From positions 62,001-126,000 of the forward strand of contig NZ_SDKM01000001.1 of NCBI RefSeq assembly GCF_004519545.1: DNA of 64,000 nt, in the 5' to 3' direction. The notes under the pieces were generated by a model. That model was not told the origin of the DNA. It saw only the letters and a list, made by a program, of their open reading frames with translations, and did not search any database. Positions within the stretch are counted from its first letter, which is position 1; each line of letters opens with the position of its first letter. Both the position numbers and the translations under genes were made by a program. Origin of the DNA: Nocardioides guangzhouensis (lineage in GTDB: Bacteria; Actinomycetota; Actinomycetes; Propionibacteriales; Nocardioidaceae). This document shows positions 1-64,000 of this stretch, one piece after another.

Positions 1-410
1 ATCAGCATCGCGCCGTGCAGGGTCGCCCAGTCCAGGCGGAGCGTGAGCGGCAGCATCCAGGTGGTGGTGTCGCTGAACCCGATCACCCAGGTCGGGTCGG
101 CCTGCGCGAGCGCGTCCCAGTCGAGGACGTCGAGCAGGTCGATCGCGGTCTCGCCGCCCCACGGCGGGAACACGGCGCGGACCTCGGGATCGGTGAGCAT
201 CGACATCAGCTCGGTCGCGCGCTCCTCCTTCGAGGCGCTGACGTGCGACGCGCCGTCGAGGACGCGTCCGGTGACCACGTCGAAGCCCTGGGCGCGCAGC
301 GCGTCGAGGCACGCCTCGAACCGCGGCAGCAGGTGCGTCTCCACGCCACTGGACGGGGCCGTGACGCCGATGCGGTCGCCGGGACGGAGGGCGGACGGGT
401 ACCGAGGCAT
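1..410 (-). CDS. S66-family LD-carboxypeptidase-like peptidase (3' part outside window)
   Basis: The reading frame opens at the ATG ending at 410 and runs off the left edge, so only the N-terminal half of the protein is present. The start MPRYPSALRPGDRIGVTAPS is the usual N-terminus of S66 (LdcA/MccF-like) serine peptidases. The segment PPWGGE followed by VIGFSDTT carries the nucleophile serine region of the family. S66 enzymes cleave the L,D bond of muropeptide tetrapeptides in the cytoplasm or remove microcin C-type peptidyl adducts; which applies cannot be told without the C-terminal Glu/His half. A GGAGG Shine-Dalgarno lies about 8 bases upstream. The gene follows the VOC gene by 54 bases on the same strand and may be co-transcribed with it and kynU. 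Confidence 0.85.
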   Translation of the reverse strand, partial: MPRYPSALRPGDRIGVTAPSSGVETHLLPRFEACLDALRAQGFDVVTGRVLDGASHVSASKEERATELMSMLTDPEVRAVFPPWGGETAIDLLDVLDWDALAQADPTWVIGFSDTTTWMLPLTLRLDWATLHGAML

Positions 411-464
411 GCCGTCATCCTCCCGAGCCGCGAGCGCGGCGGGCAAACCCGTTTCGCCCGGATC

Positions 465-881
465 TCAGGGCAGCACGAGACGCCCGACCGGCCCGGGGTT
501 CCACGCGATCTCCCAGCGGTAGCCGTCGGGGTCACCGAAGTAGCCGGTGTAGCCGCCCCAGTCGCGCTCCTCCGCCTCCCGCACCGGGTGCGCCCCGGCG
601 GCCCGGGCGGCCTCCAGCACCGCGTCGACCTCCTCCCGGGTGGCCACGTTGTGCGCGAGGGAGATGGGAGCCAGCCCCGGGCCGCGGCGGATCGGGCCGA
701 TCTCGCCCTCGAACGCCGGCTCGACCCAGAGCGAGAGCAGCAGCCGGTCCCCGACCTTGATCATGAGGACCTCGCCCGGGACGTCCATCTCGGGTTGCCA
801 GCCGAGGCCGTCGACGTAGAACCGCCGGGTGGCGTCGAGGTCGGCGACCGCCAGGGTGATGAACGAGACGCGCGGGTCCAC
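465..881 (-). CDS. VOC-family (glyoxalase/bleomycin resistance/dioxygenase fold) protein
   Basis: This 138-residue protein has the single-module VOC pattern. It starts VSFITLAVADLDATRRFYVDGLGW, the typical beta-alpha-beta entry, and ends with YFGDPDGYRWEIAWN, the usual FxDPDGxxxE metal-ligand segment. Members bind a divalent metal or act as binding or isomerising proteins; the substrate cannot be read from the sequence. The start lies 1 base after the kynU stop, so the two genes are almost certainly one transcript. A role near tryptophan/kynurenine breakdown is suggested only by that neighbour. Confidence 0.88.
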   Translation of the reverse strand: MDPRVSFITLAVADLDATRRFYVDGLGWQPEMDVPGEVLMIKVGDRLLLSLWVEPAFEGEIGPIRRGPGLAPISLAHNVATREEVDAVLEAARAAGAHPVREAEERDWGGYTGYFGDPDGYRWEIAWNPGPVGRLVLP

Positions 882-882
882 C

Positions 883-2124
883 TCAGGCGCCGACCTTCAC
901 GAGGGTGTCGCGGACGGCCTCCAGCCCGCGGCGTACCTCCTCGAACGAGGTGGACAGCGGCGAGAGGCCGACCCGGAGCCCGTCGGGGTCGCGGTAGTCC
1001 GGGATCACGTCCTGGTCCCACAGCGCAGCGGTCACCGCACGCATCGCCGGATGGTGCAAGGTGATGTGGCCGCCGCGCTGGAACGGGTCCCGGGGCGAGC
1101 CGAGGGTGACGCCGAGCTCCTGCAGCCAGGCATCGAAGAGCTCGACGGCGTACGTCGTGAGGGCACGCGCCTTGTCACGGACCGCCGCCATCCCGGCCTC
1201 CTCGACCAGCGCGAGCATGTCCCGCATCGCCAGCATCCCCACCACGGCGGGGGTGCCGCTGACGTAGCGGCGCATGCCCGGGGCTGGTCGGTAGCCGGGT
1301 CCCATGGCGAACGGGTCGGCGTGCCCCATCCAGCCCTGGATCGGTTGGGTGAGCCGGTCCTGGTGGCGCGCGGCGACGTAGCAGTACGCCGGGGAGCCGG
1401 GACCGCCGTTGAGGTACTTGTAGGTGCAGCCCACGGCGAGGTCGGCGCCCCACGCGTCGAGCGCCACGTCGACGGCGCCGGCGGAGTGGCAGAGGTCCCA
1501 CAGCACCAGGCCGCCCGCGTCGTGCACGATCTCGGTGATCGTGGCGGCATCGGCGACGTGGCTGGAGCGGTAGGCGACCTGGCTGAGCACGGCCAGCCCG
1601 GTGGCCGGGCCGACCGCCGCCCGGACCAGGTCGGGAGTCACGCCGCCGGCGAGCTCGACGTCGACCCAGCGCACGGTCAGCCCGCGCTCGGCCGCGACCC
1701 CCTCGACGACGTAGCGGTCGGTCGGGAAGTTGTCGCGGTCGATCACGATCTCAGTGCGGCCCGGGTCCGCCGCCAGCTGCGCGTCGACACCGGCCCGGAT
1801 CAGCTTGTAGAGCAGCACCGTGGTGGAGTCGCCGATCACGGTCTGCCCGGGCGCGGCCCCCAGCAGCACCCGGGCCAGGTCGTCGCCGAGGGTCAGCGGC
1901 AGGTCGAACCAGCCCTCGTCCCAGCCACGGATGAGGCGTCCGCCCCACTCGTCGCGGACGAACGCGTCGAGCCGGTCGAGGGTGGCCCGCAGCGGGCGGC
2001 CGAGCGAGTTGCCGTCGAAGTAGACCAGCGACGTCTCGGACCCGACGAAGCGATCGCGCAGACCGGCGAGCGGGTCGGCGGCGTCGCGCCCCGCGGCGTA
2101 CTCGGGGGTGGTCGGGTCGCTCAC
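883..2124 (-). CDS. kynU: kynureninase
   Basis: This is a PLP-dependent fold-type I enzyme of 413 residues that splits L-kynurenine (or 3-hydroxykynurenine) into anthranilate (or 3-hydroxyanthranilate) and alanine in tryptophan catabolism. Family marks include YFDGNSLG near residue 35, GDSTTVLLYKL near 98, LWDLCHSAGAV near 208, and CTYKYLNGGPG, in which Lys236 is the expected Schiff-base lysine. The frame stays open a further 60 codons upstream. I chose the GTG at 2124 because a GAGAGG Shine-Dalgarno precedes it by about 7 bases and the protein then has the family length. It heads an apparent kynU-VOC-peptidase operon. No kynA or kynB gene is visible in the window. Confidence 0.93.
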   Translation of the reverse strand: MSDPTTPEYAAGRDAADPLAGLRDRFVGSETSLVYFDGNSLGRPLRATLDRLDAFVRDEWGGRLIRGWDEGWFDLPLTLGDDLARVLLGAAPGQTVIGDSTTVLLYKLIRAGVDAQLAADPGRTEIVIDRDNFPTDRYVVEGVAAERGLTVRWVDVELAGGVTPDLVRAAVGPATGLAVLSQVAYRSSHVADAATITEIVHDAGGLVLWDLCHSAGAVDVALDAWGADLAVGCTYKYLNGGPGSPAYCYVAARHQDRLTQPIQGWMGHADPFAMGPGYRPAPGMRRYVSGTPAVVGMLAMRDMLALVEEAGMAAVRDKARALTTYAVELFDAWLQELGVTLGSPRDPFQRGGHITLHHPAMRAVTAALWDQDVIPDYRDPDGLRVGLSPLSTSFEEVRRGLEAVRDTLVKVGA

Positions 2125-2306
2125 CTGTGGTCCTCTCGGCATGGTGTCGGCGCCCACTCTGTCAGACGGTGCGACACGCCCGGGCGATGGATTCCCGCGG
2201 AAATGGCGTGTGTCCCTTTCCGGAGTGGGCACGGGGTCCGGGTGCCCGCGCCATCTCGGGCTCGGGCCCTGGCTCCGGCCAGGCAGACCAAGGGAGGGAA
2301 ACACCC

Positions 2307-2948
2307 ATGGTGAACTTCAGGAACAAAGCGGTGGGAGGGCCTGTCGCCCTGCTGGTCGCGCTGGTCGTGACCGCCGCCGTCGCGCTCGTCTCAGGGGGCG
2401 CGGCGACCGGCAGCTCCGGAGCGGCCGCACCCGCGGCCGCCGCGGGACGCACGGTGGCGCACACCCCGCAGGGTGAGCTCACCTCGCGGATCGTCGGCGA
2501 GACCGGGAACGGTCGGCGCGTGACCGGCAGCTTCGTGCCGATCGGGTTCTCGCACCGCGACGGCAAGGTGTTCGTCCGCGGGCTCCTGCAGGGCGTCGTC
2601 CACAACAACGACGGCACCACGCGGACGTTCGGGGTCATGCGCACGATGCGCGTGAAGACGATCAACGGTGAGCCGGCGCGGACCGGTGTCGCCGCGCGCT
2701 CGCTGGCCGCGGCCCCGTGCGACGTGCTGAACCTCGTGCTCGGCCCGCTGGACCTCGACCTGCTCGGGCTCCAGGTGCACCTCGACCGGGTGGTGCTCGA
2801 CATCGTCGCCCAGTCGGGGACCGGCAACCTGCTGGGCAACCTGCTCTGTGCAGTGACCGGCCTGCTCGACGGTGGGCTCGACGGGCTGCTCGGTCGACTG
2901 ACCAACCTGCTCAACCAGATCCTGGGACGGCTCGGCCTCGGCCTCTGA
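2307..2948 (+). CDS. secreted actinobacterial protein of unknown function
   Basis: The 213-residue product begins with a Sec-type signal: MVNFRNK, a hydrophobic stretch (residues 10-32), then an Ala-rich segment ending in AAAAG. The mature part has a polar domain with VTGSFVPIGF and GVMRTMRVKTING. A C-terminal leucine-rich region follows (DVLNLVLGPLDLDLLGLQV, then NLLGNLLCAV and LLDGGLDGLLGRL), with two cysteines about 59 residues apart that could form a disulfide. Similar LGPLDLDLLGL segments occur in uncharacterised secreted proteins of actinomycetes; I know no assigned function. The start is supported by an AGGGAGGG Shine-Dalgarno. It is divergent from kynU and convergent with ilvD. Confidence 0.8.
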   Translation: MVNFRNKAVGGPVALLVALVVTAAVALVSGGAATGSSGAAAPAAAAGRTVAHTPQGELTSRIVGETGNGRRVTGSFVPIGFSHRDGKVFVRGLLQGVVHNNDGTTRTFGVMRTMRVKTINGEPARTGVAARSLAAAPCDVLNLVLGPLDLDLLGLQVHLDRVVLDIVAQSGTGNLLGNLLCAVTGLLDGGLDGLLGRLTNLLNQILGRLGLGL

Positions 2949-2958
2949 CCCACCCTCG

Positions 2959-3075
2959 GTGACCCGGCACATCCTGTGCCGGGTCACTGCGTCCGTCGGG
3001 CGGTGAGTCGGCACATCCTGTGCCGGGTCACCGTCGCGGTCGCGTGCTGAGTCGGCACATCTTGTGCCGGGTCAG
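2959..3075. repeat. three palindromes with an exact 44-bp period
   Basis: Copies lie at 2959-2987, 3003-3031 and 3047-3075. Each is 29 bp, with TGTGCCGGGTCA as the right arm and a 3-base centre, separated by unrelated 15-bp spacers. Copy 1 is a perfect 13-bp stem. Copies 2 and 3 have the same two mismatches in the left arm. The outermost pair changes from G-C to C-G in copy 3, which keeps pairing. The last copy covers the ilvD stop codon. The place between convergent genes suits a bidirectional terminator, but three evenly spaced copies are more than termination needs. Confidence 0.85.
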
Positions 3076-4754
3076 CCGGTGACGGCGCCGTGCGCGGCGG
3101 ACTGCACGAGGCGGGCGTACTTGCCGAGCACGCCGGAGGTGTACTTCGGCGGGTTCGGCGTCCAGCCGTCCTTGCGGGCGGCCAGCTCGTCGTCGTCGAT
3201 GGTGACCGCGAGGGTCCGGTTGGCCACGTCGAGCGTGATCGGGTCGCCGTCACGGACGAACGCGATCGGCCCGCCGTCCACCGCCTCGGGCGCGATGTGT
3301 CCCACGCAGAGCCCGGTCGTGCCTCCGGAGAAGCGGCCGTCGGTGATCAGCAGGACGTCCTTGCCGAGCCCGGCGCCCTTGATCGCGCCGGTGATGGCGA
3401 GCATCTCCCGCATGCCGGGGCCACCCTTCGGGCCCTCGTAGCGGATCACCACGACGTCGCCGGCGAGGATCCGGCCCTGCTCCAGGGCGTCCATCGCGGC
3501 CCGCTCGCCGTCGAACACCCGGGCCGTGCCGGTGAACACCGACTCGTCGAAGCCGGCCGACTTCACGACGGCACCCTCGGGAGCCAGTGAGCCCTTGAGG
3601 ATGGTCAGGCCACCAGTCGCGTGGATCGGCCGGTCGAGGGGGCGGAGCACCTCGCCGTCGAGGCTGGCCGGGGCGAGCGCCTCGAGGTTCTCGCGCATCG
3701 TCCTCCCCGTCACGGTGAGGGTGTCGCCGTGCATGAGGCCCGCGTCGAGCAGGGCCTTCATCACGACCGGGATGCCGCCGATCTTGTCGACGTCGTTCAT
3801 GACGAACCGGCCGAACGGCTTGAGGTCGCCGAGGTGCGGCACCGTGTCGCCGATGGCGTTGAAGTCGTCGATGGTCAGCGGCACCTCGGCCTCGCGAGCG
3901 ATCGCGAGCAGGTGCAGCACCGCGTTGGTGGACCCGCCCAGGGCCATCACGACGGCGATCGCGTTCTCGAACGCCTCGCGGGTCAGCACCTGCCGGGCGG
4001 TGATGCCCTGGCGCAGCATCTCGACCACGGCCTGCCCGGACCGGTGGGCGAACCCGTCGCGGCGGCGGTCCACCGCGGGCGGCGCGGCCGAGCCGGGCAG
4101 GCTCATGCCGAGCGCCTCGGCGACGGCGGCCATGGTGTTCGCGGTGTACATGCCGCCACAGGCGCCCTCGCCCGGACAGATCGCGCGCTCGATCTCGTCG
4201 ACGCGGTCCCGCGAGATCTTGCCGGCCAGGCAGGCGCCGACGGCCTCGAACGCGTCGATGATCGTGACGTCGTTGCCGTCCACCTGGCCGGGCATGATCG
4301 AGCCGGCGTACAGGAAGACCGAGGCCAGGTCGAGGCGGGCGGCGGCCATCAGCATGCCCGGCAGCGACTTGTCGCAGCCGGCCAGCAGCACCGAGCCGTC
4401 GAGGCGCTCGGCCATCATCACCGTCTCCACCGAGTCCGCGATCACCTCGCGCGAGACCAGCGAGAAGTGCATGCCCTCGTGGCCCATGGAGATGCCGTCG
4501 GAGACCGAGATGGTGCCGAACTCCAGCGGGTAGCCCCCGGCCGCGTGCACGCCGTTCTTCACCGCTTGCGCCAGTCGCTGCAGCGAGAGGTTGCACGGGG
4601 TGATCTCGTTCCAGCTCGACGCGACGCCGATCTGGGGCTTCTCCCAGTCGTCGTCCCCCATGCCCACCGCCCGGAGCATGCCCCGGGCTGCGGTCTTCTC
4701 GAGACCGTCGGTGACGTCGCGGGAACGGGGCTTGATGTCGGGCGTCGGGGTCAT
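3072..4754 (-). CDS. ilvD: dihydroxy-acid dehydratase
   Basis: This enzyme dehydrates 2,3-dihydroxyisovalerate and 2,3-dihydroxy-3-methylvalerate to the 2-keto acids, the third step of valine/isoleucine synthesis. Its 560 residues match the family's usual length. The three conserved cysteines that hold the iron-sulfur cluster are visible: Cys54 in ITPCN, Cys127 in GCDKSLPG and Cys199 in [26 protein letters not shown] and the C-terminal [14 protein letters not shown] are also typical. There is no Shine-Dalgarno before the ATG. A TAGTCT hexamer sits 6 bases upstream instead, which predicts a leaderless transcript. The stop codon lies inside the third palindrome of the 2959-3075 array. Confidence 0.97.
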
Positions 4755-4760
4755 GGCCCG

Positions 4761-4766
4761 AGACTA
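4761..4766 (-). promoter_or_regulatory. -10 element for leaderless ilvD
   Basis: TAGTCT on the minus strand fits the actinobacterial -10 pattern TANNNT and ends 6 bases before the ilvD ATG, where no Shine-Dalgarno is present. No good -35 is visible. Transcription would begin at or next to the A of the start codon. Confidence 0.5.
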
Positions 4767-4788
4767 GTTTCTCCGACCCCGCCGCGCC

Positions 4789-4840
4789 CGGGTCGTCCGC
4801 ATGACGAGGGCGCATGGACCCTCGTGGGGCGGACGACCCG
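4789..4840 (-). terminator. nested stem-loop after the phoD-like gene
   Basis: A perfect 12-bp inverted repeat, CGGGTCGTCCGC at 4789-4800 against its complement at 4829-4840, encloses a second stem, ACGAGGG paired with CCCTCGT. It starts 1 base after the stop of the phosphatase reading frame. There is no U tract, as is common for actinobacterial terminators. It would also insulate the ilvD promoter from read-through. Confidence 0.65.
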
Positions 4841-4841
4841 A

Positions 4842-6475
4842 TCAGCTCTCGGCCTTGATGGTGTCGGCGATGATCTGCTCGTCGCTCGGCGGCGCGCTGC
4901 GGGTCCGGCGCGGGTTCGCGGCCACCTCCTGGAGGCCCGGCACCTCGTCCTCGACGACGTACGTCGCGCGGGTGAAGGCGGCGGCGTCGGGCGTGGTGAC
5001 GACGGGGACGCACCGGTAGTCGGTGGTCATCGCCGCCGGCGTGACGGTGGTGAGCAGGTAGCCGCGCAGGTTGGTCCAGAACCGCAGGTCCGGGTTCCAG
5101 GCCGCCCACGGGTGCAGGCCGTCCGGCTTGTCGTAGCCGTTGCCGCCCGAGGTGATCGAGGAGGTGATGAACTCCGAACCCACCACCGGCGACTCGAGGT
5201 TGCCGGGCTCCAGGCGCAGGTCGGCACCCCAGTGCGCGTGTACGTCGCCGGTCAGGACGACCGGGTTGCGGACGCCCGCGTCGACCCAGCCCCGGGTGAT
5301 CCGCTGCCGCGAGGCCGGGTAGCCGTCCCACGCGTCCATCGAGACCGTGGTCGCCGCACCGGGGTCGTTGTCGCGGCGGCCGAAGAACACCTGCTGCCCG
5401 AGCACGTCCCAGCGCGCCTCCGAGCGGCGGAACCCGTCGAGCAGCCACTCCTCCTGCGCACTCCCGGGCAGCGAGCGGGCGGGGTCGGCAGCGTCGACGC
5501 AGTCCTTGTAACCGTCGCCGCACGCCTGGTCGGAGCGGTACTGCCGGGTGTCGAGCATGTGGAACGTCGCCAGCCCGCCCCAGGCCACGCGCCGGTAGAG
5601 GGCGAGGTCGGGGCCACGGGGCACCGACGTACGCCGCAGCGGCATGTTCTCGTAGTACGCCCGGTACGCCGCGGCGCGCCGGGCGAGGAACCCGGGCTGC
5701 TCGGTGACCCGCTCCGGGACGTCACCGGCGTAGTTGTTGTCGACCTCGTGGTCGTCCCACACGGCGAGCCACGGCGCGACCGCGTGCGCCTCCTGGAGGT
5801 CGCGGTCGGACTTGTACTGCCCGTGCCGCTGCCGGTAGCCGGCCAGGGTCGTGGTCTCCGGGCCGATGTGCTGCCGGCCGGTGCCGTTGCCGCCACCCTC
5901 GTACTGGTAGTCGCCGAGGTGCAGCACCAGGTCCGGCCGGTCCTCGGCCAGGCGGCGGTACGCCGTGAAGTAGCCGGCCGGGAAGTTCGAGCAGGACACC
6001 ACGCCCATCGTCAGCGCGGCCACGTCGGCGCCGTGCGCCGGCGTGGTGAGCGCCCGCCCGGCCCGGGACAGGTGCTGGCCGGTGCGGAACCGGTAGAAGT
6101 ACTCCCGCCCCGGCCGCAGCCCGCCGACCTCGACGTGGACGGAGTGGGCGGCCGACGGGTCGGCGGTGAAGGCGCCGGCCCGCACCACGTCGGCGAAGCG
6201 CTCGTTGGTCGCGACCTGCCAGCTCACCTGGTAGGAGGTCGCGGGCATCCCGCCGAGCCCGTCGGCGGCGACCGGGTCGAGGGCCAGGCGGGTCCAGATC
6301 ACGAAACCGTCCGGGAGGGGTCGCCGCTGGCGACGCCGAGCCGGAAGGGGTTGGAGGGCAGGGGCTGTGCGGCCGCGGAGGGGCGGACGTCGCGGAGCAC
6401 GGCAGCGGTGGGCAGGAGGGCGGCGGCGCTGGTGAGCGCGCCGGCCCGCAGGACGGTTCTCCGAGATGGGTGCAT
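4842..6475 (-). pseudogene. PhoD-type alkaline phosphatase/phosphodiesterase with a one-base frameshift
   Basis: The body matches the PhoD family, exported metallophosphatases that hydrolyse phosphomono- or diesters: HLGDYQYE, WDDHEVDNNYAGD and GDVHAHW carry the metal ligands, and an N-terminal fibronectin-like region precedes them. The frame holding these motifs has no proper N-terminus. A different frame, from the ATG ending at 6475 (GGTGGGG Shine-Dalgarno), encodes a twin-arginine signal peptide (HPSRRTVLRAGALTSAAALL) followed by NPFRLGVASGDP, the normal PhoD N-terminus. The two frames would join as GDP-LPDGFVIWTRLA if the four-base G run at 6317-6320 had five bases. With that base restored, the gene is 545 codons long. 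It is either a real recent frameshift, a phase-variable homopolymer, or an assembly error; every downstream motif is intact. Confidence 0.88.
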
Positions 6476-6606
6476 GCCCGAAACCCCACCGGGACCCGGT
6501 GACGCCCGGCGTACGACGGGGTGAACGGGTCCGGGCCAGTCGCGGTCCGCCGCGTCGCATCGACCAATCGAGGCGCGACACCGCCCGGGTCGGTCGTCCG
6601 CCCCGG

Positions 6607-6831
6607 TCAGTTCCGGCCGGCGACGCTGGTGCTGGCCAGGACCGCGATGCCGACGGCCAGCCCGACGCCGCCCCACATCAGCACCCACAGGAGCGCGGTC
6701 CCCAGCCGCCACCCCGGCAGGAGCGCCCAGGTCAGGCCGCCCCCGACCAGCCCGAGTGCGCAGCACCACATCAGAGGACGCCGGAGCAGCCGCCCCCGCA
6801 CCCCCGTCCCGACCCGCTCCCTCTTGTGCAC
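6607..6831 (-). CDS. small two-helix membrane protein
   Basis: This 74-residue frame starts at a GTG at 6831 with a basic N-terminus (HKRERVGTGVRGRLLRR) followed by two hydrophobic segments: residues about 21-40 (MWCCALGLVGGGLTWALL) and 45-67 (ALLWVLMWGGVGLAVGIAVL). This is the look of a small integral membrane protein with a cytoplasmic basic head. No family is recognised. It stands alone between the divergent phosphatase gene and lipoprotein gene, with GGGTGA about 12 bases before the start. The gene call rests on composition and membrane character only. Confidence 0.5.
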   Translation of the reverse strand: MHKRERVGTGVRGRLLRRPLMWCCALGLVGGGLTWALLPGWRLGTALLWVLMWGGVGLAVGIAVLASTSVAGRN

Positions 6832-7030
6832 AGCACATGGTCACCCACGGAGAGCGGCGCTGACAGCGGCCCGTCGTGGGGATCGCGGCATGGCCCGTTT
6901 GGGCCCTCGGAGTGCGGCGTCGGCCGCGCCACAACCGGACCACAACCGCGCCCGGGTCGTCCCGCAACCGCCGCGATGTGTGCTCCTGGCATCGCCGGGA
7001 CCCGCCCGGCACCGAACCGAGGAGCACCTC

Positions 7031-7411
7031 ATGTCACGCACCACCAGCACCCTCAGCCTGGCCGCCGCCGCCACCACCCTCGCCACCCTGGTGACGGCGT
7101 GCGGCACCGGGACGGCCGACTCCGAGCCGGTCACCCGCTCGGAGAGCGTCGCAGACGCGGCCAAGCGCTACGCCGGCGACCCGTGGGAGCAGCGCTTCCT
7201 GCACATCTACTTCAGCGACCGCGCCATGTCGGACGTGTGGCAACGGCACCCGGAGCTGCTCCAGCAGCAGTCCGACCCGACGGTCCGGGGGCGCCCCCTT
7301 GCTCGTCCCGAGGTCGGGCTCCACGCCACCAACCCCTACCGTCAGGACCCGCGCACCTCCGCAGAGGCGTGGACCCGTCGCCTGGAGGCAGTCCAGGGCA
7401 GCGGGGACTAG
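7031..7411 (+). CDS. small lipoprotein of unknown function
   Basis: The 126-residue product has a lipoprotein signal: MSRTTSTLSLAAAATTLATLVTAC, with lipobox VTAC and Cys24 as the lipidation site. The mature domain is short and polar, with AAKRYAGDPWEQRFLHIYFSD and RHPELLQQQSDP; no family is recognised. A GAGGAGC Shine-Dalgarno supports the ATG. Its stop codon and that of the convergent 1474-residue regulator gene share one CTAG tetranucleotide (7408-7411), so there is no room for a terminator between them. Confidence 0.75.
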   Translation: MSRTTSTLSLAAAATTLATLVTACGTGTADSEPVTRSESVADAAKRYAGDPWEQRFLHIYFSDRAMSDVWQRHPELLQQQSDPTVRGRPLARPEVGLHATNPYRQDPRTSAEAWTRRLEAVQGSGD

Positions 7412-10400
7412 CGTCGCTGCCCGGCCTCGACCCCGAGGATCTCCGCGCACGTCCGCCGGTACGGCCGGTCGGGAAGGTAGGTCCGCCACTCGGCCCGGGT
7501 CAGGTCGCGGCCGGCGATCCGACAGGCGGCGACCAGCCAGATCGCGGGGTCGAGGGGGTAGCGGTGCCCCGGCTGGTCGCCACCCGAGAGCACCAGCTCG
7601 TCGTCGGCACCCGGCACGATGTACGCGTACCCCCGGCCGTCCGGCGGCCGGTCGGAGGCCGGGAACGGCCCGGCTCGGACCAGGTCGCGCGACGAGTCGT
7701 AGAGCGAGGCCCGCTCGTCCATACCGCTCGCCACGACTGTCTTCCCGTCGGCGAGCCAAGCCACGTCCACGACCGCCGAGCTGTGCACGAGCCCCGGCTC
7801 GTGCAGGAGCTCCCAGGTCGAGGTGTCGACCACGGACACGTTTCCCAGCGCGCCGCCGACCGCCAGCCGGCTCCCGTCGGCCGAGAACGCCAGGTCGAAC
7901 GGGTAGTCCGAGGCCGCGAGCCGCACTACCCGAAGCCGCCGCAGGTTCGCGTCGAGGAGGGTCACCCGTGCATACGCCTCGGAGCCGACGGCCAGGACCT
8001 TGCCGTCCGGCGACCACTCCATCACCTGGGCGCCTCCCGGGACCCGCACGCGGCGGTCCACCCGCCCCGTCGACGGATCCACGACCACGATGTCCCCCTC
8101 GTCGCCCTCACGACGCCCCACGGCGCCGAGCAGCAGCCGCGAGCCGTCCCGGGACCACACGGACGACCAGGCCGCCTCTCCCGGCTGGTCGGCTGCCCAC
8201 GCTGGGGCGGGCAGCCGGATCCGGGCCACCACGTCGCGGGTCCGGGCGTCGATCACGGTGGTCCACCAGATGCCGGTGACCGCCACCCTCCGGGCGTCGG
8301 GACTCACCGCCAGCGACGAGCCGAAGAAGGCGTCCGCCCCGGTCTTTCCCACCGGGACGCGTGCCACCTGCTCACCCGTGCCCGGGTCCACGAAGGCGAC
8401 GTGGAGACGCTGAGTCGGCACGGGCGTGAGGGATCTGGCGAACGAACGCAACGGCGCGACCACCAGGTGACCGGGGTCGACGACGAGAACCCGGTTGGAT
8501 ATCCAGCCGTCGCCCAGCGCCGGGTAGGCCGCGCCGAAACCCGCGGCGCCACCGAGGTCCCACCCGATCATCGTGCCGTCGGTCGACAAGGTCATGATCC
8601 TTCGCCCGTCGTTCGCTGCCTCGACGTAGCGCACCTCCCCGGTGTGGCCGGCAAGCACCTCGGCCGGCGTCCAATCACCAGTCCGGGAGATCGCCCACAG
8701 CCGCACCTCCCCCTCCCCACCGACCGTCACCCCACGACGCCCGTTCGGGAGCACGAGCAGGTTCGAGATGGGAAAATCGTGCCCGCCGAGGGTCTGGGCG
8801 AGCCTCCCGCGGTCGTCATAGCGCGTGAGGACGCCGTCGGACCAGACCTGCATGGTGCCGTTCGGCAGCGCCGCGAAGAACACGCTCCGCGCGTCCCTGT
8901 GGACGAGGTGCACCCGCGTTCGCCGTCCCGTCGCGACGTCGTGCAGCACGACCCGGCTCTGGTCATCGTCCCTCCAGGTGACGATGCGCGACCTGTCCGA
9001 AGTGGACCAGCTGCCGGGCCAGAACTTCTCGGACCACGGGCCGAGCAGGCGCCGGATCGTCCGCACGCGTCCCGTGTCGACGTCGGCCTCGCGGAGCGTC
9101 GCGAAGCGGCGGGACCGCTCGTCCGAGTCGATGGTTACCATGCGCAGACGCCCCGAGGGTGCGAAGGCGATGCCCGACGGGTAGCCGCCGAGCACGTCGA
9201 CCCCGACCCACTCGCGCAGGAGGTCTCCGTCTTCTGAGTAGACGGCGAGGCGAGGTTCGAAGTCGTCGGTCTCGCCGGCTCCGGCGACCGATCGACCGTC
9301 CGGCGCGGCGTCGATCGACCAAGCCCGCCAACGCGCCAGCACGCGAGGTCTCTCCGAGCCGTCGATGCGCCAGGACAGCAGCTGGGGCGAGGGACCGCCG
9401 AGGGACGCGTACCCGACTCGGTGATCGATGCTGAACGACACGTCCTCCGTGCCCGTCGGCGCCGGGTGCACCTCGGTGGCCCGTCGATGTGCCACCAGCG
9501 CGTCCAGCAGGCCGTCCTCGGTGGCCGGCGTGTCTGCGGTCCGCAGGGCGTTGGCCGCGAGCAGCAACGACAGGTCGAGCGAGCGGGCCCCGGTGGACTG
9601 GGCGGCGAGACGGTTGGCGTCGGCGATCTTCTGGGCGGTCTCCGCCTCCGCCGCCCGTCTGTCCGCGGACCGCTGGAAGACGACCGCCACCGCCGTGGCC
9701 GCCAGGGCGAGCACGAGGACCGCGGTCAGACCGGTCGCGAGGCGGCGGGTACGGCGCCGGGCCGCGGCCTCGGTCTCCACCCGGGCCCGGGCCTCGCGCA
9801 GCTCCTGCTCGGCCTGGTCCCGAGCGGCCGCGACGAACGCGTGCTCGACCACCGTGGCGCCGGAGCCGGGGGCGTCGATCCAGTCCGCCACGGCCTGGAG
9901 CCGGGCCCCCCGGTAGAGCTGCTCGCGGGGGCGGCCGTCGTGCTCCCACTCCAGGGCATCGGGCGCGAGGCGGCGTCGTACGGCGCGCCCGACGCTGTCG
10001 TCCTCCAGCCAGCGGACCAGCCGGGGCCAGGCGACCAGCAGGGCCTCGTGGGCGACCTCGACATCGTCGCCATCCAGGGTGAGCAGCCGGTGGCCGGCCA
10101 GCGCCTCGACCACCCGGCGGTGCGTCGAACCCGGGTCGTCCGTCGGCGCGATCTCGGCCATCGACATCCGGCGCCGCCGGAGCCCGCCTCCGTCGTCCTG
10201 CTCGGCGAGCCGCACGAGCACCTGACGGGCCGCCTCCTGCTCCTCCGCGTCGAAGCCCGCGTACGCCGCCTCCGCACTGGCGGCGACGGCGCCGGCCACC
10301 CCTCCGGCCTCGAGGTACCCGGCCAGGGTGAGCAGGCGCCCCCGGCGCCGCTCCCAGGTCCCCACCAGCGCCGCCGAGAGCAGCGGCAGCGCCCCCGGTC

Positions 10401-11832
10401 GTCCCACGACGTCACGGAGGACGGCCTCGACCAGGTCGGGCTCGACCGCCAGGCCCGCCGCCGCTGCCGGGCCCTCGACGACCTCCCGCAGCTCCGCGTC
10501 GTCCGGCGGCGCGGCCAGGGTGAGCGCGCCCACCATCCGCTCGGCCATCGAGGCGTGCTCGGCGAGCCGGCCGACGTGGTCGCCACGCACCACGAGGACG
10601 CAGCGCGCCACGCCGCCGTCGTCCACGAGGCCCAGCACCGTGTCGAGGAAGGCGATCCGCTCGGCCGCGTCGACCACCGGTGACCACAGCTCCTCCAGCT
10701 GGTCGCAGACGAGCACCCGCGGTGGCTGCGGGTCGTCGACGAGGAGGGCGGCAAGCGCGTCGACGGGGTGAGGACCCGGCGTGGTGACGAGCGCAGACCA
10801 CCCACGGGAGCCCGGCAGGGCTCCGTCGGCCAGGGCCGGGAGCAGGCCTGCGCGCACGAGCGACGACTTGCCGACCCCGCTGGACCCGGCGACCACGAGC
10901 AGCCGGCTGTCGACCAGCGCCCCGACCAGGCGGGACACCAGCCGGTCCCGCCCACGGAACAGGTCCCGGTCCTCGAACTGGTAGGCGGCCAGCCCCTTGT
11001 ACGGACATCCGACGAGGACAGCGGACTCCGCAGCACCCGCTTGCTGCGTCGAGGTCTCCTGCTCCAGGTCGAGGGCGGGGTCCTGGCGGAGGATCCCCTC
11101 CTCGATCCGGGTGAGCTCGGGTCCCGGATCGACACCGAGCTCGTCGGCGAGCGTCGCCCGGGCGTCGCGGACCGCGGCCAGGGCGTCCCCCTGCCGGCCG
11201 GCGCGGTAGAGGGCCAGCGCCAGCAGCGACCACCACCGCTCGTCCGTGGGGTGCTCCGCGGTGAGCCGCTGCAGCTCCGGCACGACGTCGAGGTGCTGGC
11301 CGAGGGCGAGTCGCGCCTCGAGCCACCAGCCCAGGGTGTTGCTCCGGACCCCCTCGAGCCGGTTGCGCTCCCCCACGGCGAACTCGGCGTCCGGCCAGTC
11401 GGCGTACGGCGCGCCCCGCCACAGCCCGAGGGCCGCGGACAGCGCCTCGGCTGCCAGCGCGTGGTCACCCGAGGAGAGCAGCGCGCGTCCTCGGGCGCTC
11501 AGCTCGGTGAACCGGCGCACGTCGAGGCCACCGTCCTCCACCGCGAGCGCGTAGCCCGACTGGCGGCGTACGACGTACCGTCCGGGTGAGCCCGCCGGGC
11601 GGTCCGGCTCGAGCGCGCTCCGCAGGCGCACGACGTGGGCCTGCAGCGACTTGACCGCGGTGCGCGGGGGGTCGCCGTTCCACAGGTCGTCGACCAGCCG
11701 GTCGACGCCGACCACGTGCGGCGACTCGGCGGCGAGGACCGCCAGCAGCAGGCGCTCCTTCGCACCTGGCACCGAGATCCGTGCGCCGTCGTCGTCAAGG
11801 ACCTCCAGCGGCCCGAGGACGCCGCACCGCAT
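7408..11832 (-). CDS. BTAD/OmpR-type DNA-binding, STAND ATPase and WD40-like regulator (SARP/AfsR architecture)
   Basis: This 1474-residue multidomain protein begins with an OmpR-like winged helix (residues about 1-95; MRCGVLGPLEVLDDD and QAHVVRLRSALEP), as in SARP regulators. A bacterial transcriptional activation domain follows (about 100-250). From residue 276, GCPYKGLAAYQFEDRDLFRGRD opens a novel-STAND NTPase; the Walker A is GSSGVGKSS at 316-324 and LVCDQLEELW is the Walker B region. Near the middle there is one membrane-spanning segment (LATGLTAVLVLALAATAVAV). The C-terminal half is a series of WD40/PQQ-like propeller blades. This architecture senses an unknown signal with the propeller and switches the ATPase and DNA-binding parts. 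The membrane segment would place the propeller outside the cell if inserted. The gene is probably leaderless (TAGCAT 5 bases upstream). No target gene can be named. Confidence 0.92.
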   Translation of the reverse strand: MRCGVLGPLEVLDDDGARISVPGAKERLLLAVLAAESPHVVGVDRLVDDLWNGDPPRTAVKSLQAHVVRLRSALEPDRPAGSPGRYVVRRQSGYALAVEDGGLDVRRFTELSARGRALLSSGDHALAAEALSAALGLWRGAPYADWPDAEFAVGERNRLEGVRSNTLGWWLEARLALGQHLDVVPELQRLTAEHPTDERWWSLLALALYRAGRQGDALAAVRDARATLADELGVDPGPELTRIEEGILRQDPALDLEQETSTQQAGAAESAVLVGCPYKGLAAYQFEDRDLFRGRDRLVSRLVGALVDSRLLVVAGSSGVGKSSLVRAGLLPALADGALPGSRGWSALVTTPGPHPVDALAALLVDDPQPPRVLVCDQLEELWSPVVDAAERIAFLDTVLGLVDDGGVARCVLVVRGDHVGRLAEHASMAERMVGALTLAAPPDDAELREVVEGPAAAAGLAVEPDLVEAVLRDVVGRPGALPLLSAALVGTWERRRGRLLTLAGYLEAGGVAGAVAASAEAAYAGFDAEEQEAARQVLVRLAEQDDGGGLRRRRMSMAEIAPTDDPGSTHRRVVEALAGHRLLTLDGDDVEVAHEALLVAWPRLVRWLEDDSVGRAVRRRLAPDALEWEHDGRPREQLYRGARLQAVADWIDAPGSGATVVEHAFVAAARDQAEQELREARARVETEAAARRRTRRLATGLTAVLVLALAATAVAVVFQRSADRRAAEAETAQKIADANRLAAQSTGARSLDLSLLLAANALRTADTPATEDGLLDALVAHRRATEVHPAPTGTEDVSFSIDHRVGYASLGGPSPQLLSWRIDGSERPRVLARWRAWSIDAAPDGRSVAGAGETDDFEPRLAVYSEDGDLLREWVGVDVLGGYPSGIAFAPSGRLRMVTIDSDERSRRFATLREADVDTGRVRTIRRLLGPWSEKFWPGSWSTSDRSRIVTWRDDDQSRVVLHDVATGRRTRVHLVHRDARSVFFAALPNGTMQVWSDGVLTRYDDRGRLAQTLGGHDFPISNLLVLPNGRRGVTVGGEGEVRLWAISRTGDWTPAEVLAGHTGEVRYVEAANDGRRIMTLSTDGTMIGWDLGGAAGFGAAYPALGDGWISNRVLVVDPGHLVVAPLRSFARSLTPVPTQRLHVAFVDPGTGEQVARVPVGKTGADAFFGSSLAVSPDARRVAVTGIWWTTVIDARTRDVVARIRLPAPAWAADQPGEAAWSSVWSRDGSRLLLGAVGRREGDEGDIVVVDPSTGRVDRRVRVPGGAQVMEWSPDGKVLAVGSEAYARVTLLDANLRRLRVVRLAASDYPFDLAFSADGSRLAVGGALGNVSVVDTSTWELLHEPGLVHSSAVVDVAWLADGKTVVASGMDERASLYDSSRDLVRAGPFPASDRPPDGRGYAYIVPGADDELVLSGGDQPGHRYPLDPAIWLVAACRIAGRDLTRAEWRTYLPDRPYRRTCAEILGVEAGQRR

Positions 11833-11837
11833 GATCG

Positions 11838-11843
11838 ATGCTA
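11838..11843 (-). promoter_or_regulatory. -10 element of the BTAD/STAND regulator gene
   Basis: TAGCAT on the minus strand ends 5 bases before the ATG, with no Shine-Dalgarno between them. This is the leaderless arrangement seen at several other genes in the window. Confidence 0.4.
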
Positions 11844-11884
11844 GCCCCGGGACCGCGGCGCCCGGCAGGCACGACCGAACTAGG

Positions 11885-12346
11885 TCAGGCGGGTCGCTCC
11901 GCGGCAGCCTTGAGCCGGGTGAGCCCCTTCTCGAAGTCCTTGCCGACCAGCTTGTCCATCGGGACCAGCTTGCCGAACAGTGACATCAGTCCGGACTGCT
12001 GGCCGGTCATCAGCCAGGTGACCTGGGTGCCGTCGACAGCGGGGGTCAGCGTGAAGGTGACCGCGTTGCTGGCCTTGAACGGCTTGAGGAAGTCGAGCTG
12101 GATCCCGATCTCCTGCGGCTCGGACGAGGTGATCTCCATCGACCCCTCGCCGGCCTTGCGGTTCCCGCTCCACTCGTAGCGCGCCCCCACACCCTCGTCG
12201 GGGCCGGTGTAGTCGCGCTGGAGGTCGGGATCGATGTCCTCCCACGGGGACCACGCGGTCCACTCGCGGAAGTCGTTGATGAGCCCGTGCACCCGTGCCG
12301 GGTCGGCGATCACGGTGGTGCTCCGGGAGACGGCGTAGGCGCCCAT
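11885..12346 (-). CDS. SRPBCC-family (START/Bet v 1-like) protein
   Basis: The 153-residue protein reads as a polyketide-cyclase/dehydrase type SRPBCC domain: VSRSTTVIADPARVHGLINDFREWTAWSPWEDIDP at the start, YEWSGNRKAGEGSM in the middle, and TQVTWLMTG before the long C-terminal helix. These proteins form a deep hydrophobic pocket; in bacteria many are lipid or small-molecule carriers and most lack a known ligand. I chose the ATG at 12346, 17 codons inside the longest frame, because AGGAGG stands 8 bases before it. It appears to be a single-gene unit between the regulator and the BNR-repeat gene. Confidence 0.88.
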   Translation of the reverse strand: MGAYAVSRSTTVIADPARVHGLINDFREWTAWSPWEDIDPDLQRDYTGPDEGVGARYEWSGNRKAGEGSMEITSSEPQEIGIQLDFLKPFKASNAVTFTLTPAVDGTQVTWLMTGQQSGLMSLFGKLVPMDKLVGKDFEKGLTRLKAAAERPA

Positions 12347-12439
12347 GGTGTGAAACCTCCTGCCAGGTATCGCTCCGCATCCTGCCTCACGAGCCACCGG
12401 GCCGGTAGGGATTCGGGCGCGCCCCCGCCCCCGGGGGGG

Positions 12440-13531
12440 TCACACGGCCGCGGCGCGCACCACCATCACGTCGGGCAGGTTGGAGACGACCTCGCGCCAG
12501 GACTCGCCCTCGTCGGCGCTGGCGAACACCGCGCCGTTGCGGCCGCCGAAGTAGAGCCCGGCCGGGTCGTGCTGGTCGGCGCTCATCGCGTCGCGCATCA
12601 CGCCCACGAAGAACGTGTCGGGCAGACCCTTGCCGCACGCCTCCCAGGTCTCCCCCGCGTCCCGCGAGCGCCACACCACCGCCTTGGCCTCGACGGGGTA
12701 GCGCCGGTCGCCGCCCTGGAGCGGGAAGGTGAAGATCGTGTCTGGCTGGTGCGGGTGCACGACCATCGGGAACCCGAAGTCGACCGGCAGCCCGTCGCCG
12801 ATGTAGTCCCACTGGCCGCCCTCGTCGTCGGAGCGGTAGACCCCGCCGTGGTTCTGGAGGAAGAGCCGCTCCGGGTGCGCGGGGTGACGGGCGACCTTGT
12901 GGACGCACTGGCCGAACTCGGGGTACTGCTGGCCCTCGGGGAGGAACTCCGCCCGGATGCCGGTGTTGCGGGGCTCCCAGGACGCGCCCCCGTCGGTGGT
13001 GCGGTAGACGCCACCGGTGGAGAGCGCCGCGGTGACCGACCGCGGGTCGGTCGGGTGCGGCAGCACGGTGTGGAAGGCCTGGCCGCCGAAGCCGGCATTC
13101 CACTGGGGGCGGTGCGGGTGGTCCCACAGCGCCTGCTCGAGCGCGAACCGCTCGCCGCCGTCGGTGGACCTGAACACCGCAGCGGGCTCGGTGCCGGCGT
13201 ACACCACGCCGTCCTCGGCCCCCGGAACCAGCTGCCAGACCCGCTCCACCGTCGCGTCGGCCCCCTCGGGGAACCGGACCGCACCGTTCGGGGTCTCCTG
13301 CCAGGTCTGGCCGAGGTCGTCGGACCGCCAGACCTGCGGGCCGGTCCAGCTCGAGGAGGCACCGACCAGCAACCGGGGCCGGTCGCCGCGGGTGTCGACC
13401 ATGCAGGAGTAGATCTCCTCCATGTCGAAGTGCGGGCCGGTCCAGGACCAGTCGGCCCGGGCGCCGTCGGACCTGCCGATCCACAGTCCCTTGCGGGTGC
13501 CCACCATCAGAACCGTCGTGCCGTCCGCCAT
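12440..13531 (-). CDS. BNR/sialidase-like beta-propeller protein
   Basis: The 363-residue protein is built from repeated Asp-box motifs of the S-x-D-x-G-x-T-W type: RSDDLGQTWQE, RSTDGGERF, RTTDGGASWEP, RSDDEGGQWD, RSRDAGETWEA and ASADEGESWRE. This marks a glycosidase-like beta-propeller (VPS10/WD40/YVTN superfamily). No signal peptide is seen and the catalytic residues of true sialidases are not obvious, so a cytoplasmic non-enzymatic or unknown role is likely. The start ATG at 13531 has a GAGGGAG Shine-Dalgarno and leads directly into GTTVLMVGTRKGLWIGRSD. The gene is divergent from the EamA transporter gene. Confidence 0.86.
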   Translation of the reverse strand: MADGTTVLMVGTRKGLWIGRSDGARADWSWTGPHFDMEEIYSCMVDTRGDRPRLLVGASSSWTGPQVWRSDDLGQTWQETPNGAVRFPEGADATVERVWQLVPGAEDGVVYAGTEPAAVFRSTDGGERFALEQALWDHPHRPQWNAGFGGQAFHTVLPHPTDPRSVTAALSTGGVYRTTDGGASWEPRNTGIRAEFLPEGQQYPEFGQCVHKVARHPAHPERLFLQNHGGVYRSDDEGGQWDYIGDGLPVDFGFPMVVHPHQPDTIFTFPLQGGDRRYPVEAKAVVWRSRDAGETWEACGKGLPDTFFVGVMRDAMSADQHDPAGLYFGGRNGAVFASADEGESWREVVSNLPDVMVVRAAAV

Positions 13532-13690
13532 CGTCGTCTCCCTCGGTGCCTGCCGGTCTCTGGTCTGACCGGCGCCGGCGCGCGGATTCATCGGCCGACG
13601 CCGTGCGTCCCTGGACCGCTGCCTCCGTGGCATCGCTGCGGTGCGATGCTCTTGCAGACTAGGACGTCGGACCGACATCGTGGAGGGGCA

Positions 13691-14536
13691 TTGAGGCGGG
13701 CGATCGGGTACGTCCTCGTCGGCATCCTCTCGGTGCAGTTCGGCGCGGCGGTGGCCAAGCACCTCTTCGACCGGGTCGACCCGACCGCGATGGTGTTCCT
13801 GCGGCTGCTGACCAGTGCCGTGGTGCTGATCGCGATCGCACGGCCCGCGCTCCGGGCGCGCACCCGCCAGGACTGGGTGGTGGTCGCCGGCTTCGGTCTC
13901 GCGCTGGGGCTGATGAACTGGTCGATCTACCAGGCCTTCGCCCGGATCCCGCTCGGGATCGCCGTCACGATCGAGTTCGTCGGCCCGCTCGCGATCGCCG
14001 TGGTCGGATCCCGGCGGGCGCGCGACCTCCTCTGGGTGGCACTGGCCGGGGTCGGCGTCGTGCTGCTCGGGTTCGAGCCCGAGGGCGTCACGTGGTCCGG
14101 CGCGCTCTTCGCGCTGCTCGCCGGCGCCTGCTGGGCGGCGTACATCCTGCTGAGCGCGAGCACCGGACGCCGCTGGCCGGGACTCGACGGGCTGGCGGTC
14201 GCCAGCGTCGTCGCGACAGCCCTGCTGACGCTGCCGGCGCTCGAGGCGGGAGGCGGAGACCTGCTGGACCCCGAGGTTCTGGCGCTCGGCGCGATGGTGG
14301 GCCTGCTGAGCTCGGTCATCCCCTACAGCTTCGAGCTCGCGGCGCTGCGTACCCTGCGCCCCGCGGTGTTCGGGATCCTGATGAGCCTGGAGCCGGCGGC
14401 GGCCGCGCTGGCCGCGGTGATCGTGCTCCAGGAGTACCTCGCGCCGCTGCAGTGGGTGGCGATGGCGTGCGTGATCGCGGCCTCCGTCGGCGCCACCCGG
14501 ACCGGCGCGACGTACGCCGAGCCGGCACCCGACTAG
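13691..14536 (+). CDS. EamA/RhaT-family inner-membrane transporter
   Basis: The 281-residue protein has about ten hydrophobic segments in two similar halves, each an EamA domain. The first half contains GAAVAKHLFDRVDPTAMVFLR and the second GALFALLAGACWAAYILLSAS and LRPAVFGILMSLEPAAAALAAVI, the last being typical of RhtA-like exporters. Such carriers export amino acids or other metabolites; the substrate is unknown. The start is a TTG at 13691 with GGAGGGG 4-10 bases upstream; no ATG or GTG stands at the right place, and the first helix begins within five residues. Confidence 0.85.
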   Translation: MRRAIGYVLVGILSVQFGAAVAKHLFDRVDPTAMVFLRLLTSAVVLIAIARPALRARTRQDWVVVAGFGLALGLMNWSIYQAFARIPLGIAVTIEFVGPLAIAVVGSRRARDLLWVALAGVGVVLLGFEPEGVTWSGALFALLAGACWAAYILLSASTGRRWPGLDGLAVASVVATALLTLPALEAGGGDLLDPEVLALGAMVGLLSSVIPYSFELAALRTLRPAVFGILMSLEPAAAALAAVIVLQEYLAPLQWVAMACVIAASVGATRTGATYAEPAPD

Positions 14537-14641
14537 GCCCCGGCCCGGAGTTCACACAGATGTCACACGTCGTTGACGGTCGCGACTCGACCGGCTCCTA
14601 GGTTCGTGGCTGCAGTCATTCCCCCCATCGGAGGCGGACCG

Positions 14642-14857
14642 ATGAACCCCATGCACCTGATCCCCGGGCGACCGAGGATCACGCTCCACTGGATCGACGG
14701 CTGGAGCGTGGCCTCGCAGCAGCAGGCCCGCCGCAACGCCATGATCGCCTCGACGGCTCTGGCCCAGCGCCGTGCCGAGCTCGACGACGTCGAGGAGTTC
14801 CTGGCGGACCTGGACGCACCCTCCCTCATCGCCGAACAGGTCGCGGCACACGGCTGA
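14642..14857 (+). CDS. 71-residue protein of unknown function
   Basis: This short frame has a strong GGAGG Shine-Dalgarno 7 bases before the ATG and codon use like its neighbours. The product starts NPMHLIPGRPRITLHWIDG and then has a helical, charged part (QQQARRNAMIASTALAQRR, then ELDDVEEFLADLD). No membrane segment, signal or known domain is visible. TTGACG at 14573 and TAGGTT at 14599 might be a promoter, although the 20-base spacing is long. I would treat it as a real gene of unknown function. Confidence 0.65.
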   Translation: MNPMHLIPGRPRITLHWIDGWSVASQQQARRNAMIASTALAQRRAELDDVEEFLADLDAPSLIAEQVAAHG

Positions 14858-14953
14858 GCCCGCCCGGCGGCCACCGTTCTGCGCGGTGCGCCGCCGGGTG
14901 GTCTCGGCCACACCTCCCCCACTTGGGAAGCGCGACTTGGCAGAATCCGCGGC

Positions 14954-15910
14954 ATGTCCGCCACTGCGCCGTCGACGACCGCCGACCTCGACCACGTCCC
15001 GTCCCCGTTCTTCTACGACGTGGTGTCCGGCGACGGCACCCGGCTGCGGGCGTGGACCAACGACCCCGACTGCCTGATCGACGGCCCGACCGTCGTGCTC
15101 TGCAACGGGCTCGGCACCAGCGCGTGGACCATGCCGGCCCTGCTCGACCCAGCGTGCGGGGTGCGGGTGGTCTCGTGGAACCACCGCGGCACCGGCGGCT
15201 CCGAGCGTCCCGCGGACCGCCGTCACGTCGGCATCGACGCGTTCGTCGAGGACGCGCTCGCCGTGATGGACCACGCCGGGCTCGATCGGGCGGTGCTCAT
15301 GGGCTGGTCCATGGGCGTGAACACGATGTTCGAGCTGGCCCTGCACCACCCCGAGCGGGTCGCCGGCCTGTTCGCGGTCGCCGGGGTCCCCGGCGACACG
15401 TTCGGCACCATGCTCGCCCCGCTGCACCTCCCCCGGCAGCTGAACCGAGCCGCGACCGTGAACCTCAGCCGGTTCCTGAAGTACGCCGGCCACGCACTCA
15501 CCCCGATCGCCCGCCGACTGCCGATCGGCGACCGGGCCGTCAGCCTGGTCTCCCACACCGGCTTCATGCTGCCCGTCGCCGACGCGGCCGTCGCGGCTCG
15601 GGCGATCCGCGAGTTCCTCACCACGCCGGTCGACTGGTACTTCCACCTCGCGCTCCGCACCTCCCAGCACCAGCGGGTCTCGCTGAGCCGGGTGGCGGTG
15701 CCCACCACGTTCCTCGCCGCCACCTGGGACGTCCTGGCCGGGGCCCGCGACATGGCCTCGGCCGCCGCCCGCATCGAGGGCGCGGCGTACGTCGAGCTGG
15801 CGGGGTCGCACTTCATCGCCCTGGAGAAGCCGCGCGAGGTGCACCGCCACCTGCTCGAGCTGCTGGCTCGCGTCGGGGCCGCGGACGCCGGCGACACCGC
15901 TGAGGCGTAG
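14954..15910 (+). CDS. alpha/beta hydrolase
   Basis: The 318-residue protein has the alpha/beta-hydrolase core. LCNGLGTS forms the oxyanion-hole region, VVSWNHRGTGGSERP follows strand 4, GWSMGVN holds the nucleophile serine (G-x-S-x-G), and GSHFIALEKP carries the catalytic histidine. TTFLAATWDVLAG supplies the acidic residue. The substrate is unknown; the layout resembles actinobacterial haloperoxidase/esterase-like hydrolases. CAGAAT stands 8 bases before the ATG without a Shine-Dalgarno, so the mRNA may be leaderless. It lies 25 bases before the sugar dehydrogenase gene, which has its own -10. Confidence 0.9.
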   Translation: MSATAPSTTADLDHVPSPFFYDVVSGDGTRLRAWTNDPDCLIDGPTVVLCNGLGTSAWTMPALLDPACGVRVVSWNHRGTGGSERPADRRHVGIDAFVEDALAVMDHAGLDRAVLMGWSMGVNTMFELALHHPERVAGLFAVAGVPGDTFGTMLAPLHLPRQLNRAATVNLSRFLKYAGHALTPIARRLPIGDRAVSLVSHTGFMLPVADAAVAARAIREFLTTPVDWYFHLALRTSQHQRVSLSRVAVPTTFLAATWDVLAGARDMASAAARIEGAAYVELAGSHFIALEKPREVHRHLLELLARVGAADAGDTAEA

Positions 15911-15921
15911 GCGTCGCTGGC

Positions 15922-15927
15922 TACAGT
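15922..15927 (+). promoter_or_regulatory. -10 element of the sugar dehydrogenase lipoprotein gene
   Basis: TACAGT ends 8 bases before the ATG at 15936, and no Shine-Dalgarno lies between them. This fits leaderless transcription. Confidence 0.45.
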
Positions 15928-15935
15928 CTCAGGGC

Positions 15936-17075
15936 ATGAGGCTCGCCGCCGCCCTGTCGTTCCTTACGCTGACGACGGTGCTGACCGCGTGCACGTCCGA
16001 CGACCAGTCCTCTGGCCGCGACCCGGCCCCGCCGGCCGGCCCGCAGAGCCCGGCCGAGACGGCTTCCCCGTCCACCTCGTCCTCCGGAACGACGACCCCG
16101 ACCTCGCCCAACCGGCCGCCCCGCGTCGTACGCACGATCGCGAGCGGACTGGCCGCGCCCTGGGGCCTGGACTTCCTGCCCGACGGCACCGCTGTGGTCA
16201 CCGAGCGCGACACCCGGCGGGTGCTCACCCTCCGCGACGGCGACGTGACCGAGGTCGGCACCATCGAGGCGGCCGCCCCGCAGGGTGAGGCGGGCCTGCT
16301 CGGCGTCGCGGCCTCCCCCGACTTCGACACCGACCGGACGCTCTTCTTCTACGTCTCGACGGCGGAGGACAACCGGATCGTCAGGGCCCGGCTCGCGGGC
16401 GGAGGGCTGCGGCCGGCCACGCCGATCCTCACCGGCATCCCCAACGGCTTCATCCACGACGGCGGCCGGCTGGAGTTCGGCCCAGACGGCTACCTCTATG
16501 CCTCCACCGGCGAGACCGGCACCCCCGAGATGGCGCAGGACCGGGACGCGCTCGGCGGCAAGATCCTGCGGATCACCGCCGACGGCAAGCCCGCCCCGGG
16601 CAACCCCGACCCCGACTCCCCCGTGTGGTCGTGGGGGCACCGCAACGTGCAGGGGCTGGCCTTCGACGACACCGGGCAGCTGTGGGCCAGCGAGTTCGGC
16701 CGGAACACCTTCGACGAGCTCAACCGGATCACGAAGGACGCCAACTACGGGTGGCCGATGTTCGAGGGCGACGGTGGCGCCCCCGACTACACCGACCCGC
16801 AGGTCGTGTGGCGCACCTCCGAGGCCTCGCCGTCCGGCCTCGCCTACGCCCGCGGCAACCTCTGGATGGCCTCGCTCCGCGGCGAACGCCTGTGGCGGGT
16901 GACCGTCGACGGCAAGCGGGCCACGAAGCCGACCGACTTCTTCGTCGGCGACTACGGCCGGCTGCGCACCGTCGAGGTGGCGCCCGACGGGAACCTCTGG
17001 GTCACCACCTCCAACCGTGACGGCCGCGGCGACCCGGCCGCGACCGACGACCGGATCCTCGAGGTGCGGCCCTAG
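15936..17075 (+). CDS. PQQ-dependent sugar dehydrogenase-like lipoprotein (sorbosone/glucose dehydrogenase family)
   Basis: The 379-residue protein carries a lipoprotein signal (MRLAAALSFLTLTTVLTAC, Cys19) and a Ser/Thr/Pro-rich linker to about residue 60. The soluble glucose/sorbosone dehydrogenase propeller follows. Typical marks are GLAAPWGLDFLPDG, EAGLLGVAASPDFDTDRTLFFYVST, HDGGRLEFGPDGYLYASTG, SWGHRNVQGLAFD and LWASEFGRNTFDELN. Such enzymes oxidise sugars outside the membrane when PQQ is bound; many actinobacterial members are annotated only by fold and may lack PQQ. No PQQ synthesis genes are in the window. It ends 4 bases before the stop of the convergent membrane protein gene. Confidence 0.9.
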   Translation: MRLAAALSFLTLTTVLTACTSDDQSSGRDPAPPAGPQSPAETASPSTSSSGTTTPTSPNRPPRVVRTIASGLAAPWGLDFLPDGTAVVTERDTRRVLTLRDGDVTEVGTIEAAAPQGEAGLLGVAASPDFDTDRTLFFYVSTAEDNRIVRARLAGGGLRPATPILTGIPNGFIHDGGRLEFGPDGYLYASTGETGTPEMAQDRDALGGKILRITADGKPAPGNPDPDSPVWSWGHRNVQGLAFDDTGQLWASEFGRNTFDELNRITKDANYGWPMFEGDGGAPDYTDPQVVWRTSEASPSGLAYARGNLWMASLRGERLWRVTVDGKRATKPTDFFVGDYGRLRTVEVAPDGNLWVTTSNRDGRGDPAATDDRILEVRP

Positions 17076-17079
17076 CCCC

Positions 17080-17625
17080 TCAACGCCTGCGCCCCCAGCG
17101 GGTCCGCGACCACGGTTTGTAGACCGACAGCACCAGCGCGAACGCGAGCGCTGCGAACGACACGAACGGCGGGAACATCAGGTCCTCCCCGGCCCGACCG
17201 ACGGCGTCGCGGACCTGGTCGGCGGTGCCGGTGAGGCCTTCGGGGATGCTCAGCGCGCCGGGCACCAGCGCCACGAGCACCAGCGCGGTGAGCACGATCC
17301 CGACGAGCAGCTTCACGAACACCCACCACCACTGGACCAAGCCCCACTTCGTGCCCAGACCGAGCAGCACGCCGGTCACCAGCATGCCGCCGACCAGCAC
17401 CGGCACGGCCAGCGGGACGACCAGCCGGACCGCGGTGTACGCCGCCGCGACGGTCGCGCCGTCGCCGGACGTGCGCCCGGCGACGACGAGGATCGCGAGC
17501 AGCACGTCGGCGCCCATCCAGCCGACACCGCAGAGGATGTGCAGGGCGAGCACCGCCCGACGCACCCGCCGGGACAGCCGGAATCCCGAGGTCGGCGCCG
17601 TCCGGGGCGCCACGTCTGTCGTCAT
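17080..17625 (-). CDS. DUF2269-like integral membrane protein
   Basis: The 181-residue protein has four hydrophobic segments. The first, LALHILCGVGWMGADVLLAIL, has the histidine and GWMGAD pattern seen in DUF2269-type predicted membrane proteins; the others are VPLAVPVLVGGMLVTGVLLGL, VFVKLLVGIVLTALVLVALV and PPFVSFAALAFALVLS. The function is unknown. The ATG at 17625 is preferred; a GTG three codons upstream is possible, and neither has a clear Shine-Dalgarno. Its upstream region contains the first 51-bp repeat array, so the array separates it from gatB on the same strand. Confidence 0.78.
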   Translation of the reverse strand: MTTDVAPRTAPTSGFRLSRRVRRAVLALHILCGVGWMGADVLLAILVVAGRTSGDGATVAAAYTAVRLVVPLAVPVLVGGMLVTGVLLGLGTKWGLVQWWWVFVKLLVGIVLTALVLVALVPGALSIPEGLTGTADQVRDAVGRAGEDLMFPPFVSFAALAFALVLSVYKPWSRTRWGRRR

Positions 17626-17700
17626 GCCCGCCACGCTGGGCAGGATCGTCCGACCCGGGATCCGGCATCACCCCGGGGAGGACCCTGAGATCGGGCTGCG

Positions 17701-17885
17701 GTCATCCGGCTGCAATTGCAGCCGTACGACACGAGATCGCCGTCCGGAACTGTCGCGCGGCCGCAATTGCAGCCGTACGCCGGGTCGGCGGGTGGGCCGC
17801 GCTGTCACAAGCCTGCAATTGCAGCCCCATGACAGGGAATCGGTCCGGAAACCTGCAATGCGGCTGCAATTGCGGGGTTACGGCA
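17701..17885. repeat. 51-bp-period palindrome array 1 (four units)
   Basis: Four copies of an imperfect palindrome have CAATTG centres at 17713, 17764, 17816 and 17867, giving spacings of 51, 52 and 51 bp. The core is CTGCAATTGCAG or a close variant, and units end in TGTC or TGACA-like outer arms. Intervening 17-20 bp differ but share the ending GGAAC with array 3. The array lies between the gatB stop and the start of the DUF2269-like gene, both on the minus strand. The same unit recurs at 43558 and 51909. Confidence 0.9.
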
Positions 17886-17888
17886 CCC

Positions 17889-19394
17889 TCAGGTCAGCTT
17901 CTCGAGGATCAGCTCGCGCACCCGGGCCGCGTCCGCCTGGCCACGCATCTCCTTCATCACCGCACCGATCAGCGCGCCGGCGGCGGCGACCTTTCCGTCG
18001 CGGATCTTGTCGGCGACGTCGGGGTTCTCCACGATCGCCTTGTCCACGGCGGCGCCGAGGGCGGAGTCGTCGGAGACGATCGCCAGCCCGCGGGCGGCGA
18101 CGATCTCCTCGGGCGTGCCCTCGCCGGCGTACAGGCCCTCGAAGACCTGACGGGCCAGCTTGTCGTTGATGGTGCCAGCGTCGACCAGCTGCTGCACCGC
18201 GGCGACGTCGGCCGGGCCCACGCCCAGCGCGCCGATCTCGGTGTCGGTGTCGTTGGCGCGGCGGGCCAGCTCGCCCAGCCACCACTTGCGGGCGGCCTGC
18301 GGCGCGGCGCCGGCGGCGATGGTCTCCTCGACCAGGCCGAGCGCTCCGGCACCGACGGTGTCGCGCATCTCGAGGTCGGAGAAGCCCCACTCGGTCTGCA
18401 GCCGGGCCCGCCGTGCGGTCGGGTTCTCCGGCAGCGTGCCGCGCAGCTCCTCGACCCACTCCCGCGACGGCGCGACCGGCACGAGGTCGGGCTCGGGGAA
18501 GTAGCGGTAGTCCTCGGCGTCGGACTTCTCCCGGCCGGAGGTGGTGATGCCGGTGTCCTCGTGCCAGTGCCGGGTCTCCTGGAGGATCGAGCCGCCGCCG
18601 TCGAGGATCGCGGCGTGGCGCTGCATCTCGAATCGCACCGCCCGCTCGACGGAGCGGAACGAGTTGACGTTCTTGGTCTCGGTGCGGGTGCCGAGCGTGC
18701 CGGAGCCCTTCGGCGAGAGCGACAGGTTGACGTCGGCGCGCAGGTTGCCCTGGTCCATCCTGGCCTCGGAGACGCCCAGCGCCACGATCAGGTCGCGCAG
18801 CTGCTGGACGTACGCCCGCGCGACCTCGGGTGCCTTCGCGCCGGCCCCCCGGATCGGCTTGGTGACGATCTCGATCAGGGGGATGCCGGCCCGGTTGTAG
18901 TCGACCAGCGAGTAGTCGGCGCCGTGGATCCGGCCGGTGGTGCCGACGTGGGTCGACTTCCCGGTGTCCTCCTCCATGTGCGCGCGCTCGATCTCCACGC
19001 GGAACGTCTCGTCGTCGCCCCCGTCGATCGGCACCGTGACGTCCATCCACCCGTCGTACGCGATCGGCTCGTCGTACTGCGAGGTCTGGAAGTTCTTCGG
19101 CATGTCCGGGTAGAAGTAGTTCTTCCGCGCGAACCGGCACCACTCGGCGATGCTGCAGTTGAGCGCCAGCCCGATCCGGATCGCCGACTCCACCGCGGTC
19201 CGGTTGACCACGGGCATCGCGCCGGGCAGGCCCAGGCAGGTCGGGCAGACCTGGGTGTTCGGCTCGGCGCCGAAGACGGTCGCGCAGCCGCAGAACATCT
19301 TCGACGCGGTGTTGAGCTCGACGTGGACCTCGAGGCCGAGGGCCGGGTCGTAGCGCTCGAGGACGTCGTCGAAGGACAGCAGGGTCTCGGTCAT
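17889..19394 (-). CDS. gatB: aspartyl/glutamyl-tRNA amidotransferase subunit B
   Basis: GatB is the tRNA-binding kinase/amidotransferase subunit that activates misacylated Glu-tRNA(Gln) or Asp-tRNA(Asn) so that ammonia from GatA converts it to the amide. Of its 501 residues, the N-terminal part has [18 protein letters not shown] and [20 protein letters not shown], a cysteine-rich metal site, and [11 protein letters not shown], all hallmarks. The YqeY-like tail ends the protein ([23 protein letters not shown]). The ATG overlaps the gatA stop as ATGA; a GGAGA Shine-Dalgarno lies upstream. It is the last gene of gatCAB. Confidence 0.97.
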
Positions 19395-20959
19395 GCCTGA
19401 TCTCCGGTTCCTGAGGAGGCGAGGGACGAGCCGTCTCGAAGGGCGTCCAGGGTCGGGGCCTTCGCCAGCAGCGGGCCACCCCACTGCTGCTCCAGCAGCG
19501 TCTCCAGGGCCGCGCCCACGCGGTAGACGCGGTCGTCGGCCTGCACCGGGGCGAGGATCTGTACGCCGGTCGGCAGGCCGTCCTCCTCGGCGAGACCGCT
19601 CGGCACCGAGATGCCGGGGACGCCGGAGAGGTTCGCGGGGATGGTGGCGAGGTCGTTGAGGTACATCGCCAGCGGGTCGTCGACCTTCTCGCCCAGCCTG
19701 AACGCGGTGGTCGGCGCGGTCGGGCTGACCAGCACGTCGGCCTGCGCGAACGCCGCCTCGAAGTCACGGGTCACCAGGGTGCGCACCTTCTGCGCCTGGC
19801 CGTAGTAGGCGTCGTAGTAGCCGCTGGAGAGGGCGTAGGTGCCGAGGATGATCCGGCGCTTCACCTCGTCGCCGAAGCCGGCGTCACGGGTTGCCCGCAT
19901 GACCTCCTCGGCGCTGGCGTTCTCGATGCCCTCGGGCCAGACCCGCAGGCCGTAGCGCATCGCGTCGAACTTCGCGAGGTTGCTGGAGGCCTCGGCGGGG
20001 AGGATCAGGTAGTACGTCGCGAGCGCGTGCACGAAGCTCGGGCAGGACACCTCGACCACCTCGGCGCCGGCCTTGACCATCAGGTCGACCGACTCCTGGA
20101 AGCGCGCCAGCACGCCGGTCTGGTAGCCCTCGCCGCCGAGCTCGGTCACCACACCGATCCGGACGCCGCTCAGGTCGCCGGTGGCACCCTGCCGGGCCGC
20201 CTCGACCAGCGCCGGGAGGGGCTGGTCGATCGAGGTGGAGTCGAGCGGGTCGTGGCCGCCGATCAGCTCGTGCAGCAGCGCGCTGTCGAGCACGGTGCGG
20301 GTGACGGGACCGGCCTGGTCGAGGCTGTTGGCCAGGGCGACGAGGCCGTAGCGCGACACCCCGCCGTACGTCGGCTTCACACCGACCGTGCCGGTGACCG
20401 CGCCGGGCTGGCGGATCGAGCCGCCGGTGTCGGTGCCGATCGCGAGCGGGGCCTCGAACGCGGCGACCGCGGCCGCGGAGCCACCGCCGGAGCCGCCGGG
20501 GATCCGGTCGAGGTCCCACGGGTTGTGGGTCGGGCCGTACGCCGAGTGCTCGGTCGAGGAGCCCATGGCGAACTCGTCCATGTTGGTCTTGCCGAGGATC
20601 GGCAGGCCGGCCGCACGGAGGCGGGCGACCACCGTGGCGTCGTACGGCGGGACCCAGCCCTCGAGGATCCGCGAGCCGCAGGTGGTGGGCAGCCCCTTGG
20701 TGGCGAGCACGTCCTTGACCGCGATCGGGACGCCGTCGAGGGCGGAGGCCGGGGACCCGGCAGCACGGCGCTCGTCGGCCGCGGACGCCTGCGCCAGTGC
20801 GCCGTCGGTGTCGACCTGCAGGAACGCGTGCACCGCGCCGTCGACGGCGGCGATCCGGTCCAGGTGCGCCTGGGTGAGCTCGACGCTCGTGGTCTCCCCG
20901 GCGGCGAGCGCGTCGACGAGCTCGGCGGCAGTGCGGCGGGTCCAGTCGGTCGCGGTCAC
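19391..20959 (-). CDS. gatA: aspartyl/glutamyl-tRNA amidotransferase subunit A
   Basis: GatA is the amidase-signature glutaminase of the GatCAB complex and supplies ammonia to GatB. Its 522 residues contain the Ser-cis-Ser-Lys triad regions: Lys in [14 protein letters not shown], the serine pair region [13 protein letters not shown] and [13 protein letters not shown]. The GTG start overlaps the gatC stop as GTGA and the gatB ATG overlaps its own stop, so translation of the three subunits is likely coupled. The presence of GatCAB implies that this organism makes Gln-tRNA(Gln) and/or Asn-tRNA(Asn) by transamidation. Confidence 0.97.
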
Positions 20960-21267
20960 TGCTCGTCCCCCAGGATGCGCGGGACCGAGAACCGCTGCTG
21001 CTCCGCCTCGGGCGCCCCGGAGAGCGCCTCCTCGGCGGTCAGGGACGGCACCACCTCGTCGGCCCGGAACACGTTGCTCAGCGGCAACGGGTGGGACGTC
21101 GGCGGGATGTCGTCGCCGGCGACGCCCTGGATGGCGGCGACGGACTCCAGGATCACGCTCAGCTGGGGTGCGAGGTGGTCGAGCTCGGCGTCGGACAGGT
21201 CGATCCGCGCGAGGTCCGCCAGGTGGGCGACCTCGTCCCGCGTGATCGAGCGGGGGCTTTCAGGCAT
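20956..21267 (-). CDS. gatC: aspartyl/glutamyl-tRNA amidotransferase subunit C
   Basis: GatC is the small belt subunit that wraps GatA and GatB. The 103-residue product shows the family start [22 protein letters not shown], the central helix [37 protein letters not shown] and the C-terminal [11 protein letters not shown]. Length and order are normal. It is the first gene of the operon. Confidence 0.96.
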
Positions 21268-21353
21268 GGGGCATCCCTCGTGGACGACAGGGGTCGCCGC
21301 AATCTTAGTGGGACTGGCGCGGGCTCCCTCCAGCGGCAGCCGCCCGGTGGGCG

Positions 21354-21884
21354 TCAGCCGCCCCAGCCACCGCCGTCGCTCGTCCAGCCCTCGCCGGAGT
21401 GGTCACGCCACCAGTCCTTGGCGCCGCCCCAGTCGTGGTCACTTCCTCCGTCGTGGTCCCGGTGCGGGCGGCACCACCGGTCCGGCCAGCCGTCGCCGTC
21501 CCTGTCACGGCAGCGACTCCGGTCGCCGTCGTCGTCCCTCGGGGCGGGCGCCGCCGTGCGGGTCTGCGGTGGGTGCGCCTTCGGCTGCGGGGCCGCCGGC
21601 GGAGGGACCGTCGGCACCACGACCTTGCCCACGCCCTGCGCCGAGTTGTCGGGCTGCTCCCGGCTGACCGGGACCTGCCGGCCGGTGTCGGCCTTGGCCT
21701 CGGCCTCCGCGGTTGGTGACGACGACGAGGACGGGGTGGTGCTGGCCGTGGGCTGCCCGCCGGTCGGCAGGAACAGCATCACGGCCCCGGCGATCGCCGT
21801 CACCAGCATGCCGACGCCGATGCCGGCGACGATCGCCGGACCGCGCGGGGCGCGGAAGCCGGACGATTGCGGCCTTTCGGACAT
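21354..21884 (-). CDS. single-pass membrane protein with an Asp/Trp-rich exported tail
   Basis: The 176-residue product has a short cytoplasmic head (SERPQSSGFRAPRGP), one transmembrane helix (about residues 18-38, AIVAGIGVGMLVTAIAGAVML) and a long external part. That part has a Ser/Thr/Ala linker, a Pro-rich stretch, then DDDGDRSRCRDRDGDGWPDRWCRP. It ends in a Gly/Trp/Asp-rich tail (DHDWGGAKDWWRDHSGEGW). DxDGDxxxD-type segments resemble the calcium-binding loops of thrombospondin type 3 repeats or EF-hands, and two cysteines flank them. No family is recognised. The start is leaderless-like. Read-through to gatC is not expected because this gene lies downstream of gatB's operon head, on the same strand upstream of gatC. 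Confidence 0.7.
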   Translation of the reverse strand: MSERPQSSGFRAPRGPAIVAGIGVGMLVTAIAGAVMLFLPTGGQPTASTTPSSSSSPTAEAEAKADTGRQVPVSREQPDNSAQGVGKVVVPTVPPPAAPQPKAHPPQTRTAAPAPRDDDGDRSRCRDRDGDGWPDRWCRPHRDHDGGSDHDWGGAKDWWRDHSGEGWTSDGGGWGG

Positions 21885-21892
21885 GGTCCGAC

Positions 21893-21898
21893 ACCCTA
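21893..21898 (-). promoter_or_regulatory. -10 element of the Asp/Trp-rich membrane protein gene
   Basis: TAGGGT on the minus strand ends 8 bases before the ATG at 21884, and there is no Shine-Dalgarno. A leaderless start is predicted. Confidence 0.4.
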
Positions 21899-22102
21899 GG
21901 CGAGTTGCCGGTGGCGGACCACCCCCGAGGCGCCGTCGCAGGCCGTGCCGTCGGCGGTCGTCCTGATCACGTCCCGTTCCGGTCCGGGGTTCCCGCATTC
22001 CGGGCACCGCGCTCGGGGTCCGCCGCCTACACTCGCCGTACGCATCCGCTTCGCCCCGGTTCAGACCAGAGCCCGTGGCACGAATCCGAGGGGGAGGTGC
22101 CG

Positions 22103-23440
22103 ATGACGCTTCCCGTGCGGGAGCGCCAGGTCCGGCTCCTGGCCGACTCTCGGGCGTCCGAGCCACGGGCCCGGCTGGCCCAGGCGTCGAGCAGGGCCGA
22201 GTTCATGCTCCGCCTGTCGCGCACCGTCTCCGCGGTCCAGCACCCGACCCGGGCGATGGAGGCCCTGGTCACGCTGCTCGTCGAGGAGATGGTGACCTTC
22301 GCGCAGGTGACCGTGTTCTCGGGGATCCGCCAGGCCACCGTCGGAGTCGTCCACGACGGGTCGGTCCGGACCGTCGCCGGACTGGCTGTCGACGCGCCGA
22401 CCCCGCTCGTGGACGAGGTCGTGCGGCACGGCGTGGTGGAGCACCTCATGCTCGCCGCCGGAGACGAGCGCCGCGCACTCGTCGACCAGCTGGTGCCCGA
22501 CCCCGGGCTGGCCGAGGCGCTGGACGCACTGGGGCCGGAGTCGCTGGTGGTGCTGCCGCTGGCGTCGCGCGGCCGCTCGTTCGGCGCGCTCGCGCTGGCC
22601 CGGCCGCCGGGGTACGGGTTCGACGCCGGGTCGCTGGCCTTCCTCGAGGACCTGGCACAGCGGATCTCGGTCGCGCTCGACGCCAACCTGGTGGTGGCCG
22701 AGAGCCGGCACGTCGCCGCGGTGCTGCGCCGGGCGATGACCCCGGCCAGGACCCGCACCGTCCCCGACCTCGACACCGCGGCGTTCCTGCGCGTCGCTCA
22801 CGAGCACGAGGAGCTCGGCGGCGACTTCTACGACGTCCACGGTGCCGACGACGACCTGACGCTGCTGCTCGGCGACGTCGCCGGCAAGGGTGTCGAGGCG
22901 GCTGTGCACGCCAAGCGGATCCGCAACGCGGTCCGCACCGCCTCCCACGTCGACCGCGACCCGGCCTGGATCCTCGCGCTGGTCAACCGGGTGCTCTGCG
23001 ACGAGGCCGAGCCGGACTCCGAGGTCATCGCCACCGCGGTCTGCGGCCGGCTGCGCCGGGTGCCCGACGGGCTGTCGGTCGAGCTGGCCAACGCCGGCCA
23101 CCCGTCGCCGCTGGTGCTGCGGTCCGACGGCGCGGTGGAGCGGGTCGAGGCCGGCGGCGTGGCGCTCGCGCTGCTCGACGGCACGACGTACGCCGCGACG
23201 TCGGTGGTGCTGCGCCCCGACGACACCCTGCTGCTCTACACCGACGGTGTCACCGAGGCCCGCGGCCACCGCGACCTCTTCGGCGAGGAGCGCCTGGTCT
23301 CGACGCTGCGCCAGGCCGGCGGCATGAAGGCCAGCGCGGTGGTCGACCAGGTCGCGATCGCGGTGACCACCCACCTCGCCGACCGGCAGCGCGACGACAT
23401 CGCGCTGGTCGCCCTCCGCTTCCACCCCGAGCAGCCGTGA
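22103..23440 (+). CDS. GAF-domain SpoIIE/PP2C-type serine phosphatase
   Basis: The 445-residue protein has an N-terminal helical part, a GAF-like sensor (about residues 45-215; SLVVLPLASRGRSFGALALARPP) and a SpoIIE-type PP2C phosphatase domain (about 235-445). Metal-binding motifs are intact: ELGGDFYDVHG, LLGDVAGKGVEAA, ELANAGHPSPL and LLYTDGVTEARG. Phosphatases of this type, like RsbU or RsbP, usually dephosphorylate an anti-sigma-factor antagonist and so release a stress sigma factor. Neither antagonist nor sigma gene is in the window. GGGGGAGG precedes the ATG by 5 bases. The stop overlaps the next start as GTGA, so the B12-binding protein is translationally coupled and is a plausible regulator of this enzyme. 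Confidence 0.92.
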   Translation: MTLPVRERQVRLLADSRASEPRARLAQASSRAEFMLRLSRTVSAVQHPTRAMEALVTLLVEEMVTFAQVTVFSGIRQATVGVVHDGSVRTVAGLAVDAPTPLVDEVVRHGVVEHLMLAAGDERRALVDQLVPDPGLAEALDALGPESLVVLPLASRGRSFGALALARPPGYGFDAGSLAFLEDLAQRISVALDANLVVAESRHVAAVLRRAMTPARTRTVPDLDTAAFLRVAHEHEELGGDFYDVHGADDDLTLLLGDVAGKGVEAAVHAKRIRNAVRTASHVDRDPAWILALVNRVLCDEAEPDSEVIATAVCGRLRRVPDGLSVELANAGHPSPLVLRSDGAVERVEAGGVALALLDGTTYAATSVVLRPDDTLLLYTDGVTEARGHRDLFGEERLVSTLRQAGGMKASAVVDQVAIAVTTHLADRQRDDIALVALRFHPEQP

Positions 23441-24459
23441 ACGTCACGATCGACGCCATCGGCGCCGAGGACGTCGAGGCGTACTGGTCCGCGGTCGGCG
23501 CCGGCGACGAGCGGGCCGCCCGGGCGGTGGTCGCCGACGTACGCCGACGCGGGGCGAGCCCCACGGACGTCTTCGACGGCCTGGTGATCCCGGCCCAGCA
23601 GCGGGTCGGCCAGCGGTGGGCGGCCAACGACTGGACGGTGGCGCACGAGCACGCCGCGACCGCGATCAGCGAGGCGGTCGTGCTCCGCCTGGCGGCCGAC
23701 ATCCCCGACCCGGACCGCGCCGGGCGCCCGCTGCTGGTGGCCTGCGTCGAACGCGAGTGGCACGCCCTGCCCGCACTGGTCGTGGCGCACACGCTCCGGG
23801 CCGGCGGGCACGCCGTCGACTACCTGGGCGCGAACGTGTCGCCGGAGACCGTGGTCGGCCGGATCATCGACGCCGGGCCGCGGGCGGTGCTGGTCAGCGC
23901 CTCGCTGTCGTCGTCGCTCCCCCGGGTCCGGCGGCTGGTCGAGGCGGTCACCGGCACCGGTACGCCGGTGGTGGTCGGGGGCCACGCGTTCGACGCCGCG
24001 GGCGTCCGGGCCGCGCGGCTCGGCGCGACGGCCTACGCCGGCGACGTGGCGACCCTCGACAGCCTCCTGCTCGACCTCCCCGGCCACGTCGCACCGGCCG
24101 CGCCACTGCGGCACCCGGGTGCGGTCGAGGCGCTGGAGATCCTGGCCGAGGTCGACGAGATCGGACGGGACGTGATCCGCGGCTCGGAGGTGGACCTCGG
24201 CGAGGCCGGGGTCCCCGACGCCATGGCCCCGGACGACTGGCGGGTGGTGCTGAGCACCTACGTCCCGCACGTGATCGGCTGCGTCGCGGGCGGGCTGCTG
24301 ACCGAGGACCCGTCGGTGCCCGGCCAGGCCCGCACCTGGCTCACCGACGTGCTGGCGCTGCGCGGCGGCGACCCCCGCGCCGTGGACGCGCTCTGGCAGG
24401 CGCTCGCCACGCGACTGCGGGAGTACCCCGAGGCGGTCCGGCTGATCGACCTCGCCTGA
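23437..24459 (+). CDS. cobalamin-binding (CarH-like) sensor protein coupled to the SpoIIE phosphatase
   Basis: The 340-residue protein has no HTH. Its N-terminal helical bundle contains Trp61 followed by nine residues and Glu71-His72. This W-x9-EH spacing is the AdoCbl-capping motif of CarH/LitR photoreceptors. A Rossmann-type B12 domain follows: Glu107-Trp-His109 replaces the usual DxHxxG base-off ligand motif, SASLSS (144-149) fits SxL, and Gly171-Gly172 is the GG motif. The residue after Trp61 is Ala, whereas Thermus CarH has the His that forms the second cobalt ligand after light exposure, so the photochemical end state would differ. About 130 C-terminal residues have no recognised domain. 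The GTG start overlaps the phosphatase stop. A light- or cobalamin-responsive input to the phosphatase is my inference. Confidence 0.85.
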   Translation: MNVTIDAIGAEDVEAYWSAVGAGDERAARAVVADVRRRGASPTDVFDGLVIPAQQRVGQRWAANDWTVAHEHAATAISEAVVLRLAADIPDPDRAGRPLLVACVEREWHALPALVVAHTLRAGGHAVDYLGANVSPETVVGRIIDAGPRAVLVSASLSSSLPRVRRLVEAVTGTGTPVVVGGHAFDAAGVRAARLGATAYAGDVATLDSLLLDLPGHVAPAAPLRHPGAVEALEILAEVDEIGRDVIRGSEVDLGEAGVPDAMAPDDWRVVLSTYVPHVIGCVAGGLLTEDPSVPGQARTWLTDVLALRGGDPRAVDALWQALATRLREYPEAVRLIDLA

Positions 24460-24485
24460 TCCCTCCTCCGCTGGGGCTCCCGACG

Positions 24486-24491
24486 TACCGT
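24486..24491 (+). promoter_or_regulatory. -10 element of the SGNH lipoprotein gene
   Basis: TACCGT ends 7 bases before the GTG at 24499. No Shine-Dalgarno is present, which fits a leaderless mRNA. Confidence 0.45.
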
Positions 24492-24498
24492 TCTCCGC

Positions 24499-25422
24499 GT
24501 GAGGAACCTGCCGGTCCGCGCCGCCCTCGGGCTCGCCGCCGCCTGCCTGCTCGCCGCGTGCACGTCGGCCGCCGAGCAGGCCGGGTCACCGGACCCCGAG
24601 GAGCCGACCGCGGCGCCGTGGTCGGCGTCGGTCCAGCGGTACGTCGCGCTCGGCGACTCCTACACCGCGGCGCCGATGATCGCCGGCAAGATGTCGGACG
24701 ACGGGTGCTTCCGCTCCAGCAACAACTACCCGGCGCTGCTCGCCCGCGACCTCCCCGGCGCGACGGTCGTCGACCGCAGCTGCTCGGCGGCGACCACCCG
24801 CGACCTCACCCACCGCCAGCGCACCGTCTTCGGCGCCGCGCGACCGCCCCAGCTCGCGGCCCTGACCCGCGACACCGACCTGGTCACGGTCGGCATCGGC
24901 GGCAACGACCTCGACGTGTTCCAGCGGCTGGTCGGCACCTGCACGGCGCTCCGGCGCTCGGACCCGACCGGAGACCCGTGCCACCGGTCCTTCACGCGCG
25001 GCGGCACCGACACGATGCTCCGCGACGCCGCCCGCGTCGAGGGGCGCGTGACCGCCGTCCTGGACGCCGTCCAGCGCAGGGCTCCCGACGCACGGATCGT
25101 GGTGGTCGACTACCCCGTGATCGTTCCCGAGGCCGGCACCTGCCCGCGCCGGCTCCCGATGGCCACCGGCGACTACCCCTGGGCGCACCGGGTCAACGAG
25201 CGCCTCAGCCGCTCGCTGCGCGACGCGGCCGGGCGGGCCGGCGTCGAGCACCTCGACGTCGCCGCGGCCAGCACCGGCCACGACGTGTGCGCCGGCGCGG
25301 ACGCCTGGGTCAACGGGCAGCGGACCGAGCCGGGCACAGCGCTCGCCTACCACCCGCTCGCGGCCGGCCAGCAGGCCGTCGCCGGGCTTCTCCGGGACCT
25401 GCTCGCCGCGCCGCCGGCCTAG
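24499..25422 (+). CDS. SGNH/GDSL-family esterase lipoprotein
   Basis: The 307-residue protein has a lipoprotein signal (MRNLPVRAALGLAAACLLAAC, Cys21) and an SGNH hydrolase domain. Block I is YVALGDSYTAAP with the nucleophile serine, block III is VGIGGNDLDVF with the GGND Asn, and block V is AYHPLAAGQQAVA with the Asp/His region (D/H in YHP). Cysteines at CFRSS, RSCSAAT, GTCTAL, DPCHRS, GTCPRR and HDVCAG could form the three disulfides known in Streptomyces-type secreted esterases/lipases of this family. It probably hydrolyses lipid or carbohydrate esters at the cell surface. Confidence 0.92.
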   Translation: MRNLPVRAALGLAAACLLAACTSAAEQAGSPDPEEPTAAPWSASVQRYVALGDSYTAAPMIAGKMSDDGCFRSSNNYPALLARDLPGATVVDRSCSAATTRDLTHRQRTVFGAARPPQLAALTRDTDLVTVGIGGNDLDVFQRLVGTCTALRRSDPTGDPCHRSFTRGGTDTMLRDAARVEGRVTAVLDAVQRRAPDARIVVVDYPVIVPEAGTCPRRLPMATGDYPWAHRVNERLSRSLRDAAGRAGVEHLDVAAASTGHDVCAGADAWVNGQRTEPGTALAYHPLAAGQQAVAGLLRDLLAAPPA

Positions 25423-25426
25423 GGTG

Positions 25427-25579
25427 CGTCTCTCGAGTCGGCGCCGTCGCGAGCGGGATTTCGCGCCGTGGCTGGCCAGGCGGAGGTGCGAAGTCGGGAG
25501 GGAGTCCCGACGAGTCGCCGACAACGCCGCCAGATCGGAGGCGAAAGTCCCCGCAGCAGGCGCACCGACTCGAGAGACG
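25427..25579. repeat. about 150-bp inverted-repeat element
   Basis: The ends are a perfect 15-bp inverted repeat: CGTCTCTCGAGTCGG at 25427-25441 and its complement at 25565-25579. Inside, a second imperfect arm pairs GCGGGATTTCGC with GGCGAAAGTCCCCGC, and a central hairpin has GTCGGGA against TCCCGAC. The whole stretch fills the gap between the convergent SGNH and glycosyltransferase genes. It could be a complex bidirectional terminator or a small non-autonomous (MITE-like) element. No target-site duplication is evident. Confidence 0.75.
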
Positions 25580-25597
25580 TGCCCTGGCCACCGCCGG

Positions 25598-27895
25598 TCA
25601 CGGCTTGCGGGTCGGTGAGGCCGCGGCGTCGGGACGCGTCGGCGTGCTGCGGGGCGTGCCTCGGGGCGACGGACGGGTCGTCGGCCCTCCCGTCGTGCCG
25701 GAGGGTGACGGGGCGGCCGACGTCGGCGGCGTCGTGCCGGGTCGCGTCGTCGCCGGCGCCGGGCTGCTGGTCCTCGGTGCTGCAGCCGAGGAGGTCGGCC
25801 CGGGACCGGTGGTCCGGGCGACCGACGGCGGGACCGGCGTGGTCGCGCCATCGGTCGTCCGGGTGGACGTCCCGCCCGGCTCACCATCGCTGGTGGGGTC
25901 GGCGCCGTGGCCCGGGCCCGCGAAGTCGCGCGGCGGGTCGGGCAGCGGACCACCCGAGGGAGCGGCGAGGACGACGAAGGCGCCGGTCGCCAGCATCGTC
26001 GCAGCGACGAGGACACCCCCGCGGCGTACGGGCTGGGCCCTCCGCGACCAGCCCTGGAGGCCCTCGCGGCGACGCCGCCGGAGATCCTGCGGCAGCCAGG
26101 AGCGGAGCGCGGCCAGGCTGTTGAGCGGCGCGGCGGCGTAACCCGCCGCCTGGAAGACGAGGAGCGAGGCCACGGACACGGCCGCCCAGGACGGGCGGGC
26201 GAGGACCCAGGCGGCGACCCCGACGCACCCGAGCGCGAGGGCGGTCTCCACCCGGTTGGCCCACACCACGTCGCGGAGCCCGTGGTCCTCGCGCACCTTG
26301 GGGGTCCGCAGGAAGGCGCCCTCGCGTGCCGTGAGTCCACGCAGCGCACCGAGGGCGACGCTCCAGCCCAGGGCCAGCCAGATGCCGAAGGCACCGAGGG
26401 CGTCGCGCCGGGTGGTGTGACCGACCCGGTGCAGCAGCGCGACCGACCTGACCGCCCCGAGGCCGACCAGCGTGATGGTGCAGAGCAGCAGGAGCGGCCC
26501 CAGACGTCGTACGACGAGTCCGTCGCCGGCGGCCAGGTCGACGGCGCCGACGGCCAGGAAGAGCGTGAACGCGAGGGCGGCGACGTCGCCGAACCACTGG
26601 AGGCCACCCACCAGGAAGGCCCACCGCTGGGACGTCGCCATGCGATTGCGGTCGGACACGCGACCCGGCAGCAGGGAGCGCCAGTGCATCCGGAGGATCT
26701 GGACGCCCCCGAAGCACCAGCGGAAGCGTTGCCGCTTCAGGGCCTCGAAGCTGAGCGGCATGATGCCGTGACCGAAGCTCTCGTCGACGTGCCGGCCGGT
26801 CCACCCGTCCCGCAGCAGCCTCAGGGACAGCTCGGCGTCCTCGGTGATGCACCACTCGTCCCAGCCGCCGGAGGCGACCAGGGCCCGCCGCCGGATCAGG
26901 CCCATCGTCCCGCCGAAGATCGGCGCACCTCGCTCGTTGCGGGAGACCTGCGAGACGTCGAAGAAGTACTTGTAGGAGTGGTAGAGCCGCCGGAAGTACC
27001 CCGAGAACTCCCATGACCGGTAGTCCTGCGGGGTCTGCAGGAAGCCCAGGGTGGCGTCCTCGAAGAGCGGGGCGCAGCGCTCGAGGAAGTCCGGCTCGGC
27101 CTGGTAGTCGGCATCGACGACGCCGACCAGCTCTGCTCGAGCGTCGGTCCTCTCCAGTCCGAAGTTCAGCGCTCCCGACTTGTAGCCGGGCCAGTCCTCG
27201 AGGTGGAAGAACCGCAGCCGCTCGTGCCCCCGGCAGAACTCCTCGACCGGCCGCCACAGGCGCTCGTCGGTCGTGTTGTTGTCGAGGACGAGCACCTCGT
27301 AGTCGTCGTACCTCAGGGCGAGCAGGGACTCGAGGGTCTCGATGACCAGGTCAGGCGGCTCGTTGTGGGTGGGCACGTGCAGGCTCACGAACGGCCGGTA
27401 CGGCGCGTCACCCGTCGGCGCCACCCGACGGGTCCAGCGTCGCCGGGCCAGCACGTCGACCAGCTCCCAGACGTGCCCCAGGGCGAGCACGAAGACGAAC
27501 GCCTCCAGCAGCCACAGCAGCACCGACCCGGTGCGTTCCACCGGCGTCAGCGAGGAGCCGACCGTCCAGGCACCCACCCACAGGAGGTAGGTCGCGCCGG
27601 CCCCGACGGTGGTCGCCCAGGCGACGAGACCGCGAGCGGTCCAGTCGCGGGCCACGTGGGCCCAGACGAGGATCGAGGCGGTGAGCCAGCCGGCCACACC
27701 CGCGCCGGCGGTCGGACCCAGCCCCCAGGCGGCGGCGACACCGAGTCCGACCAGGCCGACGGCGCATGCGGCGACCGTTCCGCGCACCATCGGCGGCAAC
27801 CAGAGGGCCCGACCGCTGCCGACGAACAGGGTGGCCGTCGCGAGAAGGGCCAGCGTCGCGCTGGTGACCAGCACGACGCCGAGGAAGTCGGCCAT
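25598..27895 (-). CDS. membrane glycosyltransferase family 2 (cellulose synthase-like) with a Ser/Thr/Pro-rich tail
   Basis: The 765-residue protein has several N-terminal transmembrane helices (to about residue 140) and then a GT2 domain. VSLHVPTHNEPPDLVIETL binds UDP, VVDADYQ is the DxD motif, CITEDAELS is the TED catalytic-base motif, and LKRQRFRWCFGG is the acceptor-site Q/RxxRW motif. These are the motifs of processive beta-glycan synthases. More helices follow. After the last one (VLVAATMLATGAFVVLAA), about 100 residues of Thr/Ser/Pro/Gly (TTRPGTTPPTSAAPS) would lie outside the membrane and could be O-mannosylated. No PilZ domain or BcsB homologue is seen. The next gene upstream ends 3 bases before this ATG and is the likely partner. 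Confidence 0.9.
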   Translation of the reverse strand: MADFLGVVLVTSATLALLATATLFVGSGRALWLPPMVRGTVAACAVGLVGLGVAAAWGLGPTAGAGVAGWLTASILVWAHVARDWTARGLVAWATTVGAGATYLLWVGAWTVGSSLTPVERTGSVLLWLLEAFVFVLALGHVWELVDVLARRRWTRRVAPTGDAPYRPFVSLHVPTHNEPPDLVIETLESLLALRYDDYEVLVLDNNTTDERLWRPVEEFCRGHERLRFFHLEDWPGYKSGALNFGLERTDARAELVGVVDADYQAEPDFLERCAPLFEDATLGFLQTPQDYRSWEFSGYFRRLYHSYKYFFDVSQVSRNERGAPIFGGTMGLIRRRALVASGGWDEWCITEDAELSLRLLRDGWTGRHVDESFGHGIMPLSFEALKRQRFRWCFGGVQILRMHWRSLLPGRVSDRNRMATSQRWAFLVGGLQWFGDVAALAFTLFLAVGAVDLAAGDGLVVRRLGPLLLLCTITLVGLGAVRSVALLHRVGHTTRRDALGAFGIWLALGWSVALGALRGLTAREGAFLRTPKVREDHGLRDVVWANRVETALALGCVGVAAWVLARPSWAAVSVASLLVFQAAGYAAAPLNSLAALRSWLPQDLRRRRREGLQGWSRRAQPVRRGGVLVAATMLATGAFVVLAAPSGGPLPDPPRDFAGPGHGADPTSDGEPGGTSTRTTDGATTPVPPSVARTTGPGPTSSAAAPRTSSPAPATTRPGTTPPTSAAPSPSGTTGGPTTRPSPRGTPRSTPTRPDAAASPTRKP

Positions 27896-27898
27896 GCG

Positions 27899-28453
27899 CT
27901 AGGGCTCCTGGAGGTCGAGCAGGCCGTCGAGCAGTGACGACGAGTCGCTGGTCGCCGTGCGGTCTCCGTCGTTGCCGCCGCCGTTCCCGTTCCCGTTGCC
28001 GTTCCCGTTGCCATTGCCGTTGCCCGGGTGGGACGGCGAGGGTGGCGACGGGGTGGTCGGCGTCGGCTCGGGGCTGCTGGGCGTCGGGTCCGGCTCCTCG
28101 CTGGTCGGCGTGTGGGCGGTCGGCGTGGGCGCCCGGCGCGCCGAGGGGGACACCGTCTCCACGGGGCTGCTCGACCGCTGGGCGCTCCGGCTGACCTCCC
28201 CCGACGGGTCCTCGGCAGTCGGGTCCTCCGCCGAGACCTCCGGTCGCTCGGAGTCGACCGCCGGGTCGTCGGCGGGGTCGTTCGACTGGTCGACGGAGGT
28301 GTCGACCGAGGTCGGACCGGGCTCGACGCCTCGCGGCACGAACAGCATCCAGGCCCCCAGCACGGCGAGGAGCACGAGGCTCCCGCCCATCACGGATACG
28401 TACAGCGCGCCGCGCGACGCCCAGACCGAGGGCAGCGCGCGCTTTCCGGACAT
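27899..28453 (-). CDS. single-pass membrane protein with Pro-rich and (Asn-Gly)n tail, partner of the glycosyltransferase
   Basis: The 184-residue product has one transmembrane helix (about residues 16-40; LYVSVMGGSLVLLAVLGAWML). A Ser/Asp/Pro/Thr-rich external region (TPTAHTPTSEEPDPTPSSPEP) is followed by a run of Gly-Asn dipeptides and the hydrophobic end SSLLDGLLDLQEP. The architecture resembles the 21354 membrane protein but the sequences are not alike. It is the first gene of a two-gene operon with the glycosyltransferase, 3 bases apart. The dipeptide run is encoded by a simple repeat that could change length by slippage. Confidence 0.7.
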   Translation of the reverse strand: MSGKRALPSVWASRGALYVSVMGGSLVLLAVLGAWMLFVPRGVEPGPTSVDTSVDQSNDPADDPAVDSERPEVSAEDPTAEDPSGEVSRSAQRSSSPVETVSPSARRAPTPTAHTPTSEEPDPTPSSPEPTPTTPSPPSPSHPGNGNGNGNGNGNGNGGGNDGDRTATSDSSSLLDGLLDLQEP

Positions 28454-28461
28454 GGGCGTCG

Positions 28462-28485
28462 ACTCTAGGTGTTACTGGTCAGTAA
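28462..28485 (-). promoter_or_regulatory. leaderless -10 with a palindromic operator in the spacer (glycosyltransferase operon)
   Basis: TAGAGT (28462-28467, minus strand) lies 8 bases before the ATG at 28453, with no Shine-Dalgarno. Just upstream, at 28472-28485, is the palindrome TTACTGACCAGTAA (6-bp arms, 2-bp centre). It falls where RNA polymerase would span from -10 to -35, the position of a repressor site. The form resembles TetR-family operators, but the TetR gene in this window has a different operator. Confidence 0.5.
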
Positions 28486-28491
28486 TGCCCA

Positions 28492-30690
<2,199 letters not shown>

Positions 30691-30751
30691 TCAGGACGGG
30701 TGCGACGTCCGCGCCCGGTCGCCGTTGGCCCGCACTGAGAGGATCGGCACC

Positions 30752-31387
30752 GTGAGCGAACCGTCCCTGACCCGCCGCGACGTCGCCGGGCGTCCGCGTG
30801 GGCTCGTACTGATGCTGCACGGCGGCACGCCGCGGTCGGACGAGCCGGTCGGCGAGCGCAGCGCGTCCTGGCTGCGCGCGGCGACGATGCAGCGCTCGAT
30901 CACACCGCGCCTGCACGAGGCCGGGGTGGCGACCTGGCTGCTGCGCCACCGGGTGCGGGGCTGGAACGACCCGTCGACCCCCTCGCCCGTACCGGACGCG
31001 CGCTGGGCCCTGGCCGCCGTACGCCGCGAGCTCGGCGCCCTGCCCGTCGTACTGCTGGGGCACTCGATGGGCGCCCGTACCGCGGTCCACGTGGCCGACG
31101 ACGACCTGGTCGCCGGCGTGGTCGCACTTGCCCCCTGGCTGCCGCCCGGCGAGCCGGTCGACACGCTCCGGGGGCGGCGGCTGGTGATCGCGCACGGCCA
31201 CCGCGACCGGATCACCTCGTTCCGGGCGGGCGCGGACTACGCCCGACGCGCGGCCGCCGTCGCCACCGAGGTCGAGCACCTCGACATGGGACCGGTCGGC
31301 CACTACATGTTCCGCCGGTCGGGCCGGTGGAACGACGTCGCACTGACCCGCTCGCTCGCGATCCTGGCGCCCACGCTCGCGCGCTGA
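30752..31387 (+). CDS. alpha/beta hydrolase (dienelactone hydrolase-like)
   Basis: The 211-residue protein has an alpha/beta-hydrolase core: GLVLMLHGGTPRSDEP gives the oxyanion region, VVLLGHSMGARTAVHVA the nucleophile serine elbow, VIAHGHRDRIT the acidic residue strand, and PVGHYMFRR the catalytic histidine. It is short, without a lid domain, like small esterases or dienelactone-type hydrolases. The substrate is unknown. The GTG start at 30752 has AGAGGA 8 bases upstream. It is divergent from ligA. Confidence 0.88.
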   Translation: MSEPSLTRRDVAGRPRGLVLMLHGGTPRSDEPVGERSASWLRAATMQRSITPRLHEAGVATWLLRHRVRGWNDPSTPSPVPDARWALAAVRRELGALPVVLLGHSMGARTAVHVADDDLVAGVVALAPWLPPGEPVDTLRGRRLVIAHGHRDRITSFRAGADYARRAAAVATEVEHLDMGPVGHYMFRRSGRWNDVALTRSLAILAPTLAR

Positions 31388-31451
31388 CCCCGTGCAACCG
31401 CGGACGTGGGCGGGTTCACACGGTGTTGACCAGACCGTCACGGAAAAAGAG

Positions 31452-31480
31452 TTGCCGCCGATGAAACGGATCCGTACCAT
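31452..31480 (+). promoter_or_regulatory. sigma70-type promoter of the TetR/MFS operon
   Basis: TTGCCG at 31452-31457 and TACCAT at 31475-31480 are separated by exactly 17 bases. The spacer contains a lone half-site GATGAAACG (31460-31468), identical to one end of the operator immediately downstream. Transcription should start near 31487, inside that operator. Confidence 0.6.
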
Positions 31481-31482
31481 CT

Positions 31483-31509
31483 GATGAAACGAAACTGTTT
31501 CGTTTCATC
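31483..31509 (+). promoter_or_regulatory. TetR-family operator, perfect 13-bp inverted repeat
   Basis: Two perfect 13-bp arms (GATGAAACGAAAC and its complement) flank a single T at 31496. The site covers the predicted transcription start and ends 17 bases before the tetR-type start codon. This is the position expected for autorepression of the regulator and the efflux gene behind it. Confidence 0.8.
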
Positions 31510-31525
31510 AATCGGAAGGATCCCG

Positions 31526-32143
31526 ATGACCCCGCACGCTCCCGACAGCACGGCCGTCCGGCCCCGCGTCGAGGGCGACCGCGAGCTCGAGATCCTGGCG
31601 GCCACCCTCGAGGTCCTGGCCGACGTCGGCTACGACCGCCTGACCATGGACGCCGTGGCCACCCGCGCCAAGGCGTCCAAGGCCACCCTCTACCGGCGCT
31701 GGAACGACAAGGCCAGCCTCGTCGTGGACGCGCTCGTGGTCGTCAAGCACTCCCCCGAGGAGCCGGCCGACACCGGCACCCTGCGCGGTGACCTGATCGC
31801 CTCGTTCTGCGGCATGGGCGGCCTCACCGACCAGCAGGGTGTGGCGACGTTCGCCAGCGTCCTCACCGCGATCAGCAAGGACCAGGAGTTCGCCACCGCG
31901 TTCCGGCGCGACGTGCTCGGACCCAAGATCGCCGCCACGTCGGCGATCTACGAGCGCGCACGTGCTCGCGGGGAGATCCGCGACGACGTGGACCTCGACC
32001 TCCTGGCCCCGGCGCTGGCGGGCGTCATCCTGCACCGCTTCTTCCTGCTGGGCGAGCAGCCCACGGAGGACGTGATCGTCCGCGTCATCGACCAGATCAT
32101 CCTGCCCGCCGCGACGAATTGCGGCCGCCCCGGCGGTCAGTAG
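31526..32143 (+). CDS. TetR/AcrR-family transcriptional repressor
   Basis: The 205-residue protein has the TetR N-terminal helix-turn-helix: ELEILAATLEVLADVGYDRLTMDAVATRAKASKATLYRRWNDKASLV across residues about 18-65, where KATLYRRW is the recognition helix. A TetR_C-type ligand domain follows (TFASVLTAISKD and VILHRFFLLGEQP). The longest frame starts inside the palindromic operator; I prefer the ATG at 31526, which has GGAAGGAT 5 bases upstream. It precedes the MFS exporter by 39 bases and very likely represses both genes. The inducer is unknown, probably a drug-like exporter substrate. Confidence 0.92.
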   Translation: MTPHAPDSTAVRPRVEGDRELEILAATLEVLADVGYDRLTMDAVATRAKASKATLYRRWNDKASLVVDALVVVKHSPEEPADTGTLRGDLIASFCGMGGLTDQQGVATFASVLTAISKDQEFATAFRRDVLGPKIAATSAIYERARARGEIRDDVDLDLLAPALAGVILHRFFLLGEQPTEDVIVRVIDQIILPAATNCGRPGGQ

Positions 32144-32182
32144 TCCGGGCACCCGAGCTTCGAACACACGAGAAGGAAGACC

Positions 32183-33784
32183 ATGGCTGAGCCAACGACC
32201 ACGGAGACCCGTGCCTCCGGGCAGCATCTCCACCTGGGATGGGCGCTGGTGCTCATCTCGATCGCACAGCTGATGGTGGTGCTCGACGCCACCATCGCCA
32301 ACATCGCCCTGCCCTACATCCAGGACACCCTGCACATCTCGGACGCCAACCTGACCTGGGTGGTCACCGGCTACGCGCTGGCCTTCGGTGGCCTGCTGCT
32401 GCTCGGCGGCCGGCTGGGCGACCTCTACGGCCGCCGCCGGATCTTCATGATCGGCCTGGTGATCTTCGCGGTCGCCTCGCTGCTCGGCGGCCTCGCCAAC
32501 AACGAGGGCACGCTGCTCGCCGCCCGTGGCCTGCAGGGCCTCGGTGCAGCTCTCGCCTCCCCCGCCGCGCTGGCGCTGATCACCACCACGTTCCCGGCCG
32601 GCCCGCCGCGCAACCGCGCGTTCGCCGTGTACGCCGCGATGTCCGGCGCCGGCGCCGCCGTCGGCCTGATCCTCGGCGGCTGGCTCACCGGGTCGGGCTT
32701 CGACCTGTTCGGCATGCACGTCCACGGCTGGCGGCTGACCTTCCTGATCAACGTCCCGATCGGCCTGGTCGCGGCGGGCTTCGCGCCCAAGGTGCTCTCG
32801 GAGTCCGAGTCGCACCCGGGTGAGCTCGACATCCCCGGCGCGGTCACCGGCACCCTCGGCCTGCTGGCGATCGTGTTCGGCCTCAACCACGCCGGCACCG
32901 ACGGCTGGAGCGACCCGTGGACGATCACCTCGCTGGTCGCAGGCGGCGTACTGCTGATCGTCTTCGGCATCGTCGAGAGCCGCGTCGAGCACCCACTGCT
33001 GCCGTTCCGGGTGTTCCTGAACCGCACCCGCGCATCGAGCTTCGTCGCCTTCTTCCTGGCCCCGGCCGCGATGTTCGCGATGTTCTTCTACCTGTCGCTC
33101 TACATCCAGAACGTCATGGGCTACAGCCCGCTGCACGCCGGCTTCGCGTTCCTGCCGTTCTCGGCCGGCATCGTGGTGGCCGCTGGCCTGGCGTCCAACC
33201 TGGTCGCGAAGATCGATCCCCGCTACCTCGCGGGCACCGGCACCCTGATGGCGGCCGGCGCGCTCTACGGCTTCTCCCGCCTGCCGCACGACGCGACGTT
33301 CCCGCCGCCGACCTCGGACATCACCGGCAACTACGTGACCGACATCCTGCCGTTCATCCTGCTGATGTCCTTCGGCATGGGCCTGACCTTCGTGCCGCTG
33401 ACCCTCACCGCGGTGCACCACCTCCGCGCCGAGGACTCCGGCGTCGGCTCCGGCGTGCTGAACACCATGCAGCAGGTCGGCGGCGCGCTCGGCCTGGCCG
33501 TCCTGGCCACGGTCGCGACGCAGGTCATGACCACCAAGGGCGACGAGTTCCAGGCGGCCGGGCAGGCAGCCCAGGCCGCCGGTGGCCCGCAGCCCTCGCC
33601 CGAGCAGATGGCCTCGCTCCAGGAGATCGCGGGACACCAGATCTTCACCGAGGGCGCGACCACCGCGTTCCTGGTGGGGGCGGTGATGATGTTCGCCGCG
33701 TCGCTGGTGGTGTGGATCTTCCTCAACGTGAAGCACACCGAGCTGGCCACCGACGGCCCGGAGGCCGCCGTCCACGTCGGCTGA
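32183..33784 (+). CDS. MFS drug:H+ antiporter, DHA2 (EmrB/QacA) family
   Basis: The 533-residue protein has about 14 transmembrane segments. It has the DHA2 start LMVVLDATIANIALPYIQDTL (motif D1), motif A GGRLGDLYGRRRIFMIGL after helix 2, and motif C-like GAGAAVGLILGGWLTGSGF in helix 5. These mark proton-coupled multidrug exporters. A long loop with QAAGQAAQAAGGPQPSPEQ sits before the last helix. An AGAAGGAAG Shine-Dalgarno supports the ATG. It is regulated together with the TetR gene in front of it. The substrate cannot be predicted. Confidence 0.94.
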   Translation: MAEPTTTETRASGQHLHLGWALVLISIAQLMVVLDATIANIALPYIQDTLHISDANLTWVVTGYALAFGGLLLLGGRLGDLYGRRRIFMIGLVIFAVASLLGGLANNEGTLLAARGLQGLGAALASPAALALITTTFPAGPPRNRAFAVYAAMSGAGAAVGLILGGWLTGSGFDLFGMHVHGWRLTFLINVPIGLVAAGFAPKVLSESESHPGELDIPGAVTGTLGLLAIVFGLNHAGTDGWSDPWTITSLVAGGVLLIVFGIVESRVEHPLLPFRVFLNRTRASSFVAFFLAPAAMFAMFFYLSLYIQNVMGYSPLHAGFAFLPFSAGIVVAAGLASNLVAKIDPRYLAGTGTLMAAGALYGFSRLPHDATFPPPTSDITGNYVTDILPFILLMSFGMGLTFVPLTLTAVHHLRAEDSGVGSGVLNTMQQVGGALGLAVLATVATQVMTTKGDEFQAAGQAAQAAGGPQPSPEQMASLQEIAGHQIFTEGATTAFLVGAVMMFAASLVVWIFLNVKHTELATDGPEAAVHVG

Positions 33785-33811
33785 CCTCTGCGTGATCCGC
33801 GGGTACTCCCC

Positions 33812-33854
33812 AACGAGATGGCTGCTCCTCCCCGCGAAGGGCAGCCATTTCGTT
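33812..33854 (+). terminator. stem-loop after the MFS gene
   Basis: AACGAGATGGCTGC at 33812-33825 pairs with GCAGCCATTTCGTT at 33841-33854 (14 pairs, one G-U type), with a 15-base loop. It begins 28 bases after the MFS stop. A short T-rich end (CGTTTGG) follows. Confidence 0.7.
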
Positions 33855-33867
33855 TGGGACCATCTCG

Positions 33868-33950
33868 CCTGTCGCTCCGGATAGTCCCAAACGTTTGAGG
33901 GGCGATTCGGGCCGATCGACCCCTCGAACGTTTGGGACTATCCCGACAGG
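33868..33950. repeat. 83-bp palindromic element A
   Basis: Outer arms CCTGTCG and CGACAGG enclose GATAGTCCCAAACGTTTGAG, which pairs over about 30 bp with the right half, with few mismatches. The core word GATAGTCCC..ACGTTCGAGGG is shared with element B at 35148-35210. The two elements flank exactly one gene (33958-35121). Element A also lies after the MFS terminator and before the stop of the convergent gene. Confidence 0.8.
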
Positions 33951-33957
33951 TGCGGGA

Positions 33958-35121
33958 TCAGCCCTCCCAGTCGTCGACCCGGTCGCCCTCGATCAGCACC
34001 CGGTTGGGGGTGATCGGGGCCAGGACCGGGTCCTGGACGAGGTTGCGCATGGCGTCGAACCGTACGTCGCCGGGCGAGGTCCGCGGGTCGCCGGTGCGCG
34101 AGTCCCCGAGCACCTGGAGCACCCGGGTCGCGACGTCGGTGACGTGGACCAGGGTCCAGTCGCCCGTCCGGTTCCAGCCGAGGGTGAGGACGCCCCCGTC
34201 GTCCGGCTCGAGGATCACGCAGGTCATCCGTTCCGGGCAGTCGAGGGTGAGCGGATCGGGCTGCTCCACGACGAGCAGGGTCACCGCTGTCCCCGTCTCG
34301 AGCTCGGTCTGGGCACCGATCACGCGCTCGCCGTACCCGCTGTGGCCCTCGGCCTCGCGTGAGGCGACCTCGCCGACCGTGGCCGACTCGACGACCCCCG
34401 CGATCGCTCGCGGCGTGATCTGCTGGGAGTTCGCCTCCGCCCCGCTCTCGTCCTCGCCCGGCACCTGCGCGGGCAGCTCCCCGGCCTCGCGGAGGACCGA
34501 CTCGGTGGTCCGCAGCCCGAGCCGCGGGTCGGTGACGACCGCCACCATCTCGTGGACCGAGGTGTCGAGGTCGAGCGTCCGCGGGTCGGCCGTGATCGGG
34601 TCGCCACTCTGGTAGGCGAGGGTGTACTCGTCCGCCCGCTGCTGCACGACGAGCAGGATCCCCGGATCCTCCTCCGGCGCCTCCAGCTGCCAGGCCAGGA
34701 TCACCTCGCCCCCGTCGGCCTGCCACGTGTCGAACTCGTAGAAGTCGCCGCAGTGTTCGAGCACCTGGTTCGTCCCGGGCACGGCGGCCACCCGCAGCAG
34801 GTCGCCGTCCTCCCCCTCGCCGGCGCGGAACCGGATGTCGACGGCCACCGCACCCGGGAGCCGGAAGGTCTCCGGGTGGGTACGCGTGACGCTGGCGGGG
34901 GTGCCGTCCACGTGGTCGAGCGCTACCGAGGCCAGGGCCTTCGGAGTCGCCGGCTGGTTCACCGGCTCGTTCGCGGGCTCGGCGTGCTTCCTCGTCGACG
35001 GGGCGGCCAGCGCCGCCATCGCCACCACCAGCGCAGCGACTGCGGCAGCGGCCCCGGCGGTCGCGAGCCGGCGCCCGGTGCGCGCCCGGTGCCCGCCCTC
35101 GCCCGTCTCGTCGTACGTCAT
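33958..35121 (-). CDS. single-pass membrane protein with an extracytoplasmic domain, unknown function
   Basis: The 387-residue protein has a basic N-terminus (GGHRARTGRRLATAG), one transmembrane helix (about residues 18-40; GAAAAVAALVVAMAALAAP) and a large acidic external domain. Two cysteine pairs may form disulfides (HCGDFYEFDTW; LDCPERMTCVIL). Two segments look like an internal duplication: one around residues 66-190 (AVAVDIRF, TLAYQSGDPITADPRTLDL) and one around 230-370 (TAVTLLVVEQ, WTLVHVTDVATRVLQVLG). No family is recognised. It is bracketed by two related long palindromes, which may mean it arrived or moved as a unit. Confidence 0.7.
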   Translation of the reverse strand: MTYDETGEGGHRARTGRRLATAGAAAAVAALVVAMAALAAPSTRKHAEPANEPVNQPATPKALASVALDHVDGTPASVTRTHPETFRLPGAVAVDIRFRAGEGEDGDLLRVAAVPGTNQVLEHCGDFYEFDTWQADGGEVILAWQLEAPEEDPGILLVVQQRADEYTLAYQSGDPITADPRTLDLDTSVHEMVAVVTDPRLGLRTTESVLREAGELPAQVPGEDESGAEANSQQITPRAIAGVVESATVGEVASREAEGHSGYGERVIGAQTELETGTAVTLLVVEQPDPLTLDCPERMTCVILEPDDGGVLTLGWNRTGDWTLVHVTDVATRVLQVLGDSRTGDPRTSPGDVRFDAMRNLVQDPVLAPITPNRVLIEGDRVDDWEG

Positions 35122-35147
35122 CGTCGTCCCGAGCCCCCGCTCCGCCC

Positions 35148-35210
35148 GATAGTCCCCTACGTTCGAGGGGTCATCCGGGCCGAATGGGCCCTCGAACGTA
35201 GGGGACTATC
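35148..35210. repeat. 63-bp palindromic element B
   Basis: GATAGTCCCCTACGTTCGAG at the left pairs with its complement ending at 35210, giving about 22 bp of near-perfect stem and a mismatched centre. It abuts the stop codon of the methionine synthase-like gene. Sequence and form match element A at 33868 (shared GATAGTCCC and ACGTTCGAGGG). Confidence 0.8.
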
Positions 35211-36221
35211 TCAGGAGTCGACGTCCCGGGCGGCTTGACGCGCCAGGTCGAGTGCGGATCGGGCCCAGGCGGCGGAGGCGCCGGCCAGACCGCAGGCGGG
35301 GGTGACCACGAGCCCTGGAGTGGGTTCCAGGCCGAGCATCTCGAGCAGGCGGTGCACCCGCTCGGTGACCGACTTCGCGGTGGGCGCGGTCGCCGGGTCG
35401 ACGGAGGGTACGGCGCCCAGCAGCACCCGCTCCCCGGCCTCGACGGCCTCCGCGAGCGGGTCGTACGACGCCGCGTCGAGCACGGCGAGATCGACGGAGA
35501 TCCCCCGGGCACCCGCTCCCCGGACCAGCCCGATCGGGAAGCCGGGCGCGCACGAGTGCACCAGGGGCACGCCACCGGCCTCCTCGACCGCCGCGAACAC
35601 GGTCGCCAGCGCCTCGGACGCCTCGGGCGGCTGCACGACCCGGTGCCGGCCGTAGCCGGACGCCGTCGGCACCTGCCCGCCGAGCACCGCCGGCAGCGCC
35701 GGCTCGTCGACCTGCACCAGCAGCTCGCTCGCGCCGGGCACCCGTCGGCGTACGTCGGCGACGTGGGCGAGCATCCCCTCGGCCAGCCCCTGCGCGAGGT
35801 CGCGACGGGCGCCGTGGTCCGCGAGCACCTTGTCGCCGCGCGGCTTCTCGACCGTGGCGGCCAGCGTCCACGGTCCGGTGACCTGCAGCTTGAACGGGCC
35901 GGCGTACCCCTGCGCCTGCTCCTCGACCCGGTCGAGGTCCTGGGCGAGCAGCGAGCGAGCCCGGCGCTGGTCGATCCCGGTGGCGTCGGTGAGCCGCCAG
36001 CCGGCCGGCTGGACGTCGGCGGGGAGCCCGTCGACCACGGCCAGCGCCCGGCCGGTCATGGACGCGATCGCGCCCCGGCCGGGCAGCTCGGGCACGTGCC
36101 GGAGGTCGGGCAGCTCGCCGAAGACCGTGCGGACCGCCTCGGCGTACGCCCGCGCGTTGTCGGCCTCGGGCGACAGCGGGTCGCCGCCGGGCATCGACCC
36201 GACGCCGGTGGCGAGCGTCAC
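35211..36221 (-). CDS. cobalamin-independent methionine synthase-like protein (MetE C-terminal fold)
   Basis: The 336-residue protein corresponds to a single TIM barrel like the C-terminal half of MetE. It shows [31 protein letters not shown] and VTPACGLAG, in which the conserved His-x-Cys and the final Cys would hold zinc. It lacks the N-terminal barrel, as do many actinobacterial and archaeal forms that use a methyl donor other than polyglutamyl-methyltetrahydrofolate, often unknown. The GTG start overlaps the mnmA stop as GTGA. Its place after cysteine desulfurase and mnmA suggests a link to sulfur handling, but this is only context. Confidence 0.85.
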
Positions 36222-37324
36222 CGGAGCGCCTCGGTGCGGTCGGTCGCGGCGATGGTGGCCGAGCCGACCACCCGGGTGCCGTCGTAGATCACCGCGGCCT
36301 GCCCCGGGGCGATGCCCGAGGCCGGCTCGAGCAGCACCACCTCGACGGTGGAGGGGGCGGTGACCCGGACCCTGGCCCGGTGCTCGTTGCCGTGCGCGCG
36401 GAGCTGCACGGTGCCCTCGAGCGACTCGGGCACGGTGCCGCACCAACGCGCCTTGATCCCGCTGATCCGGTCGACGCGCAGCTCTTCGCGGGGGCCGACG
36501 GTGACGGTGCCGGAGACCGGCTCGATGTCGAGCACGAACCGCGGCCGGCCGTCCGGCGCCGGGCGGCCGATCCGCAGGCCCTTGCGCTGGCCGATGGTGA
36601 AGGCGTACGTGCCGTCGTGGCGTCCCAGCACCTCGCCGCTGACATGGTCGACGATCTCGCCGCCGTGGTTGGGGGCCTGGCCGCCGAGCTTCTCCCGCAG
36701 CCAGCCGGCGTTGTCGCCGTCGGCGACGAAGCAGATGTCGTGGGAGTCCGGCTTGTCGGCGACCAGCAGGCCTCGCCGCTCGGCCTCGGCGCGTACGTCG
36801 GGCTTCCGGGAGTCGCCGAGCGGGAACAGCGAGTGCGCGAGCTGCTCCTGGGTCAGCACGCCGAGCACGTAGGACTGGTCCTTGGCCATGTCCACGGCCC
36901 GGTGCATCTCGATCAGCCCGTCGTCGCCGGCGCGCAGCTGGGCGTAGTGACCGGTGGCGACCGCGTCGAACCCGAGGTCCAGCGCCCGGTCGAGGACGGC
37001 GGCGAACTTGATCTTCTCGTTGCAGCGCAGGCAGGGGTTGGGCGTCCGGCCGGCGGCGTACTCGGCCATGAAGTCCTCGACCACGTCCTCGTGGAACCGC
37101 TCACTGAGGTCCCAGACGTAGAACGGGATCCCGATCACGTCCGCGGCCCGGCGGGCGTCGTTGCTGTCCTCGATGGTGCAGCAGCCGCGGGCGCCGGAGC
37201 GGTAGGACTTCGGGTTGCGCGAGAGCGCGAGGTGGATGCCCGTGACGTCGTGGCCGGACTCGGCGGCCCGCGCGGCGGCCACCGCGGAGTCCACGCCTCC
37301 CGACATGGCGGCGAGGACCCGCAT
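36218..37324 (-). CDS. mnmA: tRNA-specific 2-thiouridylase
   Basis: MnmA adds sulfur to U34 in the wobble position of Lys, Glu and Gln tRNAs. The 368-residue protein starts [21 protein letters not shown], with the PP-loop SGGxDS motif. It has the catalytic cysteines in [14 protein letters not shown] and [12 protein letters not shown], and [10 protein letters not shown] in the tRNA-binding region. Its ATG shares one base with the stop of the cysteine desulfurase (TGATG) and has a GGAGG Shine-Dalgarno, so the sulfur donor and this enzyme are coupled. Its stop overlaps the following methionine synthase-like start. Confidence 0.97.
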
Positions 37325-38523
37325 CAGAGCCTCCGCTGCCCCGCGTTGCGGGCGCGTTCGACGACCGGACCGATCGCCTCGACCAGGGCGTCCACGTCGG
37401 CACGGGTGCTGGTGTGGCCGAGCGAGAACCGCAGCGACCCGCGGGCCTGGGCGTCGGTGTGGCCCATGGCCAGGAGGACGTGGGAGGCCTGGGGTACGCC
37501 GGCCGAGCAGGCCGAGCCGGTCGAGCACTCGATGCCCCGGGCGTCGAGCAGCATCAGCAGCGAGTCGCCCTCGCAGCCGGGGAAGGTCAGGTGGGCGTTG
37601 CCGGGCAGCCGGTCGACCGGATCGCCGTTGAGCGCGGCCTCCGGCACCACCGCGCGCACCCGGCGCACCAGGTCGTCGCGGAGCGAGACGACCCGGGTGG
37701 CGTGCTCGGCCTGCTGCTTCACCGACAGCTCCACGGCCGCGGCCAGGCCGGCGATCGCCGGGGGGTCGATGGTGCCGCTGCGGATGTCGCGCTCCTGGCC
37801 GCCGCCGTGTACCAGCGGGGTGACCTCGAGCTCGCGACGTACGACGAGGGCGCCGACGCCGTAGGGGCCGCCGACCTTGTGCCCGGTCAGCGTGAGCGCG
37901 TCGACGCCGGAGCTCGCGAAGTCGACCGGCACCGCGCCGACCGCCTGGACGGCGTCGGTGTGCACGGGGATGCCGTGCTCGGCGGCGATCGCCACCACCT
38001 CGGAGATCGGCTGGAGCGTGCCGACCTCGTTGTTCGCCCACATGACGGAGACCAGCGCCACCGTCTCGGGGTCGCGGGCGATGGAGGCGCGCAGGGCGTC
38101 GAGGGCGAGCCGTCCGAACCGGTCCACCGGCAGCAGCTCCACCTCGGCGTGCTCCTCCGCGTCCAGCCAGTGCAGGGGGTCCAGGACGGCGTGGTGCTCG
38201 ACGGCCGTGGAGAGGATGCGGGTGCGCCGGGGGTCGGCCGCGTGCCGCGACCAGAAGATGCCCTTGACGGCGAGGTTGTCGGCCTCGGTGCCACCGGAGG
38301 TGAACACGACCTCGCCGGGGCGGCAGTCGAGCGCCTGGGCGATGGTCTCGCGGGACTCCTCGACGACGCGGCGGGCCCGGCGGCCGGACGCGTGGAGGGA
38401 GCTGGGGTTGCCGGTCTCCGCCAGGTGGAGGGTCATCGCCTCGACCGCGGCCGGCAGCATCGGCGTGGTCGCGGCGTGGTCGAGGTAGACGCTGCGCTCG
38501 GGAGCGTCGGTGGAGGCGTTCAT
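37324..38523 (-). CDS. cysteine desulfurase (IscS/NifS class V aminotransferase)
   Basis: The enzyme takes sulfur from L-cysteine, leaving alanine, and passes a persulfide to acceptors. Its 399 residues have the family start [32 protein letters not shown] for cofactor phosphate binding, [14 protein letters not shown] with Lys216 as the PLP lysine, and [11 protein letters not shown] with Cys339 as the persulfide cysteine. The operon with mnmA points to tRNA thiolation as at least one role; Fe-S cluster supply is also possible. The start ATG at 38523 has no strong Shine-Dalgarno, and TACGCT lies 10 bases upstream. Confidence 0.96.
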
Positions 38524-38583
38524 TGCATCGTCCAGCGTACGGCGGGGTGGTCGGGACCGGCCAAATGTTTCACGTCGCGTGCG

Positions 38584-39210
38584 TCACGTGCTCCGCTGGT
38601 CCATCCAGGCCAGCCACGGGTGCCCGGCGCCGTACACCCTCTCCACGGCCTCCCGCAGCCACCCGCGCTGCCGGTTGTCGAGGAGCGGCCAGGCGGCGTC
38701 CCGGTCGGCCCGGTCACGCTCCTCGTTGCCCAGGGCCTTGTGGTGCAGGACGACCTCGGGGTTCTGGTAGCGGATGCCGTCGTCCGCGATCCACGTGACC
38801 TCGTCCAGCGGCGCGGACCACTCCTCGCGGCGGGACACCCACCGGCCGTCCCGGTCCTCGTTGATGAGGATGTCCGCCACCCAGGGGGCCTGGGCATGTT
38901 CGCGCAGCCACACCTGGCCCGCGTCCGGGTGTGGCTCGGGCCAGGTCTCGTTGATCGGGCGCAGCGACCCGCTGCAGACGCTCCAGACGTCGTACCGGTC
39001 GCCCACCAGATCGAGCAACGCAGGCAGGTCGTACGTGAAGATCGCGACATCGACGTCGTGGTGCCTGCGGCGGACACCGCTGAAGGCCTCGACCGCCCAG
39101 CCCCCCACGACCCACCACGGTCCCGGGAAGTCCGCGAGGAACTCCTGCGCCCCGGCCGGGTCGAGCGGGTCCCAGGGTCCGTAGAGCCGCTCGAACTCCG
39201 CCTCGTCCAT
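38584..39210 (-). CDS. nucleotidyltransferase-like protein (ANT-type fold)
   Basis: The 208-residue protein has a minimal nucleotidyltransferase signature: WWVVGGWAVEAFSGVRRRHHDVDVAIF, where the GG and the D-x-D pair (HDVDVA) would bind nucleotide and metal. The spacing is like that of aminoglycoside-2''-adenylyltransferase relatives. NPEVVLHHKALGN and the C-terminal AVERVYGAGHPWLAWM complete it. Resistance is not implied, since most such chromosomal proteins are uncharacterised. It lies 10 bases after proB on the same strand and could be co-transcribed; TCTAAT 7 bases before the ATG is a possible promoter of its own. Confidence 0.8.
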   Translation of the reverse strand: MDEAEFERLYGPWDPLDPAGAQEFLADFPGPWWVVGGWAVEAFSGVRRRHHDVDVAIFTYDLPALLDLVGDRYDVWSVCSGSLRPINETWPEPHPDAGQVWLREHAQAPWVADILINEDRDGRWVSRREEWSAPLDEVTWIADDGIRYQNPEVVLHHKALGNEERDRADRDAAWPLLDNRQRGWLREAVERVYGAGHPWLAWMDQRST

Positions 39211-39220
39211 CACACGTGCA

Positions 39221-40342
39221 TTAGAGCAGGACGAGGTCGTCGCGGTGCACCACTTCACGCTGGTACGCCGCCCCCAGCTCGCGCTTGAGGTCGTGCGAGG
39301 TGCGCCCGAACAGGTCGGGGATCTCCTCGGCGTCGAAGTTCACCAGCCCCCGGGCCACCGGTACCCCGTTGGGGTCGACGAGGTCGACCGGGTCGCCGGC
39401 GACGAACGAGCCGGTGACCCCGGTGACGCCGGCCGCCAGCAGCGACGCCCGGCGCTCGGTGACCGCGCGTACGGCGCCGGCGTCGAGCACCAGCGTGCCC
39501 AGCGGCTCGGTGGCGTGCGCCAGCCACAGCAGCCGGGTCGGGCGGCGCTTGCCCGTCGGGTGGAACAGGGTGCCGACCGGGTCCCCGGCGAGCGCGCTGG
39601 AGGCCTGGTCGGCGGCGGTGAGCACCACCGGGATGCCGGCACCGGTCGCGATCCGGGCCGCGTCGACCTTGGTCCGCATGCCGCCGGTGCCCAGCGCGCC
39701 GCCGGCACCCACCTCGATGTGGGCCAGGTCCTCGGAGCTCACGACGGCCGGGATGATCCGGGCGCCCTCCCGCGCCGGGTGCCCGTCGTACAGGCCGTCG
39801 ACGTCGGAGAGCAGCACCAGCAGGTCGGCGTGGACGAGGTGCGCGACCAGCGCGGCCAGCCGGTCGTTGTCGCCGAACCGGATCTCGGAGGTGGCAACGG
39901 TGTCGTTCTCGTTGACGATCGGGAGCACGCCGAGCTCGAGCAGCTTGGCGAAGGTCTGGTAGGCGTTGCGGTAGTGCGAGCGCCGGGTGACGTCGTCGAC
40001 GGTGAGCAGCACCTGGCCGGCGGTCACCCCGTGCCGCGCGAGCTCCTCGGTGTAGCGGTGCACGAGCAGCCCCTGGCCGACCGACGCGGCCGCCTGCTGG
40101 GCCGCGAGCGCGCGCGGACGACGGGCCAGGCCCAGCGGCGCGAGGCCGGCGGCGATGGCACCGGAGGAGACCAGCACGACCTCGGCGCCGCGGGCGCGGA
40201 CGGCGGCGAGCACCTCGACCAGCCGGCGGACCCGGGCCGGGTCGATGCCGCCCTCCGCGGTCGTCAGCGACGACGAGCCCACCTTCACCACGATCCGGCG
40301 CGCGCCGGTCACCTCGGCGCGCAGGCCCGCCTCCGTGCTCAT
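39221..40342 (-). CDS. proB: glutamate 5-kinase
   Basis: ProB phosphorylates L-glutamate to gamma-glutamyl phosphate, the first step of proline synthesis. The 373-residue protein has the amino-acid kinase domain ([63 protein letters not shown]). The C-terminal PUA domain has [21 protein letters not shown]. The ATG overlaps the obgE stop (ATGA). It is the fourth gene of the rplU-rpmA-obgE-proB unit, an order common in actinobacteria. proA is not next to it in this window. Confidence 0.96.
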
Positions 40343-41910
40343 GCCCGGCCGTCGCCAGGCTCGTCGCCCGTCCCGACCTGGCCGGGGTCGTCCTCGCGCC
40401 AGTCGGGGTCGTCCTCGCCGCCGATCTCGTACGACGTGGGGCCGTAGGTCTCCGGCCGGTCCAGCCGTCGCGCCACGTCGGCACGCGTCTCGGTCTCGCT
40501 CCGCTCGTCCATCGCCTCGTCGATCCTGCGTCGGCGCTGGGCGGCAGGACGGGACTCGTCGAAGCGCTGGTCCTCGCCGCGGCGGCCGAGCATCTCCGCG
40601 CCGGCGTCGATGCCGGGACGGAAGTCGAAGACGACCGCGTTGTCGGGGTGCCCGATCAGGACGGTGTCGCCCTCGACCGCGCCGAGCGCCAGCAGCTTCT
40701 CCTCGACGCCGAGCCGGTTGAGCCGGTCGGCCAGGAAGCCCACCGCCTCGTCGTTGCTGAAGTCGGTCTGCCGGACCCAGCGCTCGGGCTTCTCGCCGCG
40801 CACGCGCCAGCCCTCGCCGGTCTCCTTGACGGTGAACTCGGCGCCGCCGGTGGCGGCCGGCGGGCGGATCACGATGCGCTGCGCCTCGGCCACCGGACGC
40901 GCGGCCCGGGCTGCGGTGACGATCTCGGCCATCGCGAAGGTCAGCTCGCGCAGGCCCTCGCCGGACGCCGCGGAGACCTCGAACACCCGCATCCCGCGCT
41001 CGCGGAGCTCGTCGACGACGAACGACGCGATGTCGCGACCGTCGGGCACGTCCACCTTGTTCAGCGCGACCAGCCGCGGCCGGTCCTCCAGGCCGCCGTA
41101 CCGGGCGAGCTCGGACTCGATGATGTCGAGGTCTTCGACCGGGTTGCGGCCCGGCTCGATGGTGGCGGTGTCGACGACGTGCACGATCGCGGCACAGCGC
41201 TCGATGTGGCGCAGGAAGTCGTGGCCGAGACCGCGGCCCTCGGCCGCGCCCTCGATCAGGCCGGGCACGTCGGCGACCGTGAAGGTCACGTCGCCGGCGC
41301 GGACCACGCCGAGGTTCGGGACCAGGGTGGTGAACGGGTAGTCGGCGATCTTGGGCCGGGCCCGGGAGATCGCGGCGATCAGCGAGGACTTGCCGGCGCT
41401 GGGGAAGCCGACCAGGCCGATGTCGGCGACCACCTTGAGCTCGAGCACCACGTCGAGCTCGTCGCCGGGCTCCCCCAGCAGCGCGAAGCCGGGGGCCTTG
41501 CGCTTGGCCGAGGCCAGTGCGGCGTTGCCGAGGCCGCCCCGGCCGCCCTGGGCGACGACCAGCTCGGTGCCGGGGCCGACCAGGTCGGCGAGGACGGTGC
41601 CGCGACCGTCGGCGACCACGGTGCCGTCGGGGACCGGCAGCACCAGGTCGGAGCCGTGCGAGCCGTTGCGGTGGCCGCCGGCGCCGTGGCCGCCGTGCTC
41701 GGCGCGGCGCTTCGGGCTGTGGTGGTAGTCGACCAGCGTCGTCACGTCGGGGTCGACCCGCAGGATCACCGAGCCGCCGGGGCCGCCGTTCCCACCGTCG
41801 GGTCCGCCGAGGGGCTTGAACTTCTCACGGTGCACCGAGGCCACGCCGTTGCCACCGCGGCCCGCTGCGACGTGCAGCGTGACCCGGTCGACGAAGGTGG
41901 GGACGGCCAT
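40339..41910 (-). CDS. obgE: Obg-family GTPase
   Basis: Obg is an essential ribosome-assembly GTPase also tied to stringent response. The 523-residue protein has three parts. The glycine-rich Obg fold comes first ([33 protein letters not shown]). The G domain follows (G1 [12 protein letters not shown]2 [13 protein letters not shown]3 [10 protein letters not shown]4 NKVD). Last is the OCT domain, present in Gram-positive forms ([15 protein letters not shown] to [12 protein letters not shown] analogue). About 80 acidic and Arg-rich residues extend past the OCT domain. The ATG has GAGAG upstream. A strong stem-loop separates it from rpmA. Confidence 0.96.
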
Positions 41911-41945
41911 GGGTGCTCTCTTCCGGTGCAGGGGTCTCAATGACA

Positions 41946-41979
41946 CGAAGGGCGTCCCGGCTTCTCGGGACGCCCTTCG
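41946..41979 (-). terminator. perfect 14-bp stem-loop between rpmA and obgE
   Basis: CGAAGGGCGTCCCG at 41946-41959 pairs perfectly with 41966-41979 around a 6-base loop. On the minus strand it follows rpmA by 28 bases and precedes the obgE ATG by 35. It could partly terminate the ribosomal-protein message, or stabilise its 3' end, so that obgE and proB are made at lower levels. Confidence 0.7.
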
Positions 41980-42007
41980 ATGAGGTTCTGGTGTCAGACG
42001 CGCCGGG

Positions 42008-42262
42008 TCACTCGCCCGGGACGATGTTGACGACACGACGGCCGCGCTTGCGACCGAACTCGACCGCGCCGCCGACCAGGGCGAACAGGGTGTCGTCACC
42101 GCCGCGGCCGACGCCGCTGCCCGGGTGGAAGTGGGTGCCCCGCTGGCGCACGATGATCTCGCCGGCGTTGACGGTCTGGCCGCCGAAACGCTTCACGCCG
42201 AGCCGCTGCGCGTTGGAGTCGCGACCGTTCTTGGTGGACGCGGCGCCCTTCTTGTGTGCCAT
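42008..42262 (-). CDS. rpmA: 50S ribosomal protein L27
   Basis: L27 lies near the peptidyl transferase centre of the large subunit. The 84-residue product [20 protein letters not shown] and [21 protein letters not shown] is typical, and the N-terminal MAHKKG is the mature-type start, without the cleaved extension found in Firmicutes. It sits 37 bases after rplU. Confidence 0.98.
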
Positions 42263-42299
42263 GAGTTCAGTCCTTCGGGGTGGATCCTGTGAGCAGGGC

Positions 42300-42608
42300 T
42301 CAGAGGGAGATGTCGGTGACCTTGACCTGGGTGTACTTCTGGCGGTGACCCTGGCGCTTCTTGTAGCCGGTCTTGTTCTTGTACTTCTGGATGACGATCT
42401 TCGGGCCCTTCGTGGCACCGAGGACCTCAACCGTCACGGACGCCTTGCCGAGCTTCTTGGCGTCGGAGGTGACCTTCTCGCCGTCGACGACGAGCACCAC
42501 CGGAAGGGTCACCGACTCGCCGACCCCGGTCTCGACCTTGTCGATCTCGATGACGTCGCCCACGGCAACCTTCTGCTGGGTGGCGCCAGCGCGCACGATC
42601 GCGTACAC
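42300..42608 (-). CDS. rplU: 50S ribosomal protein L21
   Basis: L21 binds 23S rRNA. The 102-residue protein starts [25 protein letters not shown] and ends [23 protein letters not shown], both family marks. The start is GTG with an AAGGAGA Shine-Dalgarno. It is the first gene of rplU-rpmA-obgE-proB. The promoter at 42750-42778 gives a leader of about 135 bases. Confidence 0.98.
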
Positions 42609-42749
42609 CGCGGTCTCCTTCGTCGAATCTCTACTGCGTCACAAGCCTCTGCCCTGCAGCTCTCGCTCGCACGCTCGCGGCGCCGGGGAACCGGCGTACG
42701 GCGGGTGGAGGGCCAGCAGGATGGGTGCGCGGATGCACACCGAGGGTCA

Positions 42750-42778
42750 ATAGTACGGATCCGCCGCCCGCACCGCAA
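42750..42778 (-). promoter_or_regulatory. housekeeping promoter of rplU-rpmA
   Basis: On the minus strand, TTGCGG (42773-42778) and TACTAT (42750-42755) are exactly 17 bases apart. This is the best consensus-like promoter in the window. The leader of about 135 bases to rplU contains paired G/C-rich segments that may fold; I cannot assign it to a known ribosomal-protein leader family. Confidence 0.7.
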
Positions 42779-42798
42779 AACGGGTGACCGCCGCCCGC

Positions 42799-42804
42799 TA
42801 CGGT
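42799..42804 (+). promoter_or_regulatory. -10 element of the tyrosine phosphatase gene
   Basis: TACGGT ends 7 bases before the ATG at 42812, without a Shine-Dalgarno. A leaderless start is predicted. It lies back-to-back with the rplU promoter, about 20 bases from its -35. Confidence 0.45.
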
Positions 42805-42811
42805 CTCCGGC

Positions 42812-43537
42812 ATGGACCGGACCCTCCGCGCCGACGGCCTCCACAACGCCCGCGACCTCGGCGGCCTCCCCCGCCTGGGCGGTGGCGAGACCCCCGCGGG
42901 CGTGTTCTTCCGCTCCGAGAACGTCGACCACCTCACCAGGCAGGGTTGGGAGCAGGTCCACGACGCCGGGATCCGCACCGTCGTCGACCTCCGGCAGCAG
43001 GTCGAGCGCGACCGCGATGCCACGCCCCGGCCGGACTGGGTGCACGCGGTGCACGTCGACCACGACGGGCTCGAGAACGCGGGGTTCTGGGCCGACTTCT
43101 GGGAGAACGGACTGGTCGGGACCGCGATGTACTACCTCCCCCACCTCGCCGCCATGCCCGAACGGACCGTCGCCGCGGTCTCGGCGGTCGTCTCCGCGCC
43201 GCCCGGTGGCGTGCTGATGCACTGCATGGGCGGCCGGGACCGCACCGGCCTGATGTCGCTGGTCCTGCTCACCGCGGCCGGTGTCGAGCCCGACGCGATC
43301 GTCGACGACTACCTCGAGACGGTCCGGGTCGGCGACCCGCGCGCCGCCACCGCCAACCGCAACGAGGCCGAGGACCAGATCGCGGAGCTGTGCGCGCAGT
43401 TCGGCACCTCCACCGAGCAGGCGTTCCGCGACGCCCAGACCGGCCTCGACCTCGACCGGGTCCTCGACGACGGTGGGATCACCTCCGCCGACCGGGAGGC
43501 GCTGCAGACCTGGCGTGGGACGCTCGACCGCGCCTGA
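42812..43537 (+). CDS. protein-tyrosine phosphatase (PTP-like, Y_phosphatase3 family)
   Basis: The 241-residue protein starts RADGLHNARDLGGLPRLGG, the N-terminal motif of bacterial tyrosine phosphatases related to MptpB. Its P-loop is VLMHCMGGRDRTGLMSLV (C-x5-R with HC and RTG). TVVDLRQQVERD provides the general-acid loop region. Family members dephosphorylate phosphotyrosine, phosphoserine or phosphoinositides. It is divergent from rplU. Its 3' end runs into repeat array 2. Confidence 0.92.
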   Translation: MDRTLRADGLHNARDLGGLPRLGGGETPAGVFFRSENVDHLTRQGWEQVHDAGIRTVVDLRQQVERDRDATPRPDWVHAVHVDHDGLENAGFWADFWENGLVGTAMYYLPHLAAMPERTVAAVSAVVSAPPGGVLMHCMGGRDRTGLMSLVLLTAAGVEPDAIVDDYLETVRVGDPRAATANRNEAEDQIAELCAQFGTSTEQAFRDAQTGLDLDRVLDDGGITSADREALQTWRGTLDRA

Positions 43538-43557
43538 GACGGTGCGGCCCCCGCGCC

Positions 43558-43793
43558 GTCGTACGGCTGCAATTGCAGGGTTGTGACAGGTCGGCCGGCC
43601 CGCGCACTGTCACACGGCCGCAATTGCGCGGTTGTGGCACGTCCGTCGTCCCCGCGCAACGTCATACGGCTGCAATTGCAGGGTTGTGACACGTCCACCT
43701 GAGCTCGACGTGTCATACGGCTGCTATCGCGCGGTTGTGACAGGTCGGCCGGCCCGCGCCGTGTCATACGGCCGCGATTGCGGCCGCGTGACG
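43558..43793. repeat. 51-bp-period palindrome array 2 (five units)
   Basis: Core positions are 43570, 43621, 43673, 43724 and 43775, giving spacings of 51, 52, 51 and 51 bp. Units 1-3 keep CAATTG; units 4 and 5 are degraded to CTATCG and CGATTG but hold the period. Outer arms TGTCATACGG and GGTTGTGACA are well conserved. Two of the four spacers are nearly identical (TCGGCCGGCCCGCGC); the others differ. The array fills the gap between the tyrosine phosphatase gene and the RNase E/G terminator. Confidence 0.9.
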
Positions 43794-43800
43794 GCGGCGC

Positions 43801-43850
43801 CGGCGGTCCGGGCGGCCCGGACCGCCGTACGGCGGCACGGGCGGCCGTAC
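43801..43850 (-). terminator. two adjacent stem-loops after the RNase E/G gene
   Basis: CGGCGGTCCGGG at 43801-43812 pairs perfectly with 43816-43827 around a 3-base loop. Next to it, GTACGGC (43827-43833) pairs with GCCGTAC (43844-43850). The hairpins begin 6 bases after the stop of the minus-strand gene, so they are its likely terminator, distinct from the repeat array. Confidence 0.7.
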
Positions 43851-43855
43851 GCCGG

Positions 43856-46800
43856 TCAGCGCTTGCGTGAGCCCTTCTTCTTGATCGGCACGTGCAGCTC
43901 GGGGTGGTGCTCGGGCGCCACCGCGGGCTCGACGTCGACGGTGCCGGGCTCGACCAGGCCGTCCGCCGGGGGCTGCCCGGAGCCGGCCGGGGGCGCGGCC
44001 TCGGCGAGGGACGGGATGGGTACGTCGCCGGTCGCCTCCGGAGCGCTGGCCGAGCTCGGCGGGCCCGCTGGGCGGCTGGCGCTGCGGCGGCGGGTACGGG
44101 TGATCACCTTGGGCGGCTCCGGAGGAGCGGCCGGGGCCATCGGCTCGGCAGGAGCCTCCTCCGCTGCCTCGGGCGCGGTCGCCGCCTCGGGCCCGGCCAG
44201 GGACTCCGTCGACGTCTCGGAAGCAGCCTCGGACCGCGTCTCGGCCGGCGTCTCGGCTCGCGTCTCGGCCGGCGTCTCGGCTCGCGTCTCGGCCGGCGTC
44301 TCGGCCGGGGTCTCGGTCACCTGCTCGGCCTCGGCGGCCGGAGCGACGTCGGCGGGCTCGGAGGAATCCGCGGACCCCGGCTCCTGGTCGGTCTCCCGAC
44401 CGGACCGGTCCGCCTGGTCCGACTGGTCCGACCGGTCCGCCTGGTCCGCCTGGTCCTGCTCGGCCGGGCGCGCGGCGCCACCCCGACGGGAGGCCGAACG
44501 CCGCGACCGCGAGCGGGACGGGCGGCGCTCGCCGTCATCCGGAGCACCAGCGGTGTCGTCGGCCGCAGCCGTCCCGCCAGTCGTGTCGGCGCTCGTCTCG
44601 GCGCTGGTCTCGGTAGAGGTCGCGGTGGCCGGCTCGGGCGTCGCCACGTCGGCGGTCTCGCCGGTCGGCTCCTCGCCGGCGGCCGCCTTGTCGGCGTTCT
44701 CCGCCTTGGCCACCGCAGCGACGTCCTTCGGCGACGGCGACTTGGTCGCAGTGCCGCCGGTGCCGCCGGTGCCGCCGTTCGACGACGACTCGTCGGAGCC
44801 ACGACCGCGGCCGCCGCGGCTGCGGCGCGCACCGCCCCGGCGCCCGTCGTCGTCGGTCTTCTTCGGTTCGACGGGCATGTCGTGCACGATCAGGCCGCGG
44901 CCCTGGCAGTGCTCGCAGTTCTCGCTGAACGCCTCGAGCAGACCGGTACCGATCCGCTTCCGGGTCATCTGCACGAGGCCGAGCGAGGTGACCTCGGCGA
45001 CCTGGTGCCGGGTCCGGTCGCGGCCGAGGCACTCGACGAGGCGGCGCAGCACGAGGTCGCGGTTCGACTCGAGCACCATGTCGATGAAGTCGACGACGAT
45101 GATGCCGCCGATGTCGCGCAGCCGGAGCTGGCGGACGATCTCCTCCGCGGCCTCGAGGTTGTTCTTGGTGACCGTCTCCTCGAGGTTGCCGCCGGAGCCG
45201 GTGAACTTGCCGGTGTTGACGTCGACGACGGTCATCGCCTCGGTGCGGTCGATGATCAGCGAACCGCCCGACGGCAGCCACACCTTGCGGTCGAGGCCCT
45301 TGGCGATCTGCTCGTCGATGCGGTACGTCGCGAACACGTCGCCGCCGTTCTCGGTGCGCTCGAAGCGCTCGAGGCGGTCCTCGAGGTCCGGCGCGACGTG
45401 GGAGACGTAGCCCTGCACGGTGTCCCAGGCGTCGGCGCCCTCGATGACCAGCTTGCTGAAGTCCTCGGTGAAGAGGTCGCGGACGACCTTGAGGGTGAGG
45501 TCGGGCTCGCCGTACAGCAGCTTCGGTGCCCCGCCGGACTTCGCCTTGGCCTCGATGTCCTCCCAGCGCGCCTTGAGTCGCTCGACGTCGCGGGTGAGCT
45601 CGTCCTCCGAGGCGCCCTCGGCCGCGGTGCGCACGATCACGCCGGCGGTGTCGGGGACGATCTCCTTGAGCAACGTCTTCAGGCGGGTGCGCTCGGTGTC
45701 GGGCAGCTTGCGGGAGATACCGCTGGTGGTGCCGTCCGGGACGTACACCAGGAAGCGACCGGCCAGGCTGATCTGGCTGGTCAGGCGGGCGCCCTTGTGC
45801 CCGACCGGGTCCTTGGTGACCTGGACCAGCACGGACTGGCCGCTGGACAGCACCGACTCGATCTTGCGCGGGGAGCCGTCCTTGTGGCCCAGCGCCGACC
45901 AGTTGACCTCGCCGGCGTACAGCACCGCGTTGCGGCCCTTGCCGATGTCGATGAACGCCGCCTCCATCGAGGGGAGGACGTTCTGGACGCGGCCTACGTA
46001 CACGTTGCCGATGAGCGAGGTCTGCGACTCCCGGCTGACGTAGTGCTCGACGAGCACCTTGTCCTCGAGCACGCCGATCTGGATCAGGTCCTCGCGCTGG
46101 CGGATGACCATGACCCGGTCCACCGCCTCGCGGCGGGCGAGGAACTCGGCCTCGCTGACGATCGGGGCCCGACGGCGGCCGGCCTCGCGGCCCTCGCGGC
46201 GGCGCTGCTTCTTCGCCTCGAGGCGCGTGGAGCCGCTGACCGCGGTGATCTCGTCCTCGGCGTTGCGGACCTTGCGGACCCGGGTGACGGTGTTGGCCGG
46301 GTCGTCCCCGGCGTCGCCGCCGTCCTCGCCCGCCCGGCGGCGGCGCCGGCGGCGCCGGCTGCTGGTGGACTCGCCGGACTGGTCGTCGCCCTGGTCGCCC
46401 TGGTCCGCGACCTCGCCGGAGTCGTCGGCGGCCTCGGCGTCGTCGCCCTCGGAGGCGTCGCCGTTGTCGTTGTCGCCGGACCGGCGGCGGCGACGACCTC
46501 CGCGACGGCGGCGGCGGCGCGGACCGCCACCCTCGCCGTCGGTGTCGCCCTCGCCCTCTTCGGCGTCGGCCGACTCGTCCGCGCTGTCGTCCGCGGCGTC
46601 GTCGGCGGTCCCGGCCCGGTCGTCCTGGTCGCGACGCTGGCCGCGACCGCCCCTCTGGCCCGACCGCTGGTCGCGTCCGGACTCGTCGACGGTCTCGGTG
46701 TCGGTGTCCGTCGCCTCGTCCGCGGCGGCCTTCGGGGACCCCTTCCCGGGCCCCTTGCCGGAGCCCTTGCCGGAGCCCTTGCCGGTCTTCGCCGAGGATC

Positions 46801-47428
46801 GGCCCGTCGCGTCACCGGCGGTGTCACCGGCCGCGTCACCGGCAGCCTCGTCGGAGGTCTCCGCAGCCGCGGCCTTGCGGGTACGGCGGGCGGGTGCGGC
46901 GGCCACGTCGGGCGCCTGGAAGAGCAGGGCCGCCGCCGGGGCTGCGGACGGGGTCTCCGCGGCCGGCTCCGCGGCGGCAGGGGCCTCCACGGCCTCGGCC
47001 ACGGTGTCGCTCGCGGCATCGGCGGGCGTCTTCGCGGTCTTCTTCGCGGCCGCCTTCTTGGCCGGGGCCTTCCTGGCGGTCTTGTTCTTCGGCGCCGCCT
47101 CGCCCTCGGTGGCGTCCGCGACGGCCGCAGCTGCCGGGGTCTCCGCCGAAGCCTCGCCGGCTTCGGCGGCGAGGCCGGCCGGGGTCTCGGCCGGGGCGGC
47201 GGCCTTCTTGGCGGTGGTCTTCTTCGCGGCCGCCTTCTTGCCCGGGGCCTTCTTCGCGGCCGCCTTCTTCGCCGCCTTCTTCGCCGCCCTCTTCGCCGGC
47301 GGGGCGTCCGCACTGCCCTCGGCGGGCGTCTCGCCGCCGGCCGGCGTGTCGGCCGGCTGCGAGGCTGGTTCGGCCGGGGTGTCGGTGGTGACGTCCTGCG
47401 ACGTCGTGGTGGTGTCGTCGTCGAGCAT
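43856..47428 (-). CDS. RNase E/G-family endoribonuclease with long low-complexity tails
   Basis: The 1190-residue protein has a catalytic core in its middle (about residues 430-880). The S1 domain includes LIGNVYVGRVQNVLPSMEAAFIDIGKGRNAVLY. The DNase I-like part has TVVDVNTGKFTGSGGNLEETV with the metal-binding aspartates and GGIIVVDFIDM. CEHCQGRG follows as the zinc-link region. RNase E/G starts mRNA decay and matures rRNA and tRNA. About 430 N-terminal residues are Ala/Lys/Glu-rich (AKKAPGKKAAAKKTTAKKAA), then Asp/Gly/Arg-rich. The C-terminal tail is acidic with repeated AETPAETR units. Such disordered arms carry the RNA- and partner-binding sites in mycobacterial RNase E. GGAGAG precedes the ATG. 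I would name it rne only after comparison with both families. Confidence 0.93.
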   Translation of the reverse strand: MLDDDTTTTSQDVTTDTPAEPASQPADTPAGGETPAEGSADAPPAKRAAKKAAKKAAAKKAPGKKAAAKKTTAKKAAAPAETPAGLAAEAGEASAETPAAAAVADATEGEAAPKNKTARKAPAKKAAAKKTAKTPADAASDTVAEAVEAPAAAEPAAETPSAAPAAALLFQAPDVAAAPARRTRKAAAAETSDEAAGDAAGDTAGDATGRSSAKTGKGSGKGSGKGPGKGSPKAAADEATDTDTETVDESGRDQRSGQRGGRGQRRDQDDRAGTADDAADDSADESADAEEGEGDTDGEGGGPRRRRRRGGRRRRRSGDNDNGDASEGDDAEAADDSGEVADQGDQGDDQSGESTSSRRRRRRRRAGEDGGDAGDDPANTVTRVRKVRNAEDEITAVSGSTRLEAKKQRRREGREAGRRRAPIVSEAEFLARREAVDRVMVIRQREDLIQIGVLEDKVLVEHYVSRESQTSLIGNVYVGRVQNVLPSMEAAFIDIGKGRNAVLYAGEVNWSALGHKDGSPRKIESVLSSGQSVLVQVTKDPVGHKGARLTSQISLAGRFLVYVPDGTTSGISRKLPDTERTRLKTLLKEIVPDTAGVIVRTAAEGASEDELTRDVERLKARWEDIEAKAKSGGAPKLLYGEPDLTLKVVRDLFTEDFSKLVIEGADAWDTVQGYVSHVAPDLEDRLERFERTENGGDVFATYRIDEQIAKGLDRKVWLPSGGSLIIDRTEAMTVVDVNTGKFTGSGGNLEETVTKNNLEAAEEIVRQLRLRDIGGIIVVDFIDMVLESNRDLVLRRLVECLGRDRTRHQVAEVTSLGLVQMTRKRIGTGLLEAFSENCEHCQGRGLIVHDMPVEPKKTDDDGRRGGARRSRGGRGRGSDESSSNGGTGGTGGTATKSPSPKDVAAVAKAENADKAAAGEEPTGETADVATPEPATATSTETSAETSADTTGGTAAADDTAGAPDDGERRPSRSRSRRSASRRGGAARPAEQDQADQADRSDQSDQADRSGRETDQEPGSADSSEPADVAPAAEAEQVTETPAETPAETRAETPAETRAETPAETRSEAASETSTESLAGPEAATAPEAAEEAPAEPMAPAAPPEPPKVITRTRRRSASRPAGPPSSASAPEATGDVPIPSLAEAAPPAGSGQPPADGLVEPGTVDVEPAVAPEHHPELHVPIKKKGSRKR

Positions 47429-47781
47429 GGTGCTCTCCTACGCGCCGGCCGCCTTCGGGGACCTGCGCTGTCCGACGCCGTCCGCCCATGGGCGGCGACG
47501 CTAAGCCTTCGTGTGGCGACGAGCCCTCCGCATGGCGTCAGTGCACCCCGGGTTCGTCACCTACCGCGGTCGCCGGGCCGGATCTGTGTCGCTGTCACCG
47601 ACACAGGGGCCGCGTCGCGGTCTGGTGCGAGACCCTGGGCCTCACCGTGCCGGACCGTCATGGTCTCGGCGAGAACGTCGTCGGGTCGGTGTGGCGCGGA
47701 CGAGCCTGTCAGGGACGGCCGCAGCACGGTGACCTGTCGGCGAGTATCGCACACGGTGCCCGAAATCACGCCACTCCCAGG
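47429..47781 (-). other. 353-bp upstream region of the RNase E/G gene, no gene seen
   Basis: No supported coding frame is present. On the minus strand this is the space between the TIGR03936 gene stop and the ribonuclease ATG, so it should hold that gene's promoter and a long 5' leader. I found several short inverted repeats (for example GTGTCGCTGTCACCGACAC around 47588) but no convincing -35/-10 pair. RNase E messages are often controlled through their own leader; the length here allows this, but nothing in the sequence proves it. Confidence 0.5.
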
Positions 47782-48492
47782 TCAGGCCAGCGGGTCCGAC
47801 ACCGTTCCCTCGGGGGTCAGCCGGCCCTGTGCGAGCCGGGTCAGCAGGACCCCGTCGCCGGGTTCCAGACCCGCCACCTCGGCCATGCCCGAGAGCACGT
47901 CGTCGGGCCGGACCGCGGGTACGCCGTGGCGCACGACCACGTCCACCCGGGCCCCGCGCTCGTGCGGCTCGGCGGTCATCGAGACCACGGCGGCCCGGCA
48001 GTCGAAGCTGCGCAGCCCCTTCTTGGTCATCCGCTGCACCTCGATCCCGGGCGCGTCGAGGAAGGCGCCGACGGCGGCCGCGACGTCGTCGTACGGCGCG
48101 GGTACCTCGATCTGCCAGCGGCTCGCCTCGAGCAGGTCGGCCAGCGACCCGCCGGGCGACTCGACCACCTCGAGCACGTCGAGCCCGTCGGGGAGCGCCT
48201 CGGCGAGGCTGGCGTGGATGTCCGCCGGGTCGACCACCTCGGCGAGCGCGATCTCGAGGTACTCCGCCTCGCTGGCCGACCCGGTCGGCGCCGCGCCGGC
48301 GTAGGAGATGCGGGGGTGCGGGTTGAAGCCGGAGGAGTACGCCATCGGCACCCGGGCCCGGAACACGGCCCGTTCGAACGCCCGGCTGAAGTCGCGGTGG
48401 CTGGTGAAGCGGAGCCTGCCGCGCTTGGCGTAGCGGATCCGCAGCCGCTGGACCGGGGGCGCCTGCTGCTCGGGCTGTTCACGGGGAGACAC
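47782..48492 (-). CDS. TIGR03936/DUF2344 radical-SAM-associated protein
   Basis: The 236-residue protein starts QRLRIRYAKRGRLRFTSHRDFSRAFERAVFRARVPMAYSSGFNPHPRISYAGAAP, the diagnostic N-terminus of this family. The family always accompanies a TIGR03960-type radical-SAM enzyme, either fused or adjacent; the biochemical role is not settled. In this window the partner gene (52219-54201) is on the same strand but 3.7 kb upstream, with three other genes between. The GTG start is leaderless-like. RNase E/G, L21 and L27 genes follow downstream, the usual actinobacterial order. Confidence 0.92.
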   Translation of the reverse strand: MSPREQPEQQAPPVQRLRIRYAKRGRLRFTSHRDFSRAFERAVFRARVPMAYSSGFNPHPRISYAGAAPTGSASEAEYLEIALAEVVDPADIHASLAEALPDGLDVLEVVESPGGSLADLLEASRWQIEVPAPYDDVAAAVGAFLDAPGIEVQRMTKKGLRSFDCRAAVVSMTAEPHERGARVDVVVRHGVPAVRPDDVLSGMAEVAGLEPGDGVLLTRLAQGRLTPEGTVSDPLA

Positions 48493-48498
48493 GCCGGA

Positions 48499-48504
48499 AC
48501 GATA
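48499..48504 (-). promoter_or_regulatory. -10 element of the TIGR03936 gene
   Basis: TATCGT on the minus strand ends 6 bases before the GTG start, with no Shine-Dalgarno. A separate promoter here is consistent with the gene having been cut off from its usual radical-SAM neighbour. Confidence 0.4.
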
Positions 48505-48510
48505 ACGGCG

Positions 48511-49710
48511 TCAGGGCAGCAGCGCCGATTTCATCTGATGGGAGGAGTAGACGGTGGAGATCCGCACCCCGTCGAGCCAGGCCGTGAGCCGCTCCGCCTC
48601 CACGTCGAGCGCGGCCCGGCCGTCAGCGCCGACGTCCTCGCGGAGCACCACCTGCACGACCGCGTCGTCGTCCTGGACCCAGCAGCCCACCACCCGGCCG
48701 TCCCACCAGGCGGTGGTGCCGCCGTTGCCGTTGCTGTCGAAGAGGTAGGGCGTGTGGCGGGGCTCGAGGTAGAAGTCGCGCTCCTTCCACCCCATTGTGG
48801 TCGGGTCGAGCACCGGCAGCAGCGCCGCCCACGGCTCGACCGCGGGGGTGCCGTCGAGGTCGTCGGGCAGCAGCCAGCCGGTTGCGCCGCCGTCCAGCGA
48901 CACCTCGACCGCGCCCAGGGTGGCCAGCGCCTTCTTCACCGCGCCCACGGTGGAGCCGAGCCACCACTGGAGGTCGCGGATCGTGCCGGGCCCGAACGTG
49001 GCCAGCCAGCGCCGCACCAGCTCGGCGTACCCCTCGTCCTCCGGCAGCGGCTGGGCGCCGGCGCCCAGCCAGCGGTCCATCGGCGTCCACAGGTGCCGGC
49101 TGACCCGCCAGTGGCCGTCGTTGCCGCCGCGGACGATGGCACCGGAGACGCCGAGCAGCGTGAGCACCCGGGGCGCGATCGGCACGTCGCCGCCCCACTT
49201 GGTGCCGGGCGCGACGGAGACCGTGCCGGCGACCTCGGGCACCCGGGCGCGCACCTCGGTGGTCGTGAGCCCCCGATCCTCGCCCTCGAGCACGGCGAGC
49301 ACCGCCGCACAGGCGGCCTCCAGCCACGCCTCCCCGTCGCCCGCGTGGGCGGCGGCGAGGCCGGAGGCGGCGGCGTCCCGGGCGATCTTGCGACGCTCCT
49401 GGCCGGCGACCCGGGCCGACGCGCTCCCCCACGCCGCGGGGAGCAGGTCGCGCGGGAAGACGAAGAGCGTGCGGCGCATCGCGAGCTGGCGGACCAGCGA
49501 CCGGTCGTCGAAGAGTGCCGCGTCGATGTCGGAGACCTTGATCCCCTCCACCCGCTGTGCCACCGAGAGGTAGACCGTCGGCGGCTCGGTCGCGTGCAGC
49601 ACGGTCATCGCGCGGGTGGCGGCGACAGCGTCCTCGAGCCGGTGGGCGGGCGCGATCCCGTGCCGGAGGGCGATCCGGTCGCGACGTTCCTGGTCTCCGA
49701 CGTGGCGCAC
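48511..49710 (-). CDS. winged-helix DNA-binding (AlkZ-like, HTH_42) protein
   Basis: The 399-residue protein matches the HTH_42 superfamily of DNA glycosylase-related proteins. It has RIALRHGIAPAHRLEDAVAATRAMTVLHATEPPTVYLSVAQRV at the N-terminus, LFDDRSLVRQLAMRRTLFVFPRDLL, a middle three-winged-helix region, and LLPVLDPTTMGWKERDFYL with TAWWDGRVVGCWVQ near the end. AlkZ/YcaQ relatives unhook interstrand crosslinks, and the LDPTTMGWKER region fits this group. The catalytic QxQ/QxD residues cannot be fixed by eye, so enzymatic activity is uncertain. The GTG at 49710 is a best guess; upstream in-frame starts exist. The gene is part of the insert separating the radical-SAM pair. Confidence 0.85.
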   Translation of the reverse strand: MRHVGDQERRDRIALRHGIAPAHRLEDAVAATRAMTVLHATEPPTVYLSVAQRVEGIKVSDIDAALFDDRSLVRQLAMRRTLFVFPRDLLPAAWGSASARVAGQERRKIARDAAASGLAAAHAGDGEAWLEAACAAVLAVLEGEDRGLTTTEVRARVPEVAGTVSVAPGTKWGGDVPIAPRVLTLLGVSGAIVRGGNDGHWRVSRHLWTPMDRWLGAGAQPLPEDEGYAELVRRWLATFGPGTIRDLQWWLGSTVGAVKKALATLGAVEVSLDGGATGWLLPDDLDGTPAVEPWAALLPVLDPTTMGWKERDFYLEPRHTPYLFDSNGNGGTTAWWDGRVVGCWVQDDDAVVQVVLREDVGADGRAALDVEAERLTAWLDGVRISTVYSSHQMKSALLP

Positions 49711-49871
49711 GAGGGCATCATGCCCGGCAGCACCGACAGCCTGCGCGACCCCGCCGGGAGCGGTTCCGGGCGGTGCGTTTCTTGTGCCCCGGACGGGGGC
49801 ACCGTTCGGATAGTCTGCGACCGCATTGCCGCGCGTGCGGTCGCCCGATCCACCTCGGAAGGTCAGTGAAG

Positions 49872-50873
49872 ATGTCGAACCAGCCGCCGTACCCCGGATC
49901 GCCCGAGCAGGGCGGGGACGAGCCGACCCGGTACAAGGGCGGCGACCAGCCGGGCGAGCAGCGGGGTCAACAGCAGAGCCAGCAGGGCCAGCAGGGCCAG
50001 CAGGGCCGACCGGGCGAGCAGGCGGGCAGCCCCGGGCCGCAGCAGGGCCAGCCGTACGGCGGCCAGCCGGGGCAGCCGTATCGCGGTCAGCCGGGGCAGG
50101 GCGGACAACCCGGCCCGTACCCCGGGCAGCAGGGAGGCCAGTACGGGCAGAACCCCTACGGCCCGCCGGCGGGGCCGAACCCCTACGGCCAGCCGCAGCA
50201 GAACCCCTACCAGCAAGGCCCCTACGGCCCGCCGCCCGGGCAGAACCCCTACGGCCAGCCCCCGCAGCAGCACAACCCCTACCAGCAGAGCCCGTACCCG
50301 CAGCAGAATCCCCCGCAGCAGCCCGTGTGGCAGGGCCACCAGGCGCCGCAGCAGCAGTACGGCCAGAGCGGGCAGCAGTGGGCACAGCAGCAGTACGCCC
50401 AGCCGCAGCAGCAGAAGCCGCGGAAGAAGTGGCTGGTCCCGGTGATCGCGGTGGTGGCGATCCTGCTCGTGGTGGGTGGCGTAGTTGCCGCGCTGGCGCT
50501 CACCGGCGGCGACTCGGCTGCCGGGGTGGCGGTGGACGACCTGTCCGAGGGCGACTGCCTGGTCAGCTCCGACATCGCCGGCGCGAGCGACTCGATCGGC
50601 GACATCGAGACCATCGACTGCGGCAAGGACCACGACGCCGAGGTGTTCGCGACGTACGACGTGAGCGGGGACGAGGCCGACGACTTCAGCCTGGACGCGG
50701 CCGGGTCGAAGTGTGTCGACGAGCTGCCCTCCAGCACCACGCTCGACGACCTGGAGTCCGACGGCAACGAGGTGCGGCCGCTGGTGGGCAGCGACAGCCC
50801 GGCGGAGGGCGACCAGGTGGTCTGCTTCATCCGCAACAGCGACGGCGACCCGCTCACCGACTCCGCGCTCTGA
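49872..50873 (+). CDS. Gln/Pro/Gly-rich membrane protein with a septum-formation-like domain
   Basis: The 333-residue protein has about 185 cytoplasmic residues of Gln/Pro/Gly/Tyr repeats (PYGQPPQQHNPYQQ and similar), then KPRKKW and one transmembrane helix (LVPVIAVVAILLVVGGVVAAL). A small external domain follows with DLSEGDCLVSS, ETIDCGKDHDAEVFATYDV, KCVDELP and VVCFIRNS. This four-cysteine pattern with DCxxxHDAEV is that of the septum-formation (DUF4190-linked) family seen across actinobacteria. The role in division is not established. GGAAGG precedes the ATG. It is followed 13 bases later by a paralogue with the same layout. Confidence 0.82.
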   Translation: MSNQPPYPGSPEQGGDEPTRYKGGDQPGEQRGQQQSQQGQQGQQGRPGEQAGSPGPQQGQPYGGQPGQPYRGQPGQGGQPGPYPGQQGGQYGQNPYGPPAGPNPYGQPQQNPYQQGPYGPPPGQNPYGQPPQQHNPYQQSPYPQQNPPQQPVWQGHQAPQQQYGQSGQQWAQQQYAQPQQQKPRKKWLVPVIAVVAILLVVGGVVAALALTGGDSAAGVAVDDLSEGDCLVSSDIAGASDSIGDIETIDCGKDHDAEVFATYDVSGDEADDFSLDAAGSKCVDELPSSTTLDDLESDGNEVRPLVGSDSPAEGDQVVCFIRNSDGDPLTDSAL

Positions 50874-50886
50874 GAGGCTGCTCCCG

Positions 50887-51864
50887 ATGACGCAACCGCC
50901 CTCCTGGCCCGGCTCGGGCAACGACGGCTCCGGCGACGGCAACGGTTCCGGCAACGGTTCCGGCAACGGTTCCGGCAACGGTTCCGGCAACGGGGCCGAG
51001 GACGACCGGACCCGTATCGCCGGCCAGCCCACCCCCGGCCAGCCCTCCGGACAGCCTCCCGGGCAGCCGGGCTCCGGCCAGCAGCCCCCGTCGTACCCGC
51101 CGCCCCCGACGCACCAGGAGTACGGCCGCACGAGCGACCAGCCGCCGGCGTACGGCGACTACGGGCAGCCGGCGTCGGGCCAGCAGCCCTACGGTCAGCC
51201 CGGCTACGGCCAGCCCGGTCAGCCGGGCTACGGGCAGCAGCCCTACGGCCAGCCGGGCTACGGTCAGCCCTACCCGCAGGGCGGCCAGTACGGCGCCTGG
51301 CAGGGCGGCAACGACGCGAAGCGAGGCACCAACGGCACCTCGATCGTGGCGTTCGTGCTCAACCTGACCCCGTGCGGCCTCGTGGTGCCGGGCTGGGTGT
51401 GCGCGGGGATCGGTCTGCGCCAGATCCGCCGCGACGGCACCAAGGGCCGCTGGATGGCGGTGACCGCGATCGTGCTCGGCTTCGTGTGGCTCGCGGCGTT
51501 CGTGGCCGGCGGTCTCGGCCTCAAGTACTTCGTCGACCAGTTCGTCACCGTCGACACCGCGCAGGTCGGCCAGTGCGTCGACACGGACACCACCTCGGAC
51601 AACGAGGTCACGCTGATGAAGAGGGACTGCACCGAGTCCCACGACGCCGAGGTCGTCGCCGTCGGCACCCTCGACGAGGAGAACATGGCGAACCTGCTCC
51701 AGGGCGAGCAGACGTTCTGCGAGTCGGTCTACGAGGGCGACGCGGACCTCGACGGCTTCCGCTGGCAGGCGATCGCCGAGGACGTGCCCCCGCAGCGCGG
51801 CGACAAGTTCGTGTGCATCGTCGAGCCGAACGACGGCTCGAAGCTCACCGAGCCGGTCGGCTGA
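50887..51864 (+). CDS. paralogous DUF4190/septum-formation-like membrane protein with (Gly-Ser-Gly-Asn)n head
   Basis: The 325-residue protein starts with a Gly-Ser-Gly-Asn repeat, then Pro/Gly/Gln/Tyr repeats (QPYGQPGYGQPGQPGYGQ) to about residue 135. A DUF4190-like pair of transmembrane helices follows (SIVAFVLNLTPCGLVVPGWVCAGIGL with RQIRRDG, and GRWMAVTAIVLGFVWLAAFVAGGL). The external domain has VGQCVDTD, KRDCTESHDAEVVAVG, FCESVYEG and FVCIVEPN, the same four-cysteine pattern as the preceding gene. The two genes are 13 bases apart and are probably an operon from a duplication. Function is unknown; envelope or division-site localisation is plausible. Array 3 begins 45 bases after the stop. 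Confidence 0.82.
   Translation: MTQPPSWPGSGNDGSGDGNGSGNGSGNGSGNGSGNGAEDDRTRIAGQPTPGQPSGQPPGQPGSGQQPPSYPPPPTHQEYGRTSDQPPAYGDYGQPASGQQPYGQPGYGQPGQPGYGQQPYGQPGYGQPYPQGGQYGAWQGGNDAKRGTNGTSIVAFVLNLTPCGLVVPGWVCAGIGLRQIRRDGTKGRWMAVTAIVLGFVWLAAFVAGGLGLKYFVDQFVTVDTAQVGQCVDTDTTSDNEVTLMKRDCTESHDAEVVAVGTLDEENMANLLQGEQTFCESVYEGDADLDGFRWQAIAEDVPPQRGDKFVCIVEPNDGSKLTEPVG
50941..50988 (+). repeat. four perfect 12-bp tandem repeats inside a coding sequence
   Basis: The unit AACGGTTCCGGC occurs four times without change and encodes Asn-Gly-Ser-Gly. Identity at third positions shows recent expansion or slippage rather than selection for protein sequence alone. Because 12 is a multiple of 3, copy-number change would keep the frame. 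Confidence 0.9.
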
Positions 51865-51908
51865 GCGTCCAACGGCCGCCATTGGACGGGCGCTCGGGGT
51901 CGGCGCCC

Positions 51909-52195
51909 TGTCACAACCCCGCAATTGCAGCCGTATGACACGTCCTGGACCGTTGGAACTGTCACAACCCCGCAATTGCAGCCGTATGACACGTCCTGGA
52001 CCGTTGGAACTGTCACAACCCCGCAATTGCAGCCGTATGACACGTCGGGGACCGTTGGAACTGTCCCGAGCCCGCAATTGCAGCCGTACGACATGCCCGG
52101 CGCCGTGCCGGACTGTCACAACCCTGCAATTGCACCCGTATGACATGGCGCAGCGCCCGGACCATGCACTCGGGCTGCAATGGCGGCCGAACGAC
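51909..52195. repeat. 51-bp-period palindrome array 3 (six units)
   Basis: Core positions are 51922, 51973, 52024, 52075, 52127 and 52178, giving spacings of 51, 51, 51, 52 and 51 bp. Units 1-3 are nearly identical, including their spacers (TCCTGGACCGTTGGAAC, with TCGGGGACCGTTGGAAC in the third). Units 4 and 5 diverge in the spacer but keep CAATTG and the TGTC/TGACA arms. Unit 6 is degraded (CAATGG). Relative to array 2 the units are in opposite orientation. The array lies between the convergent DUF4190-like and TIGR03960 genes. Confidence 0.92.
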
Positions 52196-52218
52196 GCCCG
52201 GCCACCCGGAGGGCCGTC

Positions 52219-54201
<1,983 letters not shown>

Positions 54202-54249
54202 TGCTGCACCTCGGTGTGATCGGGGGGAAGGACGACCCCCAAGGTTACG

Positions 54250-55167
54250 TCAGCCCTTGACGTACGAGAACTTCTCGCAGATCAGCCCGTCCCGGAACCG
54301 GAGCACGTCGACGCCGCGGACGTGGCCTTCCGTGCCGTCCTCGTCGATCCAGTCGTAGCGCCACCGACTGGTCGCCCGGTCGCCGCAGTGGAAGGTGTCC
54401 TCTTCCGTGAACTTCGCGTCGGGTGAGCCCGTGAACAGCCGGATCCACTGCTCACGCACCGCACCGGCGCCCTCGTGGCGGACCCCGTCCGGGGCCGGAC
54501 CGGTCGACTCGAACACGCAGTCGTCGGTCATCTCGGCCATCATCGCGTCGACGTCGTGCCGGGCGGTGGCCTTGCCGAAGCGGGTCAGGCAGGCGTGGTT
54601 CGGGCCCCAGTGCGGGTCGCGCCCGAACGCCGCGAGCAGCCGGGACTGCGGGTCGGCCTCGGCCGGCGGGCGCGCCGCGATCGCGCCGGCCTGGCGGTAG
54701 AGGTCCTCCCGCTCGGCGAACCACGCCGCCACCTCGGTCACCAGGTGCGGGTCGAGGCGCGGGTCTCCCCCGGTCGCCACCGCGATGTCCCACCCGTGGA
54801 TCAGGTGGTCGGCGGCGAGCTGGAGGACGTACTCGTCGGCCTTCTCGTCGCCGTACGACAGGTGGACGGTGCCGTGCTGCGGCAGCGTCTGCGCGACGGT
54901 CTCCTTGGCTTCCCACGCCGCGTCGAGCGCGCGCCGGATCGGCTCCTCACCGAGCAGGTCGCCGTCGAAGCGGTCCCCCACGTCCGCGATCGTGCTGCCG
55001 CGCATCAGGGGCGTGGTCCACAGGTCCTCGCCGGCGACGTGGTTCGCGAGGTCACGGACGGTCCACTCGGTGCACGGGGTGGGCGCGTCCCAGGCGTCGG
55101 CGGGTACGGCGTTGACCCGGTCGGCCCAGCTCTCGACCGTCCGGTGGTACAGCGTGTTCAGGTCCAT
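54250..55167 (-). CDS. MDMPI/DinB-type (TIGR03086-like) protein fused to a SnoaL-like domain
   Basis: The first 190 residues are a mycothiol-dependent maleylpyruvate isomerase N-terminal (DinB-like) domain: PTPCTEWTVRDLANHVAGEDLW carries the first metal histidine, and QLAADHLIHGWDIAVATG the others. Residues about 200-305 form a SnoaL/NTF2-like domain (HDVDAMMAEMTDDCVFESTGPAPDG, then YDWIDEDGTEGHVRGVDVLRFRDG). The first part suggests a mycothiol-linked transferase or a binding protein. The fusion is uncommon in my experience. The ATG shares one base with the stop of the phosphotransferase gene upstream (TGATG), so the two are coupled. Confidence 0.85.
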   Translation of the reverse strand: MDLNTLYHRTVESWADRVNAVPADAWDAPTPCTEWTVRDLANHVAGEDLWTTPLMRGSTIADVGDRFDGDLLGEEPIRRALDAAWEAKETVAQTLPQHGTVHLSYGDEKADEYVLQLAADHLIHGWDIAVATGGDPRLDPHLVTEVAAWFAEREDLYRQAGAIAARPPAEADPQSRLLAAFGRDPHWGPNHACLTRFGKATARHDVDAMMAEMTDDCVFESTGPAPDGVRHEGAGAVREQWIRLFTGSPDAKFTEEDTFHCGDRATSRWRYDWIDEDGTEGHVRGVDVLRFRDGLICEKFSYVKG

Positions 55168-56141
55168 CAGAGTGCTCCGCTCTCGAGCGTGATGCGTGCC
55201 TCGCGGACCCACCAGTCGAGGTCCGCCCGTTCCCGAGCCCGGACCGCGGGGTCCGGGTTGTCCACGATGTCCAGCGCCTTGTTCCAGCCCAGCCACACGA
55301 GGGCGGCGAGCAGGGCCAGCCGCATCGCCTGCTCGTCGTACGCCGGGCCGGCGGCGTGGGCGTACGTCGCCAGCACCTCCTCGCGGCTCGGCTCGATGAC
55401 CGAGGAGCATCCGGCCACGAACCGGGCGACGTCGAGGGCGCCCGGCGCCGCGCAGGGCATCGCCCAGTCGAGCAGCACCAGCTTCTCCTCCTCGAACGCC
55501 ATGTTGACGGTCGCGAGGTCGCCGTGCGCCAGCGTCACCGGCCGCGCGGCCAGGGCGCGGGCCAGCGGCGCCAGGTCGTCCAGCAACGCCAGGACCGGGT
55601 CGGCCACGTCGGCGGGGACGCAGTCGGGGAAGAGCTCCCAGCCGCGCAGCGCGAGGCCGACCAGCGGGTTGCGCTCGCGGTCGACGGGCGCCATCGTCCG
55701 CGGCGCGAACAGGGCCAGGACCCGTTCCAGTGGCGCCAGCCCGGACGGAGCGTGCCCGAGGTAGGCGCGGTGCAGGGCGGCGACCCGTCCCAGCGCCCAC
55801 CGGCACTCGGCGCTGCTCAGGTGCCGTCCCCAGGTGAGGACCCGGTGGCCGAGGTCGCGCATCGCCACGACTGTCGTACCGTCCTCGACCCAGGTGTCGA
55901 CGATCGCGTGCCCGACCCCTTCCGGGAGCCGGGCGAGCGCACCGGTGTGCCAGAGCACGTGCTCCCAGCCGACGTCGCCGCCGGTCAGCGCCAGCGTCAG
56001 GTCGCTCTGCGGGGTGAACCGCTTCACCACGAGGGCGCGCCCGTCCGCGAGCCGCACCCGCTCCAGGCCGGCACCCGACTTGCCCTCGTGCCCTGCCAGC
56101 GCGACGCGCTCGACGGCGTCCAGCAGGATCTCCCCTGCCAC
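55167..56141 (-). CDS. aminoglycoside phosphotransferase-fold (APH) protein
   Basis: The 324-residue protein has a protein-kinase-like APH fold: GHEGKSGAGLERVRLADGRALVVKRF with the ATP-binding lysine, PVTLAHGDLATVNMAFEEEKLVLLDWAMP with the catalytic HGDxxxxN and DWA motifs. Substrates of chromosomal members are generally unknown; resistance cannot be inferred. The start is uncertain: I give the GTG at 56141, but the GGAGGA there is very close to it, and an ATG at 56177 is possible. It is the first gene of a two-gene unit with the MDMPI-SnoaL fusion. Confidence 0.82.
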   Translation of the reverse strand: MAGEILLDAVERVALAGHEGKSGAGLERVRLADGRALVVKRFTPQSDLTLALTGGDVGWEHVLWHTGALARLPEGVGHAIVDTWVEDGTTVVAMRDLGHRVLTWGRHLSSAECRWALGRVAALHRAYLGHAPSGLAPLERVLALFAPRTMAPVDRERNPLVGLALRGWELFPDCVPADVADPVLALLDDLAPLARALAARPVTLAHGDLATVNMAFEEEKLVLLDWAMPCAAPGALDVARFVAGCSSVIEPSREEVLATYAHAAGPAYDEQAMRLALLAALVWLGWNKALDIVDNPDPAVRARERADLDWWVREARITLESGAL

Positions 56142-56208
56142 TCCTCCACCGTGGCACCGCGGCCGTCCGGGCGCCATGGCCCGTGCGGGCCGACCACCCC
56201 CGGCCCCC

Positions 56209-56214
56209 TAGGGT
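56209..56214 (+). promoter_or_regulatory. -10 element of the Ca2+/H+ antiporter gene
   Basis: TAGGGT ends 6 bases before the ATG at 56221. A G-run follows but at no proper Shine-Dalgarno distance, so a leaderless transcript is likely. Confidence 0.4.
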
Positions 56215-56220
56215 GGGGCC

Positions 56221-57345
56221 ATGACCGTGACCGGGGGCCGTTCACTTCTCTCCTGGGCCACGGTGGTCCCGCTGGTCGCGCTGGTGGCCCTGCTGAGCAT
56301 GTGGAGCCTGCACCCGTCCGACCCGATCGTCCTCACGGTGCTGGCCGCGCTGCTCGTCGGCGCGGTGCTCTCCGCGGTGCACCACGCCGAGGTCATCGCG
56401 CACCGGGTCGGCGAGCCGTACGGCTCCCTGATCCTCGCGGTCGCGGTCACGGTCATCGAGGTCGGGCTGATCGTGATGCTGATGACCAGCGGCAGCGAGA
56501 GCACCAGCACCTACGCCCGCGACACGGTCTTCGCGGCGGTGATGATCACGCTCAACGGCATCGTCGGCGCCTCGCTGCTGGTGGGCGCCCTCAAGCACCG
56601 CCTGGTCAGCTTCAACCCCACCGGCACCGGGAGCGCCCTCTCGACCGTGGTCGCCCTGGCTGGCCTCACGCTGGTGCTCCCGAGCTACACCACCTCCGGC
56701 GAGGGGCGGACCTACTCCGCCTCGCAGCTGGCGTTTGCCGCGATCGCCTCGGCCACGCTGTACGTCTCGTTCGTGCTCACCCAGACCGGCCAGCACCGCG
56801 ACTTCTTCCTGCCGGTGTCGGCGGACGAGTACGGCCGGATGACCGGCGTCCTCGACGAGGACGGCGACGACCACGCCGACCCGCCGTCCGCGGCGGTCGC
56901 GTGGCGCAGCCTCGCCCTGCTGCTCGCTGCCCTGGTCTCGGTGGTCGGGCTGGCCAAGCTGCTCTCGCCGACCATCGAGGACGCCGTAAGGGCGCTCGAC
57001 CTGCCATACGCCGTGGTCGGTGTCGTGATCGCGCTCATGGTGCTGGCGCCCGAGTCGATCGCCGCGATCCGCAACGCCTCCCGGGACCGGGTCCAGATCA
57101 GCCTCAACCTGGCCTACGGCTCGGCGATGGCCTCGATCGGCCTGACGGTGCCGACCATCGCGATCGCGATGATCTGGATCGACGGTCCGCTCGAGCTCGG
57201 CCTCGAGCAGACCCACGTCGTGCTGCTCGCGCTCTCGGTCATCGTCGCCGTGCTCACCGTCGTCCAGGGCCGGGCCAAGGCCCTCCAGGGCATCGTGCAC
57301 CTGGTCCTCTTCGCCGCCTTCCTCTTCCTCTCCATCTTCCCCTGA
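56221..57345 (+). CDS. calcium/proton antiporter (CaCA family, ChaA-like)
   Basis: The 374-residue protein has about eleven transmembrane helices in two inverted halves. The alpha-1 repeat is HRVGEPYGSLILAVAVTVIEVGLIVMLM, with the GEPYG...E signature of ChaA. The alpha-2 repeat is LMVLAPESIAAIRNASRDRVQISLNLAYGSAMASIGLTVP, with the acidic APES. An acidic cytoplasmic loop (LDEDGDDHADPP) joins the halves. It should exchange cytoplasmic Ca2+ (or Na+/K+) for protons. It is convergent with rodA, with the 22-bp repeat array between them. Confidence 0.9.
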   Translation: MTVTGGRSLLSWATVVPLVALVALLSMWSLHPSDPIVLTVLAALLVGAVLSAVHHAEVIAHRVGEPYGSLILAVAVTVIEVGLIVMLMTSGSESTSTYARDTVFAAVMITLNGIVGASLLVGALKHRLVSFNPTGTGSALSTVVALAGLTLVLPSYTTSGEGRTYSASQLAFAAIASATLYVSFVLTQTGQHRDFFLPVSADEYGRMTGVLDEDGDDHADPPSAAVAWRSLALLLAALVSVVGLAKLLSPTIEDAVRALDLPYAVVGVVIALMVLAPESIAAIRNASRDRVQISLNLAYGSAMASIGLTVPTIAIAMIWIDGPLELGLEQTHVVLLALSVIVAVLTVVQGRAKALQGIVHLVLFAAFLFLSIFP

Positions 57346-57358
57346 CCCCTCCCCCGCC

Positions 57359-57490
57359 GAGGTGCCCGGTCTTGATGCCCGAGGTGCCCGGTCTTGATGC
57401 CCGAGGTGCCCGGTCTTGACGCCCGAGGTGCCCGGTCTTGATGCCCGAGGTGCCCGGTCTTGATGCCGGAGCTGCCCGGTCTTGCACGAG
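57359..57490. repeat. six 22-bp tandem direct repeats
   Basis: The unit GAGGTGCCCGGTCTTGATGCCC occurs at 57359, 57381, 57403, 57425 and 57447 with at most one change each. A sixth, more divergent copy is at 57469-57490. They start 13 bases after the antiporter stop. Because 22 is not a multiple of three, the array is not a coding repeat. A single inverted, degenerate copy lies at 57570-57597. Confidence 0.92.
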
Positions 57491-57569
57491 CGGTCACGTC
57501 TTGCGCACCCAGTGGCCAGCTGTTGCGATGGCGCGCAGTTCCTGGCCGCTCGACGCGCAACTTCTGGCC

Positions 57570-57597
57570 CCTCGGCCATCAAGACGGGGCCCTTGGG
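57570..57597. repeat. inverted degenerate copy of the 22-bp repeat
   Basis: CTCGGCCATCAAGACGGGGC and the next bases match the complement of the 57359-57490 unit (CTCGGGCATCAAGACCGGGC) with few changes. A transcript crossing the region could pair this copy with any of the six forward units. Between the two lie three loosely related GCGCA-starting segments (57533, 57555 and 57600). Confidence 0.65.
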
Positions 57598-57629
57598 AGC
57601 GCAATTGTGGGCACTTCGGCGGGGTGGGG

Positions 57630-58796
57630 TCAGCGGGGGACGAGGATCCGGGGGCTGGCGTTGGTGAACCGGGTGGGGAGGGTGGCGGCGGAACGCAGGT
57701 GGATGTTCTGGAGCAGGCCGAGCGCGAGCATGCCGGCGAACATCGAGGAGCCGCCGTACGAGACGAACGGGAGCGGGACGCCGGTGACCGGCATGATCCC
57801 CAGGCACATGCCGATGTTCTGGAAGGCCTGGAAGCCGAACCAGCAGGCGATGCCGGCGGCGGCGACCCGGCCGAACATGTCCTGCGCGCGGGTCGCGATC
57901 ACCAGCGCGCGCCAGATCACGATGGCAAGCAGGCCGATCAGGATGCCGGCGCCGACCAGGCCGAGCTCCTCGCCGGCGACGGTGAAGATGAAGTCGGTGT
58001 GCTGCTCGGGCACGAAGCCGGCCCGGGTCTGCGAGCCGTGGAAGAGCCCCTGCCCGAAGACCCCGCCGTTGCCGACCGCGATCCGGGCCTGCTCGACGTT
58101 GTAGCCGGCGCCGCGCGGGTCGAGAGCCGGGTTCGTGAACGCCATGAAGCGGTCGACCTGGTAGTCCTTGAGAACGCCGGCCGAGACGGCGACCGCGGCG
58201 GCGACGATGCCCGCCAGACCGAGCCCGCCCAGCCAGCGGCGTGGCGCCCCCGAGGTGGCGAGCACGCCGAACACGGTGGCGGTCAGCACCAGCATGGTGC
58301 CGAGGTCCGGCTGCAGCAGGATGAGTACGGCGGGCAGCCCGGCGATCGCGAGCATCCCCACCACGTCACCGGTGCCGACCTGGCGTCGCCAGGACCCCTC
58401 GGAGCGCTCGGCCACCAGCAGCGCCATCCCGATGACCACCGCGAGCTTCGCGAACTCCGACGGCTGGATCGACATCCCGCCGAGCATCAGCCACGACCGC
58501 GAGCCGTTGATCGTCGAGCCCATCACCAGCACCAGCACCAGCCCGACAACGGACGCCACGTAGACCAGCGGAGCCACGATCCGTACCCAGCGGTGATCGG
58601 TGGCCATCACCAGCACCATGAGCACGACGCCGATGGCCACGTTGACCAGCTGCTTCTTGAGGTACGCCGTGGGGTCGCCGCCGGTGAGCGAGTCCCGGGG
58701 GGCGGTCGCCGACCACACCAGCAGCGTGCCGAGTGCGACCAGCGCCAGCGAGGCCAGCATGAGGATCCAGTCGACCCCGGCGGCACGGCGGCTCAC
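57630..58796 (-). CDS. rodA: SEDS peptidoglycan glycosyltransferase RodA
   Basis: RodA polymerises lipid II in the elongation (Rod) complex together with a class B PBP. The 388-residue protein has about ten transmembrane helices and the SEDS marks SWLMLGGMSIQPSEFAKLAVVIGMA, QPDLGTMLVL, EQHTDFIFTVAGEELGLVG (with the catalytic Asp region) and LPFVSYGGSSMFAGMLALGLL. The GTG start overlaps the stop of the PBP gene as GTGA. It ends the mreBCD-mrdA-rodA operon. Confidence 0.95.
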   Translation of the reverse strand: MSRRAAGVDWILMLASLALVALGTLLVWSATAPRDSLTGGDPTAYLKKQLVNVAIGVVLMVLVMATDHRWVRIVAPLVYVASVVGLVLVLVMGSTINGSRSWLMLGGMSIQPSEFAKLAVVIGMALLVAERSEGSWRRQVGTGDVVGMLAIAGLPAVLILLQPDLGTMLVLTATVFGVLATSGAPRRWLGGLGLAGIVAAAVAVSAGVLKDYQVDRFMAFTNPALDPRGAGYNVEQARIAVGNGGVFGQGLFHGSQTRAGFVPEQHTDFIFTVAGEELGLVGAGILIGLLAIVIWRALVIATRAQDMFGRVAAAGIACWFGFQAFQNIGMCLGIMPVTGVPLPFVSYGGSSMFAGMLALGLLQNIHLRSAATLPTRFTNASPRILVPR

Positions 58797-60916
58797 GACG
58801 CGTCCTTCCCGCGCCGGGGCGGCAGGATCGCGCCGTCGTCGGCGAACACGGGCAGCCCCTTGCCCGCGACCACGCCGGGGATCGCGGACCGGTCCGCCTC
58901 CACCTGCTCGCCGTCGACGCCGTACAGCGACTCCCAGATCGCGCGCACCGCCGGCCCGGAGGTGCCGGAGCCGGTGCCGCCCTGGCTGACCATCATCACC
59001 ACGACGTAGTCCCTGGTGTACGACGCGACCCACGAGGTCGACTGCTTGCCGTAGACCTCCGCCGAGCCGGTCTTGGACCGGATCGTCACGGTGTCGAGCG
59101 GGAAGCCGCCCATCCGCCAGGCCATCGTGCCCTGCCGGGTGACGCCCTGCAGCGCGGTGTCGATGTAGTCGATCACCGTCTGCGGGACCCCGACCTTCGC
59201 CTGCACCTTGGGCTTGATCCGCTTCACCAGCCGGCCCTCGGGGTCGACGATCGCCTTGCCCACGCGGGGCTCGTAGAGGGTGCCGCCGTTGGACAGCGCG
59301 GCGTACGCGCGGGCCAGCTGGAGCGGGGTGACGATCGTGTCGCCCTGCCCGATCGCGAAGTTCACCGCGTCACCGGCCCGGTAGGCGTAGCCCTCGAGGC
59401 AGAACTCGCGCGAGAACCGGCGGAGGAAGTCCGAGGCGTCCTTCGGCGGCTTCTTCGCGAGCTTGCAGTAGTAGTCCTTCTGCGACTCGTAGTACGCCCG
59501 CTTCCACTTGCGGTCCGCGATCCTCCCCGATGCCTCGCCGGGGAGGTCGATCCCGGTCTCCTTGCCGAAGCCGAACGTCTTGGCCTCCGAGACCAGCGGG
59601 TCCTTGGCGTTGACGTCGTCGACGTCGGAGCCGTAGCGGCGCCAGTAGTCGTAGCCGACCCGGTAGAAGAACGTGTTGCACGAGACCTCGAGCGCCTTGT
59701 CGAACCCGATGAAGCCGTAGGCGCCGGACTCGTAGTTCTTGAACGCGCGGTTGCCGACCTGGAACGCCGACGAGCAGTTCAGCCGGGTGTCCGGGCCGTA
59801 GCCGTGGGTCAGCGCGCCCGCGGTCATCACCGGCTTCCACGTCGAGCCGGGCGCGAACTGGCCCTGCGTGGCCCGCGACAGCAGCGGGGTGCCGGCCTTC
59901 TCGGAGTAGAGGCGGCCGAGCTGCTTCTTGCTGATGCCGCCCACCCACACGCCCGGGTCGTACGTCGGCTGGCTGGCCATGGCGACGATCCGCCCGGTCC
60001 TCGCCTCCATGACCACGGCGGCGCCGGAGTCGGCGACGTAGTGCCGGTCGGTGACCGGGTCCATCGTCTGCCGCGCGGTCCTGATGGTCTGCGCGAGCTG
60101 CTTCTCGACCACCGACTGCACCTTCGCGTCGATGGAGGTGACCAGGGTGTCGCCGGGACGGCCGGTGTCGGCGCTGTCCTCCCCGAGCACCCGGCCCATG
60201 GAGTCGACGGCGACCCGCTGGTAGCCGGGCATCCCGCGCAGCCACCGGTCGTAGGACTTCTCGACGCCGGCCCGCCCGACCTGCGAGGCGCCGTTGACGG
60301 ACACGTCGCTGTCGGCCTCGGCGGCATCGAGCTCGGACTCGGTGATGGGGCTGAGGTAGCCGAGCAGGTGCGCCGCGTTGACGCCGTACGGCTCGGGGTA
60401 GGAGCGCAGCGACTGCTGGGTCGCCACCACCGCCGGGTAGTCCTCCCCCTGCTCGAGGATCCGCAGCGCCACCTTCTGCGGCACGTCGGTGGCCACCGGG
60501 ATCGGCTGGTACGGCGACCCGTTCCAGCACTTCCCGGACACCGCGCCGGCGTCGCCGCAGTTGAGCAGCCGGGACCGGATCTCGGCCGGCCGCAGGTCGA
60601 CCGCACGGGCCAGGCGGCCGACCAGCGTGCGCTGCTCGTCGTCGGAGAGCTTGCCGAGGACGGTGCGGTCGACCGAGACCACCCACGCGCTGCGGTTGGC
60701 GACCAGTGGCCGCCCCTGCGCGTCGACGATCAGGCCGCGGTCGGGCTGCACGACGATCTCGCGGATCGACTGCGAGGCGGCCTTGGCCTGGTAGTCCTCG
60801 CCGCTGGCCACCTGGAGGAACCACAGGCGCGCGAAGAGGGTGGCGAACAGCGAGAAGACCAGCGCCTGCACCACGATCAGGCGCAGGCGGCTCTTCTCGG
60901 ACGGGGTGACGGCCAT
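58793..60916 (-). CDS. mrdA: class B penicillin-binding protein 2 (elongation transpeptidase)
   Basis: The 707-residue protein has one N-terminal transmembrane helix (LRLIVVQALVFSLFATLFARL), a PBP dimerisation domain (residues about 50-250) and a transpeptidase domain. The catalytic motifs are Ser358-x-x-Lys361 in GSTWKPVM, Ser412-Cys-Asn414 in VSCNTFF, and Lys615-Thr-Gly in RSKTGSAE. It crosslinks new glycan made by RodA. A Cys-containing insert between the second and third motifs (YYCKLAKKPPKD, then REFCLEGYAYR) is a feature of actinobacterial PBP2 relatives. The ATG shares one base with the mreD stop (TGATG). Confidence 0.95.
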   Translation of the reverse strand: MAVTPSEKSRLRLIVVQALVFSLFATLFARLWFLQVASGEDYQAKAASQSIREIVVQPDRGLIVDAQGRPLVANRSAWVVSVDRTVLGKLSDDEQRTLVGRLARAVDLRPAEIRSRLLNCGDAGAVSGKCWNGSPYQPIPVATDVPQKVALRILEQGEDYPAVVATQQSLRSYPEPYGVNAAHLLGYLSPITESELDAAEADSDVSVNGASQVGRAGVEKSYDRWLRGMPGYQRVAVDSMGRVLGEDSADTGRPGDTLVTSIDAKVQSVVEKQLAQTIRTARQTMDPVTDRHYVADSGAAVVMEARTGRIVAMASQPTYDPGVWVGGISKKQLGRLYSEKAGTPLLSRATQGQFAPGSTWKPVMTAGALTHGYGPDTRLNCSSAFQVGNRAFKNYESGAYGFIGFDKALEVSCNTFFYRVGYDYWRRYGSDVDDVNAKDPLVSEAKTFGFGKETGIDLPGEASGRIADRKWKRAYYESQKDYYCKLAKKPPKDASDFLRRFSREFCLEGYAYRAGDAVNFAIGQGDTIVTPLQLARAYAALSNGGTLYEPRVGKAIVDPEGRLVKRIKPKVQAKVGVPQTVIDYIDTALQGVTRQGTMAWRMGGFPLDTVTIRSKTGSAEVYGKQSTSWVASYTRDYVVVMMVSQGGTGSGTSGPAVRAIWESLYGVDGEQVEADRSAIPGVVAGKGLPVFADDGAILPPRRGKDAS

Positions 60917-61428
60917 CAGTACGCGACCTCGGCCGGCTGGAGCCGGCGGAACAGGGCCATCACCGGCGGCAGCACGAACGGCGTGAGCAGCACGTCCCAC
61001 ACGACCGCCACCAGGATCACCTGCAGCATCTCGGGCACGGAGACCACGGGGTCGTGCAGCACCAGCCCGGACAGCGCGAACACGGAGGTGCCGACGAACG
61101 ACGACGCCGCCACGGTGAGCACCACCGATCCGGCCGTGGGCCGGAGGTCCTGCCGCACCCGGCCGGCGACGTACCCCACGACCACGAGCGCCAGCGCCCA
61201 GCGGCCGGCGATGTGGTCGGCCGGTGGGGCGAGGTCGATCGCGACACCGGCGACGAAGCCGAGGACGGCGGCGAACTGCGGGCCGCGGACCAGCGCGGCC
61301 GCGACCACGACCAGCAGGGCGAGGTTGGGCACGACGCCCTCCCACGCGAAGTGCGGGAACAGGCTGACCTGGAGGACCACGGCCAGGCAGACCACGGAGA
61401 ACGCGACCAGCGCGCGCAGCAGGCTCAT
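60916..61428 (-). CDS. mreD: rod-shape-determining protein MreD
   Basis: MreD is a small membrane protein of the Rod complex. The 170-residue product has five or six hydrophobic helices, starting LLRALVAFSVVCLAVVLQVSLFPHF and including PNLALLVVVAAALVRGPQFAAVLGFVAGVAIDLAPP, the family's most conserved part. The start overlaps the mreC stop by 4 bases (ATGA). Confidence 0.92.
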   Translation of the reverse strand: MSLLRALVAFSVVCLAVVLQVSLFPHFAWEGVVPNLALLVVVAAALVRGPQFAAVLGFVAGVAIDLAPPADHIAGRWALALVVVGYVAGRVRQDLRPTAGSVVLTVAASSFVGTSVFALSGLVLHDPVVSVPEMLQVILVAVVWDVLLTPFVLPPVMALFRRLQPAEVAY

Positions 61429-62342
61429 CGATGGTGACCCCCGTCCGCCTTGATCACGCCGCGGCCGGTCCGGGCGCCGTCGGGCACGACCACCCCGACC
61501 AGGTCGAGGGAGGTGAAGTCGACCAGTGGCTCGACCACCGCGCGGCGGGAGGTCTCGCGCGGGCTGCTGTAGACCGCGGTCACCTTGCCGATCGGGATGC
61601 CCGAGACGTACGGCGCGCCCCCGTCGCTGCCGAACGTGCTCACCACGTCGCCGGGCTCGGCGACCACGGAGTCGTCGACCAGCTCGAGGTCGAGCGGCGA
61701 CTGGGTGCCGGTGCCGCGTCCGCGGAGCACGCCGATCTCCATGCTCGAGCCCAGCCGCCCGCCCACGACGGAGTCGGCGTCGACGACGAGCACCACCGTC
61801 GCGGTGGTGCGGGTGGCGCGGACCACCCGGCCGACCAGGCCGTCGTTGTTGAGGACGGTCATGTCCGCGTGCACGCCGGAGCTGGTGCCGGCGTCGATGG
61901 TCACGGTGTGCGAGAACGACTGCCGCGGCCCGAGCGCGATCACGTTCGCGGGGACCAGCGAGTAGCCGGTAGAGCGGGCGGTGCGGGTCAGGCCCTCGAG
62001 CTCGGCGAGCCGGTTGCGGTCGAGGTCGGCGGTGTCGACCTCGCGGCGCAGCCCGGCGTTCTCGGTCTGGAGGCGATTGATCTCCTCGCGCAGGTCACCC
62101 TTGGACCGGAAGTACGACGGCACGGCGGTGAACGGCCGCACGAACGCCGACGTGGTGCTCTCCACCGGGCCGAACCCCTCCCCCACGGCGCGGCGTACCG
62201 GCTCGACCGGCGAGTCGCTGCCTCCGCGTGCGTCGAGGGTGATCAGGGTGACCGACGCGAGCACCAGGGCGACCAGCACCGAGCGCCTCGGGCGGTCACC
62301 CGCCTCGAGGCGCCCCTTGCTCTTCCAGCGCTTCTCCCCCAT
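61425..62342 (-). CDS. mreC: rod-shape-determining protein MreC
   Basis: MreC is a bitopic protein that scaffolds PBP2 and RodA. The 305-residue product has a basic head (GEKRWKSKGRLEAGDRPRR), one transmembrane helix (SVLVALVLASVTLITLDA) and a coiled coil (LREEINRLQTENAGLRREVDTADLDRNRLAEL). The periplasmic-side beta-barrel domain includes GPRQSFSHTVTIDAGTSSGVHADMTVLNNDGLVGRV, the strongest family mark. It lies 25 bases after mreB. Confidence 0.95.
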   Translation of the reverse strand: MGEKRWKSKGRLEAGDRPRRSVLVALVLASVTLITLDARGGSDSPVEPVRRAVGEGFGPVESTTSAFVRPFTAVPSYFRSKGDLREEINRLQTENAGLRREVDTADLDRNRLAELEGLTRTARSTGYSLVPANVIALGPRQSFSHTVTIDAGTSSGVHADMTVLNNDGLVGRVVRATRTTATVVLVVDADSVVGGRLGSSMEIGVLRGRGTGTQSPLDLELVDDSVVAEPGDVVSTFGSDGGAPYVSGIPIGKVTAVYSSPRETSRRAVVEPLVDFTSLDLVGVVVPDGARTGRGVIKADGGHHR

Positions 62343-62367
62343 CAGTCCGTCCCCAGGCTCTGGTCCA

Positions 62368-63396
62368 TCAGAAGCGCCTCGGCTCCGAGACCAGCACCTG
62401 CTGGAGGGCCTCGAACTCCTCGACGCACTTGCCTGAGCCGAGCGCGACCGAGGTCAGCGGGTCCTCGGCGACGTGCACGGGCATGCCGGTCTCGTGGCGG
62501 ATCCTCTCGTCGAGGCCGCGCAGCAGCGCGCCGCCACCGGTGAGCACGATGCCGCGGTCCATGATGTCGCCGGCCAGCTCGGGCGGGGTCTGGTCGAGGG
62601 TCGACCGGACCGCGTCGACGATCATGTGCAGTGGCTCCTCGAGGGCCTGGCGCACCTCGGCACTGGACACCACGACCGTGCGGGGCAGGCCGGAGACCAT
62701 GTCGCGGCCGCGGATCTCCGCCTCCGGCTCGCTGGTCAGCGGGAACGCCGACCCGAGCGTCATCTTGATCTCCTCGGCGGTGCGCTCGCCGAGCATGAGG
62801 GAGTACTCCTTCTTCATCCAGGCGATCACTGCCTGGTCGAGGTCGTCGCCGGCGGTGCGGATGCTGAGCGAGGTGACGATGCCGCCGAGGGAGATCACCG
62901 CGACCTCGGTGGTGCCGCCGCCGACGTCGACGACCATGTTGCCGGTGGCCTCGTGGACGGGCAGCCCGGCGCCGATCGCCGCGGCCATCGGCTCCTCGAC
63001 GATGTAGACGCGGCGGGCGCCGGCCTGGTAGCCGGCCTCCTTGACCGCGCGCTGCTCGACGGCGGTGATGCCGCTGGGCACGCACACCACGAGCCGCGGC
63101 TTGGCGAAGTAGCGCCGCCGGTGCACCTGCTGGATGAAGTAGCGCAGCATCTGCTCGGTGGCGTCGAAGTCCGCGATGACGCCGTCCTTGAGCGGCCTGA
63201 TCGCGGTGATGTTGTCGGGGGTGCGGCCGATCATCCGCTTGGCCTCGTGCCCCACGGCGAGGATCTCGTTGGTGGTCGAGTTCAGGGCGACCACCGACGG
63301 CTCGTCGAGCAGCACACCCTTGCCGCGGACGTAGACCAGCGTGTTGGCGGTGCCGAGGTCGACGGCCATGTCGCGGCCGATCAGACTGTTCGCCAT
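62368..63396 (-). CDS. mreB: rod-shape-determining actin homologue MreB
   Basis: MreB is the filament-forming ATPase that directs lateral wall synthesis. The 342-residue protein has the phosphate-1 motif [19 protein letters not shown], the phosphate-2 motif [19 protein letters not shown], the adenosine motif near [18 protein letters not shown], and [15 protein letters not shown]. Its presence with a full Rod operon is consistent with lateral growth or coccobacillary shape; many Nocardioidaceae keep these genes while polar-growing relatives lost them. AGAGGT lies 9 bases before the ATG. Confidence 0.97.
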
Positions 63397-63486
63397 GCGC
63401 GGGTACCTCTGTGACTCGTGGGGAAGATGAGACGAGCGTAGGTTCCGGGCACGCCGAAGCCGTGGAGGACACGCTGCGGACAGGGG

Positions 63487-64000
63487 TCAGCCGAGCTGGA
63501 TCGGGTCCTTGTCGACGGAGTAGTCGCCGGCACGGTCGCGGCCGATCCCGAAGCACTCGTCGGTGCCCCCGGAGAAGAGGTACGCCGGCTCCTGGTCGAG
63601 CCGCGACAGGCGGAGGGTGAGGTCGTCCTTCGTGCCGCGCACGGTGGCCTCGTCGACCACCTCGGCCTCGAAGCCGGCCTGGGTCAGCAGTCCCGCGAGC
63701 CGGGTGAGGTCGGCCCGGGTGGGAGCCACGGCGAGGTCGAGCCGCCCGTTGACGGAGTAGGCGTAGCCGGTGGCACCCCGGAGGTCGCTGCGGCACGTGT
63801 CGTAGTTGCCCTGGCTGAACCGCAGCTGCGCGGGCAGGCCGGCGGTGACCGTGTCGAGGGCGGCGGTGAGCTCCGTGACCGTCTGGTCCCGGCTGTCCCG
63901 CAGGCCCTGCTCCTGCGCCTCCTCCTCACCCGAGCCCGGTCGGCACCCGGTCATCGCCACCACCCCCAGGATCACGCCCACCAGCACGACGGCCAGCCGG
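63487..64000 (-). CDS. lipoprotein of unknown function (5' end outside window)
   Basis: The frame is open to the right edge. The first visible residues, RLAVVLVGVILGVVAMTGCRPGSG, look like the hydrophobic core and lipobox (MTGC) of a lipoprotein signal whose basic start lies just beyond 64000; a GTG inside the window would leave an unusually short signal. The mature part of about 150 residues has two cysteines (NYDTCRSDL and TDECFGIG) and ends VDKDPIQLG. No family is recognised. It precedes mreB by 90 bases on the same strand, so it may share the mre operon or simply stand before its promoter. Confidence 0.72.
   Translation of the reverse strand, partial: RLAVVLVGVILGVVAMTGCRPGSGEEEAQEQGLRDSRDQTVTELTAALDTVTAGLPAQLRFSQGNYDTCRSDLRGATGYAYSVNGRLDLAVAPTRADLTRLAGLLTQAGFEAEVVDEATVRGTKDDLTLRLSRLDQEPAYLFSGGTDECFGIGRDRAGDYSVDKDPIQLG

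Follow-up and report, generated by a model that had tools for sequence, protein, structure and literature searches.

A predicted photocobilin gene overlapping a GAF-SpoIIE phosphatase gene in Nocardioides guangzhouensis, and the conservation of the pair in actinobacteria

The stretch of Nocardioides guangzhouensis DNA analysed here (the window, 64,000 nucleotides) contains two overlapping genes, the first encoding a GAF-SpoIIE (PPM-type) serine/threonine phosphatase and the second a B12 protein that, by full-length sequence match and predicted fold, is a photocobilin. The order of the two genes is conserved among relatives, in part of which STAS, HATPase and sigma factor genes lie alongside. 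The pair is probably a two-protein light switch, acting through the phosphatase on a STAS protein and a sigma factor.

Both genes lie on the forward strand. The phosphatase gene (22103..23440, 445 aa) runs from an ATG at 22103 to a TGA ending at 23440. Its product has a GAF domain at residues about 54-193 (22262..22681; Pfam GAF_2 54-193, GAF_3 78-193), followed by the SpoIIE catalytic domain at residues 249-440 (22847..23422; Pfam, E 7.9e-43), in agreement with the first-pass annotation, which had called a SpoIIE-type phosphatase. Gly239-Gly240-Asp241, Asp244, Asp258, Thr380-Asp381-Gly382 and Asp431-Asp432 are invariant in 15/15 paired phosphatases, and we take these to be the metal-site residues of the enzyme. 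The protein thus combines a SpoIIE (PPM) domain bearing the metal-site residues with an N-terminal sensor domain, as in the RsbU/RsbP type, and a STAS protein would be its substrate. The photocobilin gene (23437..24459, 340 aa) runs from a GTG at 23437 to a TGA ending at 24459, and its start codon shares a GTGA at 23437..23440 with the phosphatase stop codon, an overlap that the reading frames confirm as previously described. A promoter and terminator scan of 21800-24600 returned nothing, as shuffles had led us to expect.

Three domains make up the second protein. The four-helix cap (B12-binding_2, residues 14-82, 23476..23682; Pfam) includes Trp61 (codon 23617..23619) and Glu71-His72 (23647..23652), which in the photocobilin SasPcob correspond to the residue stacking on the adenosyl group and to a dimer-interface motif, respectively. 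The B12-binding Rossmann domain (residues 99-198, 23731..24030; Pfam) carries Glu107-Trp108-His109 (23755..23763), with His109 aligning with His108, which in SasPcob is the lower ligand of the cobalt. The positions given earlier for Trp61, Ala62, Glu71, His72, Glu107 and His109 are all right in the translation. From residue about 210 on, no Pfam match was obtained; residues about 227-339 (24115..24453) form a predicted C-terminal globin (photoglobin) domain, overlooked in the first-pass annotation and delimited by the helices of a predicted model and by alignment to PDB entries 8J2W and 8J2Y. Within it, Tyr275 (24259..24261) aligns with the residue through which SasPcob chiefly contacts biliverdin, Asp270, and Trp301 (24337..24339) with SasPcob Trp296. 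In SasPcob itself, Trp61, Glu71-His72 and the lower ligand His108 serve the B12 half, and the C-terminal five-helix globin binds biliverdin with Asp270 and Trp296 (PMC10979010).

The first-pass annotation had interpreted this protein as a CarH-like sensor without a DNA-binding domain. The absence of an HTH holds, since Pfam listed none at E ≤ 0.1, including the MerR-type N-terminal HTH expected of CarH and LitR, but the assignment to CarH is not supported, in view of a predicted C-terminal globin that CarH does not have and of a full-length match to photocobilins. A sequence search of the PDB matched SasPcob (8J2W) over residues 14-333 (E 9.3e-35) and AbPcob (8J2Y) over residues 11-339 (E 1.6e-28), whereas CarH (5C8A) was matched over residues 38-207 only (E 4.5e-8), and the score against the NCBIfam CarH equivalog fell far short of its cut-off (53.3 bits vs 400). 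An AlphaFold2 model computed from 15 input sequences had a mean pLDDT of 91.6, and the top five rows of a Foldseek search with this model were photocobilins. VIA-align gave Z scores of 34.5 (321 residues) and 33.4 (318 residues) against photocobilins, with the model aligned over residues 6-340 to 8J2Y and 8J2W, compared with a Z score of 18.5 over 195 residues against CarH. The sequence and fold features of a photocobilin are found, namely cap and Rossmann domains with the Trp-x9-Glu-His and Glu/Asp-x-His motifs and, in the model, a C-terminal globin packed on the B12 domains; the globin appears as an extra helical domain at residues about 227-339 that aligns with that of the photocobilins.

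Loss of the HTH from a CarH-like sensor with no second sensory domain would account for the resemblance of the B12 half to CarH (the 195 residues just mentioned). We nevertheless regard this reading as highly improbable and rejected it, because, in sequence and model alike, the C-terminal 120 residues match the globin of photocobilins, and photocobilins score far higher than CarH across the full length. The chance that the protein is instead the corrinoid protein of a methyltransferase, of the MttC/MtaC type, is practically negligible: weak NCBIfam matches to MtbC and related families were obtained, but all of them fall far under the cut-offs and the photocobilin match is much better, so this candidate was likewise discarded. 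The residue following the cap Trp had also been singled out, as an Ala in place of the His that Thermus CarH uses for its bis-His light state. The residue is indeed Ala62, and that His is not present. The contrast is normal for photocobilins: the alignment places Gln62 at this position in SasPcob, whose light state has water or hydroxide on the cobalt and no bis-His (PMC10979010), and Ala62 is therefore no oddity.

Residue conservation was assessed in 106 sequences aligned with the solved proteins; the 106 include the N. guangzhouensis protein and some duplicates, where one species was reached by two tools. Photocobilin matches covering <250 positions of the profile, which are truncated or interrupted frames (L056, L060, L088 and L061), were omitted, as were extra window copies. 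The cap Trp61 and the position of SasPcob Trp296 (Trp301 here) are Trp in 106/106 sequences, and Glu107 is Glu in 106/106; Glu71 is conserved in 104/106, His72 in 102/106 and the lower-ligand His (His108 in SasPcob, His109 here) in 105/106. The Asp270 position is Asp in 38/106, and is occupied by Tyr275 in N. guangzhouensis and by His in AbPcob. The Asp of a SasPcob-like high-affinity bilin site is thus not present in the N. guangzhouensis protein. AbPcob, with His there, still counts as a photocobilin, so the missing Asp does not shut a protein out of the family.

The distribution of this Asp follows the photocobilin tree, which has 101 distinct rows (two of them solved proteins) and, like the phosphatase tree below, is a quick tree made without a mixture model and rooted at the midpoint. 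The Asp label needs 4 changes on the tree, against a mean of 30 with shuffled labels. A branch with support 97 separates 61 rows, none with Asp and N. guangzhouensis among them, from 40 rows of which 37 have Asp, including SasPcob; AbPcob is one of the three that do not. Pairing with SpoIIE, for which labels were set by hand, is found on both sides of this branch, for 50/59 testable rows on the Asp-less side and 35/38 on the other. The B12 residues are largely kept in the Asp-less group, which may have lost the Asp or may never have had it, the root not being fixed. Since the weak biliverdin binding of AbPcob has been blamed on its Asp-to-His change (PMC10979010), we expect from sequence that proteins of the Asp-less group would bind biliverdin weakly or not at all, and that the N. 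guangzhouensis photocobilin would sense mainly green light.

Haem oxygenase (PF01126) was considered as a proxy for whether biliverdin is available. The N. guangzhouensis genome gave no match to PF01126. Among 24 congeners with a photocobilin, 13 have PF01126, but it shows no consistent association with the Asp, since G067 and G106, which are two of three Nocardioides whose SpoIIE-paired photocobilin bears the Asp, are without it. In 50 further genomes, PF01126 was found in 19/25 with Asp270 and 9/25 without, one match in each group being weak. This difference fits a lost bilin site but follows taxonomy: of 13 Mycobacterium-type genomes, just two had PF01126, L092 without the Asp and L126 with it. 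The proxy was dropped.

The gene pair is widely conserved. Across 147 Nocardioides genomes, with relatives counted at E below 1e-20, 25 have a photocobilin relative. In 16 of these 25, two of them with a broken photocobilin frame, at least one copy has a SpoIIE gene directly upstream; the other 9 have no SpoIIE-paired copy, and in two of them the photocobilin adjoins a GGDEF gene, checked with Pfam. From a collection with one genome per species, the best 80 of at least 567 photocobilin relatives were studied, and 77 of these best 80 have SpoIIE directly upstream on the same strand, a proportion biased upward by ranking on similarity to an alignment in which 14/15 rows are paired. Two of the exceptions (L069 and L077) are at contig ends and one (L074) is a true miss.

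A fairer estimate comes from 296 genomes drawn evenly from the class, with matches taken at E ≤ 1e-30. This sample yielded 54 photocobilin matches in 47/296 genomes and 20/114 genera, and 41 of the 54 have a same-strand SpoIIE domain <400 bp upstream, as measured between the domains, giving a paired photocobilin in 37 of the 47 genomes. Of the remaining matches, 10 are without SpoIIE, one is cut off by a contig end and two are the second member of a tandem run. Runs in the order SpoIIE-photocobilin-photocobilin-STAS were seen in two genomes. The N. guangzhouensis genome has 8 SpoIIE domains in 5.27 Mb, and pairing in 37/47 genomes at such a density is beyond chance. The commonest spacing places the photocobilin start 4 bp inside the upstream gene (48/93 pairs, a few of the 93 being duplicates), although the count takes the start codon nearest the upstream stop and so favours short overlaps. 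No photocobilin-SpoIIE fusion was seen in the best-80 loci or in the class-sample loci.

In a quick tree of SpoIIE domains, with long branches among the unpaired ones, one change suffices to set 87 paired domains apart from 15 unpaired domains, with support 83. The evolutionary distances of the two proteins correlate over 85 pairs (r 0.95), which is no proof of contact, since linked genes share their history anyway. The gene pair proposed in the first-pass annotation, a B12 sensor with an RsbU/RsbP-like phosphatase, is therefore borne out as a genetic coupling kept in relatives, with the CarH-type identity removed.

Profiles for STAS, HATPase and sigma proteins were built from neighbour clusters of these same loci, and their members were checked on examples with Pfam and NCBIfam. 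Of the best 80 loci, 25 have a same-strand STAS domain <150 bp downstream, and in the class sample one lies <150 bp after the photocobilin for 21/54 matches, both tandem copies included. In four Nocardioides loci (L051, L052, L053 and L056) the order is STAS-HATPase-SpoIIE-photocobilin on one strand. In Amycolatopsis antarctica (L114), genes for sigma, STAS, HATPase, SpoIIE, photocobilin and STAS follow one another closely spaced on one strand, and three Actinokineospora loci (L086, L096 and L105) have the same order, also on one strand. An unannotated stretch of about 550-700 bp lies between the sigma gene and the first STAS gene in the Actinokineospora loci. The sigma proteins of L114, L086, L105 and L139 score above the TIGR02980 SigB/SigF/SigG cut-off, with 248, 252, 255 and 297 bits against 234. 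STAS and anti-sigma genes near the pair, which the first-pass annotation had suggested looking for, are thus found in part of the relatives, and these neighbours support partner switching for the family, with sigma genes being rare.

Our own profiles for STAS, HATPase and sigma proteins detected no such gene within the 64-kb window around the N. guangzhouensis pair. Across the whole genome there were 7 matches to STAS and 42, differing in strength, to HATPase_c_2, the latter presumably including ordinary histidine kinases. No clear orthologue of the relatives' STAS or HATPase proteins was found among the 7 STAS loci and 30 of the 42 HATPase loci, for which identities to the relatives were 27-35% (STAS) and 28-47% (HATPase, highest over short stretches).

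We infer for the N. guangzhouensis pair AdoCbl binding, a light response, contact with the phosphatase, a direction of control and a STAS target encoded in the same genome. The genome contains an adenosyltransferase (PF01923), so AdoCbl can probably be made by the bacterium; PF02572 was absent from the genome in a profile search. The stand-alone photocobilin would bind AdoCbl between the four-helix cap and the Rossmann domain, with the globin packed against both, and in the dark the loaded protein would form a head-to-tail dimer. By analogy with SasPcob and AbDPcob, the effect of light would pass from the Co-C bond through the dimer to the phosphatase. Green light would break the Co-C bond, adenosine would leave, the Glu71-His72 helix would shift and the dimer would be disrupted. 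This would alter the contact with the phosphatase and its activity on a STAS anti-sigma antagonist, the state of which would free or capture a SigB/F/G-type sigma factor held by a HATPase anti-sigma factor. Action in trans has a precedent, since stand-alone SasPcob, when illuminated in vitro, switched on a separate cyclase domain (PMC10979010), and a plausible contact point is suggested by the RsbU-like stress phosphatases, which are switched by dimerisation via a helical linker (PMC12143880).

Three other accounts of the function were weighed. The most serious, though in our judgement still unlikely, is that the module is light-gated and its STAS partner in this genome feeds a process other than sigma control. 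The window without STAS, HATPase or sigma genes is in keeping with this, as is the fact that most STAS-bearing loci have no sigma gene nearby, as judged by a sigma profile made from six sequences only. It is opposed by the four relatives in which a SigB/F/G-type sigma gene stands upstream with STAS and HATPase genes between, all on one strand, the SigB/F/G identity having been checked in three of those four sigma proteins. Less probable again is a sensor whose signal is the amount or form of cobalamin (AdoCbl versus others) and not light, so that the phosphatase would be informed of B12 status. The same residues would serve AdoCbl binding in either case, and even in the dark the enzyme activity of AbDPcob differs between its apo and AdoCbl-bound forms (PMC10979010); but the cap Trp, Glu-His and lower-ligand His together constitute the light-response signature of CarH and photocobilins (PMC10979010, PMC11796333), and a response to green light is known for both SasPcob and AbDPcob (PMC10979010).

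We give still less weight to mere co-transcription, in which the phosphatase would obey a ligand of its own GAF domain and the photocobilin would act elsewhere. Such a GAF domain could sense another signal, and some photocobilins occur without SpoIIE or beside GGDEF genes. The constant gene order and tight spacing over many genera, the grouping of the paired phosphatases on one side of their tree and the SpoIIE-photocobilin-photocobilin-STAS runs all speak against it. The two-protein light switch therefore remains our preferred reading. We put forward more tentatively, at somewhat less than even likelihood, a broader version of it, in which actinobacteria share a widespread pair whose photocobilin gates SpoIIE in trans and hence a SigB/F/G sigma factor, and in which the large clade represented in the window retains its B12 photochemistry and is bilin-free, its globin being structural or holding another ligand.

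Photocobilins are already known, as is a possible link of SasPcob to STAS, SpoIIE and PP2C proteins, named in 2024 as potential partners from interaction networks (PMC10979010). The distinct signalling route suggested in the first-pass annotation is accordingly not wholly new. As far as our searches go, three things are new: the conserved pair and its frequencies, the loci that include a sigma gene, and the Asp-less group. The literature searched contained no experiment on the N. guangzhouensis protein or on any photocobilin-SpoIIE pair, and among publications joining B12 or cobalamin with SpoIIE or anti-sigma factors only PMC10979010 was on point; the photoglobin survey PMC8717448 may already hold a SpoIIE link. 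SignatureFinder (PMC11796333) lists domain fusions of light-responsive B12 domains, and neither 'SpoIIE' nor 'phosphatase' occurs in its main text. What stand-alone photocobilins do has been described as 'less clear' than in the case of fusions (PMC10979010), and an ordered, usually tight gene pair across many actinobacterial genera points to a SpoIIE phosphatase as their candidate partner. If the preferred reading is true, green light, and perhaps B12 status, would be linked to general stress responses in actinobacteria, and B12-based optogenetics would gain a phosphatase output. The Asp-less group raises the question of whether the second chromophore is optional in photocobilins.

Among known systems, the closest is SasPcob from Saccharothrix syringae (PDB 8J2W, 8J2X), which is likewise stand-alone, of similar length and of the same three-part fold, with Trp61, Glu71 and His72 at the same numbering and with counterparts of the lower-ligand His and of Trp301. 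The two proteins differ in sequence (32% identity over aligned positions) and at the bilin site, where SasPcob has Asp270 and N. guangzhouensis Tyr275, on opposite sides of the supported branch. AbDPcob, a photocobilin-diguanylate cyclase fusion (PDB 8J2Y), has the same sensor fold, is also without the Asp (His) and has its enzyme output under light control (PMC10979010), but its sensor is fused to GGDEF, whereas the presumed output here is a separate SpoIIE phosphatase. CarH and LitR (PDB 5C8A, 5C8D, 3WHP) share the AdoCbl-binding cap and Rossmann domain and the light-response motif. CarH differs in that it carries a MerR HTH, lacks a globin domain and uses His132 in the light state where the N. 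guangzhouensis photocobilin has Ala62. On the side of the phosphatase, RsbU, RsbP and RsbZ likewise combine a SpoIIE/PPM domain with an N-terminal sensor, and in RsbU-RsbT and RsbP-RsbQ the phosphatase is controlled by a partner protein (PMC12143880); the presumed partner here is a photocobilin and not RsbT or RsbQ.

A STAS gene elsewhere in the N. guangzhouensis genome (locus L180, G000:C13:45034-46058) lies approximately 230 bp from a match to PduO-type cobalamin adenosyltransferase, the sole match to this enzyme in the genome. For three of the five relatives tried, the top match of the STAS protein from the operon was this same gene product, at 33% over 81 aa.

The surroundings of the photocobilin gene vary among relatives. 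Two genomes (L204/L212 and L205/L213) carry the SpoIIE gene, followed by two photocobilin genes in tandem and then STAS. In the Mycobacterium-type relatives L072, L076, L078, L079 and L080, a large gene is located 3' of the pair, followed by STAS. The product of this large gene in L080 is a 1379-aa protein with a histidine kinase-receiver-PAS-SpoIIE-HATPase architecture. Photocobilins of one subclade (L015-L020, L062 and L074) have no adjoining SpoIIE gene, and a few of them are missing Glu71, His72 or His108; the L016 member is flanked by genes for a metallo-beta-lactamase-fold protein and a THUMP-like methyltransferase. The photocobilin frame is disrupted at L056:5443-6433 and in Nocardioides ungokensis (L060, identical to L088), with the adjoining phosphatase frame open at both loci, reflecting either decay or sequencing error.

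Proteins of the CarH/LitR type were also encountered. One genome also encodes a MerR-HTH and B12-binding protein of this type (L036:967-2106), and inspection by eye suggested that some congeners have two such genes near each other.

At L026:422-2538 and L027:1147-3077, a GGDEF diguanylate cyclase gene immediately precedes and abuts the photocobilin gene. L025 appears similarly arranged, with Pfam confirmation of GGDEF limited to L026 and L027. The known photocobilin-diguanylate cyclase AbDPcob is a single fused protein, whereas its counterpart in L026 and L027 is encoded by two genes.
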